In this document: piece after piece, positions 1 to 64,000 of the stretch | Layout: every line of letters begins with the position of its first letter | Position numbering within the stretch: the first letter of the stretch is position 1 | Assembly (NCBI RefSeq): GCF_015841355.1 | Contig: NZ_CP064908.1 | Coordinates: forward strand, 682,001-746,000 | Direction of reading: 5' to 3' | Length of the DNA stretch: 64,000 bases | Source: Synechococcus sp. CBW1107 | Lineage (GTDB): Bacteria; Cyanobacteriota; Cyanobacteriia; PCC-6307; Cyanobiaceae | Position numbers and translations under genes: made by a program | The notes under the pieces: model-generated | The model's database searches: none | The model's input: only the letters and a program-made list of their open reading frames with translations | What the model was told of the DNA's origin: nothing

Positions 1-925
1 CATGGCCCCCCGGAGAGGGCAGACGCGCGGCCACCGCCTCCTCCAGAAGGCAGAGGCCATTGAGCAGAAGGGCGGTGGCCGGCAGGGTGCGAATCGCCGC
101 CACCGCTGCAGTCCAGCTGCGGAAATCGATCACCACCTGTTGCCAGGGCACCGCCGCGGCTGTGGCCAGGGTCACGGCGGTGAGGATGCCGTTGCTGCCG
201 TAGGCGTGGTTGAGGGGTGCACTGGCGCTGGCATCGAGCTGCAGCAGCCGGGGCTCTGGCTCCACCGTCACCACTTCCAGCCCCAGCAGATGACCCGGGT
301 CCCGCAGGAAGCCCCAGCGCACCGAGCCGATGCCGCCTGAACCTCCAGCGATGAACCCCCCCAGGCTGGCGCTGCGGCGAGTGCTCGGGGTGAGACGCAA
401 CTCCCGACCATGGGGGGCCAGCCGCTGGTCCAGGTCGGCCAGCAGGCATCCCGCCTCGGCGGTCATCACCCCGCTGAGGGGATCCAGCTGCCGCAGCTGG
501 TTGAGGCCGCTGAGGTCGAGCACCACTCCCCCCGCCAGAGGGACACACTGGCCGTAGTTCCCGGTGCCGCTTCCCCGCAGCGTGAGCGGCACCCCATGAC
601 GGGCACAGGCTCCCGCCACCAGCCGCACCTGCTCGCTACAGCTGGCCCTGACCACCAGCTGGGCCAGCCTGTCCTGCAGCAGCGGCGTCAGCACCGGGGA
701 GTAGCCGAAGAAATCCCTGGAGAGTCGCTCCAGCTCAGGCCCGCTGCGGATCACGACCAGACCTTTGCCGGCGTTGGCGGCGGCTGAGGGATCTGCGGCG
801 GCCACGGCTGTCAGCTCGGCCACCAGAGCCTCGAGCTGGGAGTCCTTGGCGGGCGCCGGCAGACCGCTCGGCAGCTGGGTGGCCACAGCCAGGGCAGGGG
901 GACGGGTGTCTGGATCGAAGGACAA
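1..925 (-). CDS. FAD-linked oxidase (GlcD/GlcE-like), 3' end cut by window edge
   Basis: The minus strand stays open from about 925 to the left edge, so at least 308 residues are visible and the C-terminus lies outside. The frame carries the FAD-binding (PCMH-type) signature RGSGTGNYGQ and, further on, GFIAGGSGGIGSVRWGF, as in glycolate/lactate oxidase subunits and related flavin dehydrogenases. A stop codon overlapping the end of the upstream amidohydrolase gene limits the start. A TTG at 925 or a GTG at 886 are the candidates; neither has a good ribosome binding site. It probably oxidises a 2-hydroxy acid in photorespiration or organic-acid use, but the substrate cannot be read from the sequence. 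It follows the amidohydrolase in the same direction. Confidence 0.8.
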   Translation of the reverse strand, partial: MSFDPDTRPPALAVATQLPSGLPAPAKDSQLEALVAELTAVAAADPSAAANAGKGLVVIRSGPELERLSRDFFGYSPVLTPLLQDRLAQLVVRASCSEQVRLVAGACARHGVPLTLRGSGTGNYGQCVPLAGGVVLDLSGLNQLRQLDPLSGVMTAEAGCLLADLDQRLAPHGRELRLTPSTRRSASLGGFIAGGSGGIGSVRWGFLRDPGHLLGLEVVTVEPEPRLLQLDASASAPLNHAYGSNGILTAVTLATAAAVPWQQVVIDFRSWTAAVAAIRTLPATALLLNGLCLLEEAVAARLPSPGGH

Positions 926-972
926 GGAGCGGGGGCAGCGAACGGCAGGCGGAGCTGGCGCCTGCTTCCGTT

Positions 973-2295
973 CTACTCAGCCGGGCCGGGCCAGGACGCG
1001 GCCATCGCCTCCAGCCGTGCCGCCAGCGCCGGCGGCGACGGCAGAGGCAGCCACTCGCCTGCGCGCAGCACCCGGCGCTGGGGAGCGCGGGCCAGCAACT
1101 CACTCCAGCTGCCGGCGGCGAGCACCACCAGATCGGCTGGCGCCCCGGAGCGCAGCACCCCATCCCACTCCAGACCCATCAACCGCGAGGCGGCGGTGGT
1201 GAAGGGAGCCAGCCCCTGCCGCTGCCAGGGGGCCAGGTGGGCCGCCGGGAGGGAGAAGCGGAGCAGTTCCAACGGATCGAAATCCCCTCCCGGATACCAG
1301 GGGTCCTGAACGTTGTCACCCCCCACCGCCACCGTGACACCGGCGCGCTGCAGCTGGCGGATCGGGGCCAGGGGCCGGGTGGCCGGGGTGTCTCCAGCGT
1401 GATGTCCCAGCAGCCAGAGGTTCGTGGGGGGCAAGGCCACCACCGCCAGGGAGGCGTCCGCCATGGCATCGGCGAGCCGGCTCAGGCGGGGAGCCTTCAA
1501 CTGCGACATCGAGCAGCTGTGGCTGCAGGTGACCGGCACACCGATGCGATGCCGCCGCACCAGACTGGCCACCAGGGCCACCCCCGCTCCCCCCCCCTCG
1601 CCGCTCTCGTCGACGTGGAGATCCACTGGGGCACCGAGGCTGTCGGCCAGCCGCAGCAGGGCCAGCAGCCCTTCGCCATCGCCACGGCCGGAGGCCAGGG
1701 GAGCCCCCAGAACCCCACCCAGCAGCACCGATCCCCTCGGACCACGGCTGACGAGCCGCCGGGCCAGGGCCTCGCCCGCCGCCGAGTCCCAGTGGCGCAC
1801 CGGCACCAGGGCCACCAGCTGCAGCTCCAGCCGCGGCGCCCAGCGGCGTTGCAGCTGCAGCAGCCCCTCCCATCCCGGCTCGGCGCCTGGGCCGAGGCTG
1901 TCGATGTGGCTGCGCACAGCCCTCAGCCCATAGCGCCAGGCCTGCTCCAGGGCACGCTCACCCCGCTCCAGCACCTGCTCGAGAGTGCGGTCCTGGTGCT
2001 CAGCCTGGTTGGCGGCCAGGGCCCCCTGCATCGTGCCCGCCGGGTTCGGGTGGCGCTCCCAGCTGAAGGCCTTGTCGAGGTGGGCATGGGGCTCCACCAG
2101 TGGTGTGAGCGCCAGCGGCAGCAGGTCCCCGTCACGCCGCTGGTGAGTCTCGATCGCCGTGATCCGTCCATGCTGATGGCTCAGACGCACGGCCACCAGG
2201 CCGCTCGCATCCGCAGGGGGCAGGTCGAGCCGCCGGGGGTCGATCAGGGCGCGCGGCAGCAGCAGCGGCGGCAGGGACTCAGCCGCGCTCACCAC
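973..2295 (-). CDS. Amidohydrolase, cytosine deaminase-like
   Basis: 440 residues. The metal-site motif HAHLDK (residues about 70-75) is the cytosine-deaminase-type version of HxH. It is followed by LHVDES (metal or catalytic His/Glu region), TCSHSCSM and GGDNVQDPW, which supplies the late conserved Asp. These are in the order expected of the amidohydrolase TIM barrel that hydrolyses ring C-N bonds of pyrimidines or related heterocycles. The GTG start overlaps the stop of the upstream DUF4359 gene by 7 bases, so the two are probably co-transcribed. The natural substrate (cytosine, isoguanine, another cyclic amide) is not decided by these motifs. Confidence 0.85.
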   Translation of the reverse strand: MVSAAESLPPLLLPRALIDPRRLDLPPADASGLVAVRLSHQHGRITAIETHQRRDGDLLPLALTPLVEPHAHLDKAFSWERHPNPAGTMQGALAANQAEHQDRTLEQVLERGERALEQAWRYGLRAVRSHIDSLGPGAEPGWEGLLQLQRRWAPRLELQLVALVPVRHWDSAAGEALARRLVSRGPRGSVLLGGVLGAPLASGRGDGEGLLALLRLADSLGAPVDLHVDESGEGGGAGVALVASLVRRHRIGVPVTCSHSCSMSQLKAPRLSRLADAMADASLAVVALPPTNLWLLGHHAGDTPATRPLAPIRQLQRAGVTVAVGGDNVQDPWYPGGDFDPLELLRFSLPAAHLAPWQRQGLAPFTTAASRLMGLEWDGVLRSGAPADLVVLAAGSWSELLARAPQRRVLRAGEWLPLPSPPALAARLEAMAASWPGPAE

Positions 2296-2738
2296 GGTGC
2301 ACGGTCGGCGCTGGCACTGTCAGAGTCGTTGTCGCTGGAGGTTTTCAGGATCCTGAAGTGCCCGGCAACCGCCACGGTGAGCACCCTGTAGAGAGGGAGT
2401 TCGAGAAACGGCAGCACCGAGGGGCCTCCGATCTGGGTGCGGTAGAGGCTGAACAGTCCGAAGTTCTGCCGCCGGGTGTTGCGACGGGCCAGCTCTCCGA
2501 GGACCCGGTTCTGGCTGCGGATCAGGTCAGGACAGTTCTGGATCGCCAGCTTCAGCGGCATCGGCAGGCGATTGACGCAGACCTCCTCCACCGCCAGTTC
2601 AGCCAGATGGTCACCGGCGAAGCTCTCGAACTCCTCCAGCCCAGGGTTGGTGAAGGCGAGGGCGACCCCGGTGACCCCACCGCCCAGGGCCAGAGCCGTG
2701 CACCAGCGGGCGTAGCAAGGGGAAGTGGCGGGCCGCAA
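2289..2738 (-). CDS. DUF4359-like secreted or membrane-anchored protein
   Basis: 149 residues from a TTG start; no better start is visible in frame. A single hydrophobic segment near residues 15-30 is followed by the AFTNPGLEEFESFA motif that I associate with the cyanobacterial DUF4359 family. A Cys pair (VEEVCVNR, IQNCPDL) could form a disulphide outside the membrane. No function is known for the family. It overlaps the amidohydrolase start by 7 bases, so the two are likely translated from one message. Confidence 0.7.
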   Translation of the reverse strand: MRPATSPCYARWCTALALGGGVTGVALAFTNPGLEEFESFAGDHLAELAVEEVCVNRLPMPLKLAIQNCPDLIRSQNRVLGELARRNTRRQNFGLFSLYRTQIGGPSVLPFLELPLYRVLTVAVAGHFRILKTSSDNDSDSASADRAPW

Positions 2739-2780
2739 GGTCAGGGTGCAGGGCTGCTTGATACATTGGCAAAGACCACG

Positions 2781-2853
2781 GCGGGCGTCGCCAAGTGGTT
2801 AAGGCAGCGGCTTGTGGCGCCGCTATTCGGGGGTTCGAGTCCCCTCGCTCGCC
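2781..2853 (+). tRNA. tRNA-His (GTG)
   Basis: A 73-nt cloverleaf. Acceptor 2781-2787 GCGGGCG pairs with 2846-2852 CGCTCGC (one G-T pair). The anticodon stem GCGGC/GCCGC encloses TTGTGGC with anticodon GTG at 2814-2816, and the T-loop is TTCGAGT. The discriminator is C and the base before the acceptor is G (2780), the G-1:C73 pair diagnostic of tRNA-His. CCA is not encoded. The 3' half overlaps, on the opposite strand, the end of the DUF1611 gene. Confidence 0.95.
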
Positions 2854-3911
2854 CTCAACGAGGCCAGCAGCCGATCGGCTGCTGGTTCATTTCTCACCGG
2901 GTCGGTGCAGGCAAGGCCCAGTTCATCACTGATGGCCGCACAGGCCCTGGCAGCGCTGGTCTCGGACAATCCGGCGGTGTTCAGCGCCACGACCCTCACC
3001 CGGGGTTGGGGTCCCGCGGGCCGGCCCAGAGCCGCCAGTCCCTCCAGGACATCGATCAGGTCCTTCAGAGGCGGGATGCCGACCTGGGGGTGCTTGTTCA
3101 CATGGCTCTGGCCGGCCCGGTGGACCAAAACCAGTGCCGTGGGCTGGCAGCCCCGGATCAGCGGCAGGGTGGCCGAGGAGCCGGGGTGGCAGAGGGAGCC
3201 CTGGCCCTCCACGAACAGCAGGCTCTCTTCGGTGCAGGCCGGCTCTGAAGCCACCTCCAGCAGGACCCGCTCCACCGCGCCGGCGGCGTAATCGACGCGG
3301 ACCGCATCCAGGGGGACCCCTCTGCCGCTGATCAGGATGCCGGCCTGGCCGGTGCCGACGAAACGGGCATCCAGCCCGGCGCGTCTGGCGGCCGAGGTGA
3401 GCTCCAGGCAGGCGCTCATCTTGCCCACGGCCATGTCGGTGCCGACCGCCAGAACGCGCCCGGCAGGCAGCGCCGCCGCCCGGGCCGCAGCCACCTCCAG
3501 ACCTGGGGGCTCCTGGCGCAGATCCCAGATCCACTGCCCGGCACCCCGCAGGGCGGCCAGCTCCGGATCCGAGGCCAGGGGGGTGTGCAGACCGCTGGCC
3601 AGGTGCAGCCCGGCTCGCAGCGCCGCCGCCAGATCGGCCTTCAGCTCCGGAGGCAGCTGCCCGCCGGACGGAGCCAGCCCCACCACCGCCACCTCCGGCC
3701 GGTAAGCCAGCGCGGCGTTGAGATCGGCCACGATCGGCACCCGCCGGGAGATGCCGGTGATGGGCTCGAGTTCAGCGCCCGCATGGGCCGGATCCACCAC
3801 GGCCACCACCGGACCCTGCCGGTAGCGCAACATCGCCAGGCCCGTCTTGCCCGACAGGTTGTCCAGGCCGCCGTGGAGCAGCAGCACCACGGGCGCATCG
3901 GCGCTCAGCAC
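2823..3911 (-). CDS. dgcN: DUF1611 P-loop protein, D-glutamate N-acetyltransferase DgcN-like
   Basis: 362 residues, GTG start. DUF1611 proteins have an N-terminal Rossmann-like part and a C-terminal P-loop part; here GTDMAVGKMS is the Walker A-like loop and LLFVEGQGSL follows. The gene overlaps the 3' end of an enolase-superfamily racemase by 7 bases. This pairing is known as DgcN/DgcA, in which DgcN acetylates D-glutamate and DgcA racemises N-acetyl-D-glutamate. The last residues (EGTRTPE) are encoded by the antisense strand of tRNA-His, so the true C-terminus in relatives is probably shorter. The role in D-amino-acid recycling is inferred from the pairing. Confidence 0.8.
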   Translation of the reverse strand: MLSADAPVVLLLHGGLDNLSGKTGLAMLRYRQGPVVAVVDPAHAGAELEPITGISRRVPIVADLNAALAYRPEVAVVGLAPSGGQLPPELKADLAAALRAGLHLASGLHTPLASDPELAALRGAGQWIWDLRQEPPGLEVAAARAAALPAGRVLAVGTDMAVGKMSACLELTSAARRAGLDARFVGTGQAGILISGRGVPLDAVRVDYAAGAVERVLLEVASEPACTEESLLFVEGQGSLCHPGSSATLPLIRGCQPTALVLVHRAGQSHVNKHPQVGIPPLKDLIDVLEGLAALGRPAGPQPRVRVVALNTAGLSETSAARACAAISDELGLACTDPVRNEPAADRLLASLRASEGTRTPE

Positions 3912-5035
3912 GGGTCACTCGCCGACCTGGGGCCGTCGACCTCGATCACCCCCAGCCCAGGATGGATGGAGGGCAGCAGGAGGTCCGCCCGGAGCTCCGG
4001 GCCTTCGAAGGGGTCATCGATCAGGTTCAGATGGCTGTCGAGGTCGGGCCAGCGCACCAGCGGCAGCAACTGGGAGGCCGCTCCATTGAGCAGGGCGCTG
4101 TCGGAGTAGCAGCCCAGCATCAGCTCGAGCCCGAGGCTGCGGGCGGTGCGGGCCATCAGCAGCGCCTCACTGAGCCCGCCGCTCTTGAGGAGCTTGATGT
4201 TCACCCCATCGACATGGGGGGCCAGGCGCAGCAGGTCGGCCAGAGTCCAGCAGCTCTCATCGGCCACCAGGGGAATCGGGCAGCTCAGATCGAGGGCCGC
4301 GAAGCCGGCCGTGTCGGCGTCGGGGTCGAGCTGGGCGGGCAGCGGCTGTTCCACCAGCACCACCCCCTGCTCCGCCAGCCAGGGAATCAGCTGCTGGGCC
4401 GTGGCCAGATCCCAGCCGCCGTTGGCATCCACCTGCAGCTCACTGACCCTGCCGGCGGCACCGGCCCGTTCCTGCAACCTCTGCACCACCGCCAGCACCA
4501 GGGCCCGGTCGTGATCCGGGCCATCAGGGCTGCCCAGCTTCAGCTTCAGCCGCCTGGGCCAGCAGCCCAGGCGGTCCTGCCAGAGATCCAGCCGGGCCAG
4601 CACCTGCTCAACCCCAGCCAGGCCGAGGGTGACGCTGGTGGGGCTGCAGGCGGCCCGATCCAGGCCCCAGAGACGCCAGAGGGGCTGACCCAGCTTCTGG
4701 CCCCACCAGTCATGCAGAGCCAGGTCGATGGCGCAGCGGGCCGGTGGCGACAGGGGGGCCAGCCAGGGCTCGAGCGCCTGAAAGGCCGGTAGTTCCGCGC
4801 TGAGACTCCGCCCTTCGGCGGAAGCGAAGCGTGCCAGCAGGGCCTCCAGTTCAGCGGCGACCGTTTCGGTGGCGTAGGCCCGCTGACCAGTGTCGAACCC
4901 CCCGGCTTCGCCACGCCCCACCAGCCCCTCGTGCGCCAGCTCGACCACCAGCCGCCGCACCGAAGCCGTGGTGCCCCGGCTGATCGCCAGGGGCACCGCC
5001 TTGGTGAGCGTGATCCAGCGAAGGCCTGCCTGCAT
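3905..5035 (-). CDS. dgcA: Enolase-superfamily racemase/epimerase, DgcA / dipeptide epimerase type
   Basis: 376 residues from ATG 5035; a second in-frame ATG at 5053 would add six residues. The muconate-lactonising subgroup pattern is present: KLKLG with the catalytic Lys pair, QVDANGGW (first metal ligand), VEQPL (second), ADESC (third) and NIKLLKSGG (second catalytic Lys). Members racemise N-acyl amino acids or L-Ala-D/L-Glu. With the adjoining DUF1611 gene the best guess is conversion of N-acetyl-D-Glu to the L form; muropeptide epimerase is the alternative. Its start lies at the left end of a 40-bp palindrome whose right end is the start of divergent miaB. No ribosome binding site is seen. 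Confidence 0.82.
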
Positions 5036-5072
5036 CGCACAAGTTTCGGCCATGGTCGAAACTTGTGCGATG
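5033..5072. repeat. 40-bp near-perfect palindrome between divergent dgcA and miaB starts
   Basis: Arms CATCGCACAAGTTTCG (5033-5048) and CGAAACTTGTGCGATG (5057-5072) are perfect reverse complements. The centre contains CCATGG, leaving one mismatched pair (5049/5056). The outermost three bases of each arm are the proposed ATG codons of dgcA (minus) and miaB (plus), and the central CATG gives each gene an alternative ATG. It could be a dimeric operator serving both genes, a leader hairpin, or the scar of an inverted duplication. Confidence 0.9.
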
Positions 5073-6494
5073 AGCGTGACCACCACAACAGCGAGTGCCA
5101 CAGCAGCGGCACGACCCGGGACCGCACAGCCCGGCAGCTACTGGATCACCACCTTCGGCTGCCAGATGAACAAGGCCGATTCCGAGCGCATGGCCGGAAT
5201 CCTCGAAGGCATGGGCTATCACCCCGGGAGCGATGAGCACAGTGCCGATCTGGTGCTCTACAACACCTGCACGATCCGCGACAACGCCGAGCAGAAGGTG
5301 TACAGCTACCTGGGCCGTCAGGCCCAGCGCAAGCGCAGCAACCCCCACCTCACGCTGGTGGTGGCCGGCTGCGTGGCCCAGCAGGAGGGCGAGTCGCTGC
5401 TGAGGCGGGTGCCGGAACTCGACCTGGTGATGGGCCCCCAGCACGCCAACAGGCTGGGCACTCTGCTGGAGCAGGTGGCCAGCGGCCAGCAGGTGGTGGC
5501 CACCGGCGAGCATCACATCCTCGAGGACATCACCACCGCCCGCCGCGATTCCCAGGTGTGCGCCTGGGTGAATGTGATCTACGGCTGCAACGAGCGCTGC
5601 ACCTACTGCGTGGTGCCCTCGGTGCGCGGCAGGGAACAGAGCCGCAGCCCGGGGGCCATCCGCCTGGAGATGGAGGGGCTTGCGGAGCGGGGCTTCAAGG
5701 AGATCACCCTTCTGGGCCAGAACATCGATGCCTATGGCCGCGACCTGCCCGGCATCACCCCGGAAGGCCGCCGCGAGCACACGCTCACCGACCTGCTCCA
5801 CCATGTCCACGACGTGGAGGGGATCGAGCGGATCCGCTTCGCCACCTCCCATCCCCGCTACTTCACCGAGCGTCTGATCGACGCCTGCGCTGAGCTGCCC
5901 AAGCTCTGTGATCACTTCCACATCCCTTTCCAGAGCGGTGATGACGACGTGCTGAAGGCGATGGCACGCGGCTACACGGTGGAGCGCTACCGCCGGATCC
6001 TCGAGCGGATCCGGGAGCGCATGCCCGATGCGGCGATCAGCGCCGATGTGATCGTGGCCTTCCCCGGCGAAACCGACGCCCAGTACCGCCGCACCCTGGC
6101 CTTGATCGAGGCGATCGGCTTCGACCAGGTGAACACCGCCGCCTACTCGCCCAGACCCAACACTCCCGCCGCCGACTGGCCCGGTCAACTGCCGGAGGCC
6201 GTGAAGGTGGAGCGGCTGCAGGAGCTCAATGCCCTGGTGGAGCGCACCGCACGGCAACGCAGCGAGCGCTACCGGGGACGCATCGAGCAGGTGCTGGTGG
6301 AGGGCACCAACCCCCGGGACCCCGCTCAGCGCATGGGCCGCACCCGCACCAACCGGCTGACCTTCTTCCCGGACCGCGCCCCATCCCCCGGCCACGGGGA
6401 GCGCGACGGCGCCGTCATTCAGCCGGGTGATCTGGTGAATGTGCGGATCGAGGAGGTGCGTGCCTTCTCCCTCACCGGGGTGGCGGTGGGCTGA
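5070..6494 (+). CDS. miaB: tRNA-2-methylthio-N6-dimethylallyladenosine synthase
   Basis: 474 residues from ATG 5070. MiaB adds the 2-methylthio group at A37 of tRNAs reading UNN codons. The N-terminal UPF0004 domain supplies Cys31 ([11 protein letters not shown]), Cys67 ([12 protein letters not shown]) and Cys101 ([10 protein letters not shown]) for one 4Fe-4S cluster. The radical-SAM triad is Cys173, Cys177, Cys180 (GCNERCTYC). A TRAM domain ends the protein. Upstream in-frame codons lie in the dgcA coding region, so ATG 5070 (or 5052 inside the palindrome) is preferred. No ribosome binding site is visible. miaB is followed 49 bases later by ddl. Confidence 0.95.
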
Positions 6495-6543
6495 GACGCG
6501 GGGCGCTGATACGTTTGGCGCCGATCCGGATCCAGCCGACCCC

Positions 6544-7665
6544 ATGCCCAGCCCCCCCCGCTGCGTCGGCCTGGTGTTCGGGGGGGCTTCCGACGAGCAC
6601 GCCGTCTCGATCCGCTCGGCCATCACCGTGGTGGGCGGCCTCAGGGGGGGGGAGAACCTTGTTCGCTACCGGGTTCGGCCGTTCTACATCGATCGTGACG
6701 GCCGCTGGTGGGGGCCCGAACTGGCGGAGGCCGTGCTCTCCAGCGGCGAGCCACCGCCTGATGGGCAGCTGATCGGGACGGCTGCAGATCCTTCGCTGAC
6801 GGGTCCGGGCTTCCGGGGCCTTCCCCCGGGGGCTGCTGAGGTGGACGTGTGGTTTCCGGTGCTGCACGGGCCCAATGGTGAGGATGGCACCATCCAGGGT
6901 CTGTTCGCACTGATGCAGGTGCCCTTCGTGGGCTCGGGCGTGCTCGGCTCGGCCCTGGGTATGGACAAACAGGCCATGAAAGCCGCGTTCGCCGCCGCAG
7001 GCCTGCCCCAGGTGCCCTACGCGGCCGTCCAGGCGGCTGACCTCCGCCGTGACCCTGAAGGGCTTCTCGGGCGGCTGGAGCGCGATCTGGGTTACCCCTG
7101 CTTCGTCAAGCCGGCCAACATGGGCTCCTCGGTGGGCATCAGCAAGGCCAGCGACCGCAACGCTCTGCTGCAGGGGCTGAAACTGGCCGCTGCCCTGGAT
7201 CCGCGGCTGGTGGTGGAGCAGGGGGTCACGGCCAGGGAACTGGAGTGCGCCGTACTCGGCCAGGGCATGGGAGGCCGGGGCGGCCTGCAGGCTTCGGTGG
7301 TGGGGGAGATCCGCTTCTCCGCCGACTGGTACGACTACGAGACGAAGTACACCGCAGGGCTGAGCTCCACGGTGATTCCCGCAGAGCTGCCCGAGCCCGT
7401 GAGCGAGAGCGTGCGCAGCATGGCTCTGCAGGCCTGCGCCGCCGTGGCGGCTGAGGGGCTGGCCCGGGTGGATTTCTTCTACGACGAGACCGCGCAGCGG
7501 CTCTGGCTGAACGAGATCAACACCCTGCCCGGCTTCACCAGCCAGAGCATGTATCCGATGCTCTGGGCAGCCAGCGGCGTACCCCTGGTGGATCTCGTGC
7601 ACCAGCTGGTGGAGAGCGCGGGAGAATGGGACGGTGGATCATCTCGAGAGGACCCGGCGGAATGA
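6544..7665 (+). CDS. ddl: D-alanine--D-alanine ligase
   Basis: 373 residues from ATG 6544 ([14 protein letters not shown]). This ATP-grasp enzyme makes the D-Ala-D-Ala end of the peptidoglycan stem peptide in the cytoplasm. Visible landmarks are the N-terminal [10 protein letters not shown] loop, [25 protein letters not shown] (ATP grip), ETKYTAG, and [17 protein letters not shown], which carries the metal-binding Asn/Glu. Its stop overlaps the next start (ATGA), beginning a tight cluster with a small membrane protein and ftsQ, then ftsZ. This joins wall precursor synthesis to division. Confidence 0.96.
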
Positions 7666-8072
7666 GTCACGGCTTGGTCTGGCTGCCCCTGCTGGTGGTC
7701 TTCGTGTTGCTCACGGCCCTCGGCTGGCTCGAGCGGCGCCGTCAACGGCTGTTCCGTGACTGGGCGGCGGGCTCGGAACTCGCGAAGCTCGATGGCTGCG
7801 GAGCGGCACGGCTCGCTGATGGAGTCCTGACCTGGAGCACCTTCGAAGCCGGGGTGCTCAAACCCCAGGGATCCTTCGTCATCAGCAAGCTGGAATTGCT
7901 GGAGCTGATGTCCCTGGGATCGGGTGACGCTCCCCTCACCGACGAAAGTCAGGGCAGTTGCCGGGTGAGGCTGGTGGGTGATGGCCAGCAGAAGGATGTG
8001 CCGTTCTCCGATGCCGATCGTGCCCGGCGCTGGATGGACGAACTGATGGCCCGTTCCCGTTGTGAGCTGTGA
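7662..8072 (+). CDS. Conserved single-pass membrane protein between ddl and ftsQ
   Basis: 136 residues with one N-terminal hydrophobic helix ([19 protein letters not shown], about residues 5-23), then a basic stretch (ERRRQRLFR) that should stay in the cytoplasm, and a soluble tail of about 100 residues. It overlaps ddl by 4 bases (ATGA) and its stop overlaps the GTG start of ftsQ. That coupling suggests a division or wall role, but I recognise no family and no catalytic motif. It might be a picocyanobacterial division accessory protein; this is inference from position only. Confidence 0.75.
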
Positions 8073-8908
8073 GCCCCGCACCCCAGGCGCCAGGTGTTGA
8101 ACGACGGCGACAGCTGAGGCTGCAGCGCCGTCAGGAGCGCCTGCGCAACTTCTGGCGGCTAGTGGTCTTCTCCGCGGCCGCCGCGGGCCTTGGTTACGGA
8201 CTTCTGCGTCAGGGCTGGACCCTGAGCAGCCCATCCCAGGTGGACGTGAGCGGCAGCGAACGCGTCAGCCGTGAGCAGGCGATCGCCGCGGCCGAGCTTC
8301 GCTTTCCCATGCCCCTGCTGACTCTCGATCCCAGGCTGCTGCGCGCGGAACTGCTGGACGCCCTGCCCGTGGAGCAGGTGACGGTGCAGCGTCTGATCCT
8401 TCCGCCCCGGCTGCGCATCGAGCTGGTGGACCGCCAGGTGGTGGCTCGGGCGGAGCGCCGCACAGCCAAAGGGAATGAGCAGGGCTATGTCGACCGCCTG
8501 GGCAACTGGATCAGCAGCAGCCAGCAGGCCATGGGATCCAGCGGCAGCCAGCCCGAAACGGCGGTCCTGGTGCAGGGATGGCAGGCTCGCTTCAAGCCCA
8601 CGATCGTGAAGCTGATCAGCCGCCGCAATGACCTGGGCAGCCCACTCAGGACCATCCGCTTCGAGCCCGATGGCACCATCTGGCTGACCACCGGCAGCCT
8701 CGGGGAGGTGAAGCTCGGCGGAGCTGACGGCGATCTCGCCCGCCGCCTCGATGTGTTGCGCTATCTGTCCGGGGAATTGCCGAAGCGAGTCCAGGGCCAG
8801 GGGGTGCGCTCGATCGACCTCAGCGACCCGGACCAACCCGAGCTGGGGCTGCCAGCTCCAGCCGTCGGTTCCGGCAATCCGAAACAGGCCGGGAACGGAG
8901 TGGATTGA
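8069..8908 (+). CDS. ftsQ: Cell division protein FtsQ/DivIB
   Basis: 279 residues, GTG start overlapping the preceding stop. The topology is that of FtsQ: short Arg-rich cytoplasmic N-terminus (RRRQLRLQRRQERLRN), one membrane helix (about residues 30-48), then a POTRA domain beginning QVDVSGSERVSREQAIAAA and a beta-rich periplasmic domain. FtsQ links the cytoplasmic and periplasmic divisome. Position between ddl and ftsZ matches the usual division/cell-wall cluster. The C-terminal tail (from about residue 260) is rich in Pro and Gly and probably disordered. Confidence 0.9.
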   Translation: MSPAPQAPGVERRRQLRLQRRQERLRNFWRLVVFSAAAAGLGYGLLRQGWTLSSPSQVDVSGSERVSREQAIAAAELRFPMPLLTLDPRLLRAELLDALPVEQVTVQRLILPPRLRIELVDRQVVARAERRTAKGNEQGYVDRLGNWISSSQQAMGSSGSQPETAVLVQGWQARFKPTIVKLISRRNDLGSPLRTIRFEPDGTIWLTTGSLGEVKLGGADGDLARRLDVLRYLSGELPKRVQGQGVRSIDLSDPDQPELGLPAPAVGSGNPKQAGNGVD

Positions 8909-9040
8909 TGCCGTTCAGACCGCAGACTCGCCAATGGCTCGCAAACCCGCACAGGCCCATTGCGAGAATACGCATTTCACGCAAAGTTGCCGCATCGCAC
9001 AGGATTTTTCCAGTCCGCCGCCGACATAATGCTTCCCGAG

Positions 9041-10228
9041 ATGAGTGTGAACGGTTCCCCGGGCGACCACCCCATCGCACACCAGCACACCATCCCACCA
9101 GAAGCCTTACTCGGAACCCCTTTGACCTCCTCGCCCTCCAGTAACGGCATTGTTCCCAGCCAGAGCGCCAGGATCGAAGTGATCGGTGTTGGCGGTGGCG
9201 GCAGCAATGCCGTCAACCGGATGATCGCCTCCGATCTCGATGGAGTCGGCTACCGGGTACTCAACACCGACGCCCAGGCCTTGCTGCAGTCAGCTGCCCA
9301 GCGGCGGGTGCAGCTCGGCCAGAAGCTCACCCGGGGTCTCGGGGCTGGCGGCAACCCCATGATCGGTCAGAAGGCCGCCGAGGAATCCCGCAACGAGCTT
9401 CAGGAAGCTCTGGAGGGGGCCGACCTGGTGTTCATCGCTGCCGGCATGGGTGGCGGTACCGGCACCGGCGCTGCGCCCATCCTGGCCGAAGTCGCCAAGG
9501 AATGCGGGGCCCTCACCGTGGGCATCGTCACCAAGCCCTTCGGCTTCGAGGGCCGCAAGCGCATGAAGCAGGCGGAGGAGGGGATCGCCCGCCTGGCGGA
9601 GCACGTCGACACCCTGATCGTGATCCCCAACGACCGCCTGCGGGACGCCATCTCCGGCGCGCCCCTGCAGGAGGCGTTCCGAGCCGCCGACGATGTGCTA
9701 CGTCAGGGCGTCAAGGGCATCAGCGACATCATCACCCGGCCTGGACTGGTCAACGTCGACTTCGCGGATGTGCGCTCGGTCATGACCCTGGCGGGCACGG
9801 CCCTTCTCGGTATCGGCGTGGGCTCCGGACGCTCACGGGCCGTGGAGGCCGCCCAGGCCGCCATCAGCAGCCCCCTGCTCGAAGCAGCCCGGATCGATGG
9901 AGCGAAGGGCTGCGTGATCAACATCAGTGGCGGCAAGGACATGACCCTCGAGGACATGACCACGGCCTCTGAAGTGATCTACGACGTGGTCGATCCCGAC
10001 GCCAACATCATCGTGGGCGCGGTCGTCGACGAGAAGCTCGAGGGCGAGATCCACGTGACGGTGATCGCCACCGGCTTCGAGGCAGGCAGCTCCTACCGCA
10101 CCGAGCGACCCCGCGCGACGTTCGCCACGAGCCCGGAACTCACCCACACCGAAGCCGAGGCCGACCAGCGCGGCGCCAAGATTCCACCGTTCCTGCTCAA
10201 CCGCCAGAGCCGCTCCAGCGACAGCTGA
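9041..10228 (+). CDS. ftsZ: Cell division protein FtsZ
   Basis: 395 residues if ATG 9041 is used; ATG 9029 would add four residues and an upstream ATG at 8960 is possible but extends beyond the usual length. This tubulin-like GTPase forms the Z ring. [17 protein letters not shown] opens the core, [12 protein letters not shown] is the GTP signature, and [11 protein letters not shown] is the T7-loop region with the Asp needed for hydrolysis. A Ser/Pro-rich N-terminal extension precedes the core, as is common in cyanobacteria. The end ([10 protein letters not shown]) resembles the conserved C-terminal peptide that binds partner proteins. A gap of about 130 bases after ftsQ leaves room for its own promoter. 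Confidence 0.96.
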
Positions 10229-10236
10229 TTCAAGGG

Positions 10237-10337
10237 GGTGACCCGGAGTCCACGCCTGCCCGGAGCATCCCGTGTGGCTGCTCCCTTCCGGTCCTGACCA
10301 GATTTGGGCGTCCGGGCCGCGTGGGTCCGAGTCGGGT
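10237..10337 (-). ncRNA. ffs: Signal recognition particle RNA (4.5S type)
   Basis: The minus strand carries GACCGGAAGGGAGCAGC, the conserved apical domain of small bacterial SRP RNA (symmetrical and asymmetrical internal loops plus GGAA tetraloop). The flanks fold back: ACCCG near 10337 pairs with CGGGT near 10241, and CCACG with CGTGG further in, giving one long hairpin of about 100 nt. It binds Ffh in co-translational targeting. Ends are estimated from the pairing. It lies antisense between ftsZ and panB. Confidence 0.88.
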
Positions 10338-10373
10338 TGATGGTAGCAATGGAAGCTCTGGAGGTTCCTGCCC

Positions 10374-11222
10374 GTGCCCCTGCGACCCGGTGATCTCGTG
10401 GCCCGCAAGCAGGAGGGTCGGCCGATCCTGATGCTGACCGCCTGGGATGCGCTCTCGGCGGCGCTGGTGGAGGAGGCCGGAGCCGAAGTGGTGCTGGTGG
10501 GCGATTCCCTGGCGATGGTGGTGCTCGGCCATGCCACCACCCTGCCGGTGACCCTGACGGAGATGATCGGCCACACCCAGGCCGTGGCCCGGGGTCTGCG
10601 CCGGCCCGAGGGGCAGCAACCGCTGCTGATCTGCGATCTGCCCTTCCTGAGCTATCAGTGCGGCGGTGATCAGGCGGTGGCCGCCGCCGGCCGGGTGCTC
10701 AAGGAAAGCGCTGCGGCGGCCGTGAAGCTGGAGGGAGGGGAACCGGAAACCGTGGCTGTGGTCGACCGGCTGGTGCGCAGCGGGATCCCGGTGATGGGCC
10801 ACCTCGGTCTGACCCCCCAGTCGGTGCACAGGCTGGGTTACCGCCGCCAGGCCAGGGATCCGATCAGCCAGGAGCGCCTGAGGCGCCAGGCCCTGAATCT
10901 GGAGGCCGCCGGCTGCTTCGCCCTGGTGCTGGAGCACGTGCCGGCGGATCTGGCCGGCAGCCTGCGCCGGCAGCTGGCCATTCCGGTGATCGGAATCGGC
11001 GCCGGCGACGACTGCGACGGCCAGGTGCGGGTCACCGCGGATCTGCTGGGCCTGACCCCGAGCCAACCTCCCTTCAGTACGCCACTGCTGGCCGGGCGCC
11101 AGCTCTGCGTGGAGGCCCTCAGGGGCTGGCTGCAATCGGCGACACCTCCGGGACCGGCGGCGTCTCGGCAGGCTGATGGGCGTCCCACCAGGCCAGCAGC
11201 TCCCTCAGCACCGCATTGCTGA
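10374..11222 (+). CDS. panB: 3-methyl-2-oxobutanoate hydroxymethyltransferase
   Basis: 282 residues, GTG start with GGAGG about 10 bases upstream; no ATG fits the frame. PanB makes ketopantoate from 2-oxoisovalerate and methylenetetrahydrofolate, the first committed step to pantothenate and CoA. Motifs: [26 protein letters not shown] (metal-binding Asp), [30 protein letters not shown]. The last 20-30 residues (Pro/Ala/Arg-rich) exceed the usual family length and come from a 104-base convergent overlap with hemW. Confidence 0.93.
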
Positions 11223-12345
11223 GGGCCAGTCCCTGCGGATCCGCCAGACGCCAGCGTCGGCCCTCCACCAGCAGCAGCCCCCGCTCGCGCCAGGGGGCCA
11301 TCCAGCCGTGCAGCGATGCGCGATCAGCCTCACTCAGGCCCGCTGCCTGGGCAAGCCGCTCCAGGTTTACCCCTTCGCGTCGGCGCAGACCCACCATCAG
11401 CCACTCATCGAACGGCGGCTGCCCCGCCGCCGGGACGGCCGACCTGGTCTGCAGCCAGGCGGCATAGGCCTCCCGGGTGCGGGGCCTGGCCTGACGCTGG
11501 CCGTAGGGAGCCGACGTGGCCCCCAGTCCGAAACCCCACCAGCCGGCCCCACTCCAGTAAACGCGGTTGTGGCGGGACGCGTGCCCGGGCAGGGCGTAGT
11601 TGGAGATCTCGTAGCGGCCGAAGCCGGCGCTCCGCAGCAGCTCGCCGGTGAGGTCCATCAGGTCGGCCCCCAGATCCGGATCCGGCAGGGGCAGCTCTCC
11701 GCGCTTCTGCAGGCGCTCGAACACGGTGCCCGGCTCCACGATCAGGTCGTAGACGGAAAGATGGGGAGGCCCCAGCTCGAGGGCCTGCTGCAGCTGCTGC
11801 CGCCAGTGGGGCAGATCCTGCTCGGGGAGACCCTGAATCAGATCCAGACTCCAGCTGACCAGGTCGCCGGCGGCCTGGGCCCGGCTCAGCCAGCCGGCGG
11901 CCTGGAGCAGATGCTGACGGCGATGGCGGCGGCCGAGACGCTCCAGCACGGCGTCATCGAAGCTCTGCCCCCCCAGGCTCACCCGGTTGATGCCCAGCGC
12001 CAGCATCCCCTCCAGCCTCGGGCGGTCGAAGCTGGCCGGATCCATCTCCAGGGTGATCTCAGCTCCAGGGGAGAAGCCGAAGCGCTGGCGCAGGCCATCC
12101 AGGAGCTTCCCCATCTGCTCGGGGGTCAGCAGCGACGGGGTGCCGCCACCGATGTAGACGGTGGAGAGAGGGGCCGGGTTCTCAGAAACGGCGATCTCAG
12201 CCTGCAGCAGTGGCAGGTAGGCGGCGATCGAGGCGGAATGGGCACCGTCGGCCTTGTCCCCCAGGGGCACCACCGCGAAGTCGCAGTAGAAGCAGCGGCG
12301 GTGGCAGAAGGGGATGTGGAGGTAGGCGGCGCGGGGTGCGTTCAA
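11119..12345 (-). CDS. hemW: Radical-SAM protein HemW (coproporphyrinogen oxidase-like)
   Basis: 408 residues. The N-terminus reads [18 protein letters not shown] and the CxxxCxxC cluster motif is CHRRCFYC, followed by GGGTPSLL (SAM-binding GGE-like motif) and a HemN-type C-terminal domain. HemW proteins are related to oxygen-independent coproporphyrinogen III dehydrogenase but act as heme-binding chaperones in characterised bacteria. A separate HemN would be expected to carry a longer N-terminal sequence. The 3' end overlaps panB on the other strand. Confidence 0.88.
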
Positions 12346-12484
12346 GACCTGGAATGGGGTTGGGCGCGGTCGCCTTCAGGATTCGCCACATGTCCATAGG
12401 CAAATGTACGGATACCTTTCCCGGTCAAACGGGGCGGGATCAGCCATGCTGCGGGTTCTGGCCCTGGGCAGCCACAACAGGCAC

Positions 12485-13597
12485 ATGGTGGACCCGCTCA
12501 TCCTGCTGCTGTTCCTGATCTCCGGCGCAGCCACCGGCTGGCTGGGGGTGGATCTGCTGCCGGAGAACCTGCTGATCGAGGTGACGAACCTCGAGGGCCT
12601 GCGCTGGGTGCTGGGAGGCTTCGGGGCCTTCTTCGGGCTGCTGGCCGGATTCTTCTTTCAGCTGCTGCGGCGCCGTCTGATGCGCCAGGTGCGCTCGATG
12701 CCCACCGACCTCCTGGTGAGCCGCGCCGTGGGGCTGATCCTGGGCCTGCTGGTGGCCAACCTGCTGCTGGCCCCGATCCTGCTGCTTCCCCTGCCCTGGG
12801 AGGTGATTTTCGTGAAGCCGCTGGCGGCGGTGCTGAGCAACGTGTTCTTCGGGGTCCTGGGGTACAACCTCGCCGAGGTGCACGGGCGCACGCTGCTGCG
12901 GCTGTTCAACCCTGCCAGCACCGAGGCTCTGCTCGTGGCCGATGGGGTCCTGCAGCCAGCCACCGCCAAGATCCTCGACACCAGCGTGATCATCGACGGA
13001 CGCATCCGTGGTCTGCTGGATTCGGGCCTGCTGGAGGGTCAGGTGATCGTGGCCCAGGCCGTGATCGATGAACTGCAGCAGCTGGCCGACTCGGGCAATG
13101 CCGAGAAGCGGGGCAAGGGCAGGCGCGGTCTCAACCTGCTGGCCGCCCTGCGCGAGACCTACGGCCGCCGCCTGGTGGTGAACAGCACCCGCTACGAGGG
13201 CAACGGCGCCGACGACAAGCTGCTCAAGCTGACCGCCGACACCGGCGGCACCCTGCTCACCGCCGACTACAACCTGGCCAAGGTGGCCGAGGTGCAGGAT
13301 CTCCGAGTGATGAACCTGAGCGCCCTGGTGATCGCCCTGCGGCCCGAAGTGCAGCCAGGCGACGCCCTGCAGCTCAAGATCGTGCGCGAGGGCAAGGAGG
13401 CCAACCAGGGGGTTGGCTACCTGGAGGACGGCACGATGGTGGTGGTGGAATCCGCCCGGGCGCGCATCGGCCAGCGCCTGCCCGTGACGGTGACCGGAGC
13501 CCTGCAGACCCCAGCCGGACGCATGGTCTTCGCCCGCTGTGACCAGGATGGCCCGAAACAGCCCGCCACGGTCCAGCAGCCGACGGGCCCCCGCTAG
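12485..13597 (+). CDS. PIN/TRAM-domain membrane protein (YacL-like)
   Basis: 370 residues from ATG 12485 (MVDPLILLLFLISG); an in-frame ATG at 12446 would add 13. Several hydrophobic helices occupy residues 1-130, followed by a PIN-type domain (KILDTSVIIDGRIRGLL, then acidic residues in ELQQLAD and LLTADYNLAKVA) and a C-terminal TRAM-like beta domain (GVGYLEDGTMVVVE). PIN domains are metal-dependent RNases, so a membrane-tethered RNA cleavage or binding role is likely but unproven. It diverges from hemW and precedes clpR by about 30 bases. Confidence 0.85.
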   Translation: MVDPLILLLFLISGAATGWLGVDLLPENLLIEVTNLEGLRWVLGGFGAFFGLLAGFFFQLLRRRLMRQVRSMPTDLLVSRAVGLILGLLVANLLLAPILLLPLPWEVIFVKPLAAVLSNVFFGVLGYNLAEVHGRTLLRLFNPASTEALLVADGVLQPATAKILDTSVIIDGRIRGLLDSGLLEGQVIVAQAVIDELQQLADSGNAEKRGKGRRGLNLLAALRETYGRRLVVNSTRYEGNGADDKLLKLTADTGGTLLTADYNLAKVAEVQDLRVMNLSALVIALRPEVQPGDALQLKIVREGKEANQGVGYLEDGTMVVVESARARIGQRLPVTVTGALQTPAGRMVFARCDQDGPKQPATVQQPTGPR

Positions 13598-13629
13598 GCT
13601 CCCATCCAGGCCCTGTAGAGCGTTTTCAG

Positions 13630-14304
13630 ATGTCGGTGTCGGCCCCTTACTACGGCGATTCCGCCGTGATGCGCACACCGCCGCCCGATCTGCCGTCGCT
13701 GCTGCTGAAGGAGCGGATCGTCTACCTCGGCCTGCCCCTCTTCTCCGATGACGACGCCAAGCGTCAGATGGGGATCGATGTGACCCAGCTGATCATTGCC
13801 CAGCTTCTCTATCTCGAGTTCGACAATCCCGAGAAGCCGATCTTCTTCTACATCAACTCCACCGGCACCAGCTGGTACTCCGGGGATGCCATCGGCTTTG
13901 AAACCGAGGCTTTCGCCATCTGCGACACCATCCGCTACGTGAAGCCGCCGGTGCACACCATCTGCATCGGCCAGGCCATGGGCACCGCCGCGATGATTCT
14001 CTCGGCCGGCGCCAAGGGCCACCGGGCCGCCCTGCCCCACGCCTCGATCGTTCTGCACCAGCCACGCTCGGGTGCCCGCGGCCAGGCCAGCGACATCCAG
14101 ATCCGCGCCCAGGAAGTGCTGCACAACAAGCACGTGATGCTGGAGATGCTCTCCCACAACACCGGCCGCAGCGTCGAGCAGCTCTCGAAGGATTCCGACC
14201 GCATGACCTACCTCACGCCGCGGGAGGCCCTGGAATACGGCCTGATCGACCGGATCCTCACCAGCCAGAAGCCGCTGCCGGTCCCCCTGGCCGGCTCGGT
14301 CTGA
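13630..14304 (+). CDS. clpR: ClpP-like subunit ClpR, catalytically inactive
   Basis: 224 residues with the ClpP fold but a broken triad. The nucleophile motif reads GQAMGTAAMI, so Gly118 stands where active ClpP has Ser. The motif holding the catalytic Asp reads SDRMTYLT, with Met in its place. His143 (LHQPRSG) is kept. In cyanobacteria and plastids ClpR forms mixed rings with an active ClpP and pairs with the ClpC chaperone. Here it lies directly before clpP, as expected for that ClpP3/R core. Confidence 0.92.
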   Translation: MSVSAPYYGDSAVMRTPPPDLPSLLLKERIVYLGLPLFSDDDAKRQMGIDVTQLIIAQLLYLEFDNPEKPIFFYINSTGTSWYSGDAIGFETEAFAICDTIRYVKPPVHTICIGQAMGTAAMILSAGAKGHRAALPHASIVLHQPRSGARGQASDIQIRAQEVLHNKHVMLEMLSHNTGRSVEQLSKDSDRMTYLTPREALEYGLIDRILTSQKPLPVPLAGSV

Positions 14305-14386
14305 CCCTGGACCGCTGAACTCGCTGATCTGAGCCGGCCCCCGCTCGTCCGTCACCCCGTCACCACCCCGTTCCGAACCCACCGCC

Positions 14387-14989
14387 ATGCCCATCGGCAC
14401 CCCCAGCGTTCCCTATCGCCTGCCCGGCAGCCAGTACGAGCGCTGGGTCGACATCTACACCCGCCTCGGCGTGGAGCGGATCCTCTTCCTTGGCCAGGAG
14501 GTCAATGACGGCATCGCCAACAGCCTGGTGGCCCAGATGCTGTACCTGGATTCCGAGGACAGCAGCAAGCCGATCTACCTCTACATCAATTCCCCGGGTG
14601 GATCGGTCACCGCCGGGCTGGCGATCTACGACACGATCCAGTACGTCAAATCGGACGTGGTGACCATCTGCGTGGGCCTCGCCGCCAGCATGGGTGCCTT
14701 CCTGCTGGCGGCGGGCACCAAGGGCAAGCGTCTGGCTCTGCCGCACGCCCGGATCATGATCCACCAGCCCCTGGGTGGCACCAGCCAGCGTCAGGCCAGC
14801 GACATCGAGATCGAGGCCCGCGAGATCCTGCGGATCAAGGACATGCTCAACCAGAGCCTGGCCGACATGTGCGGTCAGAGCCTCGAGAAGGTCACCAAGG
14901 ACACCGACCGCGACTACTTCCTCAGTGCGGCCGAGGCCAAGGACTACGGCCTGATCGACCGGGTGATCTCCCACCCGAGTGAAGCCTGA
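14387..14989 (+). CDS. clpP: ATP-dependent Clp protease proteolytic subunit ClpP (ClpP3 type)
   Basis: 200 residues with an intact serine-protease triad: Ser101 in [10 protein letters not shown], His126 in MIHQPLGG, and the Asp of [18 protein letters not shown] (about residue 176). It degrades proteins delivered by Clp ATPases. Position 82 bases after clpR suggests one operon and a mixed ClpP3/ClpR ring, an essential complex in studied cyanobacteria. The gap contains no obvious terminator. Confidence 0.95.
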
Positions 14990-15009
14990 GCGGCCAGGCG
15001 CGACCCTAA

Positions 15010-16035
<1,026 letters not shown>

Positions 16036-16085
16036 AGCGGGATCTCCCCGGTGGCTCAGACCTGCGGTACAGGCTGAATCTGCCT

Positions 16086-17171
16086 GTGCTGGCCTGGGGT
16101 AGTGCCCAGGCCAGCACAAGTCTCACCCTGGCGTCAGCAGCCTGGATGGTGAGCGGACTGAGCGCCTCCCCCCTGGTGAACAGCCTGCTGCCGGGCCTGG
16201 TCACCCTGCCGGCGCTGCTGCCCCTGATCCGCCGTCCCCTGGCCGGGGTGATGCTCCAGCTGGTGGCGGTGCTCCTGTTGCTGGGCCTGGGGGTGAGCAC
16301 CAGCTCGGCCGTTGGCTCCCCGGCAGCCGGAACCTCCAGTCCCGTGCTGCTGGCCATGGCCTCGGTGCTGGCCGTCGCGCTGGGAACGCGGATGACCGAC
16401 CTGCCCCTGCAGAGGACCCTGCTGGCGAGGCACCAGCTGCCGATGGGTCAGCTGAGGCGGGCCGGGGAACTGGGTTCCCTGCTCGGCCATGGGCTCACGG
16501 CGCTGTTGTTCCCGATTGGCCGTGCCCTGCTCCAGTTCAGCCAGGCCCTGCTGCTGCTGCTGCCGGTGCTGCCCCTGGCCCGTCAGGCCGGGGGTGTCGC
16601 CCGGGGCGACCAGGCACCGGACGCAGGCACCGCGTCGGCGCCGTTGACGTTCAGCTGGCGCTGCTGCCTGCAGGGGATGCTGTTCGGCGGACTTTTCGGA
16701 CTGCTGCCGCTGTGGGTGCGCCAGGTGGAAGCCGGCACCTGCCTGGATTTCGGCCTAGTGCTGACCGCCTATGGCCTGGGACGCAGCCTGGGCGGGACCT
16801 GGGGACTGGGTTGGTGGCCGGCTGCCCGGTCACTGGTGGGGACACGCCGGGAAGGAGCGTTCCGCTTCCTGGCCATGGCCCTGGTGCTGATCGCGACCCG
16901 CTGGCTGCCGGGCTGGGGGTCCCTGCTGATTTTCCTCCCCCTGGGCGGGCTGGCTCAGGCCAGCGACCTGGCCCAGGTCAGGGGCCTGTCTCAGCTGGGC
17001 GATGAGCCCCTGCGCTGGCAGATCCTGGCGCGCTCCGGGGCCATCGGCGGCCTGCTTGGCAGCCTGGCCATGGGCCTGATGGCGCAGCTGCTCGGGCTGT
17101 CCGTGGCCCTGCCCGTGCAGATCGGCCTGTTCCTGGCGGCGGCCCTGCTGCTGTCGCCGCGACGGCAGTGA
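16086..17171 (+). CDS. Multi-spanning membrane protein coupled to cobD
   Basis: About 361 residues if GTG 16086 is the start; ATG 16146 is an alternative. Roughly ten hydrophobic segments give the look of a major-facilitator-like transporter (for example VLLAMASVLAVALGTRM, LLFPIGRALLQFSQALLLLL, FRFLAMALVLIATRWLP), but I cannot assign a family. It overlaps the start of cobD by 4 bases, so the two are translated together. A link to corrinoid or precursor transport is possible on position alone. Codon use matches its neighbours. Confidence 0.7.
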   Translation: MLAWGSAQASTSLTLASAAWMVSGLSASPLVNSLLPGLVTLPALLPLIRRPLAGVMLQLVAVLLLLGLGVSTSSAVGSPAAGTSSPVLLAMASVLAVALGTRMTDLPLQRTLLARHQLPMGQLRRAGELGSLLGHGLTALLFPIGRALLQFSQALLLLLPVLPLARQAGGVARGDQAPDAGTASAPLTFSWRCCLQGMLFGGLFGLLPLWVRQVEAGTCLDFGLVLTAYGLGRSLGGTWGLGWWPAARSLVGTRREGAFRFLAMALVLIATRWLPGWGSLLIFLPLGGLAQASDLAQVRGLSQLGDEPLRWQILARSGAIGGLLGSLAMGLMAQLLGLSVALPVQIGLFLAAALLLSPRRQ

Positions 17172-18253
17172 TCAGCGTGGCGGCCTCGCTCCAGCTCTGG
17201 CTGCTGCTGCTGCTGGCCGGCGCCCTGGATCGCCTGGTGGGTGATCCGATCAGCTGGCCCCATCCCGTTCAGGCAATGGGCTGGGCGATCCAGCGGCTGC
17301 GCGCCCCCGGGGAGCGCTGGGCCGGAGATCATCCCCTCCGGCTGCGCCTGGTGGGGATGGCGCTCACCGCCCTGGTGGTGAGCGTCAGTGGCCTGGCCGG
17401 CTGGAGCCTGGAACGGCTGGCGCTTGGCTCCGCTCCAGCTCTCCCCATGCCGTCCCCGCTGGCCTGGCTCGGCTTGCCCGTGCTGATGGTGGCTCTGGCC
17501 AGCGCCCTGGCCGCCGGCAGCCTCGAGACGGCCGTGAGGGCCGTCCTGGCACCGATCAGCGCCCCGCCGTGTCCAGAGGCCGACGAGGAGGAGGCCGGGC
17601 TGGAAGCGGGGCGCCGGCAGCTGGCCCTGATCGTGGGCCGGGATGTGCAGGGGCTCAGCCGGGAGGAGGTGATGCGCGGAGTGGCCGAAACCGCCGCGGA
17701 GAACGCCGTCGATGGCCTCTTCGGCCCATTGTTCTGGATGCTGACCGGCGCCGGGCTCTGGTCGGCCCTGGGGGTCGCTGATGGTGTTCCTGGCCCCCTG
17801 AGCCTGGCCTGGATGTACAAGGCCGCCAGCACTCTGGATTCGATGCTCGGCTACAGGCGGGGCCGCCTGCGCTGGCTTGGCACCGCCGGGGCCCGGCTCG
17901 ATGACCTGCTCACCTGGCTGCCTGCCCGACTGGTGGCGTTCAGCCTGCCGGCTGCGGCCGGCAGAGTCGGTGAGAGTCTTCGCCTGGGGAGGGAGGCCCT
18001 GCGCCAGGGGCGAGCCGATCCATCCCCCAACGCCGGGGTGTCGATGGCGGCCTTCGCCCTGGCGGCCGGGGTTCAGCTGGGCGGCGTGAACCACTACGGC
18101 GGAGTGGCCAGGGCCAAACCGATCCTCGGCCGGGGGTACCCATCAGCCGATCCCGCCGCCATCGCCCGGATTCTGAGGTTGACCGCCCGGCTCGAGGCCC
18201 TCTGGCTGGCCCTGACTCTGCCCCTGCTGCTCAGTCTGAGTCAGGTTCAGTAG
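17168..18253 (+). CDS. cobD: Adenosylcobinamide-phosphate synthase
   Basis: 361 residues, GTG start. CobD/CbiB attaches the aminopropanol linker to adenosylcobyric acid in the membrane. Diagnostic stretches are LDRLVGDPISWPHPVQAMG near the N-terminus, GVAETAAENAVDGLFGPLFW, AWMYKAASTLDSMLGYR, ARLDDLLTWLPAR and PSPNAGVSMAAFALAAGVQLGG (interrupted here by nothing unusual). Several membrane helices are present. Picocyanobacteria make pseudocobalamin, so this fits the lineage. Its 3' end overlaps the convergent sugar transferase by 7 bases. Confidence 0.94.
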   Translation: MISVAASLQLWLLLLLAGALDRLVGDPISWPHPVQAMGWAIQRLRAPGERWAGDHPLRLRLVGMALTALVVSVSGLAGWSLERLALGSAPALPMPSPLAWLGLPVLMVALASALAAGSLETAVRAVLAPISAPPCPEADEEEAGLEAGRRQLALIVGRDVQGLSREEVMRGVAETAAENAVDGLFGPLFWMLTGAGLWSALGVADGVPGPLSLAWMYKAASTLDSMLGYRRGRLRWLGTAGARLDDLLTWLPARLVAFSLPAAAGRVGESLRLGREALRQGRADPSPNAGVSMAAFALAAGVQLGGVNHYGGVARAKPILGRGYPSADPAAIARILRLTARLEALWLALTLPLLLSLSQVQ

Positions 18254-19005
18254 GCACCGCGATCTCGCGGGTAGAGGATCACTCCCACCGTGCGCAGGAT
18301 GATCGCCAGATCCAGCAGGACCGTGCGGCGGCGCACGTAGCTGACATCGAGCCGGACACGGGCGTCGTAGCTGAGGTTGTTGCGCCCCGACACCTGCCAG
18401 AGCCCGGTGAGGCCCGGTCGCACCGCAAGCACCTCATCCATCTGACGGCCGTAGCGGTCCAGTTCGTCCCAGACGATCGGCCGCGGGCCGACCACGCTCA
18501 TCTGGCCCTTGAGCACATTGATGAACTGGGGCAGCTCGTCGAGGCTGGAGCGCCGCAGGAATCCACCGATCGGGGTGATGCGCGGGTCGGCCTTGAGCTT
18601 GAAGTCCTTCTTGAATTCCGCCTTGAGTTCAGGCGACTGCTCCAGCAGGGTCTTGAGGATGCGGTCGGCATCCTTGCGCATCGTGCGGAACTTGATGCAA
18701 CCGAAGCCCTTGTAGCCGCGGCCGATCCGACGCTGCACGTAGAAGACCGGCCCGGGCGAGCTCAGTTTCACCAGCACCGCCAGCAGCAGCAGCAGGGGAC
18801 TGCCCAGGGCCAGCACCGCCAGGGAGAACACGATGTCGCCGCTGCGCTTGAGCACGCGGGATCGCTTCGACTGCGCCTGGATCAGCTGCTCGGCCGTGGG
18901 CACCGCGGTGATCATCGAATCAGCGACCACGAGCGGGGGGACCAAGTGCAGAGGCCGGGCAACGGAGCCGGCGGCCTCACAGGCGCTGAGCAACGTTCCG
19001 GACAT
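18247..19005 (-). CDS. Bacterial sugar transferase (WbaP/WcaJ-like undecaprenyl-phosphate phosphosugar transferase)
   Basis: 252 residues from ATG 19005; a TTG at 19017 would add four. After a variable N-terminus there is one hydrophobic segment (DIVFSLAVLALGSPLLLLLAV split across about residues 58-80), then the family core: GPVFYVQRRIGRGYKGF, KFRTMRKDAD, RITPIGGFLRRSSLDELPQ, GQMSVVGPRP, RPGLTGLWQVSGR. These enzymes start capsule, O-antigen or exopolysaccharide units by moving sugar-1-phosphate to undecaprenyl phosphate. The next upstream gene in the same direction is a glycosyltransferase. Confidence 0.92.
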   Translation of the reverse strand: MSGTLLSACEAAGSVARPLHLVPPLVVADSMITAVPTAEQLIQAQSKRSRVLKRSGDIVFSLAVLALGSPLLLLLAVLVKLSSPGPVFYVQRRIGRGYKGFGCIKFRTMRKDADRILKTLLEQSPELKAEFKKDFKLKADPRITPIGGFLRRSSLDELPQFINVLKGQMSVVGPRPIVWDELDRYGRQMDEVLAVRPGLTGLWQVSGRNNLSYDARVRLDVSYVRRRTVLLDLAIILRTVGVILYPRDRGAY

Positions 19006-19049
19006 CAACGCCCCCAAGGTGAGCGAACTCTAAAAATCGATTGGTCAAC

Positions 19050-20261
19050 TCACCAGCTCTCGCGGTCACTCACCCCAGAGGCACAGCGCCGCAGTCGCTG
19101 CTGATGCCCCTGCCAGCGGCGCTCCAGAACCGCCTGCAGCCGCTGGCGGAAGCGCTCCGGCGAGAAACGCTCGGCCCACTGGCGCTGGCGCTCCGCGGGC
19201 AGGCAGTGCCACAACTGTCCCTGCTCGAAATGCTCCAGCGCCTGAACCAGGGCCGTGGCGGTCTGCTGCTCGAACAGAAGGCCGGTGGGATGGGGGGCCT
19301 CGGCGGTCAGGCAGCGGACCGTGTCGAGCAGCCCCCCCTGGCCGAGGCCGATCACAGGAGCACCCGCGGCCATGGCCTCCACAGGGGCGATGCCGAAATC
19401 CTCCAGACCGGCGTAGAGGTAGGCCCGGCAGCGGCCCATCAGATGAGTCACCCGCTCGGCGGAACAGGCCCCCAGCAGCGTCACGGTGGGGCCGGCCAGG
19501 GCCTGCAGGCGGGCCCGCTCCGGCCCGTCGCCCACCACCAGCAGGGGCAGGCCCAGGCGATTGCAGGCCTCGATCACCAGATCCACCCGCTTGTAGGGCA
19601 CCAGGCGGCAAAGGCTCAGGTAGAAGTCGCCCCGGGGCAGGTCCCAGCGAAAACGGTCGACCGCCACAGGCGGATGCAGCACCTGGCTGAAGCGGCGCCA
19701 GCAGCGCCAGATCCGCCGTGCCGTGAAGCGCGAGTTGGCCAGCAGATGGTCGACCCGTGTGCTGCTGCTCACATCCCACTGGCGCAGCTGATGCAGCTGC
19801 CAGCGCACCCAGGGGCCCAGGGGGCCTCGGGCGATGGCAGACCCGGCCAGGTAGGCCTGCATCTGGTCCCAGGCGTAGCGGACCGGTGTGTGCACATAAC
19901 TGATGTGGAGCTGATCGGGGCCGGTGAGCACCCCCTTGGCCACCAGGTGGTTGCTGCTGAGCACCAGGGGATAGCCCCCGAGATCGAGCTGCTCGATCGC
20001 CAGCGGCAGCAACGGCAGGTACTGCTGCACATGGCTCACCCCCCAGGGCAGGCGCTGGATGAAACTCGTCCGGATGTGCCGGCCCTCCAGCCAGCTGCCC
20101 GGCCGGGCACTCTCGCCATCCACCAGAGCGAAGAGGCTGGCGGCGGGACGGCCCTCGCCGAGAAGCCGATCGATCTGCTGCACCACCAGTTCGGCCCCAC
20201 CGACCGAGCGCGGCGTGAACCACTCGTGCACGAGGGCGATCCGGCTGGGAAGTCCTGACAT
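19050..20261 (-). CDS. Glycosyltransferase, family 4/1 (GT-B fold)
   Basis: 403 residues. The N-terminal acceptor domain starts IALVHEWFTPRSVGGAE and the C-terminal donor domain has LCRLVPYKRVDLVIEA, LLVVGDGPER and the nucleotide-sugar motif EDFGIAPVEAMAAGAPVIGL. It probably adds a hexose to an envelope glycan lipid carrier. It sits 44 bases before the initiating sugar transferase in the same direction, so the pair likely serves one surface-polysaccharide pathway. Sugar specificity cannot be read. Confidence 0.9.
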   Translation of the reverse strand: MSGLPSRIALVHEWFTPRSVGGAELVVQQIDRLLGEGRPAASLFALVDGESARPGSWLEGRHIRTSFIQRLPWGVSHVQQYLPLLPLAIEQLDLGGYPLVLSSNHLVAKGVLTGPDQLHISYVHTPVRYAWDQMQAYLAGSAIARGPLGPWVRWQLHQLRQWDVSSSTRVDHLLANSRFTARRIWRCWRRFSQVLHPPVAVDRFRWDLPRGDFYLSLCRLVPYKRVDLVIEACNRLGLPLLVVGDGPERARLQALAGPTVTLLGACSAERVTHLMGRCRAYLYAGLEDFGIAPVEAMAAGAPVIGLGQGGLLDTVRCLTAEAPHPTGLLFEQQTATALVQALEHFEQGQLWHCLPAERQRQWAERFSPERFRQRLQAVLERRWQGHQQRLRRCASGVSDRESW

Positions 20262-20364
20262 GCCGGCACGGTAGGGCCCGCGCCTGTGCGATCACATCAC
20301 GAAAACTCTCAGCTGATTGCGTGCCCAGGCCTGGATCTGGATGCTGAACTGAGCTCAGCCAGCC

Positions 20365-20607
20365 ATGCCCATCCGCGACCTGCTTGAAGATGCCCTCGAG
20401 GAACCCTCGATCGGGCTCACCCCATGCTTCAGCTGGCATGCCACCCCCGTGGGAATCGCTGCCCTCTGGCGTGCTGGAGCGGCTCCAGCCATCCCTCCGT
20501 ACGAGACCGCCCTCAAGGAAGGGCTCGACGTCGGGCTGGATCTCAGCCGCGAAGAACGGGAGTTCCACCAGGTGCGCATGGGGCTGGTGCTTCTGTTCCA
20601 TTCCTGA
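20365..20607 (+). CDS. Small conserved hypothetical protein
   Basis: 80 residues from ATG 20365. The sequence is mostly soluble, with an acidic start (MPIRDLLEDALEEPS) and a central FSWHATPVGIAALW stretch. No family or motif is recognised. It is read toward a small membrane protein that starts 13 bases after its stop, and divergent from the glycosyltransferase gene. Coding character is supported by position and codon use only. Confidence 0.5.
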   Translation: MPIRDLLEDALEEPSIGLTPCFSWHATPVGIAALWRAGAAPAIPPYETALKEGLDVGLDLSREEREFHQVRMGLVLLFHS

Positions 20608-20620
20608 TGCAGCCGAACCG

Positions 20621-20872
20621 ATGAGTGAGCCCCCCGGCAACTCCACTCCAGCGCGGGGGGCGGTATCGATCTGGCAGCTCAAGCCCTGGTGGTGCCAGCC
20701 CTGGTCCATCCTGCTCACCGGGGTGCTCCTGATCGCCGGCAGCTGGTTCTGGCTGGGCCGCTGGTGGCTTACCGTTCCTCTCTCCACAGGCGTGCTGCTG
20801 TGGTGGTGGCTGTTCCTCGTGCTGATGCCCCGTCAGCTGAGCAGCCTGTCAGGACCGGAGGACATCGGTTGA
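20621..20872 (+). CDS. Small membrane protein, DUF6737-like
   Basis: 83 residues from ATG 20621. The pattern WQLKPWWCQPWSILLTG followed by two hydrophobic helices (about residues 30-45 and 50-70) and a short tail resembles the cyanobacterial DUF6737 family as I remember it. The function is unknown. The many Trp residues at membrane borders suggest a thylakoid or plasma-membrane protein. It follows the 80-residue gene by 13 bases. Confidence 0.65.
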   Translation: MSEPPGNSTPARGAVSIWQLKPWWCQPWSILLTGVLLIAGSWFWLGRWWLTVPLSTGVLLWWWLFLVLMPRQLSSLSGPEDIG

Positions 20873-20979
20873 AATGCAACCGATCCGACAGCGTCAGCTC
20901 CAGCCTTTCCGTTGGATGGTGATGACGGCACGATCCAGAGGGCGTACGCCATTCCGTTCCTTCCCAACCACGAGTCGCC

Positions 20980-21189
20980 ATGAGTTACGAACCCGGTACC
21001 AGTGAATGCCGGCTGCTGATCGACAGCAAGGACCAGATCGAAGCAGTCCTGGCCAACCTCGCCAAGCTCGAGAACACCGATCACATCCGCATGCAGTTGC
21101 TGGCGGTCTACAACCAGCTGGAAGGTCTCCACGACCTCAGGCGGAGCAAGCCAGCCGCGGCGATCCCAGGCAGGGATGGAAGCGCCTGA
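20980..21189 (+). CDS. Small conserved cyanobacterial hypothetical protein
   Basis: 69 residues, soluble and helical in character (DSKDQIEAVLANLAKLENTD, then MQLLAVYNQLEGLHDLRR). No known motif. Its 3' end overlaps by 53 bases the end of a convergent 134-residue gene, and the last dozen residues (KPAAAIPGRDGSA) may be poorly conserved for that reason. Confidence 0.55.
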   Translation: MSYEPGTSECRLLIDSKDQIEAVLANLAKLENTDHIRMQLLAVYNQLEGLHDLRRSKPAAAIPGRDGSA

Positions 21190-21541
21190 GGAATGCATCC
21201 AGCTCGATCGGTCCGCAGCGCCGCCGCCAGCCCTGCTCGGCGATGGGGTGCCTCCAGGCGGTGATCCGAAGCGGCAGGCGTCCCTGAGGTCTGTACACGA
21301 TCAGATAGCGGTAACGGCAATCGCGGCGAAACTCCGGCGACCCCAGGGGTTCGGCATGGAGATGGCAGCGCAGGAAGCCGGCCACCAGACCGCCTGGACC
21401 GTGCCCATCGGTCCGGCAGGTCTCGAGGGCAGTACCCAGCCTCAGGGCCGCCCCGGCTGGATCCCCCTGACGGGGGAAGTAGAGATGAACAGGTCCCCAG
21501 CCGGGAAAGCCCAGGAAGGAGTACACCGCGGGGATGTCCAT
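21137..21541 (-). CDS. Hypothetical protein, 134 residues
   Basis: 134 residues from ATG 21541. The sequence has globular character (CRYRYLIVYRPQGRLPLRI, GPIELDAFLRRF) with several Cys and Arg, but no family is recognised. Its start overlaps the start of a divergent secreted protein (ATG 21534 or 21540), so the two cannot have ordinary leaders. Its end overlaps the convergent 69-residue gene. The alternative is that this frame is not translated. Confidence 0.5.
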   Translation of the reverse strand: MDIPAVYSFLGFPGWGPVHLYFPRQGDPAGAALRLGTALETCRTDGHGPGGLVAGFLRCHLHAEPLGSPEFRRDCRYRYLIVYRPQGRLPLRITAWRHPIAEQGWRRRCGPIELDAFLRRFHPCLGSPRLACSA

Positions 21542-22049
21542 GGCAACGGCTCAAGAAGGTCCGCTTCCTCAATGCCCCGGCTGTCCCAGTGGTCGCTGGG
21601 GTCGCCGCTCCCTGGGGTCCCTGCTGCTGCTGGGCCTGATGGTCTGTGCCGGAATGGCCCTGGCCCAGCAGCACCATGGCGACACCGCCAGCCTGGCTTC
21701 CCTCCTGCGGGTGGGTGAACCGATCGTCACGGCCGACCAACGCCTGTTGCAGCTGGGCTGGCGGCCCGCAGCGGCCGCCGGCGCCGATGCCCTCGACCGG
21801 GAGCGCTCCGGCAGCCGCCTGGCCAGCCTCAGTGGCTGCGCCGGCACGGGACCGGGCTACTGCCGCTTCGATTACCGCAGGGGAAGGGCCAGGCTGGCGG
21901 TGATCACGCTGCCGTCCGTGTCGGACCATCGGGACGGGCCCCAGGTGCTGCGCTGGATCGATGAAGCCAGCGGTCAGCGCTGGGGTCTCTGTCAGGACGA
22001 CCCCTCCGGTGAGCTGGCCCCCTGCAGCCCCGAGAGGCGCCAGGACTGA
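21534..22049 (+). CDS. Secreted or membrane-anchored hypothetical protein
   Basis: 171 residues from ATG 21534 (ATG 21540 is equally possible). A Cys pair (CPGCPSG) is followed by a hydrophobic segment ending in a signal-peptide-like ALAQQ (LGSLLLLGLMVCAGMALAQQ, residues about 27-46). The mature part of about 125 residues contains LSGCAGTGPGYCRFDYR and LCQDDPSGELAPC, suggesting disulphide bonds outside the cytoplasm. No family recognised. Confidence 0.6.
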   Translation: MSMATAQEGPLPQCPGCPSGRWGRRSLGSLLLLGLMVCAGMALAQQHHGDTASLASLLRVGEPIVTADQRLLQLGWRPAAAAGADALDRERSGSRLASLSGCAGTGPGYCRFDYRRGRARLAVITLPSVSDHRDGPQVLRWIDEASGQRWGLCQDDPSGELAPCSPERRQD

Positions 22050-22108
22050 GCCGGGTGCCCATGGCAGGCGAGCCGATAGGTTTGGGCCGTTGCCGCTGCC
22101 GCAGGCCG

Positions 22109-22219
22109 ATGGGTTTGGAGAACAAGCAACGCCCCCCCTGGCTGAACTGGCTGTTCCTGCTGATCTTTCTCTGGAGCAGCTGGCAGTTGGCGGGGTTCTG
22201 GTTCGAGCGGCTGCAGTGA
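22109..22219 (+). CDS. 36-residue single-pass membrane microprotein
   Basis: ATG 22109 to TGA 22219 encodes a short Lys/Arg-containing start (MGLENKQRPPW), one hydrophobic helix (WLFLLIFLWSSWQLAGFW) and the tail FERLQ. The architecture resembles the small photosystem or cytochrome-complex subunits and other membrane microproteins. I cannot match it to a named subunit. The reading frame closes cleanly and lies in the gap after the secreted protein. Translation is inferred. Confidence 0.5.
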   Translation: MGLENKQRPPWLNWLFLLIFLWSSWQLAGFWFERLQ

Positions 22220-22229
22220 TGGCGTCGCC

Positions 22230-22556
22230 CTACTGATCGTCGAGGGCCTGCCTGAGGCGCGACAGCAGCGTGCGGCGGGCCACCTCCGGGCTCAGGCCCT
22301 GGTCGCTCGCTTCCTTCACCCACTCCTGGGCGGCCTGGATGAGGGCCTCCAGACCCGGCGCTCCCGAACGCAGGGCCTGAAAGGAGGCCATCAGGTCCTG
22401 GTCCAGGGCCTGGGAAGGATCTCCGCAGACGATGTACTGGCGGCCATCACTGCCTGTGTAGAGCAGGCTGCCCTCGGGTCCCCGCAGGGGAGCGGTGGCG
22501 GGAACGGTCAGAGAGGAGTCGGGACCCAGAGACGGGTCGTCGTCGGAGCGGGTCAT
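22230..22556 (-). CDS. Conserved hypothetical protein
   Basis: 108 residues, acidic N-terminus (MTRSDDDPSLGPDSS) then a beta hairpin-like LLYTGSDGRQYIVCGD and a helical C-terminal half (LEALIQAAQEWVKEAS, ARRTLLSRLRQALDDQ). No catalytic motif is seen. It lies 35 bases downstream of ppk2 on the same strand and may belong to the same transcript. Confidence 0.6.
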   Translation of the reverse strand: MTRSDDDPSLGPDSSLTVPATAPLRGPEGSLLYTGSDGRQYIVCGDPSQALDQDLMASFQALRSGAPGLEALIQAAQEWVKEASDQGLSPEVARRTLLSRLRQALDDQ

Positions 22557-22591
22557 GGCGAGGGGGCAATGGGGCGGATGCAGCTGCGGAT

Positions 22592-23599
22592 TCAGGGATA
22601 GGCGTTGGGAACGAAGAACTGCTCATTCATCGGCGGACGGTGGTAATCACCGACGGTCTTACGAGGAGGCAGTTCGATCGGAGCGGGCGTCATGTCCTCG
22701 TAGGGGATCTTGGAGAGCAGATGACGGATGCAGTTGAGCCGGGCCCGGCGCTTGTCATCGGCCTCAACGGTGAACCACGGTGCCTCGGGGATGTTGGTGT
22801 GGGCGAACATCTGGTCCTTGGCCTTCGAGAACTCCACCCAGCGGTCGCGCGACTCCAGATCCATCGGCGAGAGCTTCCAGCGGCGGGCTGGATCATCCAG
22901 CCGGGAGCGGAAGCGGACTTCCTGCTCCTCGTCGCTGACCGAAAACCAGTACTTGAGCAGAACGATGCCGGAGCGCACCAGCATGCGCTCGAACTGAGGG
23001 GCCGATTGCATGAACTCCTCCACCTGCTCGTCGGTGCAGAAGCCCATCACCCGTTCCACGCCGGCACGGTTGTACCAGCTGCGATCGAACATCACGATCT
23101 CACCGGCAGCCGGGAAGTGCTCCACATAGCGCTGGAAATACCACTGGGTGCGCTGCTGATCCGAGGGCGTGCCGAGCGCGACGACATTGCAACCCCGAGG
23201 GTTGAGTGGTTCGGTGATGCGCTTGATGGCCCCTCCTTTGCCCGCTGCATCACGACCCTCGAAAAGAATGATCAGGCGAAAGCCGACATGCTTGATCCAG
23301 TACTGCATCTTCACCAGTTCGACCTGGAGTTTCTCCAGCTCTTTCTCGTAAAATTTGCGGCTGAGTTTGACCTGTTTATCTTCAGGTGGCGCTCCCAGAT
23401 CGTCTTCACTTTCCCCCAGCAGATGGGAGGGGTGGTAGCGGTCCTGCTGACCGTTGGGGGCATAAGGAGAATGGGACCCGGGCAGGAAAGACTCCGGACC
23501 GGTGTCTCCGTGGCGGTCCTTCCTGGGCTTGGTCTTGGCGGAGCCCTGCTGGCCGGGGGTGGCCTTTTTGCCCTCACTCTTGCCTTTGCCTTTACCCAT
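22592..23599 (-). CDS. ppk2: Polyphosphate kinase 2
   Basis: 335 residues from ATG 23599. PPK2 moves phosphate between polyphosphate and nucleotides (usually making GTP or ATP from the diphosphate). The core has Walker A ILFEGRDAAGKGGAIK and the Walker B region MFDRSWYNRAGVERVMGFC, with the helical lid rich in Arg. The N-terminal 60 residues are Lys/Gly-rich and look disordered, with a pattern (MGKGKGKSEGKKA) that could bind polyphosphate or nucleic acid. Upstream on the same strand lie a histidine kinase (66 bases away) and its response regulator. Confidence 0.93.
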   Translation of the reverse strand: MGKGKGKSEGKKATPGQQGSAKTKPRKDRHGDTGPESFLPGSHSPYAPNGQQDRYHPSHLLGESEDDLGAPPEDKQVKLSRKFYEKELEKLQVELVKMQYWIKHVGFRLIILFEGRDAAGKGGAIKRITEPLNPRGCNVVALGTPSDQQRTQWYFQRYVEHFPAAGEIVMFDRSWYNRAGVERVMGFCTDEQVEEFMQSAPQFERMLVRSGIVLLKYWFSVSDEEQEVRFRSRLDDPARRWKLSPMDLESRDRWVEFSKAKDQMFAHTNIPEAPWFTVEADDKRRARLNCIRHLLSKIPYEDMTPAPIELPPRKTVGDYHRPPMNEQFFVPNAYP

Positions 23600-23665
23600 C
23601 AAGCTCTGCTCCGAACCCCCGACGATCCCTCCTGTCTAGAGGCATCCCCGTGAACAGAGTGTGAG

Positions 23666-25030
23666 TCAAGGGCAGATTGTTGAGGCCCTGACACGGCCAT
23701 CGGCAAGGGAATGGCCACTGAGGCTCACGCAGAACGTCCCGGGGGACTCCTGGGGTGAGAGGTCCACCAGGGGCTCCACCCCCAGCCGCAATTCACCGCC
23801 ATGGGTGCGGGCCACCCTCTGGGCGATCGCCAGACCCAGACCACAGTGACCGTGACCGCTGCGGGCCTCATCAAGCCGCTGGAAAGGCATCAGCGCCTGG
23901 GAACGCTGATCCTCGGCGATGCCCTCACCCTGATCCCAGACCTGCAGCTCGAAGCCGTCCCGTTGCCAGGCCCGCAGCACCAACCGCACGGGAGGCGTCC
24001 CATAGCTGAGGGCATTGTCGATCAGGTTGGCCACGGCGCGTCCCAGGGCGATCGGCTGAACCGTGGCGGTGACAGGGGCCAGATCGAGCTCCACCGGCTG
24101 GCCGTCGTACCGGGCCGCCAGCTCCGCCAGCAGCTCCGCCAGAGGCACGCTCACCGCCACCTCTCCTCCCCCGCCACCGGCAAAGAGCAGGAACTGGCCC
24201 GTGATCCGCTCGAGGTCGTCGAGATCGGCGCCGGCCCTGGCGCTGGCGGAGGCGTCCCCCAGCAGCGACAGACGTAGCCGCAGCCGCGTGAGCGGGGTCT
24301 TGATGTCGTGGGCGATGCCCGCGAGCATCGTCGCCCGCTCCCGCTCACTGTCCTCCAGGCGCTGGAGCATGGCGTTGAAGCGCTGGGCCAGGCGGCGCAC
24401 CTCGGGAGCGCCGCGCTGGGGCATGGGCTCCGGTTGCGCATCGAGGCCCACCCGAGCCAGGGCCCGCTCCAGCTGCTGCAGCGGCCGCTGCACTTCCAGC
24501 AGCAGGAACAGGGCCCCGGCCATCACACTGCCGCTCACAAGCGAGAGCGTCACCAGCAACGGGTCGGGTGGCCAGCCGAAACGGGGCCGAATGGGGGCAT
24601 AGAGCCAGACCGGCTCCAGGGGTGAGGCCAGCTCGATCCAGACACCTCGGGCCGCACCGTGATTCGGCACCACCTCGGGGCAGCGGGGGAGGCGGCGACA
24701 CAGCTCGAGCTGCAGCTGATCGGCTTGCCGCTCGAGGCGTGCATCATCCCCCTGGCCGAGCAGACTCCAGCGGCGGGGGGATCGAGGCGGCTGACCCACG
24801 CCCAGCTGCAGGCCGCTGAGCTGGGAGACGGTGGCCGGCGGGAAGCGCTCCAGCGCCAGCTCCGAGAGCCTCAGGTTCAGGGCCACCTGGGGACCCATCT
24901 GGGCGATCTGAGCCTGGCCGATCCGAGTACCGAGCAGGGCCTGAAGCAACACCAGGCTGAGGGCCCACCCCCCCAGAAAGAACACCCCGAGGCGCAGCGA
25001 GAGGGCAGCGGAGCGCATCGAGGGGGCCAT
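23666..25030 (-). CDS. Two-component sensor histidine kinase (EnvZ-like)
   Basis: 454 residues. Membrane helices at about residues 12-33 and 158-178 flank a periplasmic sensor of about 120 residues with a Cys pair (ELCRRLPRCPE). A HAMP linker follows, then the phosphorylated His241 (GIAHDIKTPLTRLRLR), N box (RAVANLIDNALSYG), G1 (WDQGEGIAE) and G2 (GHCGLGLAIAQR). It is 3 bases downstream of an OmpR-type regulator, its likely partner. The signal is unknown; the downstream ppk2 suggests phosphate or osmotic/energy stress as a guess. Confidence 0.92.
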   Translation of the reverse strand: MAPSMRSAALSLRLGVFFLGGWALSLVLLQALLGTRIGQAQIAQMGPQVALNLRLSELALERFPPATVSQLSGLQLGVGQPPRSPRRWSLLGQGDDARLERQADQLQLELCRRLPRCPEVVPNHGAARGVWIELASPLEPVWLYAPIRPRFGWPPDPLLVTLSLVSGSVMAGALFLLLEVQRPLQQLERALARVGLDAQPEPMPQRGAPEVRRLAQRFNAMLQRLEDSERERATMLAGIAHDIKTPLTRLRLRLSLLGDASASARAGADLDDLERITGQFLLFAGGGGGEVAVSVPLAELLAELAARYDGQPVELDLAPVTATVQPIALGRAVANLIDNALSYGTPPVRLVLRAWQRDGFELQVWDQGEGIAEDQRSQALMPFQRLDEARSGHGHCGLGLAIAQRVARTHGGELRLGVEPLVDLSPQESPGTFCVSLSGHSLADGRVRASTICP

Positions 25031-25033
25031 GGC

Positions 25034-25759
25034 TCAGCGGTTGCGGGGCTGGCCGTCGGGAACGAACACGTAGCCATAGCCCCAGACCGTCTGGAGGTAG
25101 CGCGGTCGGCTGGGATCGGGCTCCACCAGCCGCCTCACCCGCGAGACCTGCACGTCCATGCTGCGGGTGTCGGTGTCGCTGGCGGGACCTCGGGCCAGCT
25201 CGATCAGACGCTCCCGCGACAGGGGGCGGTGGGGATGCTGCACGAAGGCCGCCAGCAGGCTGAACTCACCGCTGGTGATCGTCACAGGTTGATTCTGCCG
25301 CTCCAGGGTGCGGGCGGAGAGATCCAGCACATTGTCGCCGAAGTGCACCAGCTCGCCATCGGCGAGCGGGGTGCCTGCGGGCAGGGTGCCGCGGCGGCGC
25401 AGCACGGCTTCGATGCGGGCCATCAGCTCCCGGGGCAGAAACGGCTTGGCCAGATAGTCATCGGCGCCCTGCTCCAGCCCGATGATCCGGTCGACCGCCT
25501 CGCCGCGGGCCGTGAGCATCACCACGGGCAGATCGTCGCTGGCATCCCGCAGGCGCCGCAGCAGGGTGAGGCCGTCGTCGCCTGGCAGCATCAGATCGAG
25601 CACCACCAGGTCGGGGCGCTGGAACTCCAGCCGGGCCATCAGCTGGCGGCCGTCGGTGAGGCAGCGCACCTCATAGCCCTGGTCGGTGAGATAAGTGCCC
25701 AGCAACTGGCGCAGTTCGGGGTCGTCATCGACCACCCAGATCGTGTGGGTTCGGCTCAA
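25034..25759 (-). CDS. Response regulator, OmpR/PhoB family
   Basis: 241 residues. Receiver domain: acidic pocket VVDDDPE, phospho-acceptor Asp55 (VVLDLMLPGDDG), the Thr of VVMLTARG and the Lys of LAKPF. A winged-helix domain follows (GEFSLLAAFVQHPHRPLSRERL, then VSRVRRLVEPDP and YLQTVWGYGYVF). It controls transcription with the kinase encoded 3 bases downstream. The sequence is closer to OmpR than to RpaB by its short linker and the TVWGYGYVF end, but this is by eye. Confidence 0.93.
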   Translation of the reverse strand: MSRTHTIWVVDDDPELRQLLGTYLTDQGYEVRCLTDGRQLMARLEFQRPDLVVLDLMLPGDDGLTLLRRLRDASDDLPVVMLTARGEAVDRIIGLEQGADDYLAKPFLPRELMARIEAVLRRRGTLPAGTPLADGELVHFGDNVLDLSARTLERQNQPVTITSGEFSLLAAFVQHPHRPLSRERLIELARGPASDTDTRSMDVQVSRVRRLVEPDPSRPRYLQTVWGYGYVFVPDGQPRNR

Positions 25760-25940
25760 GGCGGAGGCCGCAGCTGGCCCGACTGTATGGAGTGGACGCC
25801 GTCACGCCCAGGGGGATCCAGCCGCGGGGCTTGCCAAAGGTGACTCCCCGGCTCTGCAGACAGGTCCGGTCATGGCTTGGCCCCGGCAACCGCTGCCGCA
25901 GGGGCTGACCGGGGCCGCCGACCTCCATAGGGTGAACGCC

Positions 25941-26441
25941 ATGGCGACCACCACCAGCTCCAGAAGACGACCCGACCGCTCAGCCGGCCAAGGCCCGCTG
26001 TGGCTGGTGGTGGTGGCCGGCCTGCTGCTGAGCCTGGCGGGACCGGGGCTCGCCCAGGACACCCGGTCGCTGCAGCTCTACCACGAGCGGATGCAGGCCT
26101 GGTTCGAGCGCCTGGACCGCAACCGCGATGGCAGGCTGACTCCCCAGGAAAGCCGGGGCCAGCCCTACCTGGAAACGAATTTCCAGCGGCTGGATCAGGA
26201 GGGCCGGGGCTACCTTCTCCCCAGCGACCTGAGTCCCCGTCAGAAGGTCTTTCTGGGAGTGCGGCTGCGCACGGTGTTCGCCCAGTCCGACCGCAATGGC
26301 GATGGTCGGCTCAGCCGCCAGGAGGCACGGTCCTTCCCCTGGCTGGACCGTCGGTTCTCGGAAATCGACCTGAATCGAGATGGAGCCGTGACCCTGCAGG
26401 AGGTGTGGGAGTCGAGAAAGTCGCTGGCTCCTCGGCCCTGA
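25941..26441 (+). CDS. Secreted EF-hand calcium-binding protein
   Basis: 166 residues from ATG 25941. A basic start (SSRRRPDRS) and hydrophobic segment (LWLVVVAGLLLSLAGPGLAQ) form a signal peptide with likely cleavage after LAQ. Three good EF-hand loops follow: DRNRDGRLTPQE, DRNGDGRLSRQE and DLNRDGAVTLQE, plus a degenerate fourth (DQEGRGYLLPSD). It should bind Ca2+ in the periplasm. Nothing in the window shows a partner. Confidence 0.85.
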   Translation: MATTTSSRRRPDRSAGQGPLWLVVVAGLLLSLAGPGLAQDTRSLQLYHERMQAWFERLDRNRDGRLTPQESRGQPYLETNFQRLDQEGRGYLLPSDLSPRQKVFLGVRLRTVFAQSDRNGDGRLSRQEARSFPWLDRRFSEIDLNRDGAVTLQEVWESRKSLAPRP

Positions 26442-26456
26442 GCGCGGGGGCTGCGC

Positions 26457-26912
26457 TCAGCGCTCAGGCCGGTCGGGCGGACGGATGCGCACCACTGACC
26501 ACACCAGCCGGGCCACACCAGCCGGCAGTGCCAGCACCCCACCCAGCCCGGGCATCGCCAGGCGCAGCAGGCGGTACATCCCGTTGATCAGCAACAGCAG
26601 CGCAGCCACGGCCAGCCCCAGGACCAGCAGCACCCCGAACGCCTGCAGCAGGCCCACCAGCAGACGGATCAACCCCTGGCCGATCTCGCTGAGTCCGCTG
26701 ATCAGGGCGCTGATCACCTTGCTGAGCACCAGCAGTGAATCCAGCCGGCTGGGGAGCTGCATCAGCAGCACCAGCACACCGATTCCAGCCGTCCCGTTCA
26801 GCAGGGCCATCCCCGCCTCCCGCCAGGAGGACCCTCTCCGCCGCTGGCGGGAGGAGAACACCTTGCGGGGCAACTGACTCTTGCGGCCCGGATCCGGCAG
26901 GTGGGGCTTCAT
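26457..26912 (-). CDS. Small membrane protein of unknown function
   Basis: 151 residues. A basic N-terminal region of about 35 residues (PRKVFSSRQRRRGSSW) is followed by three hydrophobic segments, including LLQAFGVLLVLGLAVAALLL, and a basic C-terminus. No family recognised. Its stop is 15 bases from that of the convergent EF-hand gene; a 12-base gap separates it from the 80-residue gene upstream on the same strand. Confidence 0.65.
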   Translation of the reverse strand: MKPHLPDPGRKSQLPRKVFSSRQRRRGSSWREAGMALLNGTAGIGVLVLLMQLPSRLDSLLVLSKVISALISGLSEIGQGLIRLLVGLLQAFGVLLVLGLAVAALLLLINGMYRLLRLAMPGLGGVLALPAGVARLVWSVVRIRPPDRPER

Positions 26913-26924
26913 GGCGGCGGCCTC

Positions 26925-27167
26925 TCAATCGAGCGTGTAGCCCGCACCTCGCATCCAGCGCTCGAATTCCAGCAGCACCAGTTCATTGGGGCAATCCACC
27001 AGGCTGAGACCCGCCACCGTGCAATCCCCCTGGCCGCCGTGGTGAAGCGAGAGGTGAAAGTCCTTGCCGCTGAGGCCGCAGACCTCGGGATCACTGCGCA
27101 CAACCACATCGAGGGAGGCCCCCAGCCGATTCACCCGGCGGCGCAGTTCGGACCAGCTGCTGGTCAT
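26925..27167 (-). CDS. Small conserved hypothetical protein
   Basis: 80 residues, soluble, with a single-domain look (SWSELRRRVNRLGASLDVV, FHLSLHHGGQGDCTVAG, CPNELVLLEFERWMRGAGY). No motif is known to me. It is read into the membrane protein gene 12 bases downstream. Confidence 0.55.
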   Translation of the reverse strand: MTSSWSELRRRVNRLGASLDVVVRSDPEVCGLSGKDFHLSLHHGGQGDCTVAGLSLVDCPNELVLLEFERWMRGAGYTLD

Positions 27168-27286
27168 GGCTTTGTCGTCATCGCAGCAGGGCCATGGAGT
27201 TCAGCATCATCGGCAGGCCAACCGACCCAGTCGGACTTTCCCTCTGAGTGTGGCCACAGGTTCCTGTTCGTCAATGGGGCAGGCAC

Positions 27287-27925
27287 CTAGCGGGGAGGGG
27301 TGAGCGGGGAGGTGGGGGTGACCGCGGGGCTGGCGGCCGGGGTGGCCGTGCGCCGCGGCAGGGGCACCATCAGGCCGAAGGCGGCGGTGATCGCCAGGGC
27401 CGCCAGACCGGCGGCGGGGGCGGCCAGGCGCTGGCGCAGAGGCACGCGCTCCAGGATTTCGCGGCGGTGCAGGGGGCGATCGGGGGGCAGGCTGAACCCC
27501 AGCTGAACACGGGGATCGAGGCGGAGCTGATCCAGACAGCGCACCAGATCCGCCAGCTCGGCATCATCGAAGCTGAGCTCAAGGGGCTGGGTTTCGGGCT
27601 GACTGCTGAGCAGGCGCAGGCGGTGGGCCTGACGGTTGCGCAGGCCGCCCCGGGACGAGGAGACCGGCTCCATCTGCACCGGATCCGTGGCCGCCCCCAT
27701 CGGCCGCGGCACGGAACTCACGAGATGGCGTGCGTAGGGCAGAACCACGGCCAGCAGGGCCTGGAGGTGATCGCGTTTGCCCTCCAGGGTGGGATGACCA
27801 GCCAGATCGAGCTCCCAACCCGAGAGGATACCGATCACCTCCGGGCCGTGGCCGGCGGAGAGATCAGGGAGTCCGTCGATGCGCAGGCGACAGCTGGTCT
27901 GCTCGTAGCGGTAACTGAGTTTCAT
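27287..27925 (-). CDS. DUF4335 protein with C-terminal membrane helix
   Basis: 212 residues. The family start [23 protein letters not shown] is partly visible, followed by a soluble domain and a hydrophobic helix ([18 protein letters not shown], about residues 172-190) with a Thr/Pro-rich tail. The function is unknown. It overlaps the DUF3038 gene by 4 bases, an arrangement typical of cyanobacteria, so the two products probably act together. Confidence 0.75.
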
Positions 27926-28503
27926 GCCACGGCATCCATCAGGCTGGCCTTGAGACGATCGAAACCGCCCCGGCCGGCGCCGAAGGCCAGCCCCTGAACC
28001 AGCTGACGCTGAAGCCGGAGCCCCTCCTGGGGATCCAGCAACTTCTGCACGCCGCCACGGCGGGGATTGAGACGTTCGCGCACAAGCTCATCGAGCCTGG
28101 AGCGGAACAGCTGCCAGCGCTGCTGGGTGACCGGTTCAGGTTCAGAGGCCGAGAGCAGCTGGCGCAGCATCGGGTAGAGCCGCTCGGCCATGGCACAGAG
28201 CAGGCTGATCAGGGCATCGGTTTCCGCTTCGCTGAGTTCGCCCCGGCGGCAGGCCAGCCTCAACGGGTTGTAGCAGCGCCGCTTCCACAGCTCCACACGG
28301 TTGGGAAAGAGCGAACCGAAACCGAGCTGGCTGGCCATCCAGACCATGGCTTCACCGCCATTGAGATCGAGGGCCTCGACACTGAGCAGCATCAGGTCGA
28401 GGCGCTCCAGCCCACGGCGCGAGAGTCGGGACGCAGGCCCTGGCGGTGGGGACTGCTCCACGGGGGCTTCCCCGGTTGGAGCGGTGATCGTGATGTCGGC
28501 CAT
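27922..28503 (-). CDS. DUF3038 protein
   Basis: 193 residues, soluble and helical. [22 protein letters not shown] and [18 protein letters not shown] match the cyanobacterial DUF3038 pattern as I remember it. The function is unknown. It is translationally coupled (ATGA-type overlap) to the DUF4335 gene and diverges from apt. Confidence 0.75.
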
Positions 28504-28554
28504 GGCTGCGATGATGCCAGCGCCCGCGCCGATCCGTCACCCGATCGCTTCTCC

Positions 28555-29112
28555 ATGGCCCTGAGCACCACACCCCCCGAGCTGGACGAGCCCATTGATC
28601 TGCGGGGACTGGTCAGGGATGTGCCCGATTTCCCCAAGCCCGGCATCCTCTTCCGCGACCTCACTCCGCTGATGCGTGACCCACGAGGCTGGAAGGAAGT
28701 GGTGCGCCTGTTGTCGGGGGTCTGCGCGCAGCTGCGCCCGGATCTGATCGTGGGCATCGAATCCCGCGGCTTCATCGTGGGCACCGCCCTGGCCACGGCT
28801 GTGGAGATCGGCTTCGTGCCGGTGCGCAAGCCCGGCAAGCTGCCCGGCCAGGTGCGCGCCGTGAACTACGCCCTAGAATACGGCCACGACCGCCTCGAGA
28901 TCCAGCACGATGCCCTCGCGGGCGGGCCGCGGGTGCTGATCGTCGACGACCTGCTGGCCACCGGCGGCACTGCCGCGGCCTGCGCCCAACTGGTGACCGA
29001 AGCCGGTGGCGACCTCTGCGGCTATGGCTTCGTGGCGGAGCTGGCGGGCCTCGGCGGGCGGGCGCGCCTGCTGGGAGACCATCCGGTGGAATCCCTGATC
29101 GTCTACGCCTGA
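28555..29112 (+). CDS. apt: Adenine phosphoribosyltransferase
   Basis: 185 residues. Apt salvages adenine to AMP with [24 protein letters not shown] is the family N-terminus, [11 protein letters not shown] binds the base region, RKPGKLP is the flexible loop, and [16 protein letters not shown] is the PRPP-binding signature. It is divergent from DUF3038 by about 50 bases and convergent with a DUF2949 gene 2 bases after its stop. Confidence 0.96.
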
Positions 29113-29114
29113 CT

Positions 29115-29327
29115 TCAGATCTGCTGGTCCTGCCAGGCCAGCACCTGATCAAACTGATCGAGGCTGATCAGTCCGAAACGCCAGAGGATCACCGGCAGGG
29201 GAGCCTGCTCCTGATCGGCCTGGCGGATTCCCAGCGCCAGGGCGTTCTCGCTCAGTCCCTGCTCATAGCGCAGATAACGCACCAGGGCTGAGGAGGGAAC
29301 CGGCTGGGGGGAGGTGCTGATCACCAT
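29115..29327 (-). CDS. DUF2949 small protein
   Basis: 70 residues from ATG 29327; a farther start at 29399 would overlap the upstream gene and lengthen it beyond the family size. The core LVRYLRYEQGLSENALALGI and PLPVILWRFGLISLDQFDQV match DUF2949, a cyanobacterial family without known function. It lies downstream of the UbiH-like gene on the same strand. Confidence 0.7.
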   Translation of the reverse strand: MVISTSPQPVPSSALVRYLRYEQGLSENALALGIRQADQEQAPLPVILWRFGLISLDQFDQVLAWQDQQI

Positions 29328-29376
29328 CGGAATATCCAGAGCGCTCGGGCTCACCGGGGTCGTGGCCGTTCTGCCT

Positions 29377-30609
29377 TCACTCTGACCAGCGTGCCGCAAG
29401 GCGGCAAGGGCCCAGGGTCATGGCCTTGAGACTGAGGTGCCTCAGGGCACCGGAGCGGCGCATGAGACCCAGAGCCAGCCGGCGGACCTTCAGCAGCAGA
29501 GGCTGCCGGTTGGAGAAGATCCGCACCAGCAGGTCGGTGCTGAGCAGGGTGAGCAGCACATCTGGCCAGCGGCGGTGTCCGTAGGCCCCCGCCACCGCGG
29601 CAGGTGAGAGCTGTCCTGCCGCCGCCCGCAGGGCCTGCCGCTGCAGTTCCTCCACATCCCGCCAGCAGAGATTCATCCCCTGGCCGCCCACGGGATGGCA
29701 GCGATGGGCCGCCTCACCCACCAGGGCGAGCGAGCCGCGGTGGAAGCGGCAGGCGAGCTCCAGGGCCACCGGGAAGGCCCGGGGCGTGTCGAGCAGTGCC
29801 TCGGGCTGCAGGCTGTCCGGAAGAGCGGCGGCGAGGGCATCGAGAAAGGCCACGGGATCGAGCCCTTCCAGCCGTCGCAGATGCTCAGCCGGTGCGCTCC
29901 ACACCAGCTGGGCGGCACCGTCGCCAAGGGGAAGCACCGCGAAGGGACCCTGGCGGCGGAAGAGCTCCCAGGCCCGATCGGGGGCCGAGCCACGCAGACG
30001 CACCTGGGCGGTCAGACAGCCCTGGCCGTAAGGCCGACTCCAGCGGCTGATCCCCGCCGCCTCCCGGGTGGGCGAGGCGCTGCCGTCGGCGGCCACCACA
30101 AGGTCGGGCGGATCGAGGGAGTCGGGAAGAGGGGGTGGTGTCTCGCCCAGGCTCAGGCTGATGCCGGGATGGGCTTCAAGGTGCTCCAGCAACCGTTGCA
30201 TCAGCGGCTGATGCTGCAGGATCCAGCCCACGGCGGCGCCGTGATCGCAGCGACCTGTGCCGAACCCGACGTCGACAGGGCCGAAGCCGATCGCTCGCCC
30301 CGCCTCCAGATCACAGAGGCCGAGCGAGCGGAACGGAACCGCCGCCTCCGCCAGCTGCGACCAGAGCCCCAGGCGCCGCAGAAACAGCCGACTGGAGTGG
30401 CTGAGGGCATAGGCGCGACGACGGGCCTGCAGCTGAACGCCGCTGAGCGGATCCACCAGCTGCACCCGCCAGCCCGCCTGGGCCAGGGCGAGGGCCGCCA
30501 GGGCACCGGTCGGGCCCCCACCGAGCACACGGGCCCGAAGCAGGGGCGACGGCCCAGTGATGCGAGGACAGGGTGGGGCCAGCACAGGGGCCGGGGCAAG
30601 GGCGCTCAT
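29377..30609 (-). CDS. FAD-dependent hydroxylase, UbiH/COQ6 family
   Basis: 410 residues from ATG 30609. The N-terminal Rossmann motif reads ARVLGGGPTGALAALALAQAGW, the second FAD motif is PDLVVAADGSAS, and the third is ALVGEAAHRCHPVGGQGMNL. These define single-component aromatic hydroxylases used in quinone or related ring hydroxylation. In cyanobacteria the substrate of this group is not settled; a quinone or carotenoid-linked role is possible. The C-terminus is basic and may touch the membrane. Confidence 0.87.
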   Translation of the reverse strand: MSALAPAPVLAPPCPRITGPSPLLRARVLGGGPTGALAALALAQAGWRVQLVDPLSGVQLQARRRAYALSHSSRLFLRRLGLWSQLAEAAVPFRSLGLCDLEAGRAIGFGPVDVGFGTGRCDHGAAVGWILQHQPLMQRLLEHLEAHPGISLSLGETPPPLPDSLDPPDLVVAADGSASPTREAAGISRWSRPYGQGCLTAQVRLRGSAPDRAWELFRRQGPFAVLPLGDGAAQLVWSAPAEHLRRLEGLDPVAFLDALAAALPDSLQPEALLDTPRAFPVALELACRFHRGSLALVGEAAHRCHPVGGQGMNLCWRDVEELQRQALRAAAGQLSPAAVAGAYGHRRWPDVLLTLLSTDLLVRIFSNRQPLLLKVRRLALGLMRRSGALRHLSLKAMTLGPCRLAARWSE

Positions 30610-30626
30610 GGACTCAGCGGCGGCCA

Positions 30627-30658
30627 CAAGAAAGCCGCAACAGAAAGTCTGCTGCGGC
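30627..30658 (-). terminator. Rho-independent terminator of the hli gene
   Basis: On the minus strand GCCGCAGCAGA (ending near 30648) and TCTGTTGCGGC form an 11-bp stem with a CTT loop and one G-T pair, followed by TTTCTTG. It lies 26 bases after the hli stop and separates hli from the UbiH-like gene. This is the clearest intrinsic terminator in the window. Confidence 0.85.
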
Positions 30659-30683
30659 CTGAAGATGAGTGCGTTGGCCGGGT

Positions 30684-30968
30684 TCAGCCGATGCCGAGCA
30701 GGCCGCGGGTGAAGGCCTCGCCACCCAGGGCGAATTCGGTGGCCAGCAGAGCGATGAAGCCCAGCATGGCCATGCGGCCGTTCAGCTTCTCGGCGCGCTC
30801 ATGGAAACCCCAGCCGCTCTCGGGGCTCACCACTTCCATGCGGGGCTCGGTGGCGAAGGCATTGAGGCGGCCGCCGTCTTCGGTGGTGACGGTGGCGCCG
30901 CGGATGGTGGCCCGCTCGCTGGCGGTCACAGGGGCCGAGCTGGGGGCGGTGGCGGTGGATTGAGCCAT
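30684..30968 (-). CDS. hli: High-light-inducible protein (Hli/Scp family)
   Basis: 94 residues from ATG 30968, preceded by GGAG at a good spacing. A variable hydrophilic N-terminal half is followed by the chlorophyll-binding helix ERAEKLNGRMAMLGFIALL with the conserved Glu-x-x-Asn-Gly-Arg. Hlips bind chlorophyll and carotenoid as dimers, protect photosystem assembly and dissipate excess light in thylakoids. The upstream region holds a site like the RpaB-bound HLR1 element, and a strong terminator follows, so it is probably a single-gene light-stress transcript. Confidence 0.93.
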   Translation of the reverse strand: MAQSTATAPSSAPVTASERATIRGATVTTEDGGRLNAFATEPRMEVVSPESGWGFHERAEKLNGRMAMLGFIALLATEFALGGEAFTRGLLGIG

Positions 30969-30992
30969 GGAGGTCTCCGTTTCGATGAACTC

Positions 30993-31010
30993 AATGTAAC
31001 ACATTGTTGC
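30993..31010 (-). promoter_or_regulatory. HLR1-like (RpaB) site upstream of hli
   Basis: On the minus strand the sequence GCAACAAT-GT-GTTACATT ends 24 bases before the hli start codon. HLR1 is described as two direct 8-base repeats of the (G/T)TTACA(T/A)(T/A) type with a 2-base spacer. The second half-site here is perfect and the first matches at 6 of 8 positions. TACATT could also serve as the -10 hexamer with TTTACG as -35, 16 bases apart. Confidence 0.5.
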
Positions 31011-31045
31011 GGAACGTAAACACCCGTTGGCGGAAGCGGGGCGCT

Positions 31046-31690
31046 TCAGCGCAGGCGCTTCAGGCACAGCTCCTCGAAAGCCGGCCGCAGCAGGTAGGGG
31101 TACTCGCCCACCCAGATCCTGAGCTGCGGGATCCAGGCGTCGCTCATGGCATCGATCCGGGAGAAGTCGGGACGCTCGCTGAGCACCAGACCGCGCACGA
31201 CCATGCCGCGGCGGATGGTCTGGTGCTTCTTCTCCATCGGGAAGCGCACCGAGCCCAGGTAGCCGTCGTCGTCCTCCAGCTCCAGGGACAGCCAGGTGCG
31301 CCGGTTCTCCACGAGCTCCAGCCGACCGCGCTGATCCGCCTGCTCCTTGCGCTGCTCCACCAGCTCCTTGGTGAACAGATCGCCCACCCGCGCCTCGTAG
31401 AGCGCCGCGCGGGGATAGCGGCGCAGCGTGGCATTCCTGCGGCCAGCCTCCAGGATCGGGCCCCAGAGCACATAGAGCAGCAGGACGAAGCCCGCCACCA
31501 GCCAGACCGACGCGAAGCGGTAGGAGAACTGGCTCTGGGCGATCAGCAGCGAGATCACCCCGCCGATCACCGAGATCAGCACCCGTTGCAGGATCTTCTG
31601 AGGATTGCCGCTGCAGAAGCTGAACTGGGGTCCGCTGGCCACCGCCGGAATCAGCCGCTGCAGTTCACCGGGCTTGAGGGGAATCAGCAT
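31046..31690 (-). CDS. Conserved cyanobacterial membrane protein
   Basis: 214 residues. Two hydrophobic segments (VLISVIGGVISLLIAQ, then FASVWLVAGFVLLLYVLWGP, about residues 37-80) precede a soluble domain of about 130 residues (RRYPRAALYEARVGDLFTKE, LSLELEDDDGYLGSVRFPM). I know similar proteins in cyanobacteria and plastids without a firm function; some are labelled as phosphate permease, which the topology does not support. It starts 4 bases after the dapB stop on the same strand. Confidence 0.75.
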   Translation of the reverse strand: MLIPLKPGELQRLIPAVASGPQFSFCSGNPQKILQRVLISVIGGVISLLIAQSQFSYRFASVWLVAGFVLLLYVLWGPILEAGRRNATLRRYPRAALYEARVGDLFTKELVEQRKEQADQRGRLELVENRRTWLSLELEDDDGYLGSVRFPMEKKHQTIRRGMVVRGLVLSERPDFSRIDAMSDAWIPQLRIWVGEYPYLLRPAFEELCLKRLR

Positions 31691-31694
31691 GGCG

Positions 31695-32552
31695 TCAGAG
31701 CAGGCGCTCGAGCCCGTAGACCAGGCCCTGCAACTGCCGCACCCGCCGCAGGGTGAGCAGCACGCCGGGCATGTAGGCGGAGCGTTCGATCGTGTCGTGA
31801 CGCAGGGTGTAGGTCTCTCCGGGCGCGCCGAACATCACTTCCTGGTGGGCCACCAGCCCGGGCAGCCGCAGCGAGTGCAACCGCAGGCCGCTCGGCCGCT
31901 GACCGCCGCGGCAGCCCGCCAGGGTTTCGTGCTCCTCCACCTGGGGGACGTTGAAGGATTTGCCCAGCTCCTCGATCAGCTCGGCGGTCTTGAGACAGGT
32001 GCCGCTGGGGGCATCGGCCTTGCGGTTGTGGTGAAGCTCGGTGAGCTCGGCGAAGTCGTAGAAGCGGGCGGCGGCGGCGGCGGCCTGCTGCAGCAGCACC
32101 ATGCCCACGGAGAAATTGGGAATCACGGCACCGCCGATGCCGGCCTTGTCGGCGAACACCGCCAGCTCAGCCAGTTGCTCGGGGCTCAGGCCGGTGGTGC
32201 CGATCACCGGATGGACGCCGTAGGCGATCGCGGCGCGGGTGTGCTCATGAACGACGGAGGGATGGGTGAAATCCACCAGCACCGCGCCGGCGCCGGGACC
32301 ATCGCCCCGCACCAGCTGGCTGGCCTGGCAGAGGCAGCCTTCGAAGTCGGCGGTGATCGCCACCTCCAGTTCCCCCAGCCCCAGCTCCAGACCCACGTCG
32401 AGCCCCTCCTTGTCAGGGGTGGTGTCGATCGCGCCGAGCAGGCGGCAATCCTCCGCCGCAGTCACGGCTTTGACCACTTCGGCCCCCATGCGGCCCAGGG
32501 CACCGGCCACCACCACCGGAATCGAGGCGGGGCGCGCGTCGGTGGGGGTCAT
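31695..32552 (-). CDS. dapB: 4-hydroxy-tetrahydrodipicolinate reductase
   Basis: 285 residues. DapB reduces the dihydrodipicolinate intermediate to tetrahydrodipicolinate for lysine and diaminopimelate. Motifs: VVVAGALGRMGAEV (NAD(P) loop), VDFTHPSVV, VIGTTGLS, IPNFSVGM, and ELHHNRKADAPSGT with the catalytic His and Lys. It supplies DAP for peptidoglycan and diverges from chlH across about 140 bases that must hold both promoters. Confidence 0.95.
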   Translation of the reverse strand: MTPTDARPASIPVVVAGALGRMGAEVVKAVTAAEDCRLLGAIDTTPDKEGLDVGLELGLGELEVAITADFEGCLCQASQLVRGDGPGAGAVLVDFTHPSVVHEHTRAAIAYGVHPVIGTTGLSPEQLAELAVFADKAGIGGAVIPNFSVGMVLLQQAAAAAARFYDFAELTELHHNRKADAPSGTCLKTAELIEELGKSFNVPQVEEHETLAGCRGGQRPSGLRLHSLRLPGLVAHQEVMFGAPGETYTLRHDTIERSAYMPGVLLTLRRVRQLQGLVYGLERLL

Positions 32553-32694
32553 GGGCCGGACGTGATCGCTGCGTGGAGGGAGCCTATGGCGTCGATTCCC
32601 ACCCCGGCGTCACTCCTGTAAAGCCTTGGGGAGCAAAGTCGCGGGGCTGGAGGAGCTTTCGTAGGCTCCTTCACATTGCTCAACTCCAGCGCCG

Positions 32695-35600
32695 ATGTTC
32701 ACGCAGGTCCGCTCCGCCAACCGCCGGGTCAGCCCCGGCAACGGCGAGGCCCCAGCCGGCAGTGAAGGTCGGGCGGTGATGCGTGCGGTCTACGTGGTGC
32801 TCGAGCCCCAGTACCAGAACGCGCTCACCCAGGCGGCCACCAGCCTCAACGCCACCAACCCCGCCCTGGCGGTCGATCTGAGCGGCTACCTGATCGAGGA
32901 GCTGCGTGATCCGGAGAACTACGCCGCCTTCTGCGCCGATGTGGCCGAAGCCGATGTCTTCATCGCCTCGCTGATCTTCATCGAGGATCTGGCCCAGAAG
33001 GTGGTGGAGGCCGTGGCGCCCCACCGCGATCGCCTCAAGGCTGCCGTGGTGTTCCCCTCCATGCCGGAGGTGATGCGGCTCAACAAGCTGGGCACGTTCT
33101 CGATGGCCCAGCTGGGCCAGAGCAAGAGCGCCATCGCCAGCTTCATGAAGAAGCGGAAGGAGGCCAATGGCGCCGGCTTCCAGGACGCGATGTTGAAACT
33201 GCTCAACACCCTGCCCACGGTTCTGAAGTATCTGCCGGTGGAGAAGGCGCAGGACGCCCGCTCCTTCATGCTCAGCTTCCAGTACTGGCTCGGGGGTACG
33301 CCGGACAACCTGCGCAACTTCCTGTTGATGCTGGCCGACAAATACGTGTTCCCCCGGGGCGACACCGGCCGGCCCGAGCTCGAGGTGGCCGAGCCGGTGG
33401 TGTTCCCGGACCTGGGTCTCTGGCACCCCCTGGCGCCGGGGATGTTCGAGGATCTCAAGGAATACCTGAACTGGAGCGACAGCCGAGCCGACCTGAGCGA
33501 GAAGGCCCGAGGCGGACCGGTGATCGGCCTGGTGCTGCAGCGCAGCCACATCGTCACCGGCGATGAGGCCCACTACGTGGCTGTGATCCAGGAACTGGAA
33601 TACCGGGGCGCCACGGTGATCCCGGTGTTCTGCGGCGGGCTCGACTTCTCCAAGCCCGTGAAGGCGTTCTTCTACGACCCGCTCAATCCCGATCAGCCGA
33701 TCGTGGATGGGGTGGTGAGTCTCACGGGCTTCGCTCTGATCGGCGGCCCGGCCCGCCAGGACCACCCCCGCGCCATCGAGGCGCTCTCGAAACTGAACCG
33801 GCCCTACATGGTCGCCCTGCCGCTGGTGTTCCAGACCACCCAGGAGTGGGAGGAGAGCGACCTGGGCCTGCACCCCGTGCAGGTGGCCCTGCAGATCGCC
33901 ATCCCCGAACTCGATGGCGCCATTGAGCCGATCGTGCTCAGCGGCCGCGATGACGCCACCGGCAAGGCTCACACCCTCCAGGACCGGGTGGAAGCGATCG
34001 CCGAGCGGGTGATCCGCTGGGCCTCTCTGCGCACCAAGCCCCGCATCGACAAGAAGCTGGCGATCACGGTCTTCAGCTTCCCCCCTGACAAGGGCAACGT
34101 CGGCACCGCGGCCTACCTGGATGTCTTCGGCTCCATCCACCGGGTGCTGGAGGAGATGAAGCGCAAGGGCTACGACGTGCAGAACCTGCCACGGGATTCC
34201 AAGGCGCTGATGGAGGCGGTGATCAACGACCCCGAAGCACTCCAGGGTGCACCTGAGCTGGCGATCGCCCACCGAATGAGTGTCGAGGAGTATGAGCGGC
34301 TCACCCCCTATTCCGAACGTCTGGAGGAGAACTGGGGCAAGCCCCCGGGCAACCTCAACTCCGACGGCACCAACCTGCTGATCTACGGCCGCCACTTCGG
34401 CAACGTGTTCGTCGGCGTTCAGCCCACCTTCGGCTACGAAGGCGATCCGATGCGGCTGCTGTATTCCCGCAGTGCCAGCCCCCATCACGGCTTCGCCGCC
34501 TACTACACCTATCTCGAGAAGGTCTGGGGCGCCGATGCGGTCCTGCACTTCGGCACCCACGGTTCGCTGGAATTCATGCCCGGCAAACAGATGGGCATGA
34601 GCGAAACCTGCTACCCGGATTCACTGATCGGCGCCCTTCCGAATCTGTACTACTACGCAGCCAACAACCCCTCGGAAGCCACGATCGCCAAGCGGCGGGG
34701 TTATGCCGCCACGATCAGCTATCTCACCCCACCGGCCGAGAATGCCGGGCTCTACAAGGGGCTGAAGGAACTGGGCGAACTGGTGGGCTCCTACCAGCAG
34801 CTGCGCGAAAGCAGCCGTGGCGTGCAGATCGTCAACGCGATCGTGGAAACGGCCCGCCAGTGCAATCTCGACAAGGACGTGACCCTGCCGCAGGCGGATG
34901 CCGGCGAGCTCGACCTCGACGGCCGTGATCGCGTGGTGGGGGCGCTCTACAGCCAGCTGATGGAAATCGAGAGCCGGCTGCTGCCCTGCGGCCTGCACAC
35001 GATCGGCAAGCCGCCCACCGCCGAGGAGGCGATCGCCACCCTGGTGAACATCGCCGCGCTGGAGCGGGAGGAGGAGGGTTACCGCAGCCTGCCGGCTCTG
35101 CTGGCCGAGAGCCTGGGCCGCACGATCGATGACGTGTACCGCGGCAATGACGCCGGGGTCCTGGCCGATGTGGAGCTGAACCAACGGATCACCGAGGCCT
35201 GCCGCGGGGCGGTGGCCTCGATGGTGCGCGCGGTCACCGGCAGCGATGGACGGGTGGATCTCAAGGGCCGCTTCGGCTGGTTCTTCGCCCTGCTGGAGCG
35301 CTTCGGCTATGAGCGGCCCAGCCCCTGGCTGAGCTCCTGCCGCGCCTCGGGTTTTGCGGCGGTCGAGCCCACGGAGCTCGACCGGCTCTTCGGCTACCTG
35401 CGCTTCTGCCTCGAGCAGATCTGCGCCGACATGGAGATGGAGAGCCTGCTGCGGGCTCTCGACGGCGAATACGTGATCCCCGGCCCTGGTGGTGATCCGA
35501 TCCGCAACCCCGGCGTGCTGCCCAGCGGCAAGAACATCCATGCCCTCGACCCCCAGGCGATCCCCACCCGCGCCGCCATCGCCGCCGCCAAGGTGGTGGT

Positions 35601-36717
35601 GGATCGTCTGATCGAGCGCCAGAGGGCCGAACAGGGCACCTGGCCCGAAACGATCGCCTGCGTGCTCTGGGGTACCGACAACATCAAGACCTACGGCGAA
35701 TCCCTCGCCCAGATCCTCTGGTTCATCGGCGTGCGCCCCGTGCCCGATTCCCTCGGCCGGGTCAACAAGCTGGAGCTGATCTCCCTGGAAGAGCTGGGCC
35801 GTCCGCGCATCGACGTGGTGGTGAACTGCAGCGGAGTGTTCCGCGATCTGTTCATCAACCAGATGGGCCTGATCGATCAGGGCGTGAAGATGGCCGCCGA
35901 GGCTGATGAGCCGCTGGAGCTGAACTTCGTTCGCAAGCACTCCCAGGACCAGGCGGCGGCCCAGGGCATCAGCCTGCGCGAGGCGGCCACGCGGGTGTTC
36001 TCCAATGCCAGCGGCAGCTATTCCTCCAATGTGAACCTGGCTGTCGAGAACAGCACCTGGGAAGAGGAGGGAGAACTGCAGGAGATGTACCTCTCTCGAA
36101 AAACCTTCGCCTTCAACGCCGACAACCCCGGCGAAATGAACCAGAACCGCGAAGTCTTCGAATCGGCGATGAAAACCGTCGACGTCACCTTCCAGAACCT
36201 CGATTCGGCTGAGATCTCTCTCACCGATGTGAGCCACTACTTCGACTCCGACCCCACCAAGTTGATCGCGGGGCTGCGCGACGATGGCAAAGCTCCGACA
36301 AGCTACATCGCCGACACCACCACCGCCAACGCCCAGGTGCGATCACTGAGCGAAACGATCCGACTCGATTCCCGCACCAAGCTGCTCAATCCCAAGTGGT
36401 ATGAAGGCATGCTCAATTCCGGCTACGAAGGGGTGCGCGAAGTGGCCAAGCGGCTCAACTTCACCCTGGGCTGGAGCGCCACCAGTGGCGCGGTGGATAA
36501 CTTCGTGTATGAAGAGGCCAATGACACCTTCATCAACGACGCCGAGATGCGCAAACGGCTGATGGAACTCAATCCCCACAGCTTCCGCCGCATCGTCGGC
36601 ACCCTGCTGGAAGTGAACGGCCGAGGCTACTGGGACACCAGCGAGGAGAACATCGCCCAGCTCCAGGAGATCTATCAGGAGATCGAAGACCGGATCGAGG
36701 GAGTCACGGCCCCCTGA
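32695..36717 (+). CDS. chlH: Magnesium chelatase subunit H
   Basis: 1340 residues, the normal length for ChlH. It binds protoporphyrin IX and inserts Mg2+ with ChlI and ChlD, the first committed step to chlorophyll. The N-terminal region ([15 protein letters not shown]) leads to a CobN/Mg-chelatase core with [42 protein letters not shown] and [17 protein letters not shown]. An internal ATG at 32779 ([10 protein letters not shown]) is the only other sensible start. No frameshift is seen. Confidence 0.97.
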
Positions 36718-36721
36718 ACGG

Positions 36722-37675
36722 CTACGGCCAGTCGATCACGGGACCAGCCGGCACCACCCCAGCAGGATTGATGCTGGGGTGGCTCTGGTAGTAATGACCC
36801 TTGATGTGCTGCATGTTCACAGTCTCAGCGACTCCCGGGAAGCAGTAGAGCTCGCGCACGTAGCGCCACAGGTTGGGGTAGTCGACGATCCGGCGCAGGT
36901 TGCACTTGAAATGCCCCACATACACCGCATCGAAGCGCACCAGGGTGGTGAACAGCCGCCAGTCGGCCTCGGTGAGCCGGCTGCCCAGCAGGTAGGGCTG
37001 ATCCGCGAGGCGCTCCTCTAGCAGGTCGAGGGTGGCAAACAGGGGCTGGATCGCCTCATCGTAGGCCTCCTGACTGGTGGCAAAGCCGCAGCGGTACACG
37101 CCGTTGTTCACCGTGTCGTAGATCAGTTGATTAAGCCGGTCAATCTCATCCCATAGATTCTCTGGATAGTAATCACCGGGAGCCGCGCAAAGGCCATCGA
37201 AGGCGTTGTTGAACATGCGAATGATTTCCGAGGATTCGTTGTTCACAATCTGCTCCGTCGCCTTGTCCCAGAGCACAGGTACAGTCACTCGTCCGCTGTA
37301 GCTCGGATCTGAGTTCGTGTAGATCGTGTGCAGAACCCGGGCATGATGGATCGGGTCAGGGATCACCCCTTCACCCGGCTGAAACGTCCATCCCTCCTCA
37401 CCCATCAACCAGTGCACCACCGACACCGAGACCATCGGGCCCAGACCCTTGATGCTGCGGAAGATGGCTGTGCGATGGGCCCATGGGCAGGCATGGGAGA
37501 TGTAGAGGTGATAGCGGTCCGCCTCGGCGCAAAACCCCCCTGTGCCCGTGGGACCGGGCCGGCCGTCCGGCGTCACCCAGTGGCGGAACTGCGAGGCGGA
37601 GCGAATGAACCGGCCACCGCTGCTGCTGGTGTCGTACCACTGGTCGTGCCAGACCCCGTCAACGAGCAGTCCCAC
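36722..37675 (-). CDS. Glutathionyl-hydroquinone reductase (YqjG/ECM4-type GST)
   Basis: 317 residues from GTG 37675. The active-site motif SHACPWAHRT contains the nucleophilic Cys of the Xi/omega-like class that reduces glutathionyl-hydroquinones. It is followed by VPVLWDKATEQIVNNESSEI (glutathione site) and an all-helical C-terminal domain (EADWRLFTTLVRFDAVYVGH). The open frame continues upstream to 38257, but that part is antisense to the nitroreductase gene and lacks family similarity. Its 3' end nearly meets the chlH stop. It may recycle quinones in a photosynthetic cell. Confidence 0.93.
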   Translation of the reverse strand: MGLLVDGVWHDQWYDTSSSGGRFIRSASQFRHWVTPDGRPGPTGTGGFCAEADRYHLYISHACPWAHRTAIFRSIKGLGPMVSVSVVHWLMGEEGWTFQPGEGVIPDPIHHARVLHTIYTNSDPSYSGRVTVPVLWDKATEQIVNNESSEIIRMFNNAFDGLCAAPGDYYPENLWDEIDRLNQLIYDTVNNGVYRCGFATSQEAYDEAIQPLFATLDLLEERLADQPYLLGSRLTEADWRLFTTLVRFDAVYVGHFKCNLRRIVDYPNLWRYVRELYCFPGVAETVNMQHIKGHYYQSHPSINPAGVVPAGPVIDWP

Positions 37676-37753
37676 GCCTGAACTCCAGAGGCGACCACCG
37701 TAACCAGCGAGAGCGGGTAGGGTCGCCTCCTGAGCCTCTGCCACTCCTCTGTC

Positions 37754-38359
37754 ATGGACGTGATCGACGCCATCTACGCCAGGCGGGCGGTGAAGCACTT
37801 CGACCCCAGCCACCGCCTGACGGCGGAAGAGGAAAGGCGCCTGCTGGAGGCCACCATCCAGGCACCCACCAGCTTCAACATTCAGCACTGGCGCTTTGTG
37901 ATCCTGCGCGATCCGGCTCTGCGGGCCACGATCCGCCGGGACTATGGCAACGATCAGGCCCAGATCACCGATGCCTCCCTGCTGGTTCTCTTCACCGCCG
38001 ACATGAAGGCCTGGAGCAAACAACCCGAGCGCTACTGGGTGAATGCTCCGCAGCCTGTCGCTGAACTGCTGGTGGGCTGGATGGGCCCCTTCCATGAGGG
38101 CAGGGAGTGGCTCCAGCGCGATGAGGCCCAGCGCTCCATCGGCCTGGCGATGCAGACCCTGATGCTGGCAGCCACCGGCATGGGCTACCAGAGCTGCCCG
38201 ATGATCGGCTTCGAGATCGAAAAGCTGGCTGAGCTGATCCGCCTGCCGGCAGACCATGTGATGGGTCCGATGGTGGCGATCGGCAAAGGCACCCAGGACC
38301 CCTGGCCCAGACCGGGGCAGCTGGCGCTCGAGGACCTGGTGGTCGAGAACGGATTCTGA
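37754..38359 (+). CDS. Nitroreductase-family FMN oxidoreductase
   Basis: 201 residues. The N-terminal FMN-binding pattern AIYARRAVKHFDPSHRL is followed by IQAPTSFNIQHWRF, with the Ser/Asn contacts to FMN, and later a GMGYQSCPMIGF region typical of the fold. Such flavoenzymes reduce quinones or nitro compounds using NAD(P)H. It diverges from the GST gene by 78 bases, and both could respond to electrophile or quinone stress. Confidence 0.9.
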   Translation: MDVIDAIYARRAVKHFDPSHRLTAEEERRLLEATIQAPTSFNIQHWRFVILRDPALRATIRRDYGNDQAQITDASLLVLFTADMKAWSKQPERYWVNAPQPVAELLVGWMGPFHEGREWLQRDEAQRSIGLAMQTLMLAATGMGYQSCPMIGFEIEKLAELIRLPADHVMGPMVAIGKGTQDPWPRPGQLALEDLVVENGF

Positions 38360-38459
38360 CCCTGGCAGGAGTTGAGAGGATCGAAACGACTTCGCTTCGA
38401 TGGCTCAGGAACCAGCACCGAAAAGAGCAGACGTCACATGTGATCTGGAGAGGCCGGGG

Positions 38460-39230
38460 ATGAAGGATTTTCGACTCGATGGCCAGAGGGCGTTGATTTC
38501 CGGAGGTTCCAAGGGCCTGGGTGCGGCAATCGCTGAACGATTCTCCGAAGCCGGAGCAGACATCGGCGTGATCGGCAGGGACAGGGAGGGACTGAGAAGG
38601 ATCCAAGAGATCGTCGAGAACAATCATCGCAACTGCTGGGTGATCGAAGAAGACGTGTCGTCGATCAAGGGAGCGGGACGAGCAGGTGAAAAAGCACTGG
38701 CTCTTTCCTCGCAATGGGATGTCCTTGTCAATAATGCCGGCATCGCCAGGGTCCAGTCGATCCTTGAAACCAGCCAGGACGACTGGAGTGATGTATTTTC
38801 AGTCAATCTTCGCTCGGTCTTGCTTCTTTCTCAGGCCATTGTTCCCCAGATGATCAAGAGGGGACACGGCAAGGTGGTCAACATCTCATCGATTGGAGCC
38901 TTCATCGGCACTCCTGGATTAGGCGCCTATGCGGCATCAAAGGCAGCCCTCAACCAACTGACCAGGACCATGGCCGTTGAATGGGGTCCACACAATATTC
39001 ATGTCAACGCTCTCTGTCCAACGGTCATCCTGACCGAAATGGGCCATGACATCTGGGACAGTCCTTCCATGGAAAAACCCAGACGGGAGAAAGAGCAAAG
39101 AATACCCCTGCATCGCTTTGGAGAACCGTCAGAAGTAGCCAATGTGGCCCTGTTTCTGGCCAGTGCCGCATCGGATTTTGTCCAGGGAGTCTCTCTTCCT
39201 TTGGATGGAGGCTTGACCATCGCTCCTTAG
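38460..39230 (+). CDS. Short-chain dehydrogenase/reductase, base composition below neighbours
   Basis: 256 residues from ATG 38460, preceded by GGAGAGG. The SDR pattern is complete: ISGGSKGLGAAI (cofactor loop), LVNNAGIA, the catalytic Ser in VVNISSIGAF and YAASK with catalytic Tyr and Lys, and PLDGGLTIAP at the end. The loop and lack of a downstream Arg in the first position suggest NAD(H) or NADP(H) equally. A 60-base sample (38581-38640) has 32 G or C, against 44 of 60 in a chlH sample, which hints at recent acquisition. The substrate is unknown; gluconate-5-dehydrogenase-like enzymes are the nearest look. Confidence 0.9.
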   Translation: MKDFRLDGQRALISGGSKGLGAAIAERFSEAGADIGVIGRDREGLRRIQEIVENNHRNCWVIEEDVSSIKGAGRAGEKALALSSQWDVLVNNAGIARVQSILETSQDDWSDVFSVNLRSVLLLSQAIVPQMIKRGHGKVVNISSIGAFIGTPGLGAYAASKAALNQLTRTMAVEWGPHNIHVNALCPTVILTEMGHDIWDSPSMEKPRREKEQRIPLHRFGEPSEVANVALFLASAASDFVQGVSLPLDGGLTIAP

Positions 39231-39420
39231 AGCGCCTGCAGGCCGACCTCGGCGATGACCATGACCGGGGCTCGTCCCTGATCTGCAGCGACTCGGAGAG
39301 CCGACTACTCAGACAGCGAATCCCTGGGCGTCGAGCCACTCAGCCTGGCCCCTCAGCCGCTACGGATTGTGTTGGGCGCCTGCTCCCCCCGGCGGTGCTG
39401 CATACGGTCGAGAGGGGTGA

Positions 39421-42622
<3,202 letters not shown>

Positions 42623-42651
42623 ACCGGTGGTGTCCTGAAGCGATGGAATGA

Positions 42652-42682
42652 GGGGGGCGCGGTGTCTGCGGCCCCGCCCCCC
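42652..42682. terminator. Possible shared terminator hairpin
   Basis: GGGGGGCG (42652-42659) and CGCCCCCC (42675-42682) form an 8-bp GC stem with a 15-base loop between the convergent nitrilase gene (stop 42622) and the 194-residue gene on minus (stop 42688). No T tract follows on either strand, so the terminator role is uncertain. Confidence 0.4.
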
Positions 42683-42687
42683 ATCCA

Positions 42688-43272
42688 TCAGCGGGAGGCT
42701 TCGGCGTGGTTCACCAGCAGGTGCTCCACCTGCTCGAGCGCCTCACCGGCGAGGCTGCGCACCGGCTCGAACTGGCCATCGGCTTCATCGAGCATCGCCA
42801 TGGCAACCCGATCCAGCAACTCCTCCCGTTGTTCACTGATCAGCACCAGCAGCTCCCGCTCGATCAGCTGCTGCAGCACCCGGGCCCGCAGCGACCCCCG
42901 TGATCCGGCCTCCGCCAGGGTGCCCTGCACGAGTTCGCGCACGAACAGGCGTTGCACCTCATGGCTGCGGAGGAAACTCTCCACGGCATTGATGGTCCCG
43001 TCCACCACCGTGCGTTCGGCTTCGGCATCCTCGGCCTGGAGGTGGAACTCCCAGTCGAGGTGGCGACGCTGCCAGCCGGGTTGATGGAGGTGGGGCGTGA
43101 CACTTTCGCTGAAGCTGTCCACCGAGAGCTCATAGACCCGCTCAGCCAGCCGTTCGCACCAGTCGCGCCCGTGGCGCTGGAGGCTGTCATCCAGGTTCAT
43201 GCGCTCCACGGTGTGACCGCCGTGAAAGCTGTGGCAGATGCCGTTAGGGCACTCGACCGCCGAGAGGCTCAT
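42688..43272 (-). CDS. Conserved hypothetical protein, 194 residues
   Basis: 194 residues, acidic and helical (ERLAERVYELSVDSFSESV, FLRSHEVQRLFVRELVQGTL, LLVLISEQREELLDRVAMAM). The N-terminus has CPNGICHSFHGGHTVER with two Cys and several His that could bind a metal. No family recognised. It is on the same strand as folP, 116 bases downstream of its stop. Confidence 0.65.
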   Translation of the reverse strand: MSLSAVECPNGICHSFHGGHTVERMNLDDSLQRHGRDWCERLAERVYELSVDSFSESVTPHLHQPGWQRRHLDWEFHLQAEDAEAERTVVDGTINAVESFLRSHEVQRLFVRELVQGTLAEAGSRGSLRARVLQQLIERELLVLISEQREELLDRVAMAMLDEADGQFEPVRSLAGEALEQVEHLLVNHAEASR

Positions 43273-43388
43273 GCTGAGAACAATTCAACGCCCCCAGAGC
43301 TAGCCACGTCGTGGCCCGACTCCCAACAGTTCCGGCCCATCAGCGCCAGAACGTTGCAGAACCGTCACGATGGCTCCCCAAGGGCGGG

Positions 43389-44216
43389 TCAGACGCGCCG
43401 GATCGCGTCCACCATCCGGGCCGTCTGCACGATCGGGCCCACATCGTGAACACGCAGCACATCCGCACCGGCGGCGATCGCTTCAGCGCATACAGCCGCT
43501 GTTCCCCAGAGCCGCGCCCTTGGTCTGGGTTCGTTGAGCACGGCACCGATGAAGCGCTTGCGCGAGGGACCCACCAACAGGGGAAAGCCCTCGCGGCGCA
43601 TCACCGCCAATCCCCGCAGCAGCGCCAGGTTCTGTTCGGTGGTCTTGGCGAAGCCCAGGCCTGGATCCCAGATCAATTGCTGGGGGCGGACACCGGCCGC
43701 CATGGCGGCGTCGGTGGCACGGAGCAACTCCTCACACACCTCCGCCACCACATCCCCATAGCTGGCCAGATCATCCATGCTGCGGCTGTCACCGCGGCTG
43801 TGCATCAGCACATAGGGACAGCCGAAATCAGCCACCACCGAGAGGATGTCGGGATCGCGGCGTCCCGCGCTGACATCGTTGATCCAGTGAGCACCGGCGG
43901 CCAGGGCCGCTGCCGCCACCGGCGCACGAAAGGTGTCGATCGAGACCAGGGGGCTGCCGACATCGGCGCCGGTGGAGCGGATCAGGGCCAGGGCCGGCAG
44001 CACCCGCGCCTGTTCCGTTTCCGAGTCGATCTCCGCCGCGCCCGGCCGGGTGCTCTGGCCGCCGAGATCAAGCAGATCGGCCCCCTGGCGCAGCATCCGG
44101 CGGGCCTGGCGCAGCGCCGCTTCGGGGCCCACGAAGCGACCGCCATCGCTGAAGGAATCGGGCGTGACATTGATCACGCCCATCACATAGGTGCGCTCGC
44201 CCCAGCTCAGGGCCAT
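43389..44216 (-). CDS. folP: Dihydropteroate synthase
   Basis: 275 residues. FolP condenses p-aminobenzoate with dihydropterin pyrophosphate for folate. VMGVINVTPDSFSDGG binds the pyrophosphate, DLGGQSTRPGA and VSIDTF follow, then HWINDVSAG, YVLMHSRGD, DPGLGFAKT and GPSRKRFIG, in normal order. Its ATG is one base from the stop of the Nif11-like gene upstream, so they are probably co-transcribed. Confidence 0.95.
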   Translation of the reverse strand: MALSWGERTYVMGVINVTPDSFSDGGRFVGPEAALRQARRMLRQGADLLDLGGQSTRPGAAEIDSETEQARVLPALALIRSTGADVGSPLVSIDTFRAPVAAAALAAGAHWINDVSAGRRDPDILSVVADFGCPYVLMHSRGDSRSMDDLASYGDVVAEVCEELLRATDAAMAAGVRPQQLIWDPGLGFAKTTEQNLALLRGLAVMRREGFPLLVGPSRKRFIGAVLNEPRPRARLWGTAAVCAEAIAAGADVLRVHDVGPIVQTARMVDAIRRV

Positions 44217-44217
44217 C

Positions 44218-44562
44218 TCAGGCGGGGCCGGGAAGATCAGTGAGGTCGATCAGGATCTGCTGGAGGTCCTGGTCAGCGCTGGGGCTGGGGCGGGTCAGGA
44301 GCGCCAGGTGAAGGAGACGCATCCGCTGACGGATCTGCCCCACCTCGTGGCTCCTGAGCGCGCAGCCAAGATCATGGGCCGAGGCGATCAGGTGCTCATC
44401 GTTGCCGTCCTCGAGCCGTTGCCGCAACACCGGGTCCTGCTCCAGACGATGCATCAGAGCGTCCACCGCTGAGTCGGGAGCTGATCCCATGGCATCCAGG
44501 TTGGCTGCCAAGAACGTACAGCGATCCGCCCACGGCTCAGGAGCGCCGGCGGCGGCGGCCAT
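44218..44562 (-). CDS. Small protein with Nif11-like domain
   Basis: 114 residues from ATG 44562; a TTG at 44589 would add nine and a later start is possible. Residues around the middle (DALMHRLEQDPVLRQRLEDG, then HLIASAHDLGCALRSHEV) match the Nif11 pattern of a helical pair with DP.L..RL and AxxLGxxLxxxE. Nif11 domains form leader peptides of cyanobacterial ribosomally made peptides and also occur alone near nitrogen genes. Here the domain continues for about 40 residues with no clear GG cleavage site, and no modification enzyme is nearby. The family call is by eye. Confidence 0.55.
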   Translation of the reverse strand: MAAAAGAPEPWADRCTFLAANLDAMGSAPDSAVDALMHRLEQDPVLRQRLEDGNDEHLIASAHDLGCALRSHEVGQIRQRMRLLHLALLTRPSPSADQDLQQILIDLTDLPGPA

Positions 44563-44623
44563 GACGGAGGTTCCATGGGAAACTGTCAAGGCCGGAGGCC
44601 CTGTGGGCCGATGGCAGGCCCCT

Positions 44624-44708
44624 GGAGGGGTGGTCGAGTGGTTGATGGCTCCGGTCTTGAAAACCGGCGAAGGGAAACCTTCCGCGGGTTCGAATCCCGC
44701 CCCCTCCG
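44624..44708 (+). tRNA. tRNA-Ser (TGA)
   Basis: An 85-nt class II tRNA. Acceptor GGAGGGG (44624-44630) pairs with CCCCTCC (44701-44707) and the discriminator is G. The anticodon loop CTTGAAA carries TGA at 44658-44660, between CCGGT and ACCGG stems. A long variable arm (GGGAAACCTTCC) and T-loop TTCGAAT follow. CCA is not encoded. Confidence 0.95.
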
Positions 44709-44791
44709 TTCCCGGAATGCTCCCAGCGCGGTGGCTGGAGCGCCTCCGAAACCACCGCTAGGGTCGGGCCGCCTCTGATCGGACCGCCGCC

Positions 44792-45958
44792 ATGAAACGA
44801 ACGCGTTGGCTGCTGCCGGTTCTGATGCTTTGCAGCTTGCTGCTGGTCGTGGGGGTTCCCGCGCTGAACGCGCCGAGTGCCGCCCAGGGCGCCCGCAGCG
44901 AGATCCGGGGGGTCTGGATGACGACCAACGACATGACCACCATGCGCGATCGCACCAAGTTGCGAACGGCGATGGACCAGTTGAAGGACATGCACTTCAA
45001 CACCGTCTATCCGGTAGTCTGGAATTCGGGCTACGCCATTCACACCAGTGAGGTGACCCGTTCGCGCAAGATTCAGTCGTTTTCCTACAAGGGACTGGAA
45101 GGCCAGGACATTGTCGCGGATGTGATCAGCGAGGGTCATGCCAAGGGCATGCTCGTGATCCCCTGGTTCGAATTCGGCTTCATGGCGCCACCGTTTTCGG
45201 AGCTGGCTCTGCAACACCCCACCTGGCTCACCCAGCGGCAGGACGGCAGCCGCACCTCGATCAGCGCTGCCGGAGAAGTGGTCTGGCTCAATCCATTCAG
45301 GCCGGAGGTGCAGCAATTCATCACCGATCTGGTGCTGGAGGTGGTGGGCAACTACGACGGGGATGGCATTCAGTTCGACGATCACATGAGCCTGCCCAAC
45401 GAGTTCGGCTACGACAGCTACACCAAAGCGCTTTACGCCAAGGAGACCAAGCGTGCCGTGCCGAGCAACCCGATGGATCAGGCCTGGATCAAGTGGCGCG
45501 CCGACAAGATCACGGCCTTCATGGTCGAACTGCACAAGGCCGTGAACGCCAAAAAGCCCAAGGCAATCTTTTCCGTCTCCCCGAACTACTACGACTTCGC
45601 CTACAAGCTGCAACTGCAGGACTGGCTGGGCTGGCTGCGGCGCAACATCGTCGATGAGGTGATCGTGCAGCTCTACCGACCTGATGTGGCCAGCTTCGCC
45701 GCCGAAGTGGCGCGTCCCGAGCTCGCGGAAGCCCGCAAGAAGATCCCCACCGCGATCGGGGTGATGACAGGGCTGCGCACCAAGCCCGCTCCGATGCAGC
45801 TGATTCAGGCTCAGGTGCAGACGGCCCAGCAGAAGGGGATGGGTGTGGCGTTCTTCTATTTCGAATCCCTCTGGAATGCCACCGCCGAGGCGGAAGATCT
45901 GCGCCGCGAGGGCTTCCTCTCCCTGTTCCCCAGCCCCGCGCCGAGAACGCCGCTCTGA
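44792..45958 (+). CDS. Secreted glycoside-hydrolase-like protein (GHL10 family)
   Basis: 388 residues. The signal peptide is MKRTRWLLPVLMLCSLLLVV plus about 12 more residues, with export likely. The GHL10/DUF187 pattern follows: EIRGVWMTTND at the barrel start, HFNTVYPVVWNSGYAIH, PWFEFGFM, and DGIQFDDHMSLP with the acidic residues of the active site. Members are thought to act on cell-wall or surface glycans, but no substrate is established. It follows tRNA-Ser by 83 bases. Confidence 0.88.
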   Translation: MKRTRWLLPVLMLCSLLLVVGVPALNAPSAAQGARSEIRGVWMTTNDMTTMRDRTKLRTAMDQLKDMHFNTVYPVVWNSGYAIHTSEVTRSRKIQSFSYKGLEGQDIVADVISEGHAKGMLVIPWFEFGFMAPPFSELALQHPTWLTQRQDGSRTSISAAGEVVWLNPFRPEVQQFITDLVLEVVGNYDGDGIQFDDHMSLPNEFGYDSYTKALYAKETKRAVPSNPMDQAWIKWRADKITAFMVELHKAVNAKKPKAIFSVSPNYYDFAYKLQLQDWLGWLRRNIVDEVIVQLYRPDVASFAAEVARPELAEARKKIPTAIGVMTGLRTKPAPMQLIQAQVQTAQQKGMGVAFFYFESLWNATAEAEDLRREGFLSLFPSPAPRTPL

Positions 45959-45980
45959 GGCCAATGGTGAAGCAACATCT

Positions 45981-46020
45981 CGGGTGATGACGGGCGTTTG
46001 CGGGCGATGACGAGGGCTTG
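45981..46020. repeat. Two tandem 20-base imperfect repeats
   Basis: CGGGTGATGACGGGCGTTTG (45981-46000) is followed at once by CGGGCGATGACGAGGGCTTG (46001-46020), identical at 16 of 20 positions. It lies 22 bases after the stop of the GHL10-type gene. No function is evident. Confidence 0.6.
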
Positions 46021-46326
46021 CGAGCGCCGGCCGCCCCCTTGCCGCCGGCGCTGCCCAGGCCCAAGCTGATGGCATCGGGATTCGGAGGTTCCAGACCATG
46101 GACGACACCCCCCCTGAGCAGCCACCAGGAGTGCGCTGACGATCCGACCCCTGCTCCAACACTCTCGACGGATCACTGGTTTCCCTGGCGTGTGACGCCG
46201 TCGCCGTCCATTGCACCGCTCACGGCCCTGCCTCAGGTGCCCCGGACCCAACGGGAAACCCCACTGGACCCATGGCCCCAGGTGCCAACGTCAGCAGCTC
46301 CGCCCCCCTACCGATCCGCAGCCAGA

Positions 46327-46354
46327 GCCCGGTGCCCTCCTCACCGGGCTTCTT
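46327..46354 (+). terminator. Terminator-like hairpin
   Basis: GCCCGGTG (46327-46334) and CACCGGGC (46342-46349) form a perfect 8-bp stem with a 7-base loop, followed by TTCTT. It may end a transcript from the GHL10-type gene about 370 bases upstream, or attenuate one running into the Rrf2 gene. Confidence 0.5.
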
Positions 46355-46461
46355 GCTGCCGGGCCTTCGGGGAGTCAACAGCCGGGCACCGACGCCTCCC
46401 GCAAACCCCGCACGGAACGCGTGGATTCCTTGTCACAATGACCCCAGGCATCCGGTGATCC

Positions 46462-46896
46462 GTGAGTTTCAGCACCAAAACGGAATACGGACTGGTGGCC
46501 CTGATCGAGCTGGCTGAGGTGTTCTCAGACGGTGGCGTGCTCCAGGCCGGTGAAATCGCCCGCCGCCAGGGGATCCCTGAGCGCTATCTCGAGCAGATGC
46601 TCACCAGCCTGCGCCGCAGTGGACTGGTGCGCAGCCTGCGCGGCCCCCGGGGCGGCTATCAGCTGGCCAGGTCAGCGGAGCTGATCACGGTGGCGGAGGT
46701 GCTCGCCTGTCTGGAGGGCAAGGCAGGTGGAGCGAGCCCCGATGGCAGGCGTTCCACCACGGCCTTCCTGGTGCTCACGGCCCTGGAGCAGAAACTGGAG
46801 CAGGCCCGCGCCAGGGTCCTGGCGGCCCTGACCCTGAAGCAGCTGCTGGACGACTGCAGGGCCAGGAGCCAGCCGACCCTGATGTATCACATCTGA
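46462..46896 (+). CDS. Rrf2-family transcriptional regulator
   Basis: 144 residues, GTG start. The winged-helix pattern is clear: FSTKTEYGLVALIELAEV, GEIARRQGIPERYLEQMLTSL (recognition helix), SLRGPRGGYQLAR (wing). IscR and NsrR proteins use three Cys in the middle for an Fe-S cluster; here the region has only one Cys (ACLEGKAGG) and a second further on (DDCRARS), so cluster binding is doubtful. The regulated genes are unknown; the adjacent CDF transporter is convergent. Confidence 0.88.
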   Translation: MSFSTKTEYGLVALIELAEVFSDGGVLQAGEIARRQGIPERYLEQMLTSLRRSGLVRSLRGPRGGYQLARSAELITVAEVLACLEGKAGGASPDGRRSTTAFLVLTALEQKLEQARARVLAALTLKQLLDDCRARSQPTLMYHI

Positions 46897-46903
46897 GCGC
46901 GCG

Positions 46904-47830
46904 TCAGGGCGGTGGCTCCAGCTGCAGGGTGCTGTGGGCGATCCCGATCTGAGCCAGGCGGCGCTTGGCCTCATGCAGCAGTTCCATGTCATCCGCGGCA
47001 CCAGGCTCTCGGATGACATGGGCGGTGAGGGCGTTCTGGGAGGTGCTCATCGCCCACACGTGCAGATGATGCACATCCACCACCTGGGGCAGGGAACGCA
47101 GGGCGCCATCCACCTGGGCGATGTCGATGCCGCGCGGCACCGCGTCGAGGGCCACGACCAGGGCTTCGCGCAGCAACTCCCAGCCACTCCAGGCCACCAC
47201 CAGACCCACACCGACCGCGGTGAACGGATCCAGCCAGGGCCAGCCCGTGATCCCCACCAGCACGGCGCTGATCAGCACCGCCGCCGACACGGCGGCGTCC
47301 GTGAGCAGGTGCACCACCGCGGCACGGCGGTTGAGGTCATGGCTGTGGTCGTCGCCGAAGAGGCGCGCCGAGAGCAGGTTCACGACGATTCCGGCCGCCG
47401 CTGCCCAGGCCACCGGCGTGCTCACCACCGCCACCGGATGAAGAAGCCGCTGGAAGCCCTCAACGATCACCACCGCGGCCGCCATCAGAATCAGCACCGC
47501 ATTCACCAGCGACGCCAGCTGGGTGCTGCGCCCGAAGCCATAGGTGAAGCGGGGCGTGGCCGGCCGGGAGCTCAACCGCTCGGCCCCCCAGCCGAACAGC
47601 AGCCCCGCCACGTCGCCGATGTTGTGCACGGCGTCCCCGATCAGCGCCAGGGAACCGAAGGCCACCCCGATCACCAGCTGCAGGCCTGAGAGAGCGCTGT
47701 TGAGGATCACGCTCCAGCGAAAGGCTGCGGCCGAGCCGGGCCGATGCTCATGCTGACGCCGGTGAGGCTGGCGCTGAATGCCAACGGCCGGGTGCTGGGA
47801 CTCTCCGGAATCGGATGGGGCTGGAGGCAT
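46904..47830 (-). CDS. Cation diffusion facilitator metal exporter
   Basis: 308 residues from ATG 47830; the open frame continues upstream without family similarity. Six membrane helices include the metal sites GDAVHNIGDVAGLLFG (HxxxD) and HLLTDAAVSAAVL (HxxxD). The cytoplasmic C-terminal domain has VDVHHLHVWAMS. CDF proteins export Zn2+, Co2+ or similar ions against protons. A His-rich loop (HPAVGIQRQPHRRQHEHR) precedes the first helix. It lies 106 bases downstream of an AraC-type regulator on the same strand. Confidence 0.92.
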   Translation of the reverse strand: MPPAPSDSGESQHPAVGIQRQPHRRQHEHRPGSAAAFRWSVILNSALSGLQLVIGVAFGSLALIGDAVHNIGDVAGLLFGWGAERLSSRPATPRFTYGFGRSTQLASLVNAVLILMAAAVVIVEGFQRLLHPVAVVSTPVAWAAAAGIVVNLLSARLFGDDHSHDLNRRAAVVHLLTDAAVSAAVLISAVLVGITGWPWLDPFTAVGVGLVVAWSGWELLREALVVALDAVPRGIDIAQVDGALRSLPQVVDVHHLHVWAMSTSQNALTAHVIREPGAADDMELLHEAKRRLAQIGIAHSTLQLEPPP

Positions 47831-47936
47831 GGTCTGATCGAGGTCAGCGGCCACTGCCAGAGTGGCGCCGATCAGCGCTTTTGACGACGAACAGACTCCA
47901 GAATCCAGCACCAAGAGCGCCAAACCCAGCAGCTAG

Positions 47937-49019
47937 CTAGCGGGTCCGGGACGCGCGGGCCTCACGTAGGAGCTGGGAGGGCCTGACATGAAAGCGCTGT
48001 TGAAAATCGACGCTGAATAAGCTCTGGGTTCTGTAACCGCACTCGAAAGAAATACTCGCCACAGTCTCCCCAGGCGAAGGATTCTGCAGCCTCAGCCTGG
48101 CCATATCAAGACGCTGATTGCGGATCCATTGCAATGGCGTGCAGCCAAGCCTCTCACGAAATGTGTACTGCAGAGCTCGGCGTGAATAATGACTTTGCAT
48201 CTCGAGTTGCGTCAGATTCAGAGGCTCAGCAAGATTCGACTTGATGAAATCGAGCAGCTCATCGAAGGAGTCACGCCCTGCCTCGATCATGTGGGTCAGG
48301 CGCTCAAATGAGGATTCCTCCCGCAGCTCCGGGAAGATCATGGCGGCAAGCAGCCGGTAGATCAGGTCATCCAGCTGCAGCCGGTCGAGCAGACTCTGAC
48401 TCGAGCCAGCTTGCAGTTCGGCCATGACGATGGTCTGCCTCAGCATGTCCTGAAGCGCGGCCAGGCCGGGCTCCCTTGATGGTTCCCAGCCAGGCGTCTC
48501 ATGCACCGATTTGACCCAGGCATCTGGCGTCTGGCTGAGGCCAGCCATGCCTGTGGCCGTTTGCAGGAGGCGTTGGCTATCGAGATGAAAGGCCAGACCA
48601 CTGCACAGACTGGCCTCAATCGAGAGGGACTTACCAGGAAGAATCAGGCAGGTGTTGGAACGGCAAATCCAATGCCGTGAATCCTGTTGAATGACCTGCT
48701 CTCCTGCGTAGCCCAGAAAAACGGACAAGCCGTAGCGTTCCGCGACCACCATCTGCACCTGCGGAAGGATCCATGCCCCCAGGACGATGGAACCAAATCT
48801 CGAGGCAACGCCATAGTGCCACCAAGTCCTTTCAGGACCCATGGCCTTGAGCCGACTGACCGGCAGAACTCTGCGGAAGAGCTCTGCACTGGCATTGATG
48901 TCTCCAACAAGCCCTAAGCGACGCTTGAAAGGATTGGCCAGGGCAGCAGCCTCCTGATGAGCGTCAAACCCTTGACGAACATCAGCAGACGCGACAGAGA
49001 GAGACACTGAATTGCGCAC
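47937..49019 (-). CDS. AraC-family transcriptional regulator
   Basis: 360 residues. The C-terminal DNA-binding domain contains two helix-turn-helix units (LNLTQLEMQSHYSRRALQ, then ETVASISFECGYRTQSLFSV) and the signature FQQRFHVRPSQLLRE. The N-terminal 230 residues resemble the ligand-binding or dimerisation half seen in AraC regulators with unknown inducers. A 60-base sample (48001-48060) has 28 G or C, lower than the window norm, suggesting acquisition. Direct 15-base repeats lie about 100 bases upstream of its start. Confidence 0.9.
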   Translation of the reverse strand: MRNSVSLSVASADVRQGFDAHQEAAALANPFKRRLGLVGDINASAELFRRVLPVSRLKAMGPERTWWHYGVASRFGSIVLGAWILPQVQMVVAERYGLSVFLGYAGEQVIQQDSRHWICRSNTCLILPGKSLSIEASLCSGLAFHLDSQRLLQTATGMAGLSQTPDAWVKSVHETPGWEPSREPGLAALQDMLRQTIVMAELQAGSSQSLLDRLQLDDLIYRLLAAMIFPELREESSFERLTHMIEAGRDSFDELLDFIKSNLAEPLNLTQLEMQSHYSRRALQYTFRERLGCTPLQWIRNQRLDMARLRLQNPSPGETVASISFECGYRTQSLFSVDFQQRFHVRPSQLLREARASRTR

Positions 49020-49421
49020 TGGATGGACTCCGGATCAGATCAGGCTGATCCTCAGAACAGGGTTGACCGACTGGAGACATACAGGGGGCATGTGCTGGAC
49101 TCGGCCAAGGATCTACACATTCAAGATCTAAACGTTCAAGATCAATGCATTCAACTACTCTCCTTGGCTCTACCACAGGCGTCCAGTCATGGACGATTGC
49201 GCCATTCTAGCCAAGCTGCGTCATGTTGTCGCATGGCCCAGAACCTTGAGTCGATTTAAGCCAATACCATCAAAACCCCTTAGCCATGAACAACACCTTT
49301 GAAATGAGTAGTCTTACTCACAAGAATCGGAACTATGGCCGGCGCTGGCCCTCACGGCAAACATGGCCTCGGGGGGAGCCAGGACGACTAGCTTTGGCCC
49401 AGGTGGCCAGAGAGGATCTGA
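49020..49421. other. Intergenic stretch of about 400 bases with direct repeats
   Basis: It separates the divergent AraC-type and CheB-CheR genes. It contains the phased 15-base repeats listed separately and is visibly more AT-rich than its surroundings. Both promoters should lie here. One 55-codon frame (49286-49453) is open but has no ribosome binding site and overlaps the next gene. Confidence 0.7.
49117..49161. repeat. Three phased 15-base direct repeats, possible AraC operator
   Basis: ACATTCAAGATCTAA (49117-49131), ACGTTCAAGATCAAT (49132-49146) and GCATTCAACTACTCT (49147-49161) repeat with an exact 15-base period and share the core TTCAA. A weaker fourth copy (CCAAGGATCTAC) precedes them. 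AraC-type regulators bind direct half-sites on one face of the helix, and the adjacent AraC gene starts about 100 bases to the left. Confidence 0.65.
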
Positions 49422-52400
49422 TTGGTACACGGATCAAGCGATCAGCAACCTGAGTCGTTGCCGGCCGAGCCCCAGGTTGAGAGCAGACCCGTCAACCCAG
49501 CCTCGGCAGGCGTCGACTATGTGGTGGGTATCGGCGCCTCGGCTGGAGGGCTGGAGGCCCTCCAGGAGTTGAGCAGGAATCTCACGAGTCTGGGCCGTGT
49601 GTCCTATGTGGTGGCCCAACACCTTTCCCCTGATCACCCCAGCCTCATTGTCGATCTTCTGGCCCATTCCACCAAGCTGAGCGTGGTGACAGCCGTTGAT
49701 GGGGAACCGCTCCAAGCCGATGTGATCGCGATCGCACCTCCCAACCATGATGTGGTGGTTGAGGGGCATCAGCTGAGGCTCAGTGAACCAACTCCCCGGT
49801 TCGGCCCGAGTCCATGCATCGACCTGTTGTTTGAATCGATTGCCGAGCAGTGGGGTGATCACGGCCTGGCCATTGTGCTCTCGGGAACAGGAGCCGATGG
49901 GGCGCGGGGCGTGCGCGCGGTTCGAGCGGCCGCCGGCCTGACCATCGCTCAATCACCGCAGAGTGCCAAGTTCAGCGCCATGCCCAGTGCCGCCATCAGC
50001 CTGGGCTGCGCGGATCTGGTCCTGGAGGCGAGCGCCATCGGGCCGAAGATCGGCGAATGGATCGCCACCGGTGGCGGCAACTGGGTCAGTGGAGCCCTGC
50101 CGGCACCCGCACCTGCTTTGCTCAGCAGTGTGATTTCCCAGTTGAAGCATGCCACTGGAATCGACTTTTCCCAGTACAAGGAGTCGACCCTGATTCGGCA
50201 ACTCCAGCGTCGCATGCTGAGCCTGGAGATCACTACCCTCGACGACTATCTTTCGCTGTTGACCGGGAATGCTGCAGAGGCTCATGCCCTTGTGCAGAAC
50301 CTGTTGGTCACCGTGACCTCGTTTTTTCGCGACCGTGAGGCCTTCGCGGCCCTTGGCGAGCACTTGCAGGTGTATGTCAAGCAGCACAGCAGCACCGAAC
50401 CATTGCGGGTGTGGGTGCCTGGATGTGCAACGGGGGAGGAAGTGTTCTCGATTGCCATGCTGCTCAGCCAGGTTCTGGGGCATCCAGCCCATCTGGCCTC
50501 CCACATCAAGATCTTCGGCACCGACCTTGATGACGTCAGCCTGTCGGTGTGTCGGCGTGGTGTTTATCCGATCTCAGAAGCCAAGGCCATCCCCGATGAG
50601 CTGCGCGAACGCTTCGTGATCGAGACGACGACGGAAATCGAGATGACGGAGGAGCTTCGTAGCTGCGCTGTCTTCGCCCGTCATGATGTTGGTGCCGACC
50701 CACCCTTTCCCAAGCTGGATCTGGTTTCGTGCCGCAACACGCTCATCTATTTCACCGCTCCAATGCAGGAGCGTGTGTTGAATCTGTTCCGCTTTGGTCT
50801 GGTCCCCGGAGGCCTGCTCTTTCTGGGATGCTCCGAGTCGCTGGCCAACCGCACGCCCGGCTTCAAGGTCGTCGATCCCGAGCAGCGGATTTTCCTGCGA
50901 ACAGCGGAGGGGATGCTGAAACCACGTCAGGCCCTGGCCCTACCAGCGCCACGGGGTCCCATGGCCTACGCCCCTCTGGAGAGGGTGGCCGTCTTGCGGG
51001 AGTCGGTACCGGAGCAGCACGTGGCTCTGCTGGAGTCACTGATCCGCCTGATCAGCAAGCCCTGCCTGGTGCTGGATGAGAACCATGATCTCATTGAGGT
51101 GATCGGTGATGTCACACCATTTTGCCGCCTTCCTGAAGGTCGCATCAGCTCATCGGCCACTTCATTTCTCCTCCCGGAGCTTCAGTCGGAAGCTCGAGCG
51201 TTGTTCCTGTTGACACGGGCTGATGGCCAGGCGATCACCAGCCCGGCCTTACATCTTTCAGGCCACGACAAGCCCTTCCACATGGAAGTGAGGCCTTTAG
51301 ATGTCGGTGATCGGAGGCTGTGGGTTCTCACATTTCTTGAGGATGACGAGGGTTCCACTGATGCCGCCAGGGTCGATCAGGAGGGCCTTCGTGATCATGT
51401 TTTCGATCGGGAAATCAAACGGCTGGAGCAGGAGCTGCTGAGCAGTCAGAACACCTTACGTCGATCCCTCAGCGAACTGGAGCAAGCCAACGAAGAGCTG
51501 GAAGCCTCATCGGAAGAGCTCCAGGCTTCATCGGAAGAACTGCAATCCTCCAATGAAGAGCTGGAAGCCTCGAACGAAGAGCTGCAGGCCACCAATGAGG
51601 AACTGGGCACCCTCAACCAACAGCTGCGATCGCGCAGTGATGAACTCGAAAACTTGAACACGGATCTGGAAAACATCCAGAACTCCCTGAGTCAGGGCAT
51701 GGTCATCGTTGATCGCAATCTCTGCGTTCTCAGGTTCAGCCCCTTGGCCGTCAGGGTGTTCGGGCTCGTCCAGGCCGACCATGGCCAGCCACTGCTGGAT
51801 GTGCCGACAACTCTCCCCCTTCCCGGCCTCCAGGAGGCGCTGATGGCGGTGATCAGGGGAGAGCTGCGTCAGACCATCGAGGCGAGCAGCGAAGAGGTGT
51901 CGTATCTGGTCCAGATCCTGCCCTATCGGGAACGAGATGGCCGGCGTCTGGGTGCCATTGTCACGCTTACGGACATCTCTGAACTTGTGGCGCTGCGCAG
52001 AGCGGCCGAGGCCTCACTCAATGAGTTCTCAACGCTGACTGATGCCCTTGAGCAGGCCGTCCTGAAATGGGATCCAACCATGCAGCACCTGCTCTACGCC
52101 AGCCAGAGGATTCAAGCCATCACAGGATGGAGCCCGGCTGAACTGTGCGACCAGCCCAAGTTACTGCAGGCGGCCATTCATCCCGACGATCGAGTTCATG
52201 TGAGGCTGGCCCGCGACCTCAACCAACCCCGCTGGTCCGTGCGCTACCGCCTGACCAGCCGCGATGGACGAAGCCTCTGGGTGGCCGAGACGTGCACGGT
52301 GGTGCATGACTCCGATGATGGATTCATCGTTGGCACACTATTGGATGTCAGCGGGATCGAGGTCCTTGAGAACAAGGCCAGGAACACCTCTGTCGTCTTC

Positions 52401-52787
52401 GAGACCGTCTTTGAAGCCCAGAGCATTGGTGTGGCGGTGCTGGATGACCGCCTCCGCATCATCAGAGCCAACGCCACGTTCTGCCGCATCGCAGGCCACA
52501 ACCAGGACTCCATCCTTGGGGCACATGCCGATTGGCTCTCACGCCAGGACGATCCCCAGTCACTCAGTACCTTGGCCGCGGCCGCCCTGGCAGGTTCAGG
52601 CAGCACGGGGGTGCTCTCGGCACTGCGGCTGAAGCTGGCCGATGGATCCGGCCGTGATCTGGAGGCCGAGATCCGCACCACCAAGGATCCCGCTGTCGGG
52701 ACGTTGGTCACGGTGATTGTGCCCGTGAGCCCAGGGGAGCACGAGCAGGCGATCAGCTCAGCTGGCCGCGGAACCTCGACACGCTGA
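49422..52787 (+). CDS. CheB-CheR-coiled coil-PAS chimeric protein
   Basis: 1121 residues from a TTG with AGAGG about 6 bases upstream. Residues 33-215 are a CheB methylesterase with Ser40 (GIGASAGG), His67 (AQHLSPDHPS) and Asp159 (LSGTGADGARG). Residues about 230-490 are CheR: TSFFRDREAF, WVPGCATGEEVFS for SAM binding, IFGTDLDDVSL and CRNTLIYF. A heptad coiled coil of EELEASS-type repeats (about 690-730) leads to PAS-like modules to the end. No HisKA or ATPase domain follows, though most relatives carry one. No CheA, CheW or chemoreceptor gene is in the window. The 3' end overlaps the permease gene by 35 bases. Confidence 0.9.
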   Translation: MVHGSSDQQPESLPAEPQVESRPVNPASAGVDYVVGIGASAGGLEALQELSRNLTSLGRVSYVVAQHLSPDHPSLIVDLLAHSTKLSVVTAVDGEPLQADVIAIAPPNHDVVVEGHQLRLSEPTPRFGPSPCIDLLFESIAEQWGDHGLAIVLSGTGADGARGVRAVRAAAGLTIAQSPQSAKFSAMPSAAISLGCADLVLEASAIGPKIGEWIATGGGNWVSGALPAPAPALLSSVISQLKHATGIDFSQYKESTLIRQLQRRMLSLEITTLDDYLSLLTGNAAEAHALVQNLLVTVTSFFRDREAFAALGEHLQVYVKQHSSTEPLRVWVPGCATGEEVFSIAMLLSQVLGHPAHLASHIKIFGTDLDDVSLSVCRRGVYPISEAKAIPDELRERFVIETTTEIEMTEELRSCAVFARHDVGADPPFPKLDLVSCRNTLIYFTAPMQERVLNLFRFGLVPGGLLFLGCSESLANRTPGFKVVDPEQRIFLRTAEGMLKPRQALALPAPRGPMAYAPLERVAVLRESVPEQHVALLESLIRLISKPCLVLDENHDLIEVIGDVTPFCRLPEGRISSSATSFLLPELQSEARALFLLTRADGQAITSPALHLSGHDKPFHMEVRPLDVGDRRLWVLTFLEDDEGSTDAARVDQEGLRDHVFDREIKRLEQELLSSQNTLRRSLSELEQANEELEASSEELQASSEELQSSNEELEASNEELQATNEELGTLNQQLRSRSDELENLNTDLENIQNSLSQGMVIVDRNLCVLRFSPLAVRVFGLVQADHGQPLLDVPTTLPLPGLQEALMAVIRGELRQTIEASSEEVSYLVQILPYRERDGRRLGAIVTLTDISELVALRRAAEASLNEFSTLTDALEQAVLKWDPTMQHLLYASQRIQAITGWSPAELCDQPKLLQAAIHPDDRVHVRLARDLNQPRWSVRYRLTSRDGRSLWVAETCTVVHDSDDGFIVGTLLDVSGIEVLENKARNTSVVFETVFEAQSIGVAVLDDRLRIIRANATFCRIAGHNQDSILGAHADWLSRQDDPQSLSTLAAAALAGSGSTGVLSALRLKLADGSGRDLEAEIRTTKDPAVGTLVTVIVPVSPGEHEQAISSAGRGTSTR
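51492..51617 (+). repeat. 21-base coding repeats for coiled-coil heptads
   Basis: Six units beginning GAAGAGCTGGAAGCC or close variants start every 21 bases at 51492, 51513, 51534, 51555, 51576 and 51597, encoding EELEASS-like heptads. They form the coiled coil between the CheR and PAS parts; such repeats can change copy number. Confidence 0.9.
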
Positions 52788-53889
52788 TGGCCATCAGCAG
52801 CGGTGCCATCACCAGCAGGGCGAGGGCATGGGGCCAGAGCGCCTCGAGGCCGACTCCCTTGAGCAGCAGCCCCCGCAGGATGGCGATGTAGTGGCGCAGG
52901 GGGTTGAGCAGGGAGAGCACCTGAAAGAAGGCCGGCATGCTCTCGATCGGCGCGATCGCCCCGGAGGTCTGCACCATCGGCAGGGTGATGAAGAAGGCCG
53001 TGAGCATCACCTGCTGCTGGGAGCGGCAGACCGTGGCCAGCATGATCCCCACCCCGATCCCGACGAACAGATAGAGGCCCGACAGGGTCAGCAGCAGCAG
53101 CGGATTCCCCCGGATCGGCACGCCGAACACCAGCCGGCCGAGCAGCAGGGCCAGCAGCACATCCCCCATCAGCAGCACGACCAGGGGCAGGATCTTCGCG
53201 AGCAGGATCTCCCAGGCGGCAGCCGGGGTCATCAGGAGCTGCTCGAGCGTGCCGGTGTCCTTCTCGCGCACCAGCGTCACCGCCGACAGCAGGGTGGCGA
53301 TCAGGGTGAGCACCAGGCCGATCACCCCGGGCACGAAGAACCAGCTGCTGGTGAGGCCAGGGTTGTAGAGAAATCTCACCTGGGTGCGCACGGGCGGCGT
53401 GGGCGGCGAAGCCCCCGCGTCCGGACGGAACCGGCGCAGGATCTGCTGGATGTAGCCACTGGCAATCCCGGCGCTGTTGGCGTCGACCCCGTCGATGAAC
53501 ACCTGCACCTGGGCGGTGTCCCCGGCGGCCAGCCGCTTGTTGAAGTTGGGCGGGATCACCAGGCCGGCCGTGAGCTCACCGCGCTCCACCTGACGCGCCA
53601 GCTCCCGCTCGCTGCGGGGATAGGAGGAGGCCAGAAAGATCCGGTTGGCGGTGAGGGCCGACACCAGCTCCCGGCTGGCCGAAACCTGGGCGTAATCAAC
53701 CACTCCCAGCCTGAGATCGTGCACCTCCGGGTTGAGGGCGAAGCCGTAGATCAGCAGCTGCAGGGTGGGAGGAATGATCAGCAGCTTGATCAGCTGCCGG
53801 TCGCGCAGGATCTGCTGGACCTCCTTGCGCACCAGGGCCCAGAGGCGGCTGACCGAGATCAGCCGCCACCAGTGACGCAGGATCCTCAT
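52753..53889 (-). CDS. ABC exporter permease (ABC-2 type), second of pair
   Basis: 378 residues from ATG 53889, overlapping the preceding permease stop (ATGA). One N-terminal helix (LIKLLIIPPTLQLLIYGFAL), a large periplasmic domain (DYAQVSASRELVSALTANRI, VQVFIDGVDANSAGIASGY) and five C-terminal helices make the YhhJ/YbhR topology. LVREKDTGTLEQLLMTP is the coupling region typical of ABC-2 permeases. With the ATPase and HlyD proteins encoded upstream it should form a drug or lipid efflux pump. Confidence 0.92.
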   Translation of the reverse strand: MRILRHWWRLISVSRLWALVRKEVQQILRDRQLIKLLIIPPTLQLLIYGFALNPEVHDLRLGVVDYAQVSASRELVSALTANRIFLASSYPRSERELARQVERGELTAGLVIPPNFNKRLAAGDTAQVQVFIDGVDANSAGIASGYIQQILRRFRPDAGASPPTPPVRTQVRFLYNPGLTSSWFFVPGVIGLVLTLIATLLSAVTLVREKDTGTLEQLLMTPAAAWEILLAKILPLVVLLMGDVLLALLLGRLVFGVPIRGNPLLLLTLSGLYLFVGIGVGIMLATVCRSQQQVMLTAFFITLPMVQTSGAIAPIESMPAFFQVLSLLNPLRHYIAILRGLLLKGVGLEALWPHALALLVMAPLLMAISVSRFRGQLS

Positions 53890-55013
53890 GCCCCGCCCTC
53901 GCCGCCATCGGCCAGCTGCAGGGAGCCCAGCGAGCGCCAGGTGGCCCCAAACAGCAGCGCACCGAGGGCCAGGATCATCACCACATCCAGCCAGACACCG
54001 GCCCAGCCCGTTCCCCTCACGAAGGCATCGCGGCTGATCACGATGAAGTACCGCGCCGGGATCAGGGCCGACACCAGCGAGAGCGGCGGGGGAATGTTGC
54101 TCAGGGGATAGATGAAACCCGAGAGCAGCAGGGCCGAGAGAAAGCCCACCAGGGACACCCCCTGCACCGCCGCATTCTGATTGGCGCTGCGCACCCCCAG
54201 CAGCAGCCCGAACAGCACCGCCGCCGCCAGATACAGCGTGGTGCCCACCAGCAGAGGCGTCGGGTCGCCGGCGAAGCCGAGCCGGAAGATCAGCCCGCCC
54301 ATCCCCATCACCACAACGGCCACGCTCTCCCCCACCAGCAGATAGGCCAGGGCCTTGCCCAGCAGCAGCTCCGGAGCGCGGATGCCCGAGGCATAGACCT
54401 GCAGGATCGTGCCCTTGTCCTTCTCCTTGACCATGGCGATGGCGGCCAGCAGGGAGGGAAAGATCCACAGCACCACGGCATAGACCCCGGGCACGATGTA
54501 CAGCGACTCCTTGCGGCCGGGATTGAACCAGAGCCGCGTCAGCGCCTGCACAGGCGGCGGGTCGTTGAGCAGCTCCTGTCCGGCGAGGAAGAAGGCCGTG
54601 GTGCCCTGGATGCTGTTGCGGATCACCCGGGCATTGTTGGCATCGGTGCCATCCACCAGCACCTGAACCTCCACCGGCTGGCCGGCCTTGAGGCGGCGGC
54701 TGAATTCCGGAGGAATGATCACCGCCGCCTTGGCCAGGCCCCGATCGATCGCCCCGGCCACCGGGTCGCCGCTGCCCCGCCAGGGAGCAGGGCGGAACTG
54801 GTCGGTGGCGAACAGGCGGTCGGTGTAGGCGGCACTGAGGGGACTGCGGTCGAAGTCCTGCACCACGATCGGGATCACCTTGGTTTCGAGGCGGATGGCG
54901 AAACCGAAGATGAGCAGGGTCAGCAGCGGCAGCAGAAAGGCCAGGCCAAGCGTGAGCCGGTCGCGACGGAACTGCAGCAGCTCCTTGCGGCACTGGGCCA
55001 GGATTCGCCTCAT
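53886..55013 (-). CDS. ABC exporter permease (ABC-2 type), first of pair
   Basis: 375 residues. Same layout as its partner: N-terminal helix (LGLAFLLPLLTLLIFGFAI), periplasmic domain (QVLVDGTDANNARVIRNSIQ) and five C-terminal helices with AMVKEKDKGTILQVYASG at the cytoplasmic coupling loop. The two permeases are clearly paralogous. The gene overlaps the ATPase stop by 4 bases and its own stop overlaps the second permease start. Confidence 0.92.
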   Translation of the reverse strand: MRRILAQCRKELLQFRRDRLTLGLAFLLPLLTLLIFGFAIRLETKVIPIVVQDFDRSPLSAAYTDRLFATDQFRPAPWRGSGDPVAGAIDRGLAKAAVIIPPEFSRRLKAGQPVEVQVLVDGTDANNARVIRNSIQGTTAFFLAGQELLNDPPPVQALTRLWFNPGRKESLYIVPGVYAVVLWIFPSLLAAIAMVKEKDKGTILQVYASGIRAPELLLGKALAYLLVGESVAVVVMGMGGLIFRLGFAGDPTPLLVGTTLYLAAAVLFGLLLGVRSANQNAAVQGVSLVGFLSALLLSGFIYPLSNIPPPLSLVSALIPARYFIVISRDAFVRGTGWAGVWLDVVMILALGALLFGATWRSLGSLQLADGGEGGA

Positions 55014-56953
55014 CCGCCCCTCCCGTCCCGCGCCCGGGCCCGCTGCACGGTACCGATGAAGGCATCTTCGAGGGACTGAGGCAGCCGGCGCAGCCCCTCC
55101 AGGCTGAGCTGGGCCTGGGCCAGCAGCCGCCGCAGGCCCTCGACTTCCCGCTCGGGGTCATCCAGCACCAGATGGAGCCGGTCACCGAACCGGCTCACCC
55201 GCCAGGACGGCCAGTGGCGACGCAGCAGCAGGGTGGCGCTCTGCAGCTGATCAGGCGGCAGCAGCAGCTCGAGCACCTGGCCCGGCTGGGCGGCCTTGAT
55301 CGCTCCGGGACTGCCTTCGATCACGTTCTCGCCGGCCACCATGAAGCAGAGCCGGTTGCACTGCTCGGCCTCCTCCAGGTAGTGGGTGGTCACCAGAATC
55401 GCAGTGCCCCGGCGGGCGAAGTCGTTGATCAGGCTCCAGAACTGTCGCCGCGCCAGGGGATCCACCCCTGAGGTGGGTTCATCGAGAAAGAGCACCTCGG
55501 GATCGTGGAGCACCGCCGCTCCGAAGGCCACCCGCTGCTTCCAGCCTCCGGGCAGCGTCGCGGTGAGCAGGTGCTCCTGACCCTGCAGGCCGCAGCTGGC
55601 GATCACCCAGTCGATGCGTGGCTGGCGCAGGGGACCGGCGATGCCGTAGACCCCGGCGTAGAACTCCAGGTTCTCGCGAATGGAGAGGTCGTCGTAGAGG
55701 GTGAATTTCTGACTCATGTAACCGATCCGCTTCAGCAGATCCGGCCCGCGCAGCTGCTCCGACTCCCCCGCCAGCACGATCCGGCCTAAGCTGGGGGCCA
55801 GCAGGCCGCAGAGCATCTTGATCGTGGTGGTCTTGCCGGCGCCGTTGGCCCCGAGCAGCCCGAAGATCTCGCCGTAGCGGATCTCCAGCGTCAGCTGGCT
55901 CACGGCCTCGAAGGCCCCGAAGCGGCGGCAGAGGTTGCGGGCGTCAATGGCGAGTTCGGAGCGCTGGCGGCGCACGGCCCGGGCCCGGGGGAAGGGCAGC
56001 AGCGGCAGCTCCCCGGCCTGGCGGCGCTGGCGGATCACCACCACGTTCTCGAGGGTGGGGCTGGTGTGCCGCAGCTCCAGCAGCGGCAGACCCTGACGCC
56101 GGAACAGATCCCGCACCTGGGCTTCCCCCGCGGCCGCATCGTTGACGATCACATCGAGCCGGTCACCGAAGGTCTGCACATCGACGATCGCGCCACCGCG
56201 CAGCAGCGGTTCAGCCGCCGCCGGGGCGGCGCCCTGCAGCTCCAGCCGGCTCAGACCCAGCTCCCGCTTGAGATCGGCCGGACTGCCCAGGCCCTCAAGG
56301 CGCCCCTGCTGCATCAGGGCGATGCGGTGGCAGCGCTCGGCCTCCACCAGATCGGGGGTGGCGACCACGATCGTGACCCCCTCCTCCGCCAGGGTGGTGA
56401 GCACATCCCAGAAGTCGCGGCGTGACACCGGATCCACGCCGGTGGTGGGTTCATCGAGCAGCAGCAACCGGGGTCTGTCGATCAGGGCGCAGCAGAGGGC
56501 CAGCTTCTGCTTCATGCCACCGGAGAGCTGACTGGCCAGACGATCAGCGAAGGGCTCCAGGCCCAGGCGCCGGAGCAGGGAACGGCGCCGCTCCCGCCAG
56601 AGCTCGGGAGGCACCAGCCGCAGTCCGGCCACGTAGCGCAGGTTCTCCTCGACGCTGAGGTCGGGGTACTGGGAAAACTGCTGCGTGAGGTAGCCGACCC
56701 GCTCCCGGGCCTCACGGGGAGGCTGGCCCAGCACCCGCACCTGGCCGCCACTGGGTTCGCTCACCCCGGCGAGGATGTGGAAGGTGGTGGTCTTGCCGGC
56801 GCCGTCGGGACCGATCAGACCGAAGATTTCCCCCTCCCGGACACTGAACTCCAGACCGGCCACGGCCGGACGGCTGCCATAGCGCTTGTGCAGCCCCTCC
56901 ACGCTCACCACCACAGCGGCGGGGGCGGGATCAGGGGGTGAGGATCTCGGCAT
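55010..56953 (-). CDS. Double ABC ATPase of the efflux operon (YbhF-like)
   Basis: 647 residues from ATG 56953. Two complete ATPase domains lie in one chain: the first with IGPDGAGKTTTFH, LSGGMKQKLALC and LLLLDEPTTGVDPVSR; the second with LGANGAGKTTTIKM, LPGGWKQRVAFG and LFLDEPTSGVDPLARR. The second signature reads LPGGW rather than LSGGQ, and the first nucleotide loop has Asp (GPDGAGKTT), both tolerated in this family. It drives the two permeases encoded downstream. Its start overlaps the HlyD gene end by 23 bases. Confidence 0.93.
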   Translation of the reverse strand: MPRSSPPDPAPAAVVVSVEGLHKRYGSRPAVAGLEFSVREGEIFGLIGPDGAGKTTTFHILAGVSEPSGGQVRVLGQPPREARERVGYLTQQFSQYPDLSVEENLRYVAGLRLVPPELWRERRRSLLRRLGLEPFADRLASQLSGGMKQKLALCCALIDRPRLLLLDEPTTGVDPVSRRDFWDVLTTLAEEGVTIVVATPDLVEAERCHRIALMQQGRLEGLGSPADLKRELGLSRLELQGAAPAAAEPLLRGGAIVDVQTFGDRLDVIVNDAAAGEAQVRDLFRRQGLPLLELRHTSPTLENVVVIRQRRQAGELPLLPFPRARAVRRQRSELAIDARNLCRRFGAFEAVSQLTLEIRYGEIFGLLGANGAGKTTTIKMLCGLLAPSLGRIVLAGESEQLRGPDLLKRIGYMSQKFTLYDDLSIRENLEFYAGVYGIAGPLRQPRIDWVIASCGLQGQEHLLTATLPGGWKQRVAFGAAVLHDPEVLFLDEPTSGVDPLARRQFWSLINDFARRGTAILVTTHYLEEAEQCNRLCFMVAGENVIEGSPGAIKAAQPGQVLELLLPPDQLQSATLLLRRHWPSWRVSRFGDRLHLVLDDPEREVEGLRRLLAQAQLSLEGLRRLPQSLEDAFIGTVQRARARDGRGG

Positions 56954-58103
56954 CGGCGGGCATGCCCGGTTTGGCGTCACCGGCCGGATTCTCGATGGCC
57001 AGCTTGAGGCCGAACACCTGGCGCACCCGGTCGCGCTGAAAATAGATGGTCTCGGGGGTGAAGGAGGCCTGGGCATCCACCTCCGCCACCCGCGCCGCCA
57101 GCGGCCGGCTGGGGTCGGAATCGAGGAAGATCCTGGCCCGCTGGCCCAGACGCACCCGGCCGATGTCCCCCTGAGGAATGAAACCACGCAGGTACACCGT
57201 GGCCGGATCGAGCAGGGTGAGCAGGGTTCGGCCACTGGCCACCACCGCGCCAGGCTCCACGCTGCGGGAGATCACCACCCCGGCCAGGGGCGAGCGGATG
57301 GTCAGGTAGGCGGCTTCCGCCTTCACCTGCTGCTCAGCCGCCTGGGCGCTGCGCACATCGCTCTCGGCACCCCGCACCCCGGCCAGGGCACGCTGGCGCT
57401 GCTCGCCCAGAGCCTCAAGCTGGGCCGAGCGGATGGAGGGATTCAGTCCCGTCGAGGCCGCCAGCGCCACAGCACCGCGGGCCGCCTCCACCTGGCGCCG
57501 CTGGGCGTTGACCACAGCCTCGGCGGTCTCCAGGGCCGTGCGGTCCTGATCGAGGGACTGGGGCGAGGCCGCACCCTCCCGCACCAGCGATTCGGTGCGG
57601 CCCAGGGTGACCTTCGCCAGCCGCTGCTGGGCCTCGGCCTGGGCCAGCTGGGCTTCGGCGCTGGCCAGATTGGCTCTGGCCTGCTCCACTCGCCCCAGGT
57701 TGTCCTGCTCGGCCTGGGCCACCGTCAGACGGGATTCGCGGATCTGGCTGTCGAGGACATCGACCTGAGAGCGGGCCTGGTTGAGCTGCTGACGGGCAGC
57801 GGCCAGCCGGGCCTGGGCGCCGCGCAGGCGGGCACGCACCTCATCGTCGTCGAGGCGGACCAGCAGCTGCCCGGGCTTGACCCGCTCGCCTTCCCGGACC
57901 GTGACCTCAGCCACACGGCCGCCGATCCTGGCGCCGAGATCGGTTTCGTAGCCCTCGATCCGACCGCTCAACCTCAGGGGGCCGGGGCTGGACCGCCCCA
58001 GCCACAGCCAGCCCGCCAGACCGGCGGCCGCCACGGCCACACCGGCTGCGGTCAACAGCTGCTGACGCCGGGACCAGGGCAGGGGCCGCAGCTTCAGGCG
58101 CAC
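56931..58103 (-). CDS. HlyD-family membrane fusion protein (YbhG-like)
   Basis: 390 residues, GTG start. One N-terminal helix (LLTAAGVAVAAAGLAGWLWL), a split lipoyl domain (GGRVAEVTVREGERVKPGQL, later IRSPLAGVVISRSVEPG), a long coiled coil between them (ARLAAARQQLNQARSQVD and following) and beta-barrel regions. It would link the inner-membrane ABC pump to an outer-membrane channel. No TolC-type gene is in the window. It overlaps the pentapeptide gene by 10 bases. Confidence 0.93.
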   Translation of the reverse strand: MRLKLRPLPWSRRQQLLTAAGVAVAAAGLAGWLWLGRSSPGPLRLSGRIEGYETDLGARIGGRVAEVTVREGERVKPGQLLVRLDDDEVRARLRGAQARLAAARQQLNQARSQVDVLDSQIRESRLTVAQAEQDNLGRVEQARANLASAEAQLAQAEAQQRLAKVTLGRTESLVREGAASPQSLDQDRTALETAEAVVNAQRRQVEAARGAVALAASTGLNPSIRSAQLEALGEQRQRALAGVRGAESDVRSAQAAEQQVKAEAAYLTIRSPLAGVVISRSVEPGAVVASGRTLLTLLDPATVYLRGFIPQGDIGRVRLGQRARIFLDSDPSRPLAARVAEVDAQASFTPETIYFQRDRVRQVFGLKLAIENPAGDAKPGMPADAEILTP

Positions 58104-58777
58104 CCCGAGTGGTCCGCGGGCAGACGGGCTCCCTCCAGGCAGGCGCCGCCCAGATCGGTGCCACCCAGCTGACAGTCGCGCAGGTCACAGCCGCTGAGAT
58201 CGGCACCGGTCAGGTCGGCGTCGCGCAGGTTGGCGCCATAGAGGCAGGCCCCGCGCAGGCTGGCGCCGCGCAGCTGGGCGCCCTGAAACTGGGCGTAGCT
58301 GAGATCGGCCCCCTCGAAGTCGGCGCCGCCCAGATCGGTGTGCTGATCAAGCCCGGAGCGGAAATCGGCCTCCACCAGCCGGGCCCCGCGCCAGCGACTG
58401 TTGGCGGCCACCACACCGCGCAGGCAGCAGCGGTGCATCAGGGCACAGCTGAAATCGGCCCGTTGCAGGCGGGATCCCGAGAGGTCGGACTCCTGCCAGC
58501 TGGAGCCCGCGGCCCGGAGACCGGAGAGATCGGCACCCCAGATCAGGGCCTGCTGCAAGCTGGCGCCTTCGACACAGGCCTCGCGCAGAGACGCATGGCC
58601 GAAGCGCGCCTCGCGGAAGCAGCCCAGGCTCAGGTCGCAGCCGGAGAGATCGAGATGGAGGCCGTCGGCATCGGGCAGACGCAGGCCGATGAAACTGCGC
58701 CGGCCGCTGGCGAGGGCCTGGCGCAGCTCCCCGATCGAAGCGGGCAGAGGCGGCGGCAGCGGGGCTGTTGCGGCCAT
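58094..58777 (-). CDS. Pentapeptide-repeat protein
   Basis: 227 residues. After about 30 residues the chain is built of A(D/N)LxG-type repeats, for example ADLSGLRAAG, ADFEGADLSYAQFQGAQLRG, ANLRDADLTGADLSGCDLRD, which fold into a right-handed quadrilateral helix. Family members include DNA-mimic gyrase protectors (for example McbG, Qnr, AlbG), but many have no known role. It sits between the ArsR regulator (4-base overlap) and the HlyD gene (10-base overlap), inside the efflux operon. Confidence 0.93.
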   Translation of the reverse strand: MAATAPLPPPLPASIGELRQALASGRRSFIGLRLPDADGLHLDLSGCDLSLGCFREARFGHASLREACVEGASLQQALIWGADLSGLRAAGSSWQESDLSGSRLQRADFSCALMHRCCLRGVVAANSRWRGARLVEADFRSGLDQHTDLGGADFEGADLSYAQFQGAQLRGASLRGACLYGANLRDADLTGADLSGCDLRDCQLGGTDLGGACLEGARLPADHSGCA

Positions 58778-59082
58778 CAGAAGATCGCCGCCAGATCGTC
58801 GAGCTGCTGGCGGCGGGCGGCCATCAGCAGTTTCTCGGCCTGGGCCATCAGCCGGAACACCCCCTTGTCGATCACTTCATAGAACACGAGGCTGCCCTCA
58901 GGGCGGCGGCGCACCACGCCGGCGATCATCAGCAGCTTGAGATGCTTCGAGACCAGAGCCTGGCTCAGACCGGTCTTCTCCACCACGGCAGTGACATTGA
59001 GAGCTCCGGAGCGCAGGGCCTCGAGCACCGTGAGGCGGTTGGGCTCGGAGAACACCTTGAAGTAGTCGGCGAGGGCTTCCAT
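58777..59082 (-). CDS. ArsR-family transcriptional regulator
   Basis: 101 residues from ATG 59082. The winged helix-turn-helix is typical: FKVFSEPNRLTVLEALRSG, VEKTGLSQALVSKHLKLL, GVVRRRPEGSLVFYEV. It contains no Cys and a single His, so the metal-binding sites of ArsR/SmtB and the Cys pair of BigR-like sulfide or redox sensors are absent; its signal is unknown. It is first in the efflux operon and 104 bases from the divergent AcsF gene, so it could control both sides. Confidence 0.92.
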   Translation of the reverse strand: MEALADYFKVFSEPNRLTVLEALRSGALNVTAVVEKTGLSQALVSKHLKLLMIAGVVRRRPEGSLVFYEVIDKGVFRLMAQAEKLLMAARRQQLDDLAAIF

Positions 59083-59216
59083 GGCGGTGGAATGACTCGG
59101 GAGCACAGGCTGCAATGAAACTTTAGCGCGCTGCCGCGGCAACACTTGAATGCAATCCCAAGGCTTCGCAGTATCATGCTGTCGTTATGCACTACGCGTC
59201 AGAGCGCACCCCGCCG

Positions 59217-60245
59217 ATGACCACCGCCACTGCAGCCCCGGCCACCACCCCGCACCTGCGCGAGGACCTGCTCACGCCGCGCTTCTACACCACCGAGATC
59301 GAGAAGGCGGCCCGCACCGACCTCAACGGCCAGCGGCCGGCCTTCGAGGCGATGCTCAGCGAAATGGAGACCGACTACAACCGCGACCACTTCGATCGCA
59401 AGGCACCACTGGATCGGCTCAAGAACCTCAGCTCCGAGGAGAAGGAGGCCTACGAGAGCTACCTGGTCCGCTCCTGCGTCTCGGAGTTCTCCGGATTCCT
59501 GCTGTTCAAGGAACTCTCCAGGCGCCTGCTTCAGGCGGAACGTCCCGAGCTCGGACGGCTGTTCCAGCTGATGGCCCGCGATGAGGCCCGCCATGCCGGC
59601 TTCCTCAACCGGGCGCTGGTGGCTGAAGGCATCACGCTCGATCTGCCCAGGCTGAGCACCGGAAGGCCGATCACCTGGTTCCCGCTCAGCTGGGTGCTCT
59701 ACAGCGTGTTTCTCTCCGAGAAGATCGGCTACTGGCGCTACATCCTGATCGACCGCCATCTCAAGGCGAATCCCGACAACGCCTTCGCGCCGCTGTTCGA
59801 TTTCTTCGAGCCCTGGTGCCAGGACGAGAACCGCCACGGCGACATCTTCAACATGCTGATCCGCTGCTGGCCATCCCTGCGCCAGGGCCTGCGGGGACGG
59901 CTGCTCAGCCGCTTCTTCCTCTGGAGCGTGTTCCTGACCCACAGCCTGACGGTGTGTGAGCGGGGCGACTTCTACCGTCTGCTGGGCATGGATCCGGCGG
60001 CCTTCGATGCCGAGGTGATGCGCCAGACCAACCGCACCGCCCGTCGCGCCTTCCCCGCCGTGTTCGACCTGGAGAACGGTCACTTCCTGGAGCTGCGCGA
60101 CCGCCTGGTGGCCTGCCACCGCGAATTCCAGGCCGGCAAGGCCGAGGGTGCCGGGCCCCTCCGGCAACTGGGAAGGCGGCTGCGTTTCGGCCGGTTGCTT
60201 CTCGAGCAGTTCCTGCAACCGATGGTTCCGGCCTCGGCAGGATGA
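59217..60245 (+). CDS. acsF: Mg-protoporphyrin IX monomethyl ester oxidative cyclase (AcsF/ChlA type)
   Basis: 342 residues from ATG 59217. A TATCAT at 59172 could be the -10, leaving a leader of about 33 bases for this start, whereas ATG 59187 would be almost leaderless. The diiron ligands are visible in EMETDYNRDHFDR, DEARHAGFLNRA and EPWCQDENRHGDIF. The enzyme forms the isocyclic ring of chlorophyll using O2. Many cyanobacteria have a second, low-oxygen copy (ChlAII); whether this is the main or second copy cannot be told here. It overlaps the desaturase start by 4 bases. Confidence 0.93.
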   Translation: MTTATAAPATTPHLREDLLTPRFYTTEIEKAARTDLNGQRPAFEAMLSEMETDYNRDHFDRKAPLDRLKNLSSEEKEAYESYLVRSCVSEFSGFLLFKELSRRLLQAERPELGRLFQLMARDEARHAGFLNRALVAEGITLDLPRLSTGRPITWFPLSWVLYSVFLSEKIGYWRYILIDRHLKANPDNAFAPLFDFFEPWCQDENRHGDIFNMLIRCWPSLRQGLRGRLLSRFFLWSVFLTHSLTVCERGDFYRLLGMDPAAFDAEVMRQTNRTARRAFPAVFDLENGHFLELRDRLVACHREFQAGKAEGAGPLRQLGRRLRFGRLLLEQFLQPMVPASAG

Positions 60246-61129
60246 GCGTCACGACAACGGCGCGACGCATGACGGCAGGCGTTCCTTCCAGGCGTGAGGG
60301 CATCCCGGTGCGGCCGGCGTCGCTGCACCCCCAGTGGTCGATCGTGCTGTTCATGGTGGCGATCCATGCCCTGGCCCTGGTGGCCCTGTTGCCGCGCTTC
60401 TGGAGCCCCACCGCCGTGGCGGTGCTGCTGCTGCTCTACTGGCTCACCGGTTGCGTGGGGGTGACCCTGGGCTACCACCGCCTTCTGAGCCACCGGGCCT
60501 TCCGGGTGCCGGGCTGGCTGGAGGCGGTGTTCACCACCTGCGGTGCCCTGAGCTGCCAGCAGGGACCGATCGACTGGGTGGGTCTGCACCGCCATCACCA
60601 TCTCCATTCCGACGATCCCGCCGATCACCACAACAGCCATCTGGGTTTCTGGTGGAGCCACATGGGCTGGATGCTGCGGGAGGTTCCGGCGGCCCGCAGC
60701 GTCCCCCAGCTCACCCCCGACCTGCAGAGCAACCCCTACTACCAGTGGCTGAACCGCCGCTTTCTGCTGCTGCAGCTGCCCCTGGGCCTGCTCCTGTATG
60801 GGCTGGGCGCGTGGAGCGGCGCCGGCGGCTGGGCCCTGGTGCTCTGGGGCATCCCCCTGCGGCTGGTGCTCGTGTATCACGCCACCTGGCTGGTGAATTC
60901 CGCCACCCACCGCTGGGGCTACGTGAGCCACCCGAGCAACGACTGCTCGCGCAACACCTGGTGGGTGGCCCTGCTCACCTTCGGTGAGGGCTGGCACAAC
61001 AACCACCACGCCGAGCCCAGCAGCGCCCGCATGGGCTGGGCGTGGTGGGAGTTCGATCTCACCTGGTGGCAGATCCAGCTGCTGCGCCGGCTGGGACTGG
61101 CCGACCGGATCCGGCTGGCCCGGTTCTGA
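60242..61129 (+). CDS. Acyl-lipid/acyl-CoA desaturase (Delta-9 type)
   Basis: 295 residues with the three His boxes of the membrane desaturases: HRLLSH (about 79-84), HRHHH (116-120) and HNNHH (near 260). Four membrane helices surround them. It introduces a double bond into fatty acids using O2 and ferredoxin, adjusting membrane fluidity. It is coupled by ATGA overlap to the AcsF-type cyclase, another O2-dependent diiron enzyme, which suggests one light-, cold- or oxygen-controlled transcript. Confidence 0.93.
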   Translation: MSVTTTARRMTAGVPSRREGIPVRPASLHPQWSIVLFMVAIHALALVALLPRFWSPTAVAVLLLLYWLTGCVGVTLGYHRLLSHRAFRVPGWLEAVFTTCGALSCQQGPIDWVGLHRHHHLHSDDPADHHNSHLGFWWSHMGWMLREVPAARSVPQLTPDLQSNPYYQWLNRRFLLLQLPLGLLLYGLGAWSGAGGWALVLWGIPLRLVLVYHATWLVNSATHRWGYVSHPSNDCSRNTWWVALLTFGEGWHNNHHAEPSSARMGWAWWEFDLTWWQIQLLRRLGLADRIRLARF

Positions 61130-61179
61130 GCGCAGCGACAGCGCTTCTCCTCTCGCCTTTCGACCGACAGGACCGACCG

Positions 61180-61885
61180 ATGCCCTCCGATCCCCACGGC
61201 TGCCAGCCGGCGCGCGTGTTCATCGGCTACGACCCCCGCGAGGAGGTGGCCGTGAACGTGCTCACCGCCTCCTTCCAGGCCCACGCCACCATCCCGGTGC
61301 AGATCGCCCAGGTGCGGCTCGATCAGCTCGGGGGCGTGTACACCCGCGCCCATGACCCGAAGCAGAGCACCGCGTTCTCGTTCAGCCGCTTCCTGGTGCC
61401 CTGGCTGGCCGGCTACCGGGGCTGGGCCCTGTTCATCGACGCCGACATGCTCTGCCTGGGCGACATCGCCGAGCTCTGGGCGCAGCGTGACGAGCGCAGG
61501 GCGGTGCAGGTGGTGAAGCACCGGCACGAGTGCGAGCCGGGGCTGAAGTTCCAGGGCATGCCGCAGACGCCCTATGGCCGCAAGAACTGGTCGTCGGTGA
61601 TGCTCTTCAACTGCGAGCGCTGCCGGGCCCTGACCCCGGAGTACGTGAACGCGGCCACGGGGCTGGAGCTGCACCAGTTCCGCTGGCTGGCGGATGAGGA
61701 GATCGGCGAACTCCCGCCCGAATGGAACGTGCTGGTGGGGGTGCAACCGGTGCCGGCTGAGCCGAAGATCCTGCATTACACCCTCGGCGGCCCCTGGTTC
61801 GACGACTGCCGCACCATGCCCGAATCCGGGCGCTGGCTCGAGGCCCGCGCGGCGATGAACCTGCCCCTGCCGGTGGAGCAGCCCC

Positions 61886-61914
<29 letters not shown>
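61180..61914 (+). CDS. Glycosyltransferase (GT-A, GT8-like)
   Basis: 244 residues from ATG 61180. VFIGYDPREEVAVNVL is the N-terminal nucleotide-sugar region and ALFIDADMLCLGDIAEL holds a DxD motif (DAD) for metal and UDP-sugar. It probably adds a sugar to a lipid or surface glycan. It begins 50 bases after the desaturase stop and its 3' end overlaps the convergent transketolase-like gene by 29 bases. The acceptor is unknown. Confidence 0.85.
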
Positions 61915-63799
<1,885 letters not shown>

Positions 63800-63893
63800 G
63801 GGAGGAGAAGCCAGGCGCTGGACCCAGGATGCCTCCGCCGACCCGCCGGGGCGCGCTGAAGGCATGGATGAACACCCTTTCTCGCGGAGGGAT

Positions 63894-64000
63894 TCAGCGC
63901 CCCTGGCCGACGGGCGGCAGAGGTTGATCGGCGAGGATCCGGCCGTCCTGGAGCTGGATGATCCGGCCACTGTTCCGGGCCACTGAAGGGTCGTGGGTGA
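63894..64000 (-). CDS. ABC transporter ATPase, C-terminal end only
   Basis: The frame ending at TGA (63894-63896) reads THDPSVARNSGRIIQLQDGR and then ILADQ, the H-loop and end of a LolD/MacB-type ATPase (usually VTHDPxVAxxxxRxIxLxDG). Only about 35 residues are inside the window; the rest lies beyond the right edge. It is on the same strand as, and about 95 bases upstream of, the transketolase-like gene. Confidence 0.8.
   Translation of the reverse strand, partial: THDPSVARNSGRIIQLQDGRILADQPLPPVGQGR

Follow-up and report, generated by a model that had tools for sequence, protein, structure and literature searches.

In prokaryotic bidirectional promoters, as far as the available excerpts of one report describe them, pseudo-symmetric DNA can engage RNA polymerase in two orientations, the binding of one polymerase blocking that of the other (PMC12825309). 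According to the same excerpts, a spacing of 18 bp between the two start points is the commonest and preferred one in E. coli, with 10 and 23 bp also being common. Basal transcription of the five E. coli bidirectional promoters tested there was too low for competition, and overlap of two promoters therefore need not mean that they are coupled (PMC12825309). Symmetric DNA is also described as a product of mutation. In template-switch (quasipalindrome) mutations, a reverse-complement copy can be made in one event and the identity of the two arms can be restored, according to the excerpts available of two reports (PMC8794818; PMC7202029). Moreover, leaderless transcripts, which start at the start codon, are known in cyanobacteria, and the accessible part of a study on S. 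elongatus UTEX 2973 gives 19 start sites considered leaderless (PMC6091082).

The locus described here is part of a 64,000-nucleotide stretch of DNA from Synechococcus sp. CBW1107 (the window, to which all coordinates refer). It consists of a gap-free palindrome at 5033–5072, with arms at 5033–5052 and 5053–5072 that are 0 nt apart and complementary at 19 of 20 pairs (95%). The lone mismatch is G5049 versus T5056, which would be a G-U pair in RNA of the plus strand. The ends of the palindrome are the ATG of a dgcA-like gene (5035–5033, minus strand) and the ATG of miaB (5070–5072, plus strand), so that a start codon stands at either end. The first-pass annotation of this DNA, made from the letters alone, had noticed that a palindrome with a single mismatch fills the gap between these divergent start codons, and this was borne out. 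Chance was rejected as its origin: the next-longest gap-free palindrome of the window with at most one mismatch has an arm of only 11, the largest arm in 30 first-order Markov surrogates of the window ranged from 9 to 14 against 20 here, and about 0.0014 palindromes this good are expected by chance per 3.2 Mb. The palindrome is unusual and conserved in its genus, and it most likely represents two mirror-image copies of the start signal of one gene, with a putative promoter in each.

The dgcA-like gene (3905–5035, minus strand) encodes a protein with MR_MLE, enolase-like domains. Its end is overlapped by 7 bases by a dgcN-like gene (DUF1611; 2823–3911, minus strand), with which it probably forms one operon. 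On the other side, miaB (5070–6494, plus strand) encodes a tRNA methylthiotransferase that scores 433 bits with TIGR01574, for which the cut-off is 355. The miaB product thus stands above its NCBIfam cut-off, while the names dgcA and dgcN are approximate and hold at the level of the family, as the DgcA model gives 156 against a cut-off of 400 and the DgcN model 215 against 480. A D-Ala-D-Ala ligase gene is the next one downstream of miaB. The end of dgcN lies beside a tRNA-His at 2781–2854. In some other genera (e.g., loci L017, L025, L026, and L028), a similar-looking tRNA precedes miaB and no dgcA is seen in between; the interval from tRNA-His to miaB may therefore have gained or lost dgcA and dgcN. 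Two further observations concern the coding regions. An inverted repeat with 8-bp arms, GGTGCCCC...GGGGCACC, is present inside the dgcA-like gene near its start (4970–4997), and, apart from one base in G008, this stretch does not vary within the genus (nine genomes), not even at synonymous sites. Besides, MiaB has a non-conserved N-terminal extension (5073–5130), which is shortened in frame in G005, G006, and G007.

By eye, no Shine–Dalgarno-like sequence precedes either ATG, in agreement with what had been noted before on ribosome binding sites. It had also been proposed that both genes can start at the central CATG (5051–5054). This tetranucleotide is indeed in frame with both outer ATGs, and both proteins would then begin M-A/V-ETCAM, but it is only a possible alternative and not the default start, because the distance from the outer dgcA ATG to the conserved LTK-VPL block equals that found in the dgcA homologues of other genera, the start being taken in this comparison as the last ATG before the block. 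The start of the dgcA-like gene thus has the position it has in other genera.

Each of the nine genomes of the genus (designated g1; G000, the genome of the window, plus G001–G008) has the gene pair together with the palindrome. The palindrome core is present in Synechococcus WH 5701, Cruz-7E5, 1G10, RedBA-s, CS-1329, J7-Johnson, and BSA11S, and in Cyanobium CZS48M. Seven of the 15 core-matching stretches were in unrelated bacteria; these were taken as chance matches, as about four are expected by our own estimate (18 fixed bases in 257 Gb). The two arms match at 19/20 positions in eight of the g1 genomes and at 17/20 in G003. The inner 26 bp (5040–5065), CAAGTTTCGGCCATGGTCGAAACTTG, do not differ at any base among the nine genomes, and all changes between species of g1 fall in the spacer between GAAACT and ATG. 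Compared to the common form, the window and G008 are each changed at one matched pair, and G003 has two unmatched changes. By an informal count that treats 12 spacer positions as free, and against which G003 speaks, each of the two matched double changes had a chance of about 0.03. All nine genomes retain the G/T mismatch near the centre, which indicates that the arms are not simply homogenized. Loss of the palindrome in relatives that keep the gene order, together with the lack of another copy in the genome, had been named as the sign of a local accident. The conservation in all nine genomes of the genus argues against such an accident; other genera with the same gene order do lack the palindrome.

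The explanation that we consider most probable, with some reservation, is that the palindrome comprises a mirror-image pair of leaderless core promoters standing back to back, the one of dgcA being an inverted copy of the one of miaB. The miaB arm (5051–5072, plus strand) reads CATGGTC (5051–5057), the putative -10 hexamer GAAACT (5058–5063), the spacer TGTGCG (5064–5069), and ATG (5070–5072). On the minus strand, the dgcA arm (5033–5054) reads CATGGCC (5054–5048), GAAACT as putative -10 hexamer (5047–5042), the spacer TGTGCG (5041–5036), and ATG (5035–5033), and can be viewed as an inverted copy of a miaB-type arm. Each arm would thus carry an element of approximately (C/G)AT(A/G)-N3-GANACT, in which GAAACT, at -12 to -7 relative to the ATG, would be read by RNA polymerase as -10 box, and transcription would start at or next to each ATG, making the transcripts leaderless. 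In bacterial -10 boxes, the A at -11 and the T at -7 are the two best-kept positions. If transcription starts at the ATG, GAAACT at -12 to -7 places an A at -11 and a T at -7. The hexamer shares three of six positions with TATAAT (A2, A4, and T6) and is a weak -10. No pair of TTGACA- and TATAAT-like hexamers at the sigma-70 spacing of 16–18 nt was found in 4800–5300. GAAACT, the putative core element, is equidistant from each ATG in 9/9 genomes. The putative start points (5035 and 5070) would lie 35 bp apart, so that each -35 region falls on the start codon of the other promoter, and because of this distance two polymerases would be unable to occupy both promoters simultaneously. Two features exceed this scheme: the near-invariant AT, which precedes the hexamer by five to six bases, is not explained by a plain -10 box, and 26 invariant inner bases are more than two -10 boxes require.

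The comparison with the miaB genes of other genera is the decisive one. In total, 95 miaB loci were compared, comprising the 30 best matches, 60 chosen among the matches listed to spread over genera, and five from another search; the matches behind this choice came from 194 of 201 genomes, and a dgcA start is recognizable in 68 of the 95 loci. A half-site of roughly (C/G)AT(A/G)-N3-GANACT-N6-ATG precedes miaB in 58 of these loci and in 13 of the 28 genera, with 6 nt between the hexamer and an in-frame ATG in 52 loci and 7 nt in six. At a spacing of 6–7 nt, the element is absent from the other 37 loci and 15 genera. Weighted by genus, it reads C-S-A-T-R-G-C-S-GAAACT-G-G, in which the AT and, within GA-N-A-C-T, both A's and the final T are nearly invariant, although the motif was defined by regular expressions, so that the hexamer frequencies are partly due to selection (the check list comprised all GANNNN hexamers at spacings of 5–8). 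Two similar sequences are more distant: CATGGTTGACACTGG is found 38 nt (G180, genus g25) and 36 nt (G074, g67) before the next in-frame ATG. Conservation of the protein, namely of an N-terminal MAETG peptide, was ruled out as the source of the motif. On these comparisons, the miaB element is conserved as DNA and not as protein, because in g6 the reading frame is changed by the spacing of 7 nt and because the position of the upstream ATG is occupied by ATA in 17 of the 58 loci (g6, g10, g68, and g82) and by ATC in two. Moreover, the element is found before miaB in G030 (L026), in which the upstream neighbour is not dgcA but a tRNA that by eye resembles the tRNA-His of the window. Of 21 g6 genomes, 10 contain the strict element exactly once, each time before miaB; the half-site thus has the look of a miaB core promoter and not of a regulon site.

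The dgcA side is distributed differently. An inverted copy facing dgcA was found in all nine g1 genomes, in all three of g60, and, with the strict pattern, in two of four of g71. It was absent from all 52 loci of 14 further genera. The two remaining g71 genomes have GACACT or AACACT at the place of the hexamer in the inverted copy. The miaB arms of g1 and g71 do not match the strict pattern of this count and were entered in it as 0. In g60, the two copies are 71, 86, and 91 bp apart and hence form no dyad, while both keep the element. In g71, the same 40-bp geometry is present in all four genomes, with arms that agree at 11, 12, 15, and 16 of 20 positions. The arm before miaB thus recurs in 13 genera and its inverted copy in only three, for which reason the half-site, and not the dyad, looks like the ancient unit. 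From this distribution we infer that the dgcA side is the newcomer of the two arms. The other genera have a different sequence upstream of dgcA; in g5, g10, g54, g58, and g68, it contains, by eye, a TGTGCCAGCTTGA-like sequence about 20 nt before the start, which is possibly the original dgcA promoter. In a tree of dgcA, g1, g71, and g60 form one clade (SH-aLRT 92). This conflicts with the miaB tree, in which g71 groups with g60 and g74 (95) and g1 with g54 and g68 (94); both trees were made by a quick method with SH-aLRT values only, from L072–L101 plus four further loci, and include three of the four g71 genomes. The disagreement hints that the dgcA side was exchanged among genera; passage of dgcA from one lineage to another, or two origins, could account for it.

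As to the origin of the dgcA arm, the miaB arm would be ancestral and the dgcA arm its inverted copy, for which the simplest route would be template switching at CCATGG, a self-complementary sequence at the upstream edge of the miaB element. This copy would have displaced the upstream region that dgcA itself possessed. The proposed fold-back point is the centre of the palindrome, GGCCATGGTC (5048–5057). At the same place, just before GAAACT, GCCATGGCC is found in six of the 18 miaB loci of g54 (2/6), g60 (3/3), and g68 (1/9) and in none of the other 40 of the 58 loci; it is a possible fold-back point at the g1 centre and not a general one. Within the 58 loci, only those of g1 have a T as the base that follows the hexamer, and it is present there in both arms, as if one arm had been copied from the other; a g54 locus outside the 58, in G193, also reads CAAACTTGG. 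Of the three guesses of the first-pass annotation (a shared dimeric operator, a leader hairpin, and an inverted duplication of a 5′ end), the last is the best supported, since the dgcA arm matches the miaB-type motif and such an arm is seen only in g1, g60, and g71. The other two are less likely.

In case of an operator, a dimeric regulator would bind the whole dyad and control both genes together. Shared operators typically sit between divergent genes, and the location of the palindrome fits this pattern. The strict conservation of 26 bp in nine genomes and the conservation of the symmetry itself are also in line with such a site. An operator is nevertheless improbable. With at most three mismatches in 20 fixed bases, seven of the nine g1 genomes contain a single site, and the extra weak sites in G006 and G007 are coding sequence, as they fall at codon 18 of a long open frame with high GC3. 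A search for the half-site in the rest of the genome, which had been suggested earlier, returned no other match with fewer than three mismatches, and five other matches with three mismatches versus four for a reversed-pattern control; a second copy of the palindrome was not found in this genome with up to three mismatches. Outside the genus, GTTTCG-N8-CGAAAC gave 11 sites in 10 of 192 genomes, below the reversed control (about 80). A repeat or operator family in the genome is unsupported by these counts. Moreover, no regulator is encoded among the six neighbouring proteins scanned, and other genera have the half-site without the inverted copy. The dyad is conserved as a unit in 9/9 g1 genomes, but it is split in g60 and degraded in g71, and the other genera examined lack it. 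A regulator with a single target that reads the dyad only in g1 stays conceivable. A general class of leaderless promoters marked by GAAACT was not found either. GAAACT-N6-ATG occurs in the genome of the window solely at the palindrome, and its 53 matches in the nine genomes comprise 18 at the palindrome and 35 elsewhere, compared with 19 matches of the reversed pattern. Among 51 gene-like open reading frames of the window, just five, dgcA and miaB included, have a candidate start preceded at this spacing by a -10-like hexamer. With Rfam at the gathering threshold, positions 1–12000 contain one tRNA and one SRP RNA and no known RNA element at the palindrome, which was therefore not assigned to a described RNA family. 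In the open-licence literature, nothing on the palindrome element was found in searches on leaderless starts in Prochlorococcus and Synechococcus or start sites of MIT9313, or on inverted duplications with divergent genes, and no paper on miaB promoters in cyanobacteria was found.

A hairpin, of RNA or of extruded DNA, could also be the functional unit, for example as a leader structure hiding the AUG in transcripts that start farther upstream; this we judge less probable still. With -29 and -25.6 kcal/mol (z about -9), its fold is very stable, and the matched double changes in the window and in G008 agree with pairing. In an alignment in which six identical g1 palindromes were entered once, 85.4% of cells are paired, 11 are changed on both sides, and covariation is 0.190, values of which none is reached by any of 500 shuffles, although the rows are few and related and the measures therefore give no probability. 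Two other measures, however, do not stand out from the shuffles, namely the doubly changed pairs (126/500) and the additional pair types (348/500); seven of 18 pairs never vary, and G003 breaks two pairs. Pairing is much weaker in g71, where the arms that agree at 11–16 of 20 positions fold with -4 to -8 kcal/mol in two genomes and -16 to -21 kcal/mol in two. Furthermore, the hairpin would be missing from any transcript that begins at one of the two ATGs or close to it. Lastly, the palindrome could be a mutational relic, i.e., an inverted duplication kept symmetric just by template-switch correction, for which two promoters are not needed. Template switching is reported, in the accessible part of the source, to create as well as maintain stems (PMC8794818), and the matched changes are confined to the otherwise free spacer. 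The invariance of the inner 26 bp in nine genomes, the central mismatch that was never corrected, and the recurrence of the element before miaB in 13 genera speak against such a relic, which is the least probable of these readings.

The reading as two mirrored leaderless promoters also has a more far-reaching form, which we consider rather unlikely: a single event of inverted copying would have given dgcA the promoter and start codon of its neighbour, and the symmetry would have been selected, as one polymerase-sized site would serve two genes in turn and couple tRNA modification and D-amino-acid metabolism by mutual exclusion. If the two-promoter reading is true, inverted copying let one gene borrow the promoter of its neighbour. 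Stages of a divergent promoter could then be seen among living relatives, from a lone element over separated copies (g60) and a drifting pair (g71) to the near-perfect palindrome of g1. The case could test the movement of promoters between neighbouring genes, and whether symmetry is selected or results incidentally from replication errors. The comparison also suggests a conserved start signal of miaB in 13 of the 28 sampled genera of the family, without an evident -35 box and, in the window, without an evident ribosome binding site either.

Compared to the described systems, the putative promoters share with the cyanobacterial leaderless transcripts, as given in the accessible part of that study, the idea of a start at the codon, which is read here from spacing alone (PMC6091082). 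Like the bidirectional promoters in the excerpts of that report, the palindrome could engage RNA polymerase in both orientations in a mutually exclusive way (PMC12825309). Unlike in those of E. coli, for which 10, 18, and 23 bp are given, the putative start points (5035 and 5070) are separated by 35 bp, and the symmetry is near-perfect over 40 bp, including both start codons. Similar to the quasipalindromes described in the excerpts on template switching, one arm is possibly a reverse-complement copy made in one event (PMC8794818; PMC7202029). Here, in contrast, the copied segment would be a putative promoter together with its start codon, handed to the neighbouring gene.
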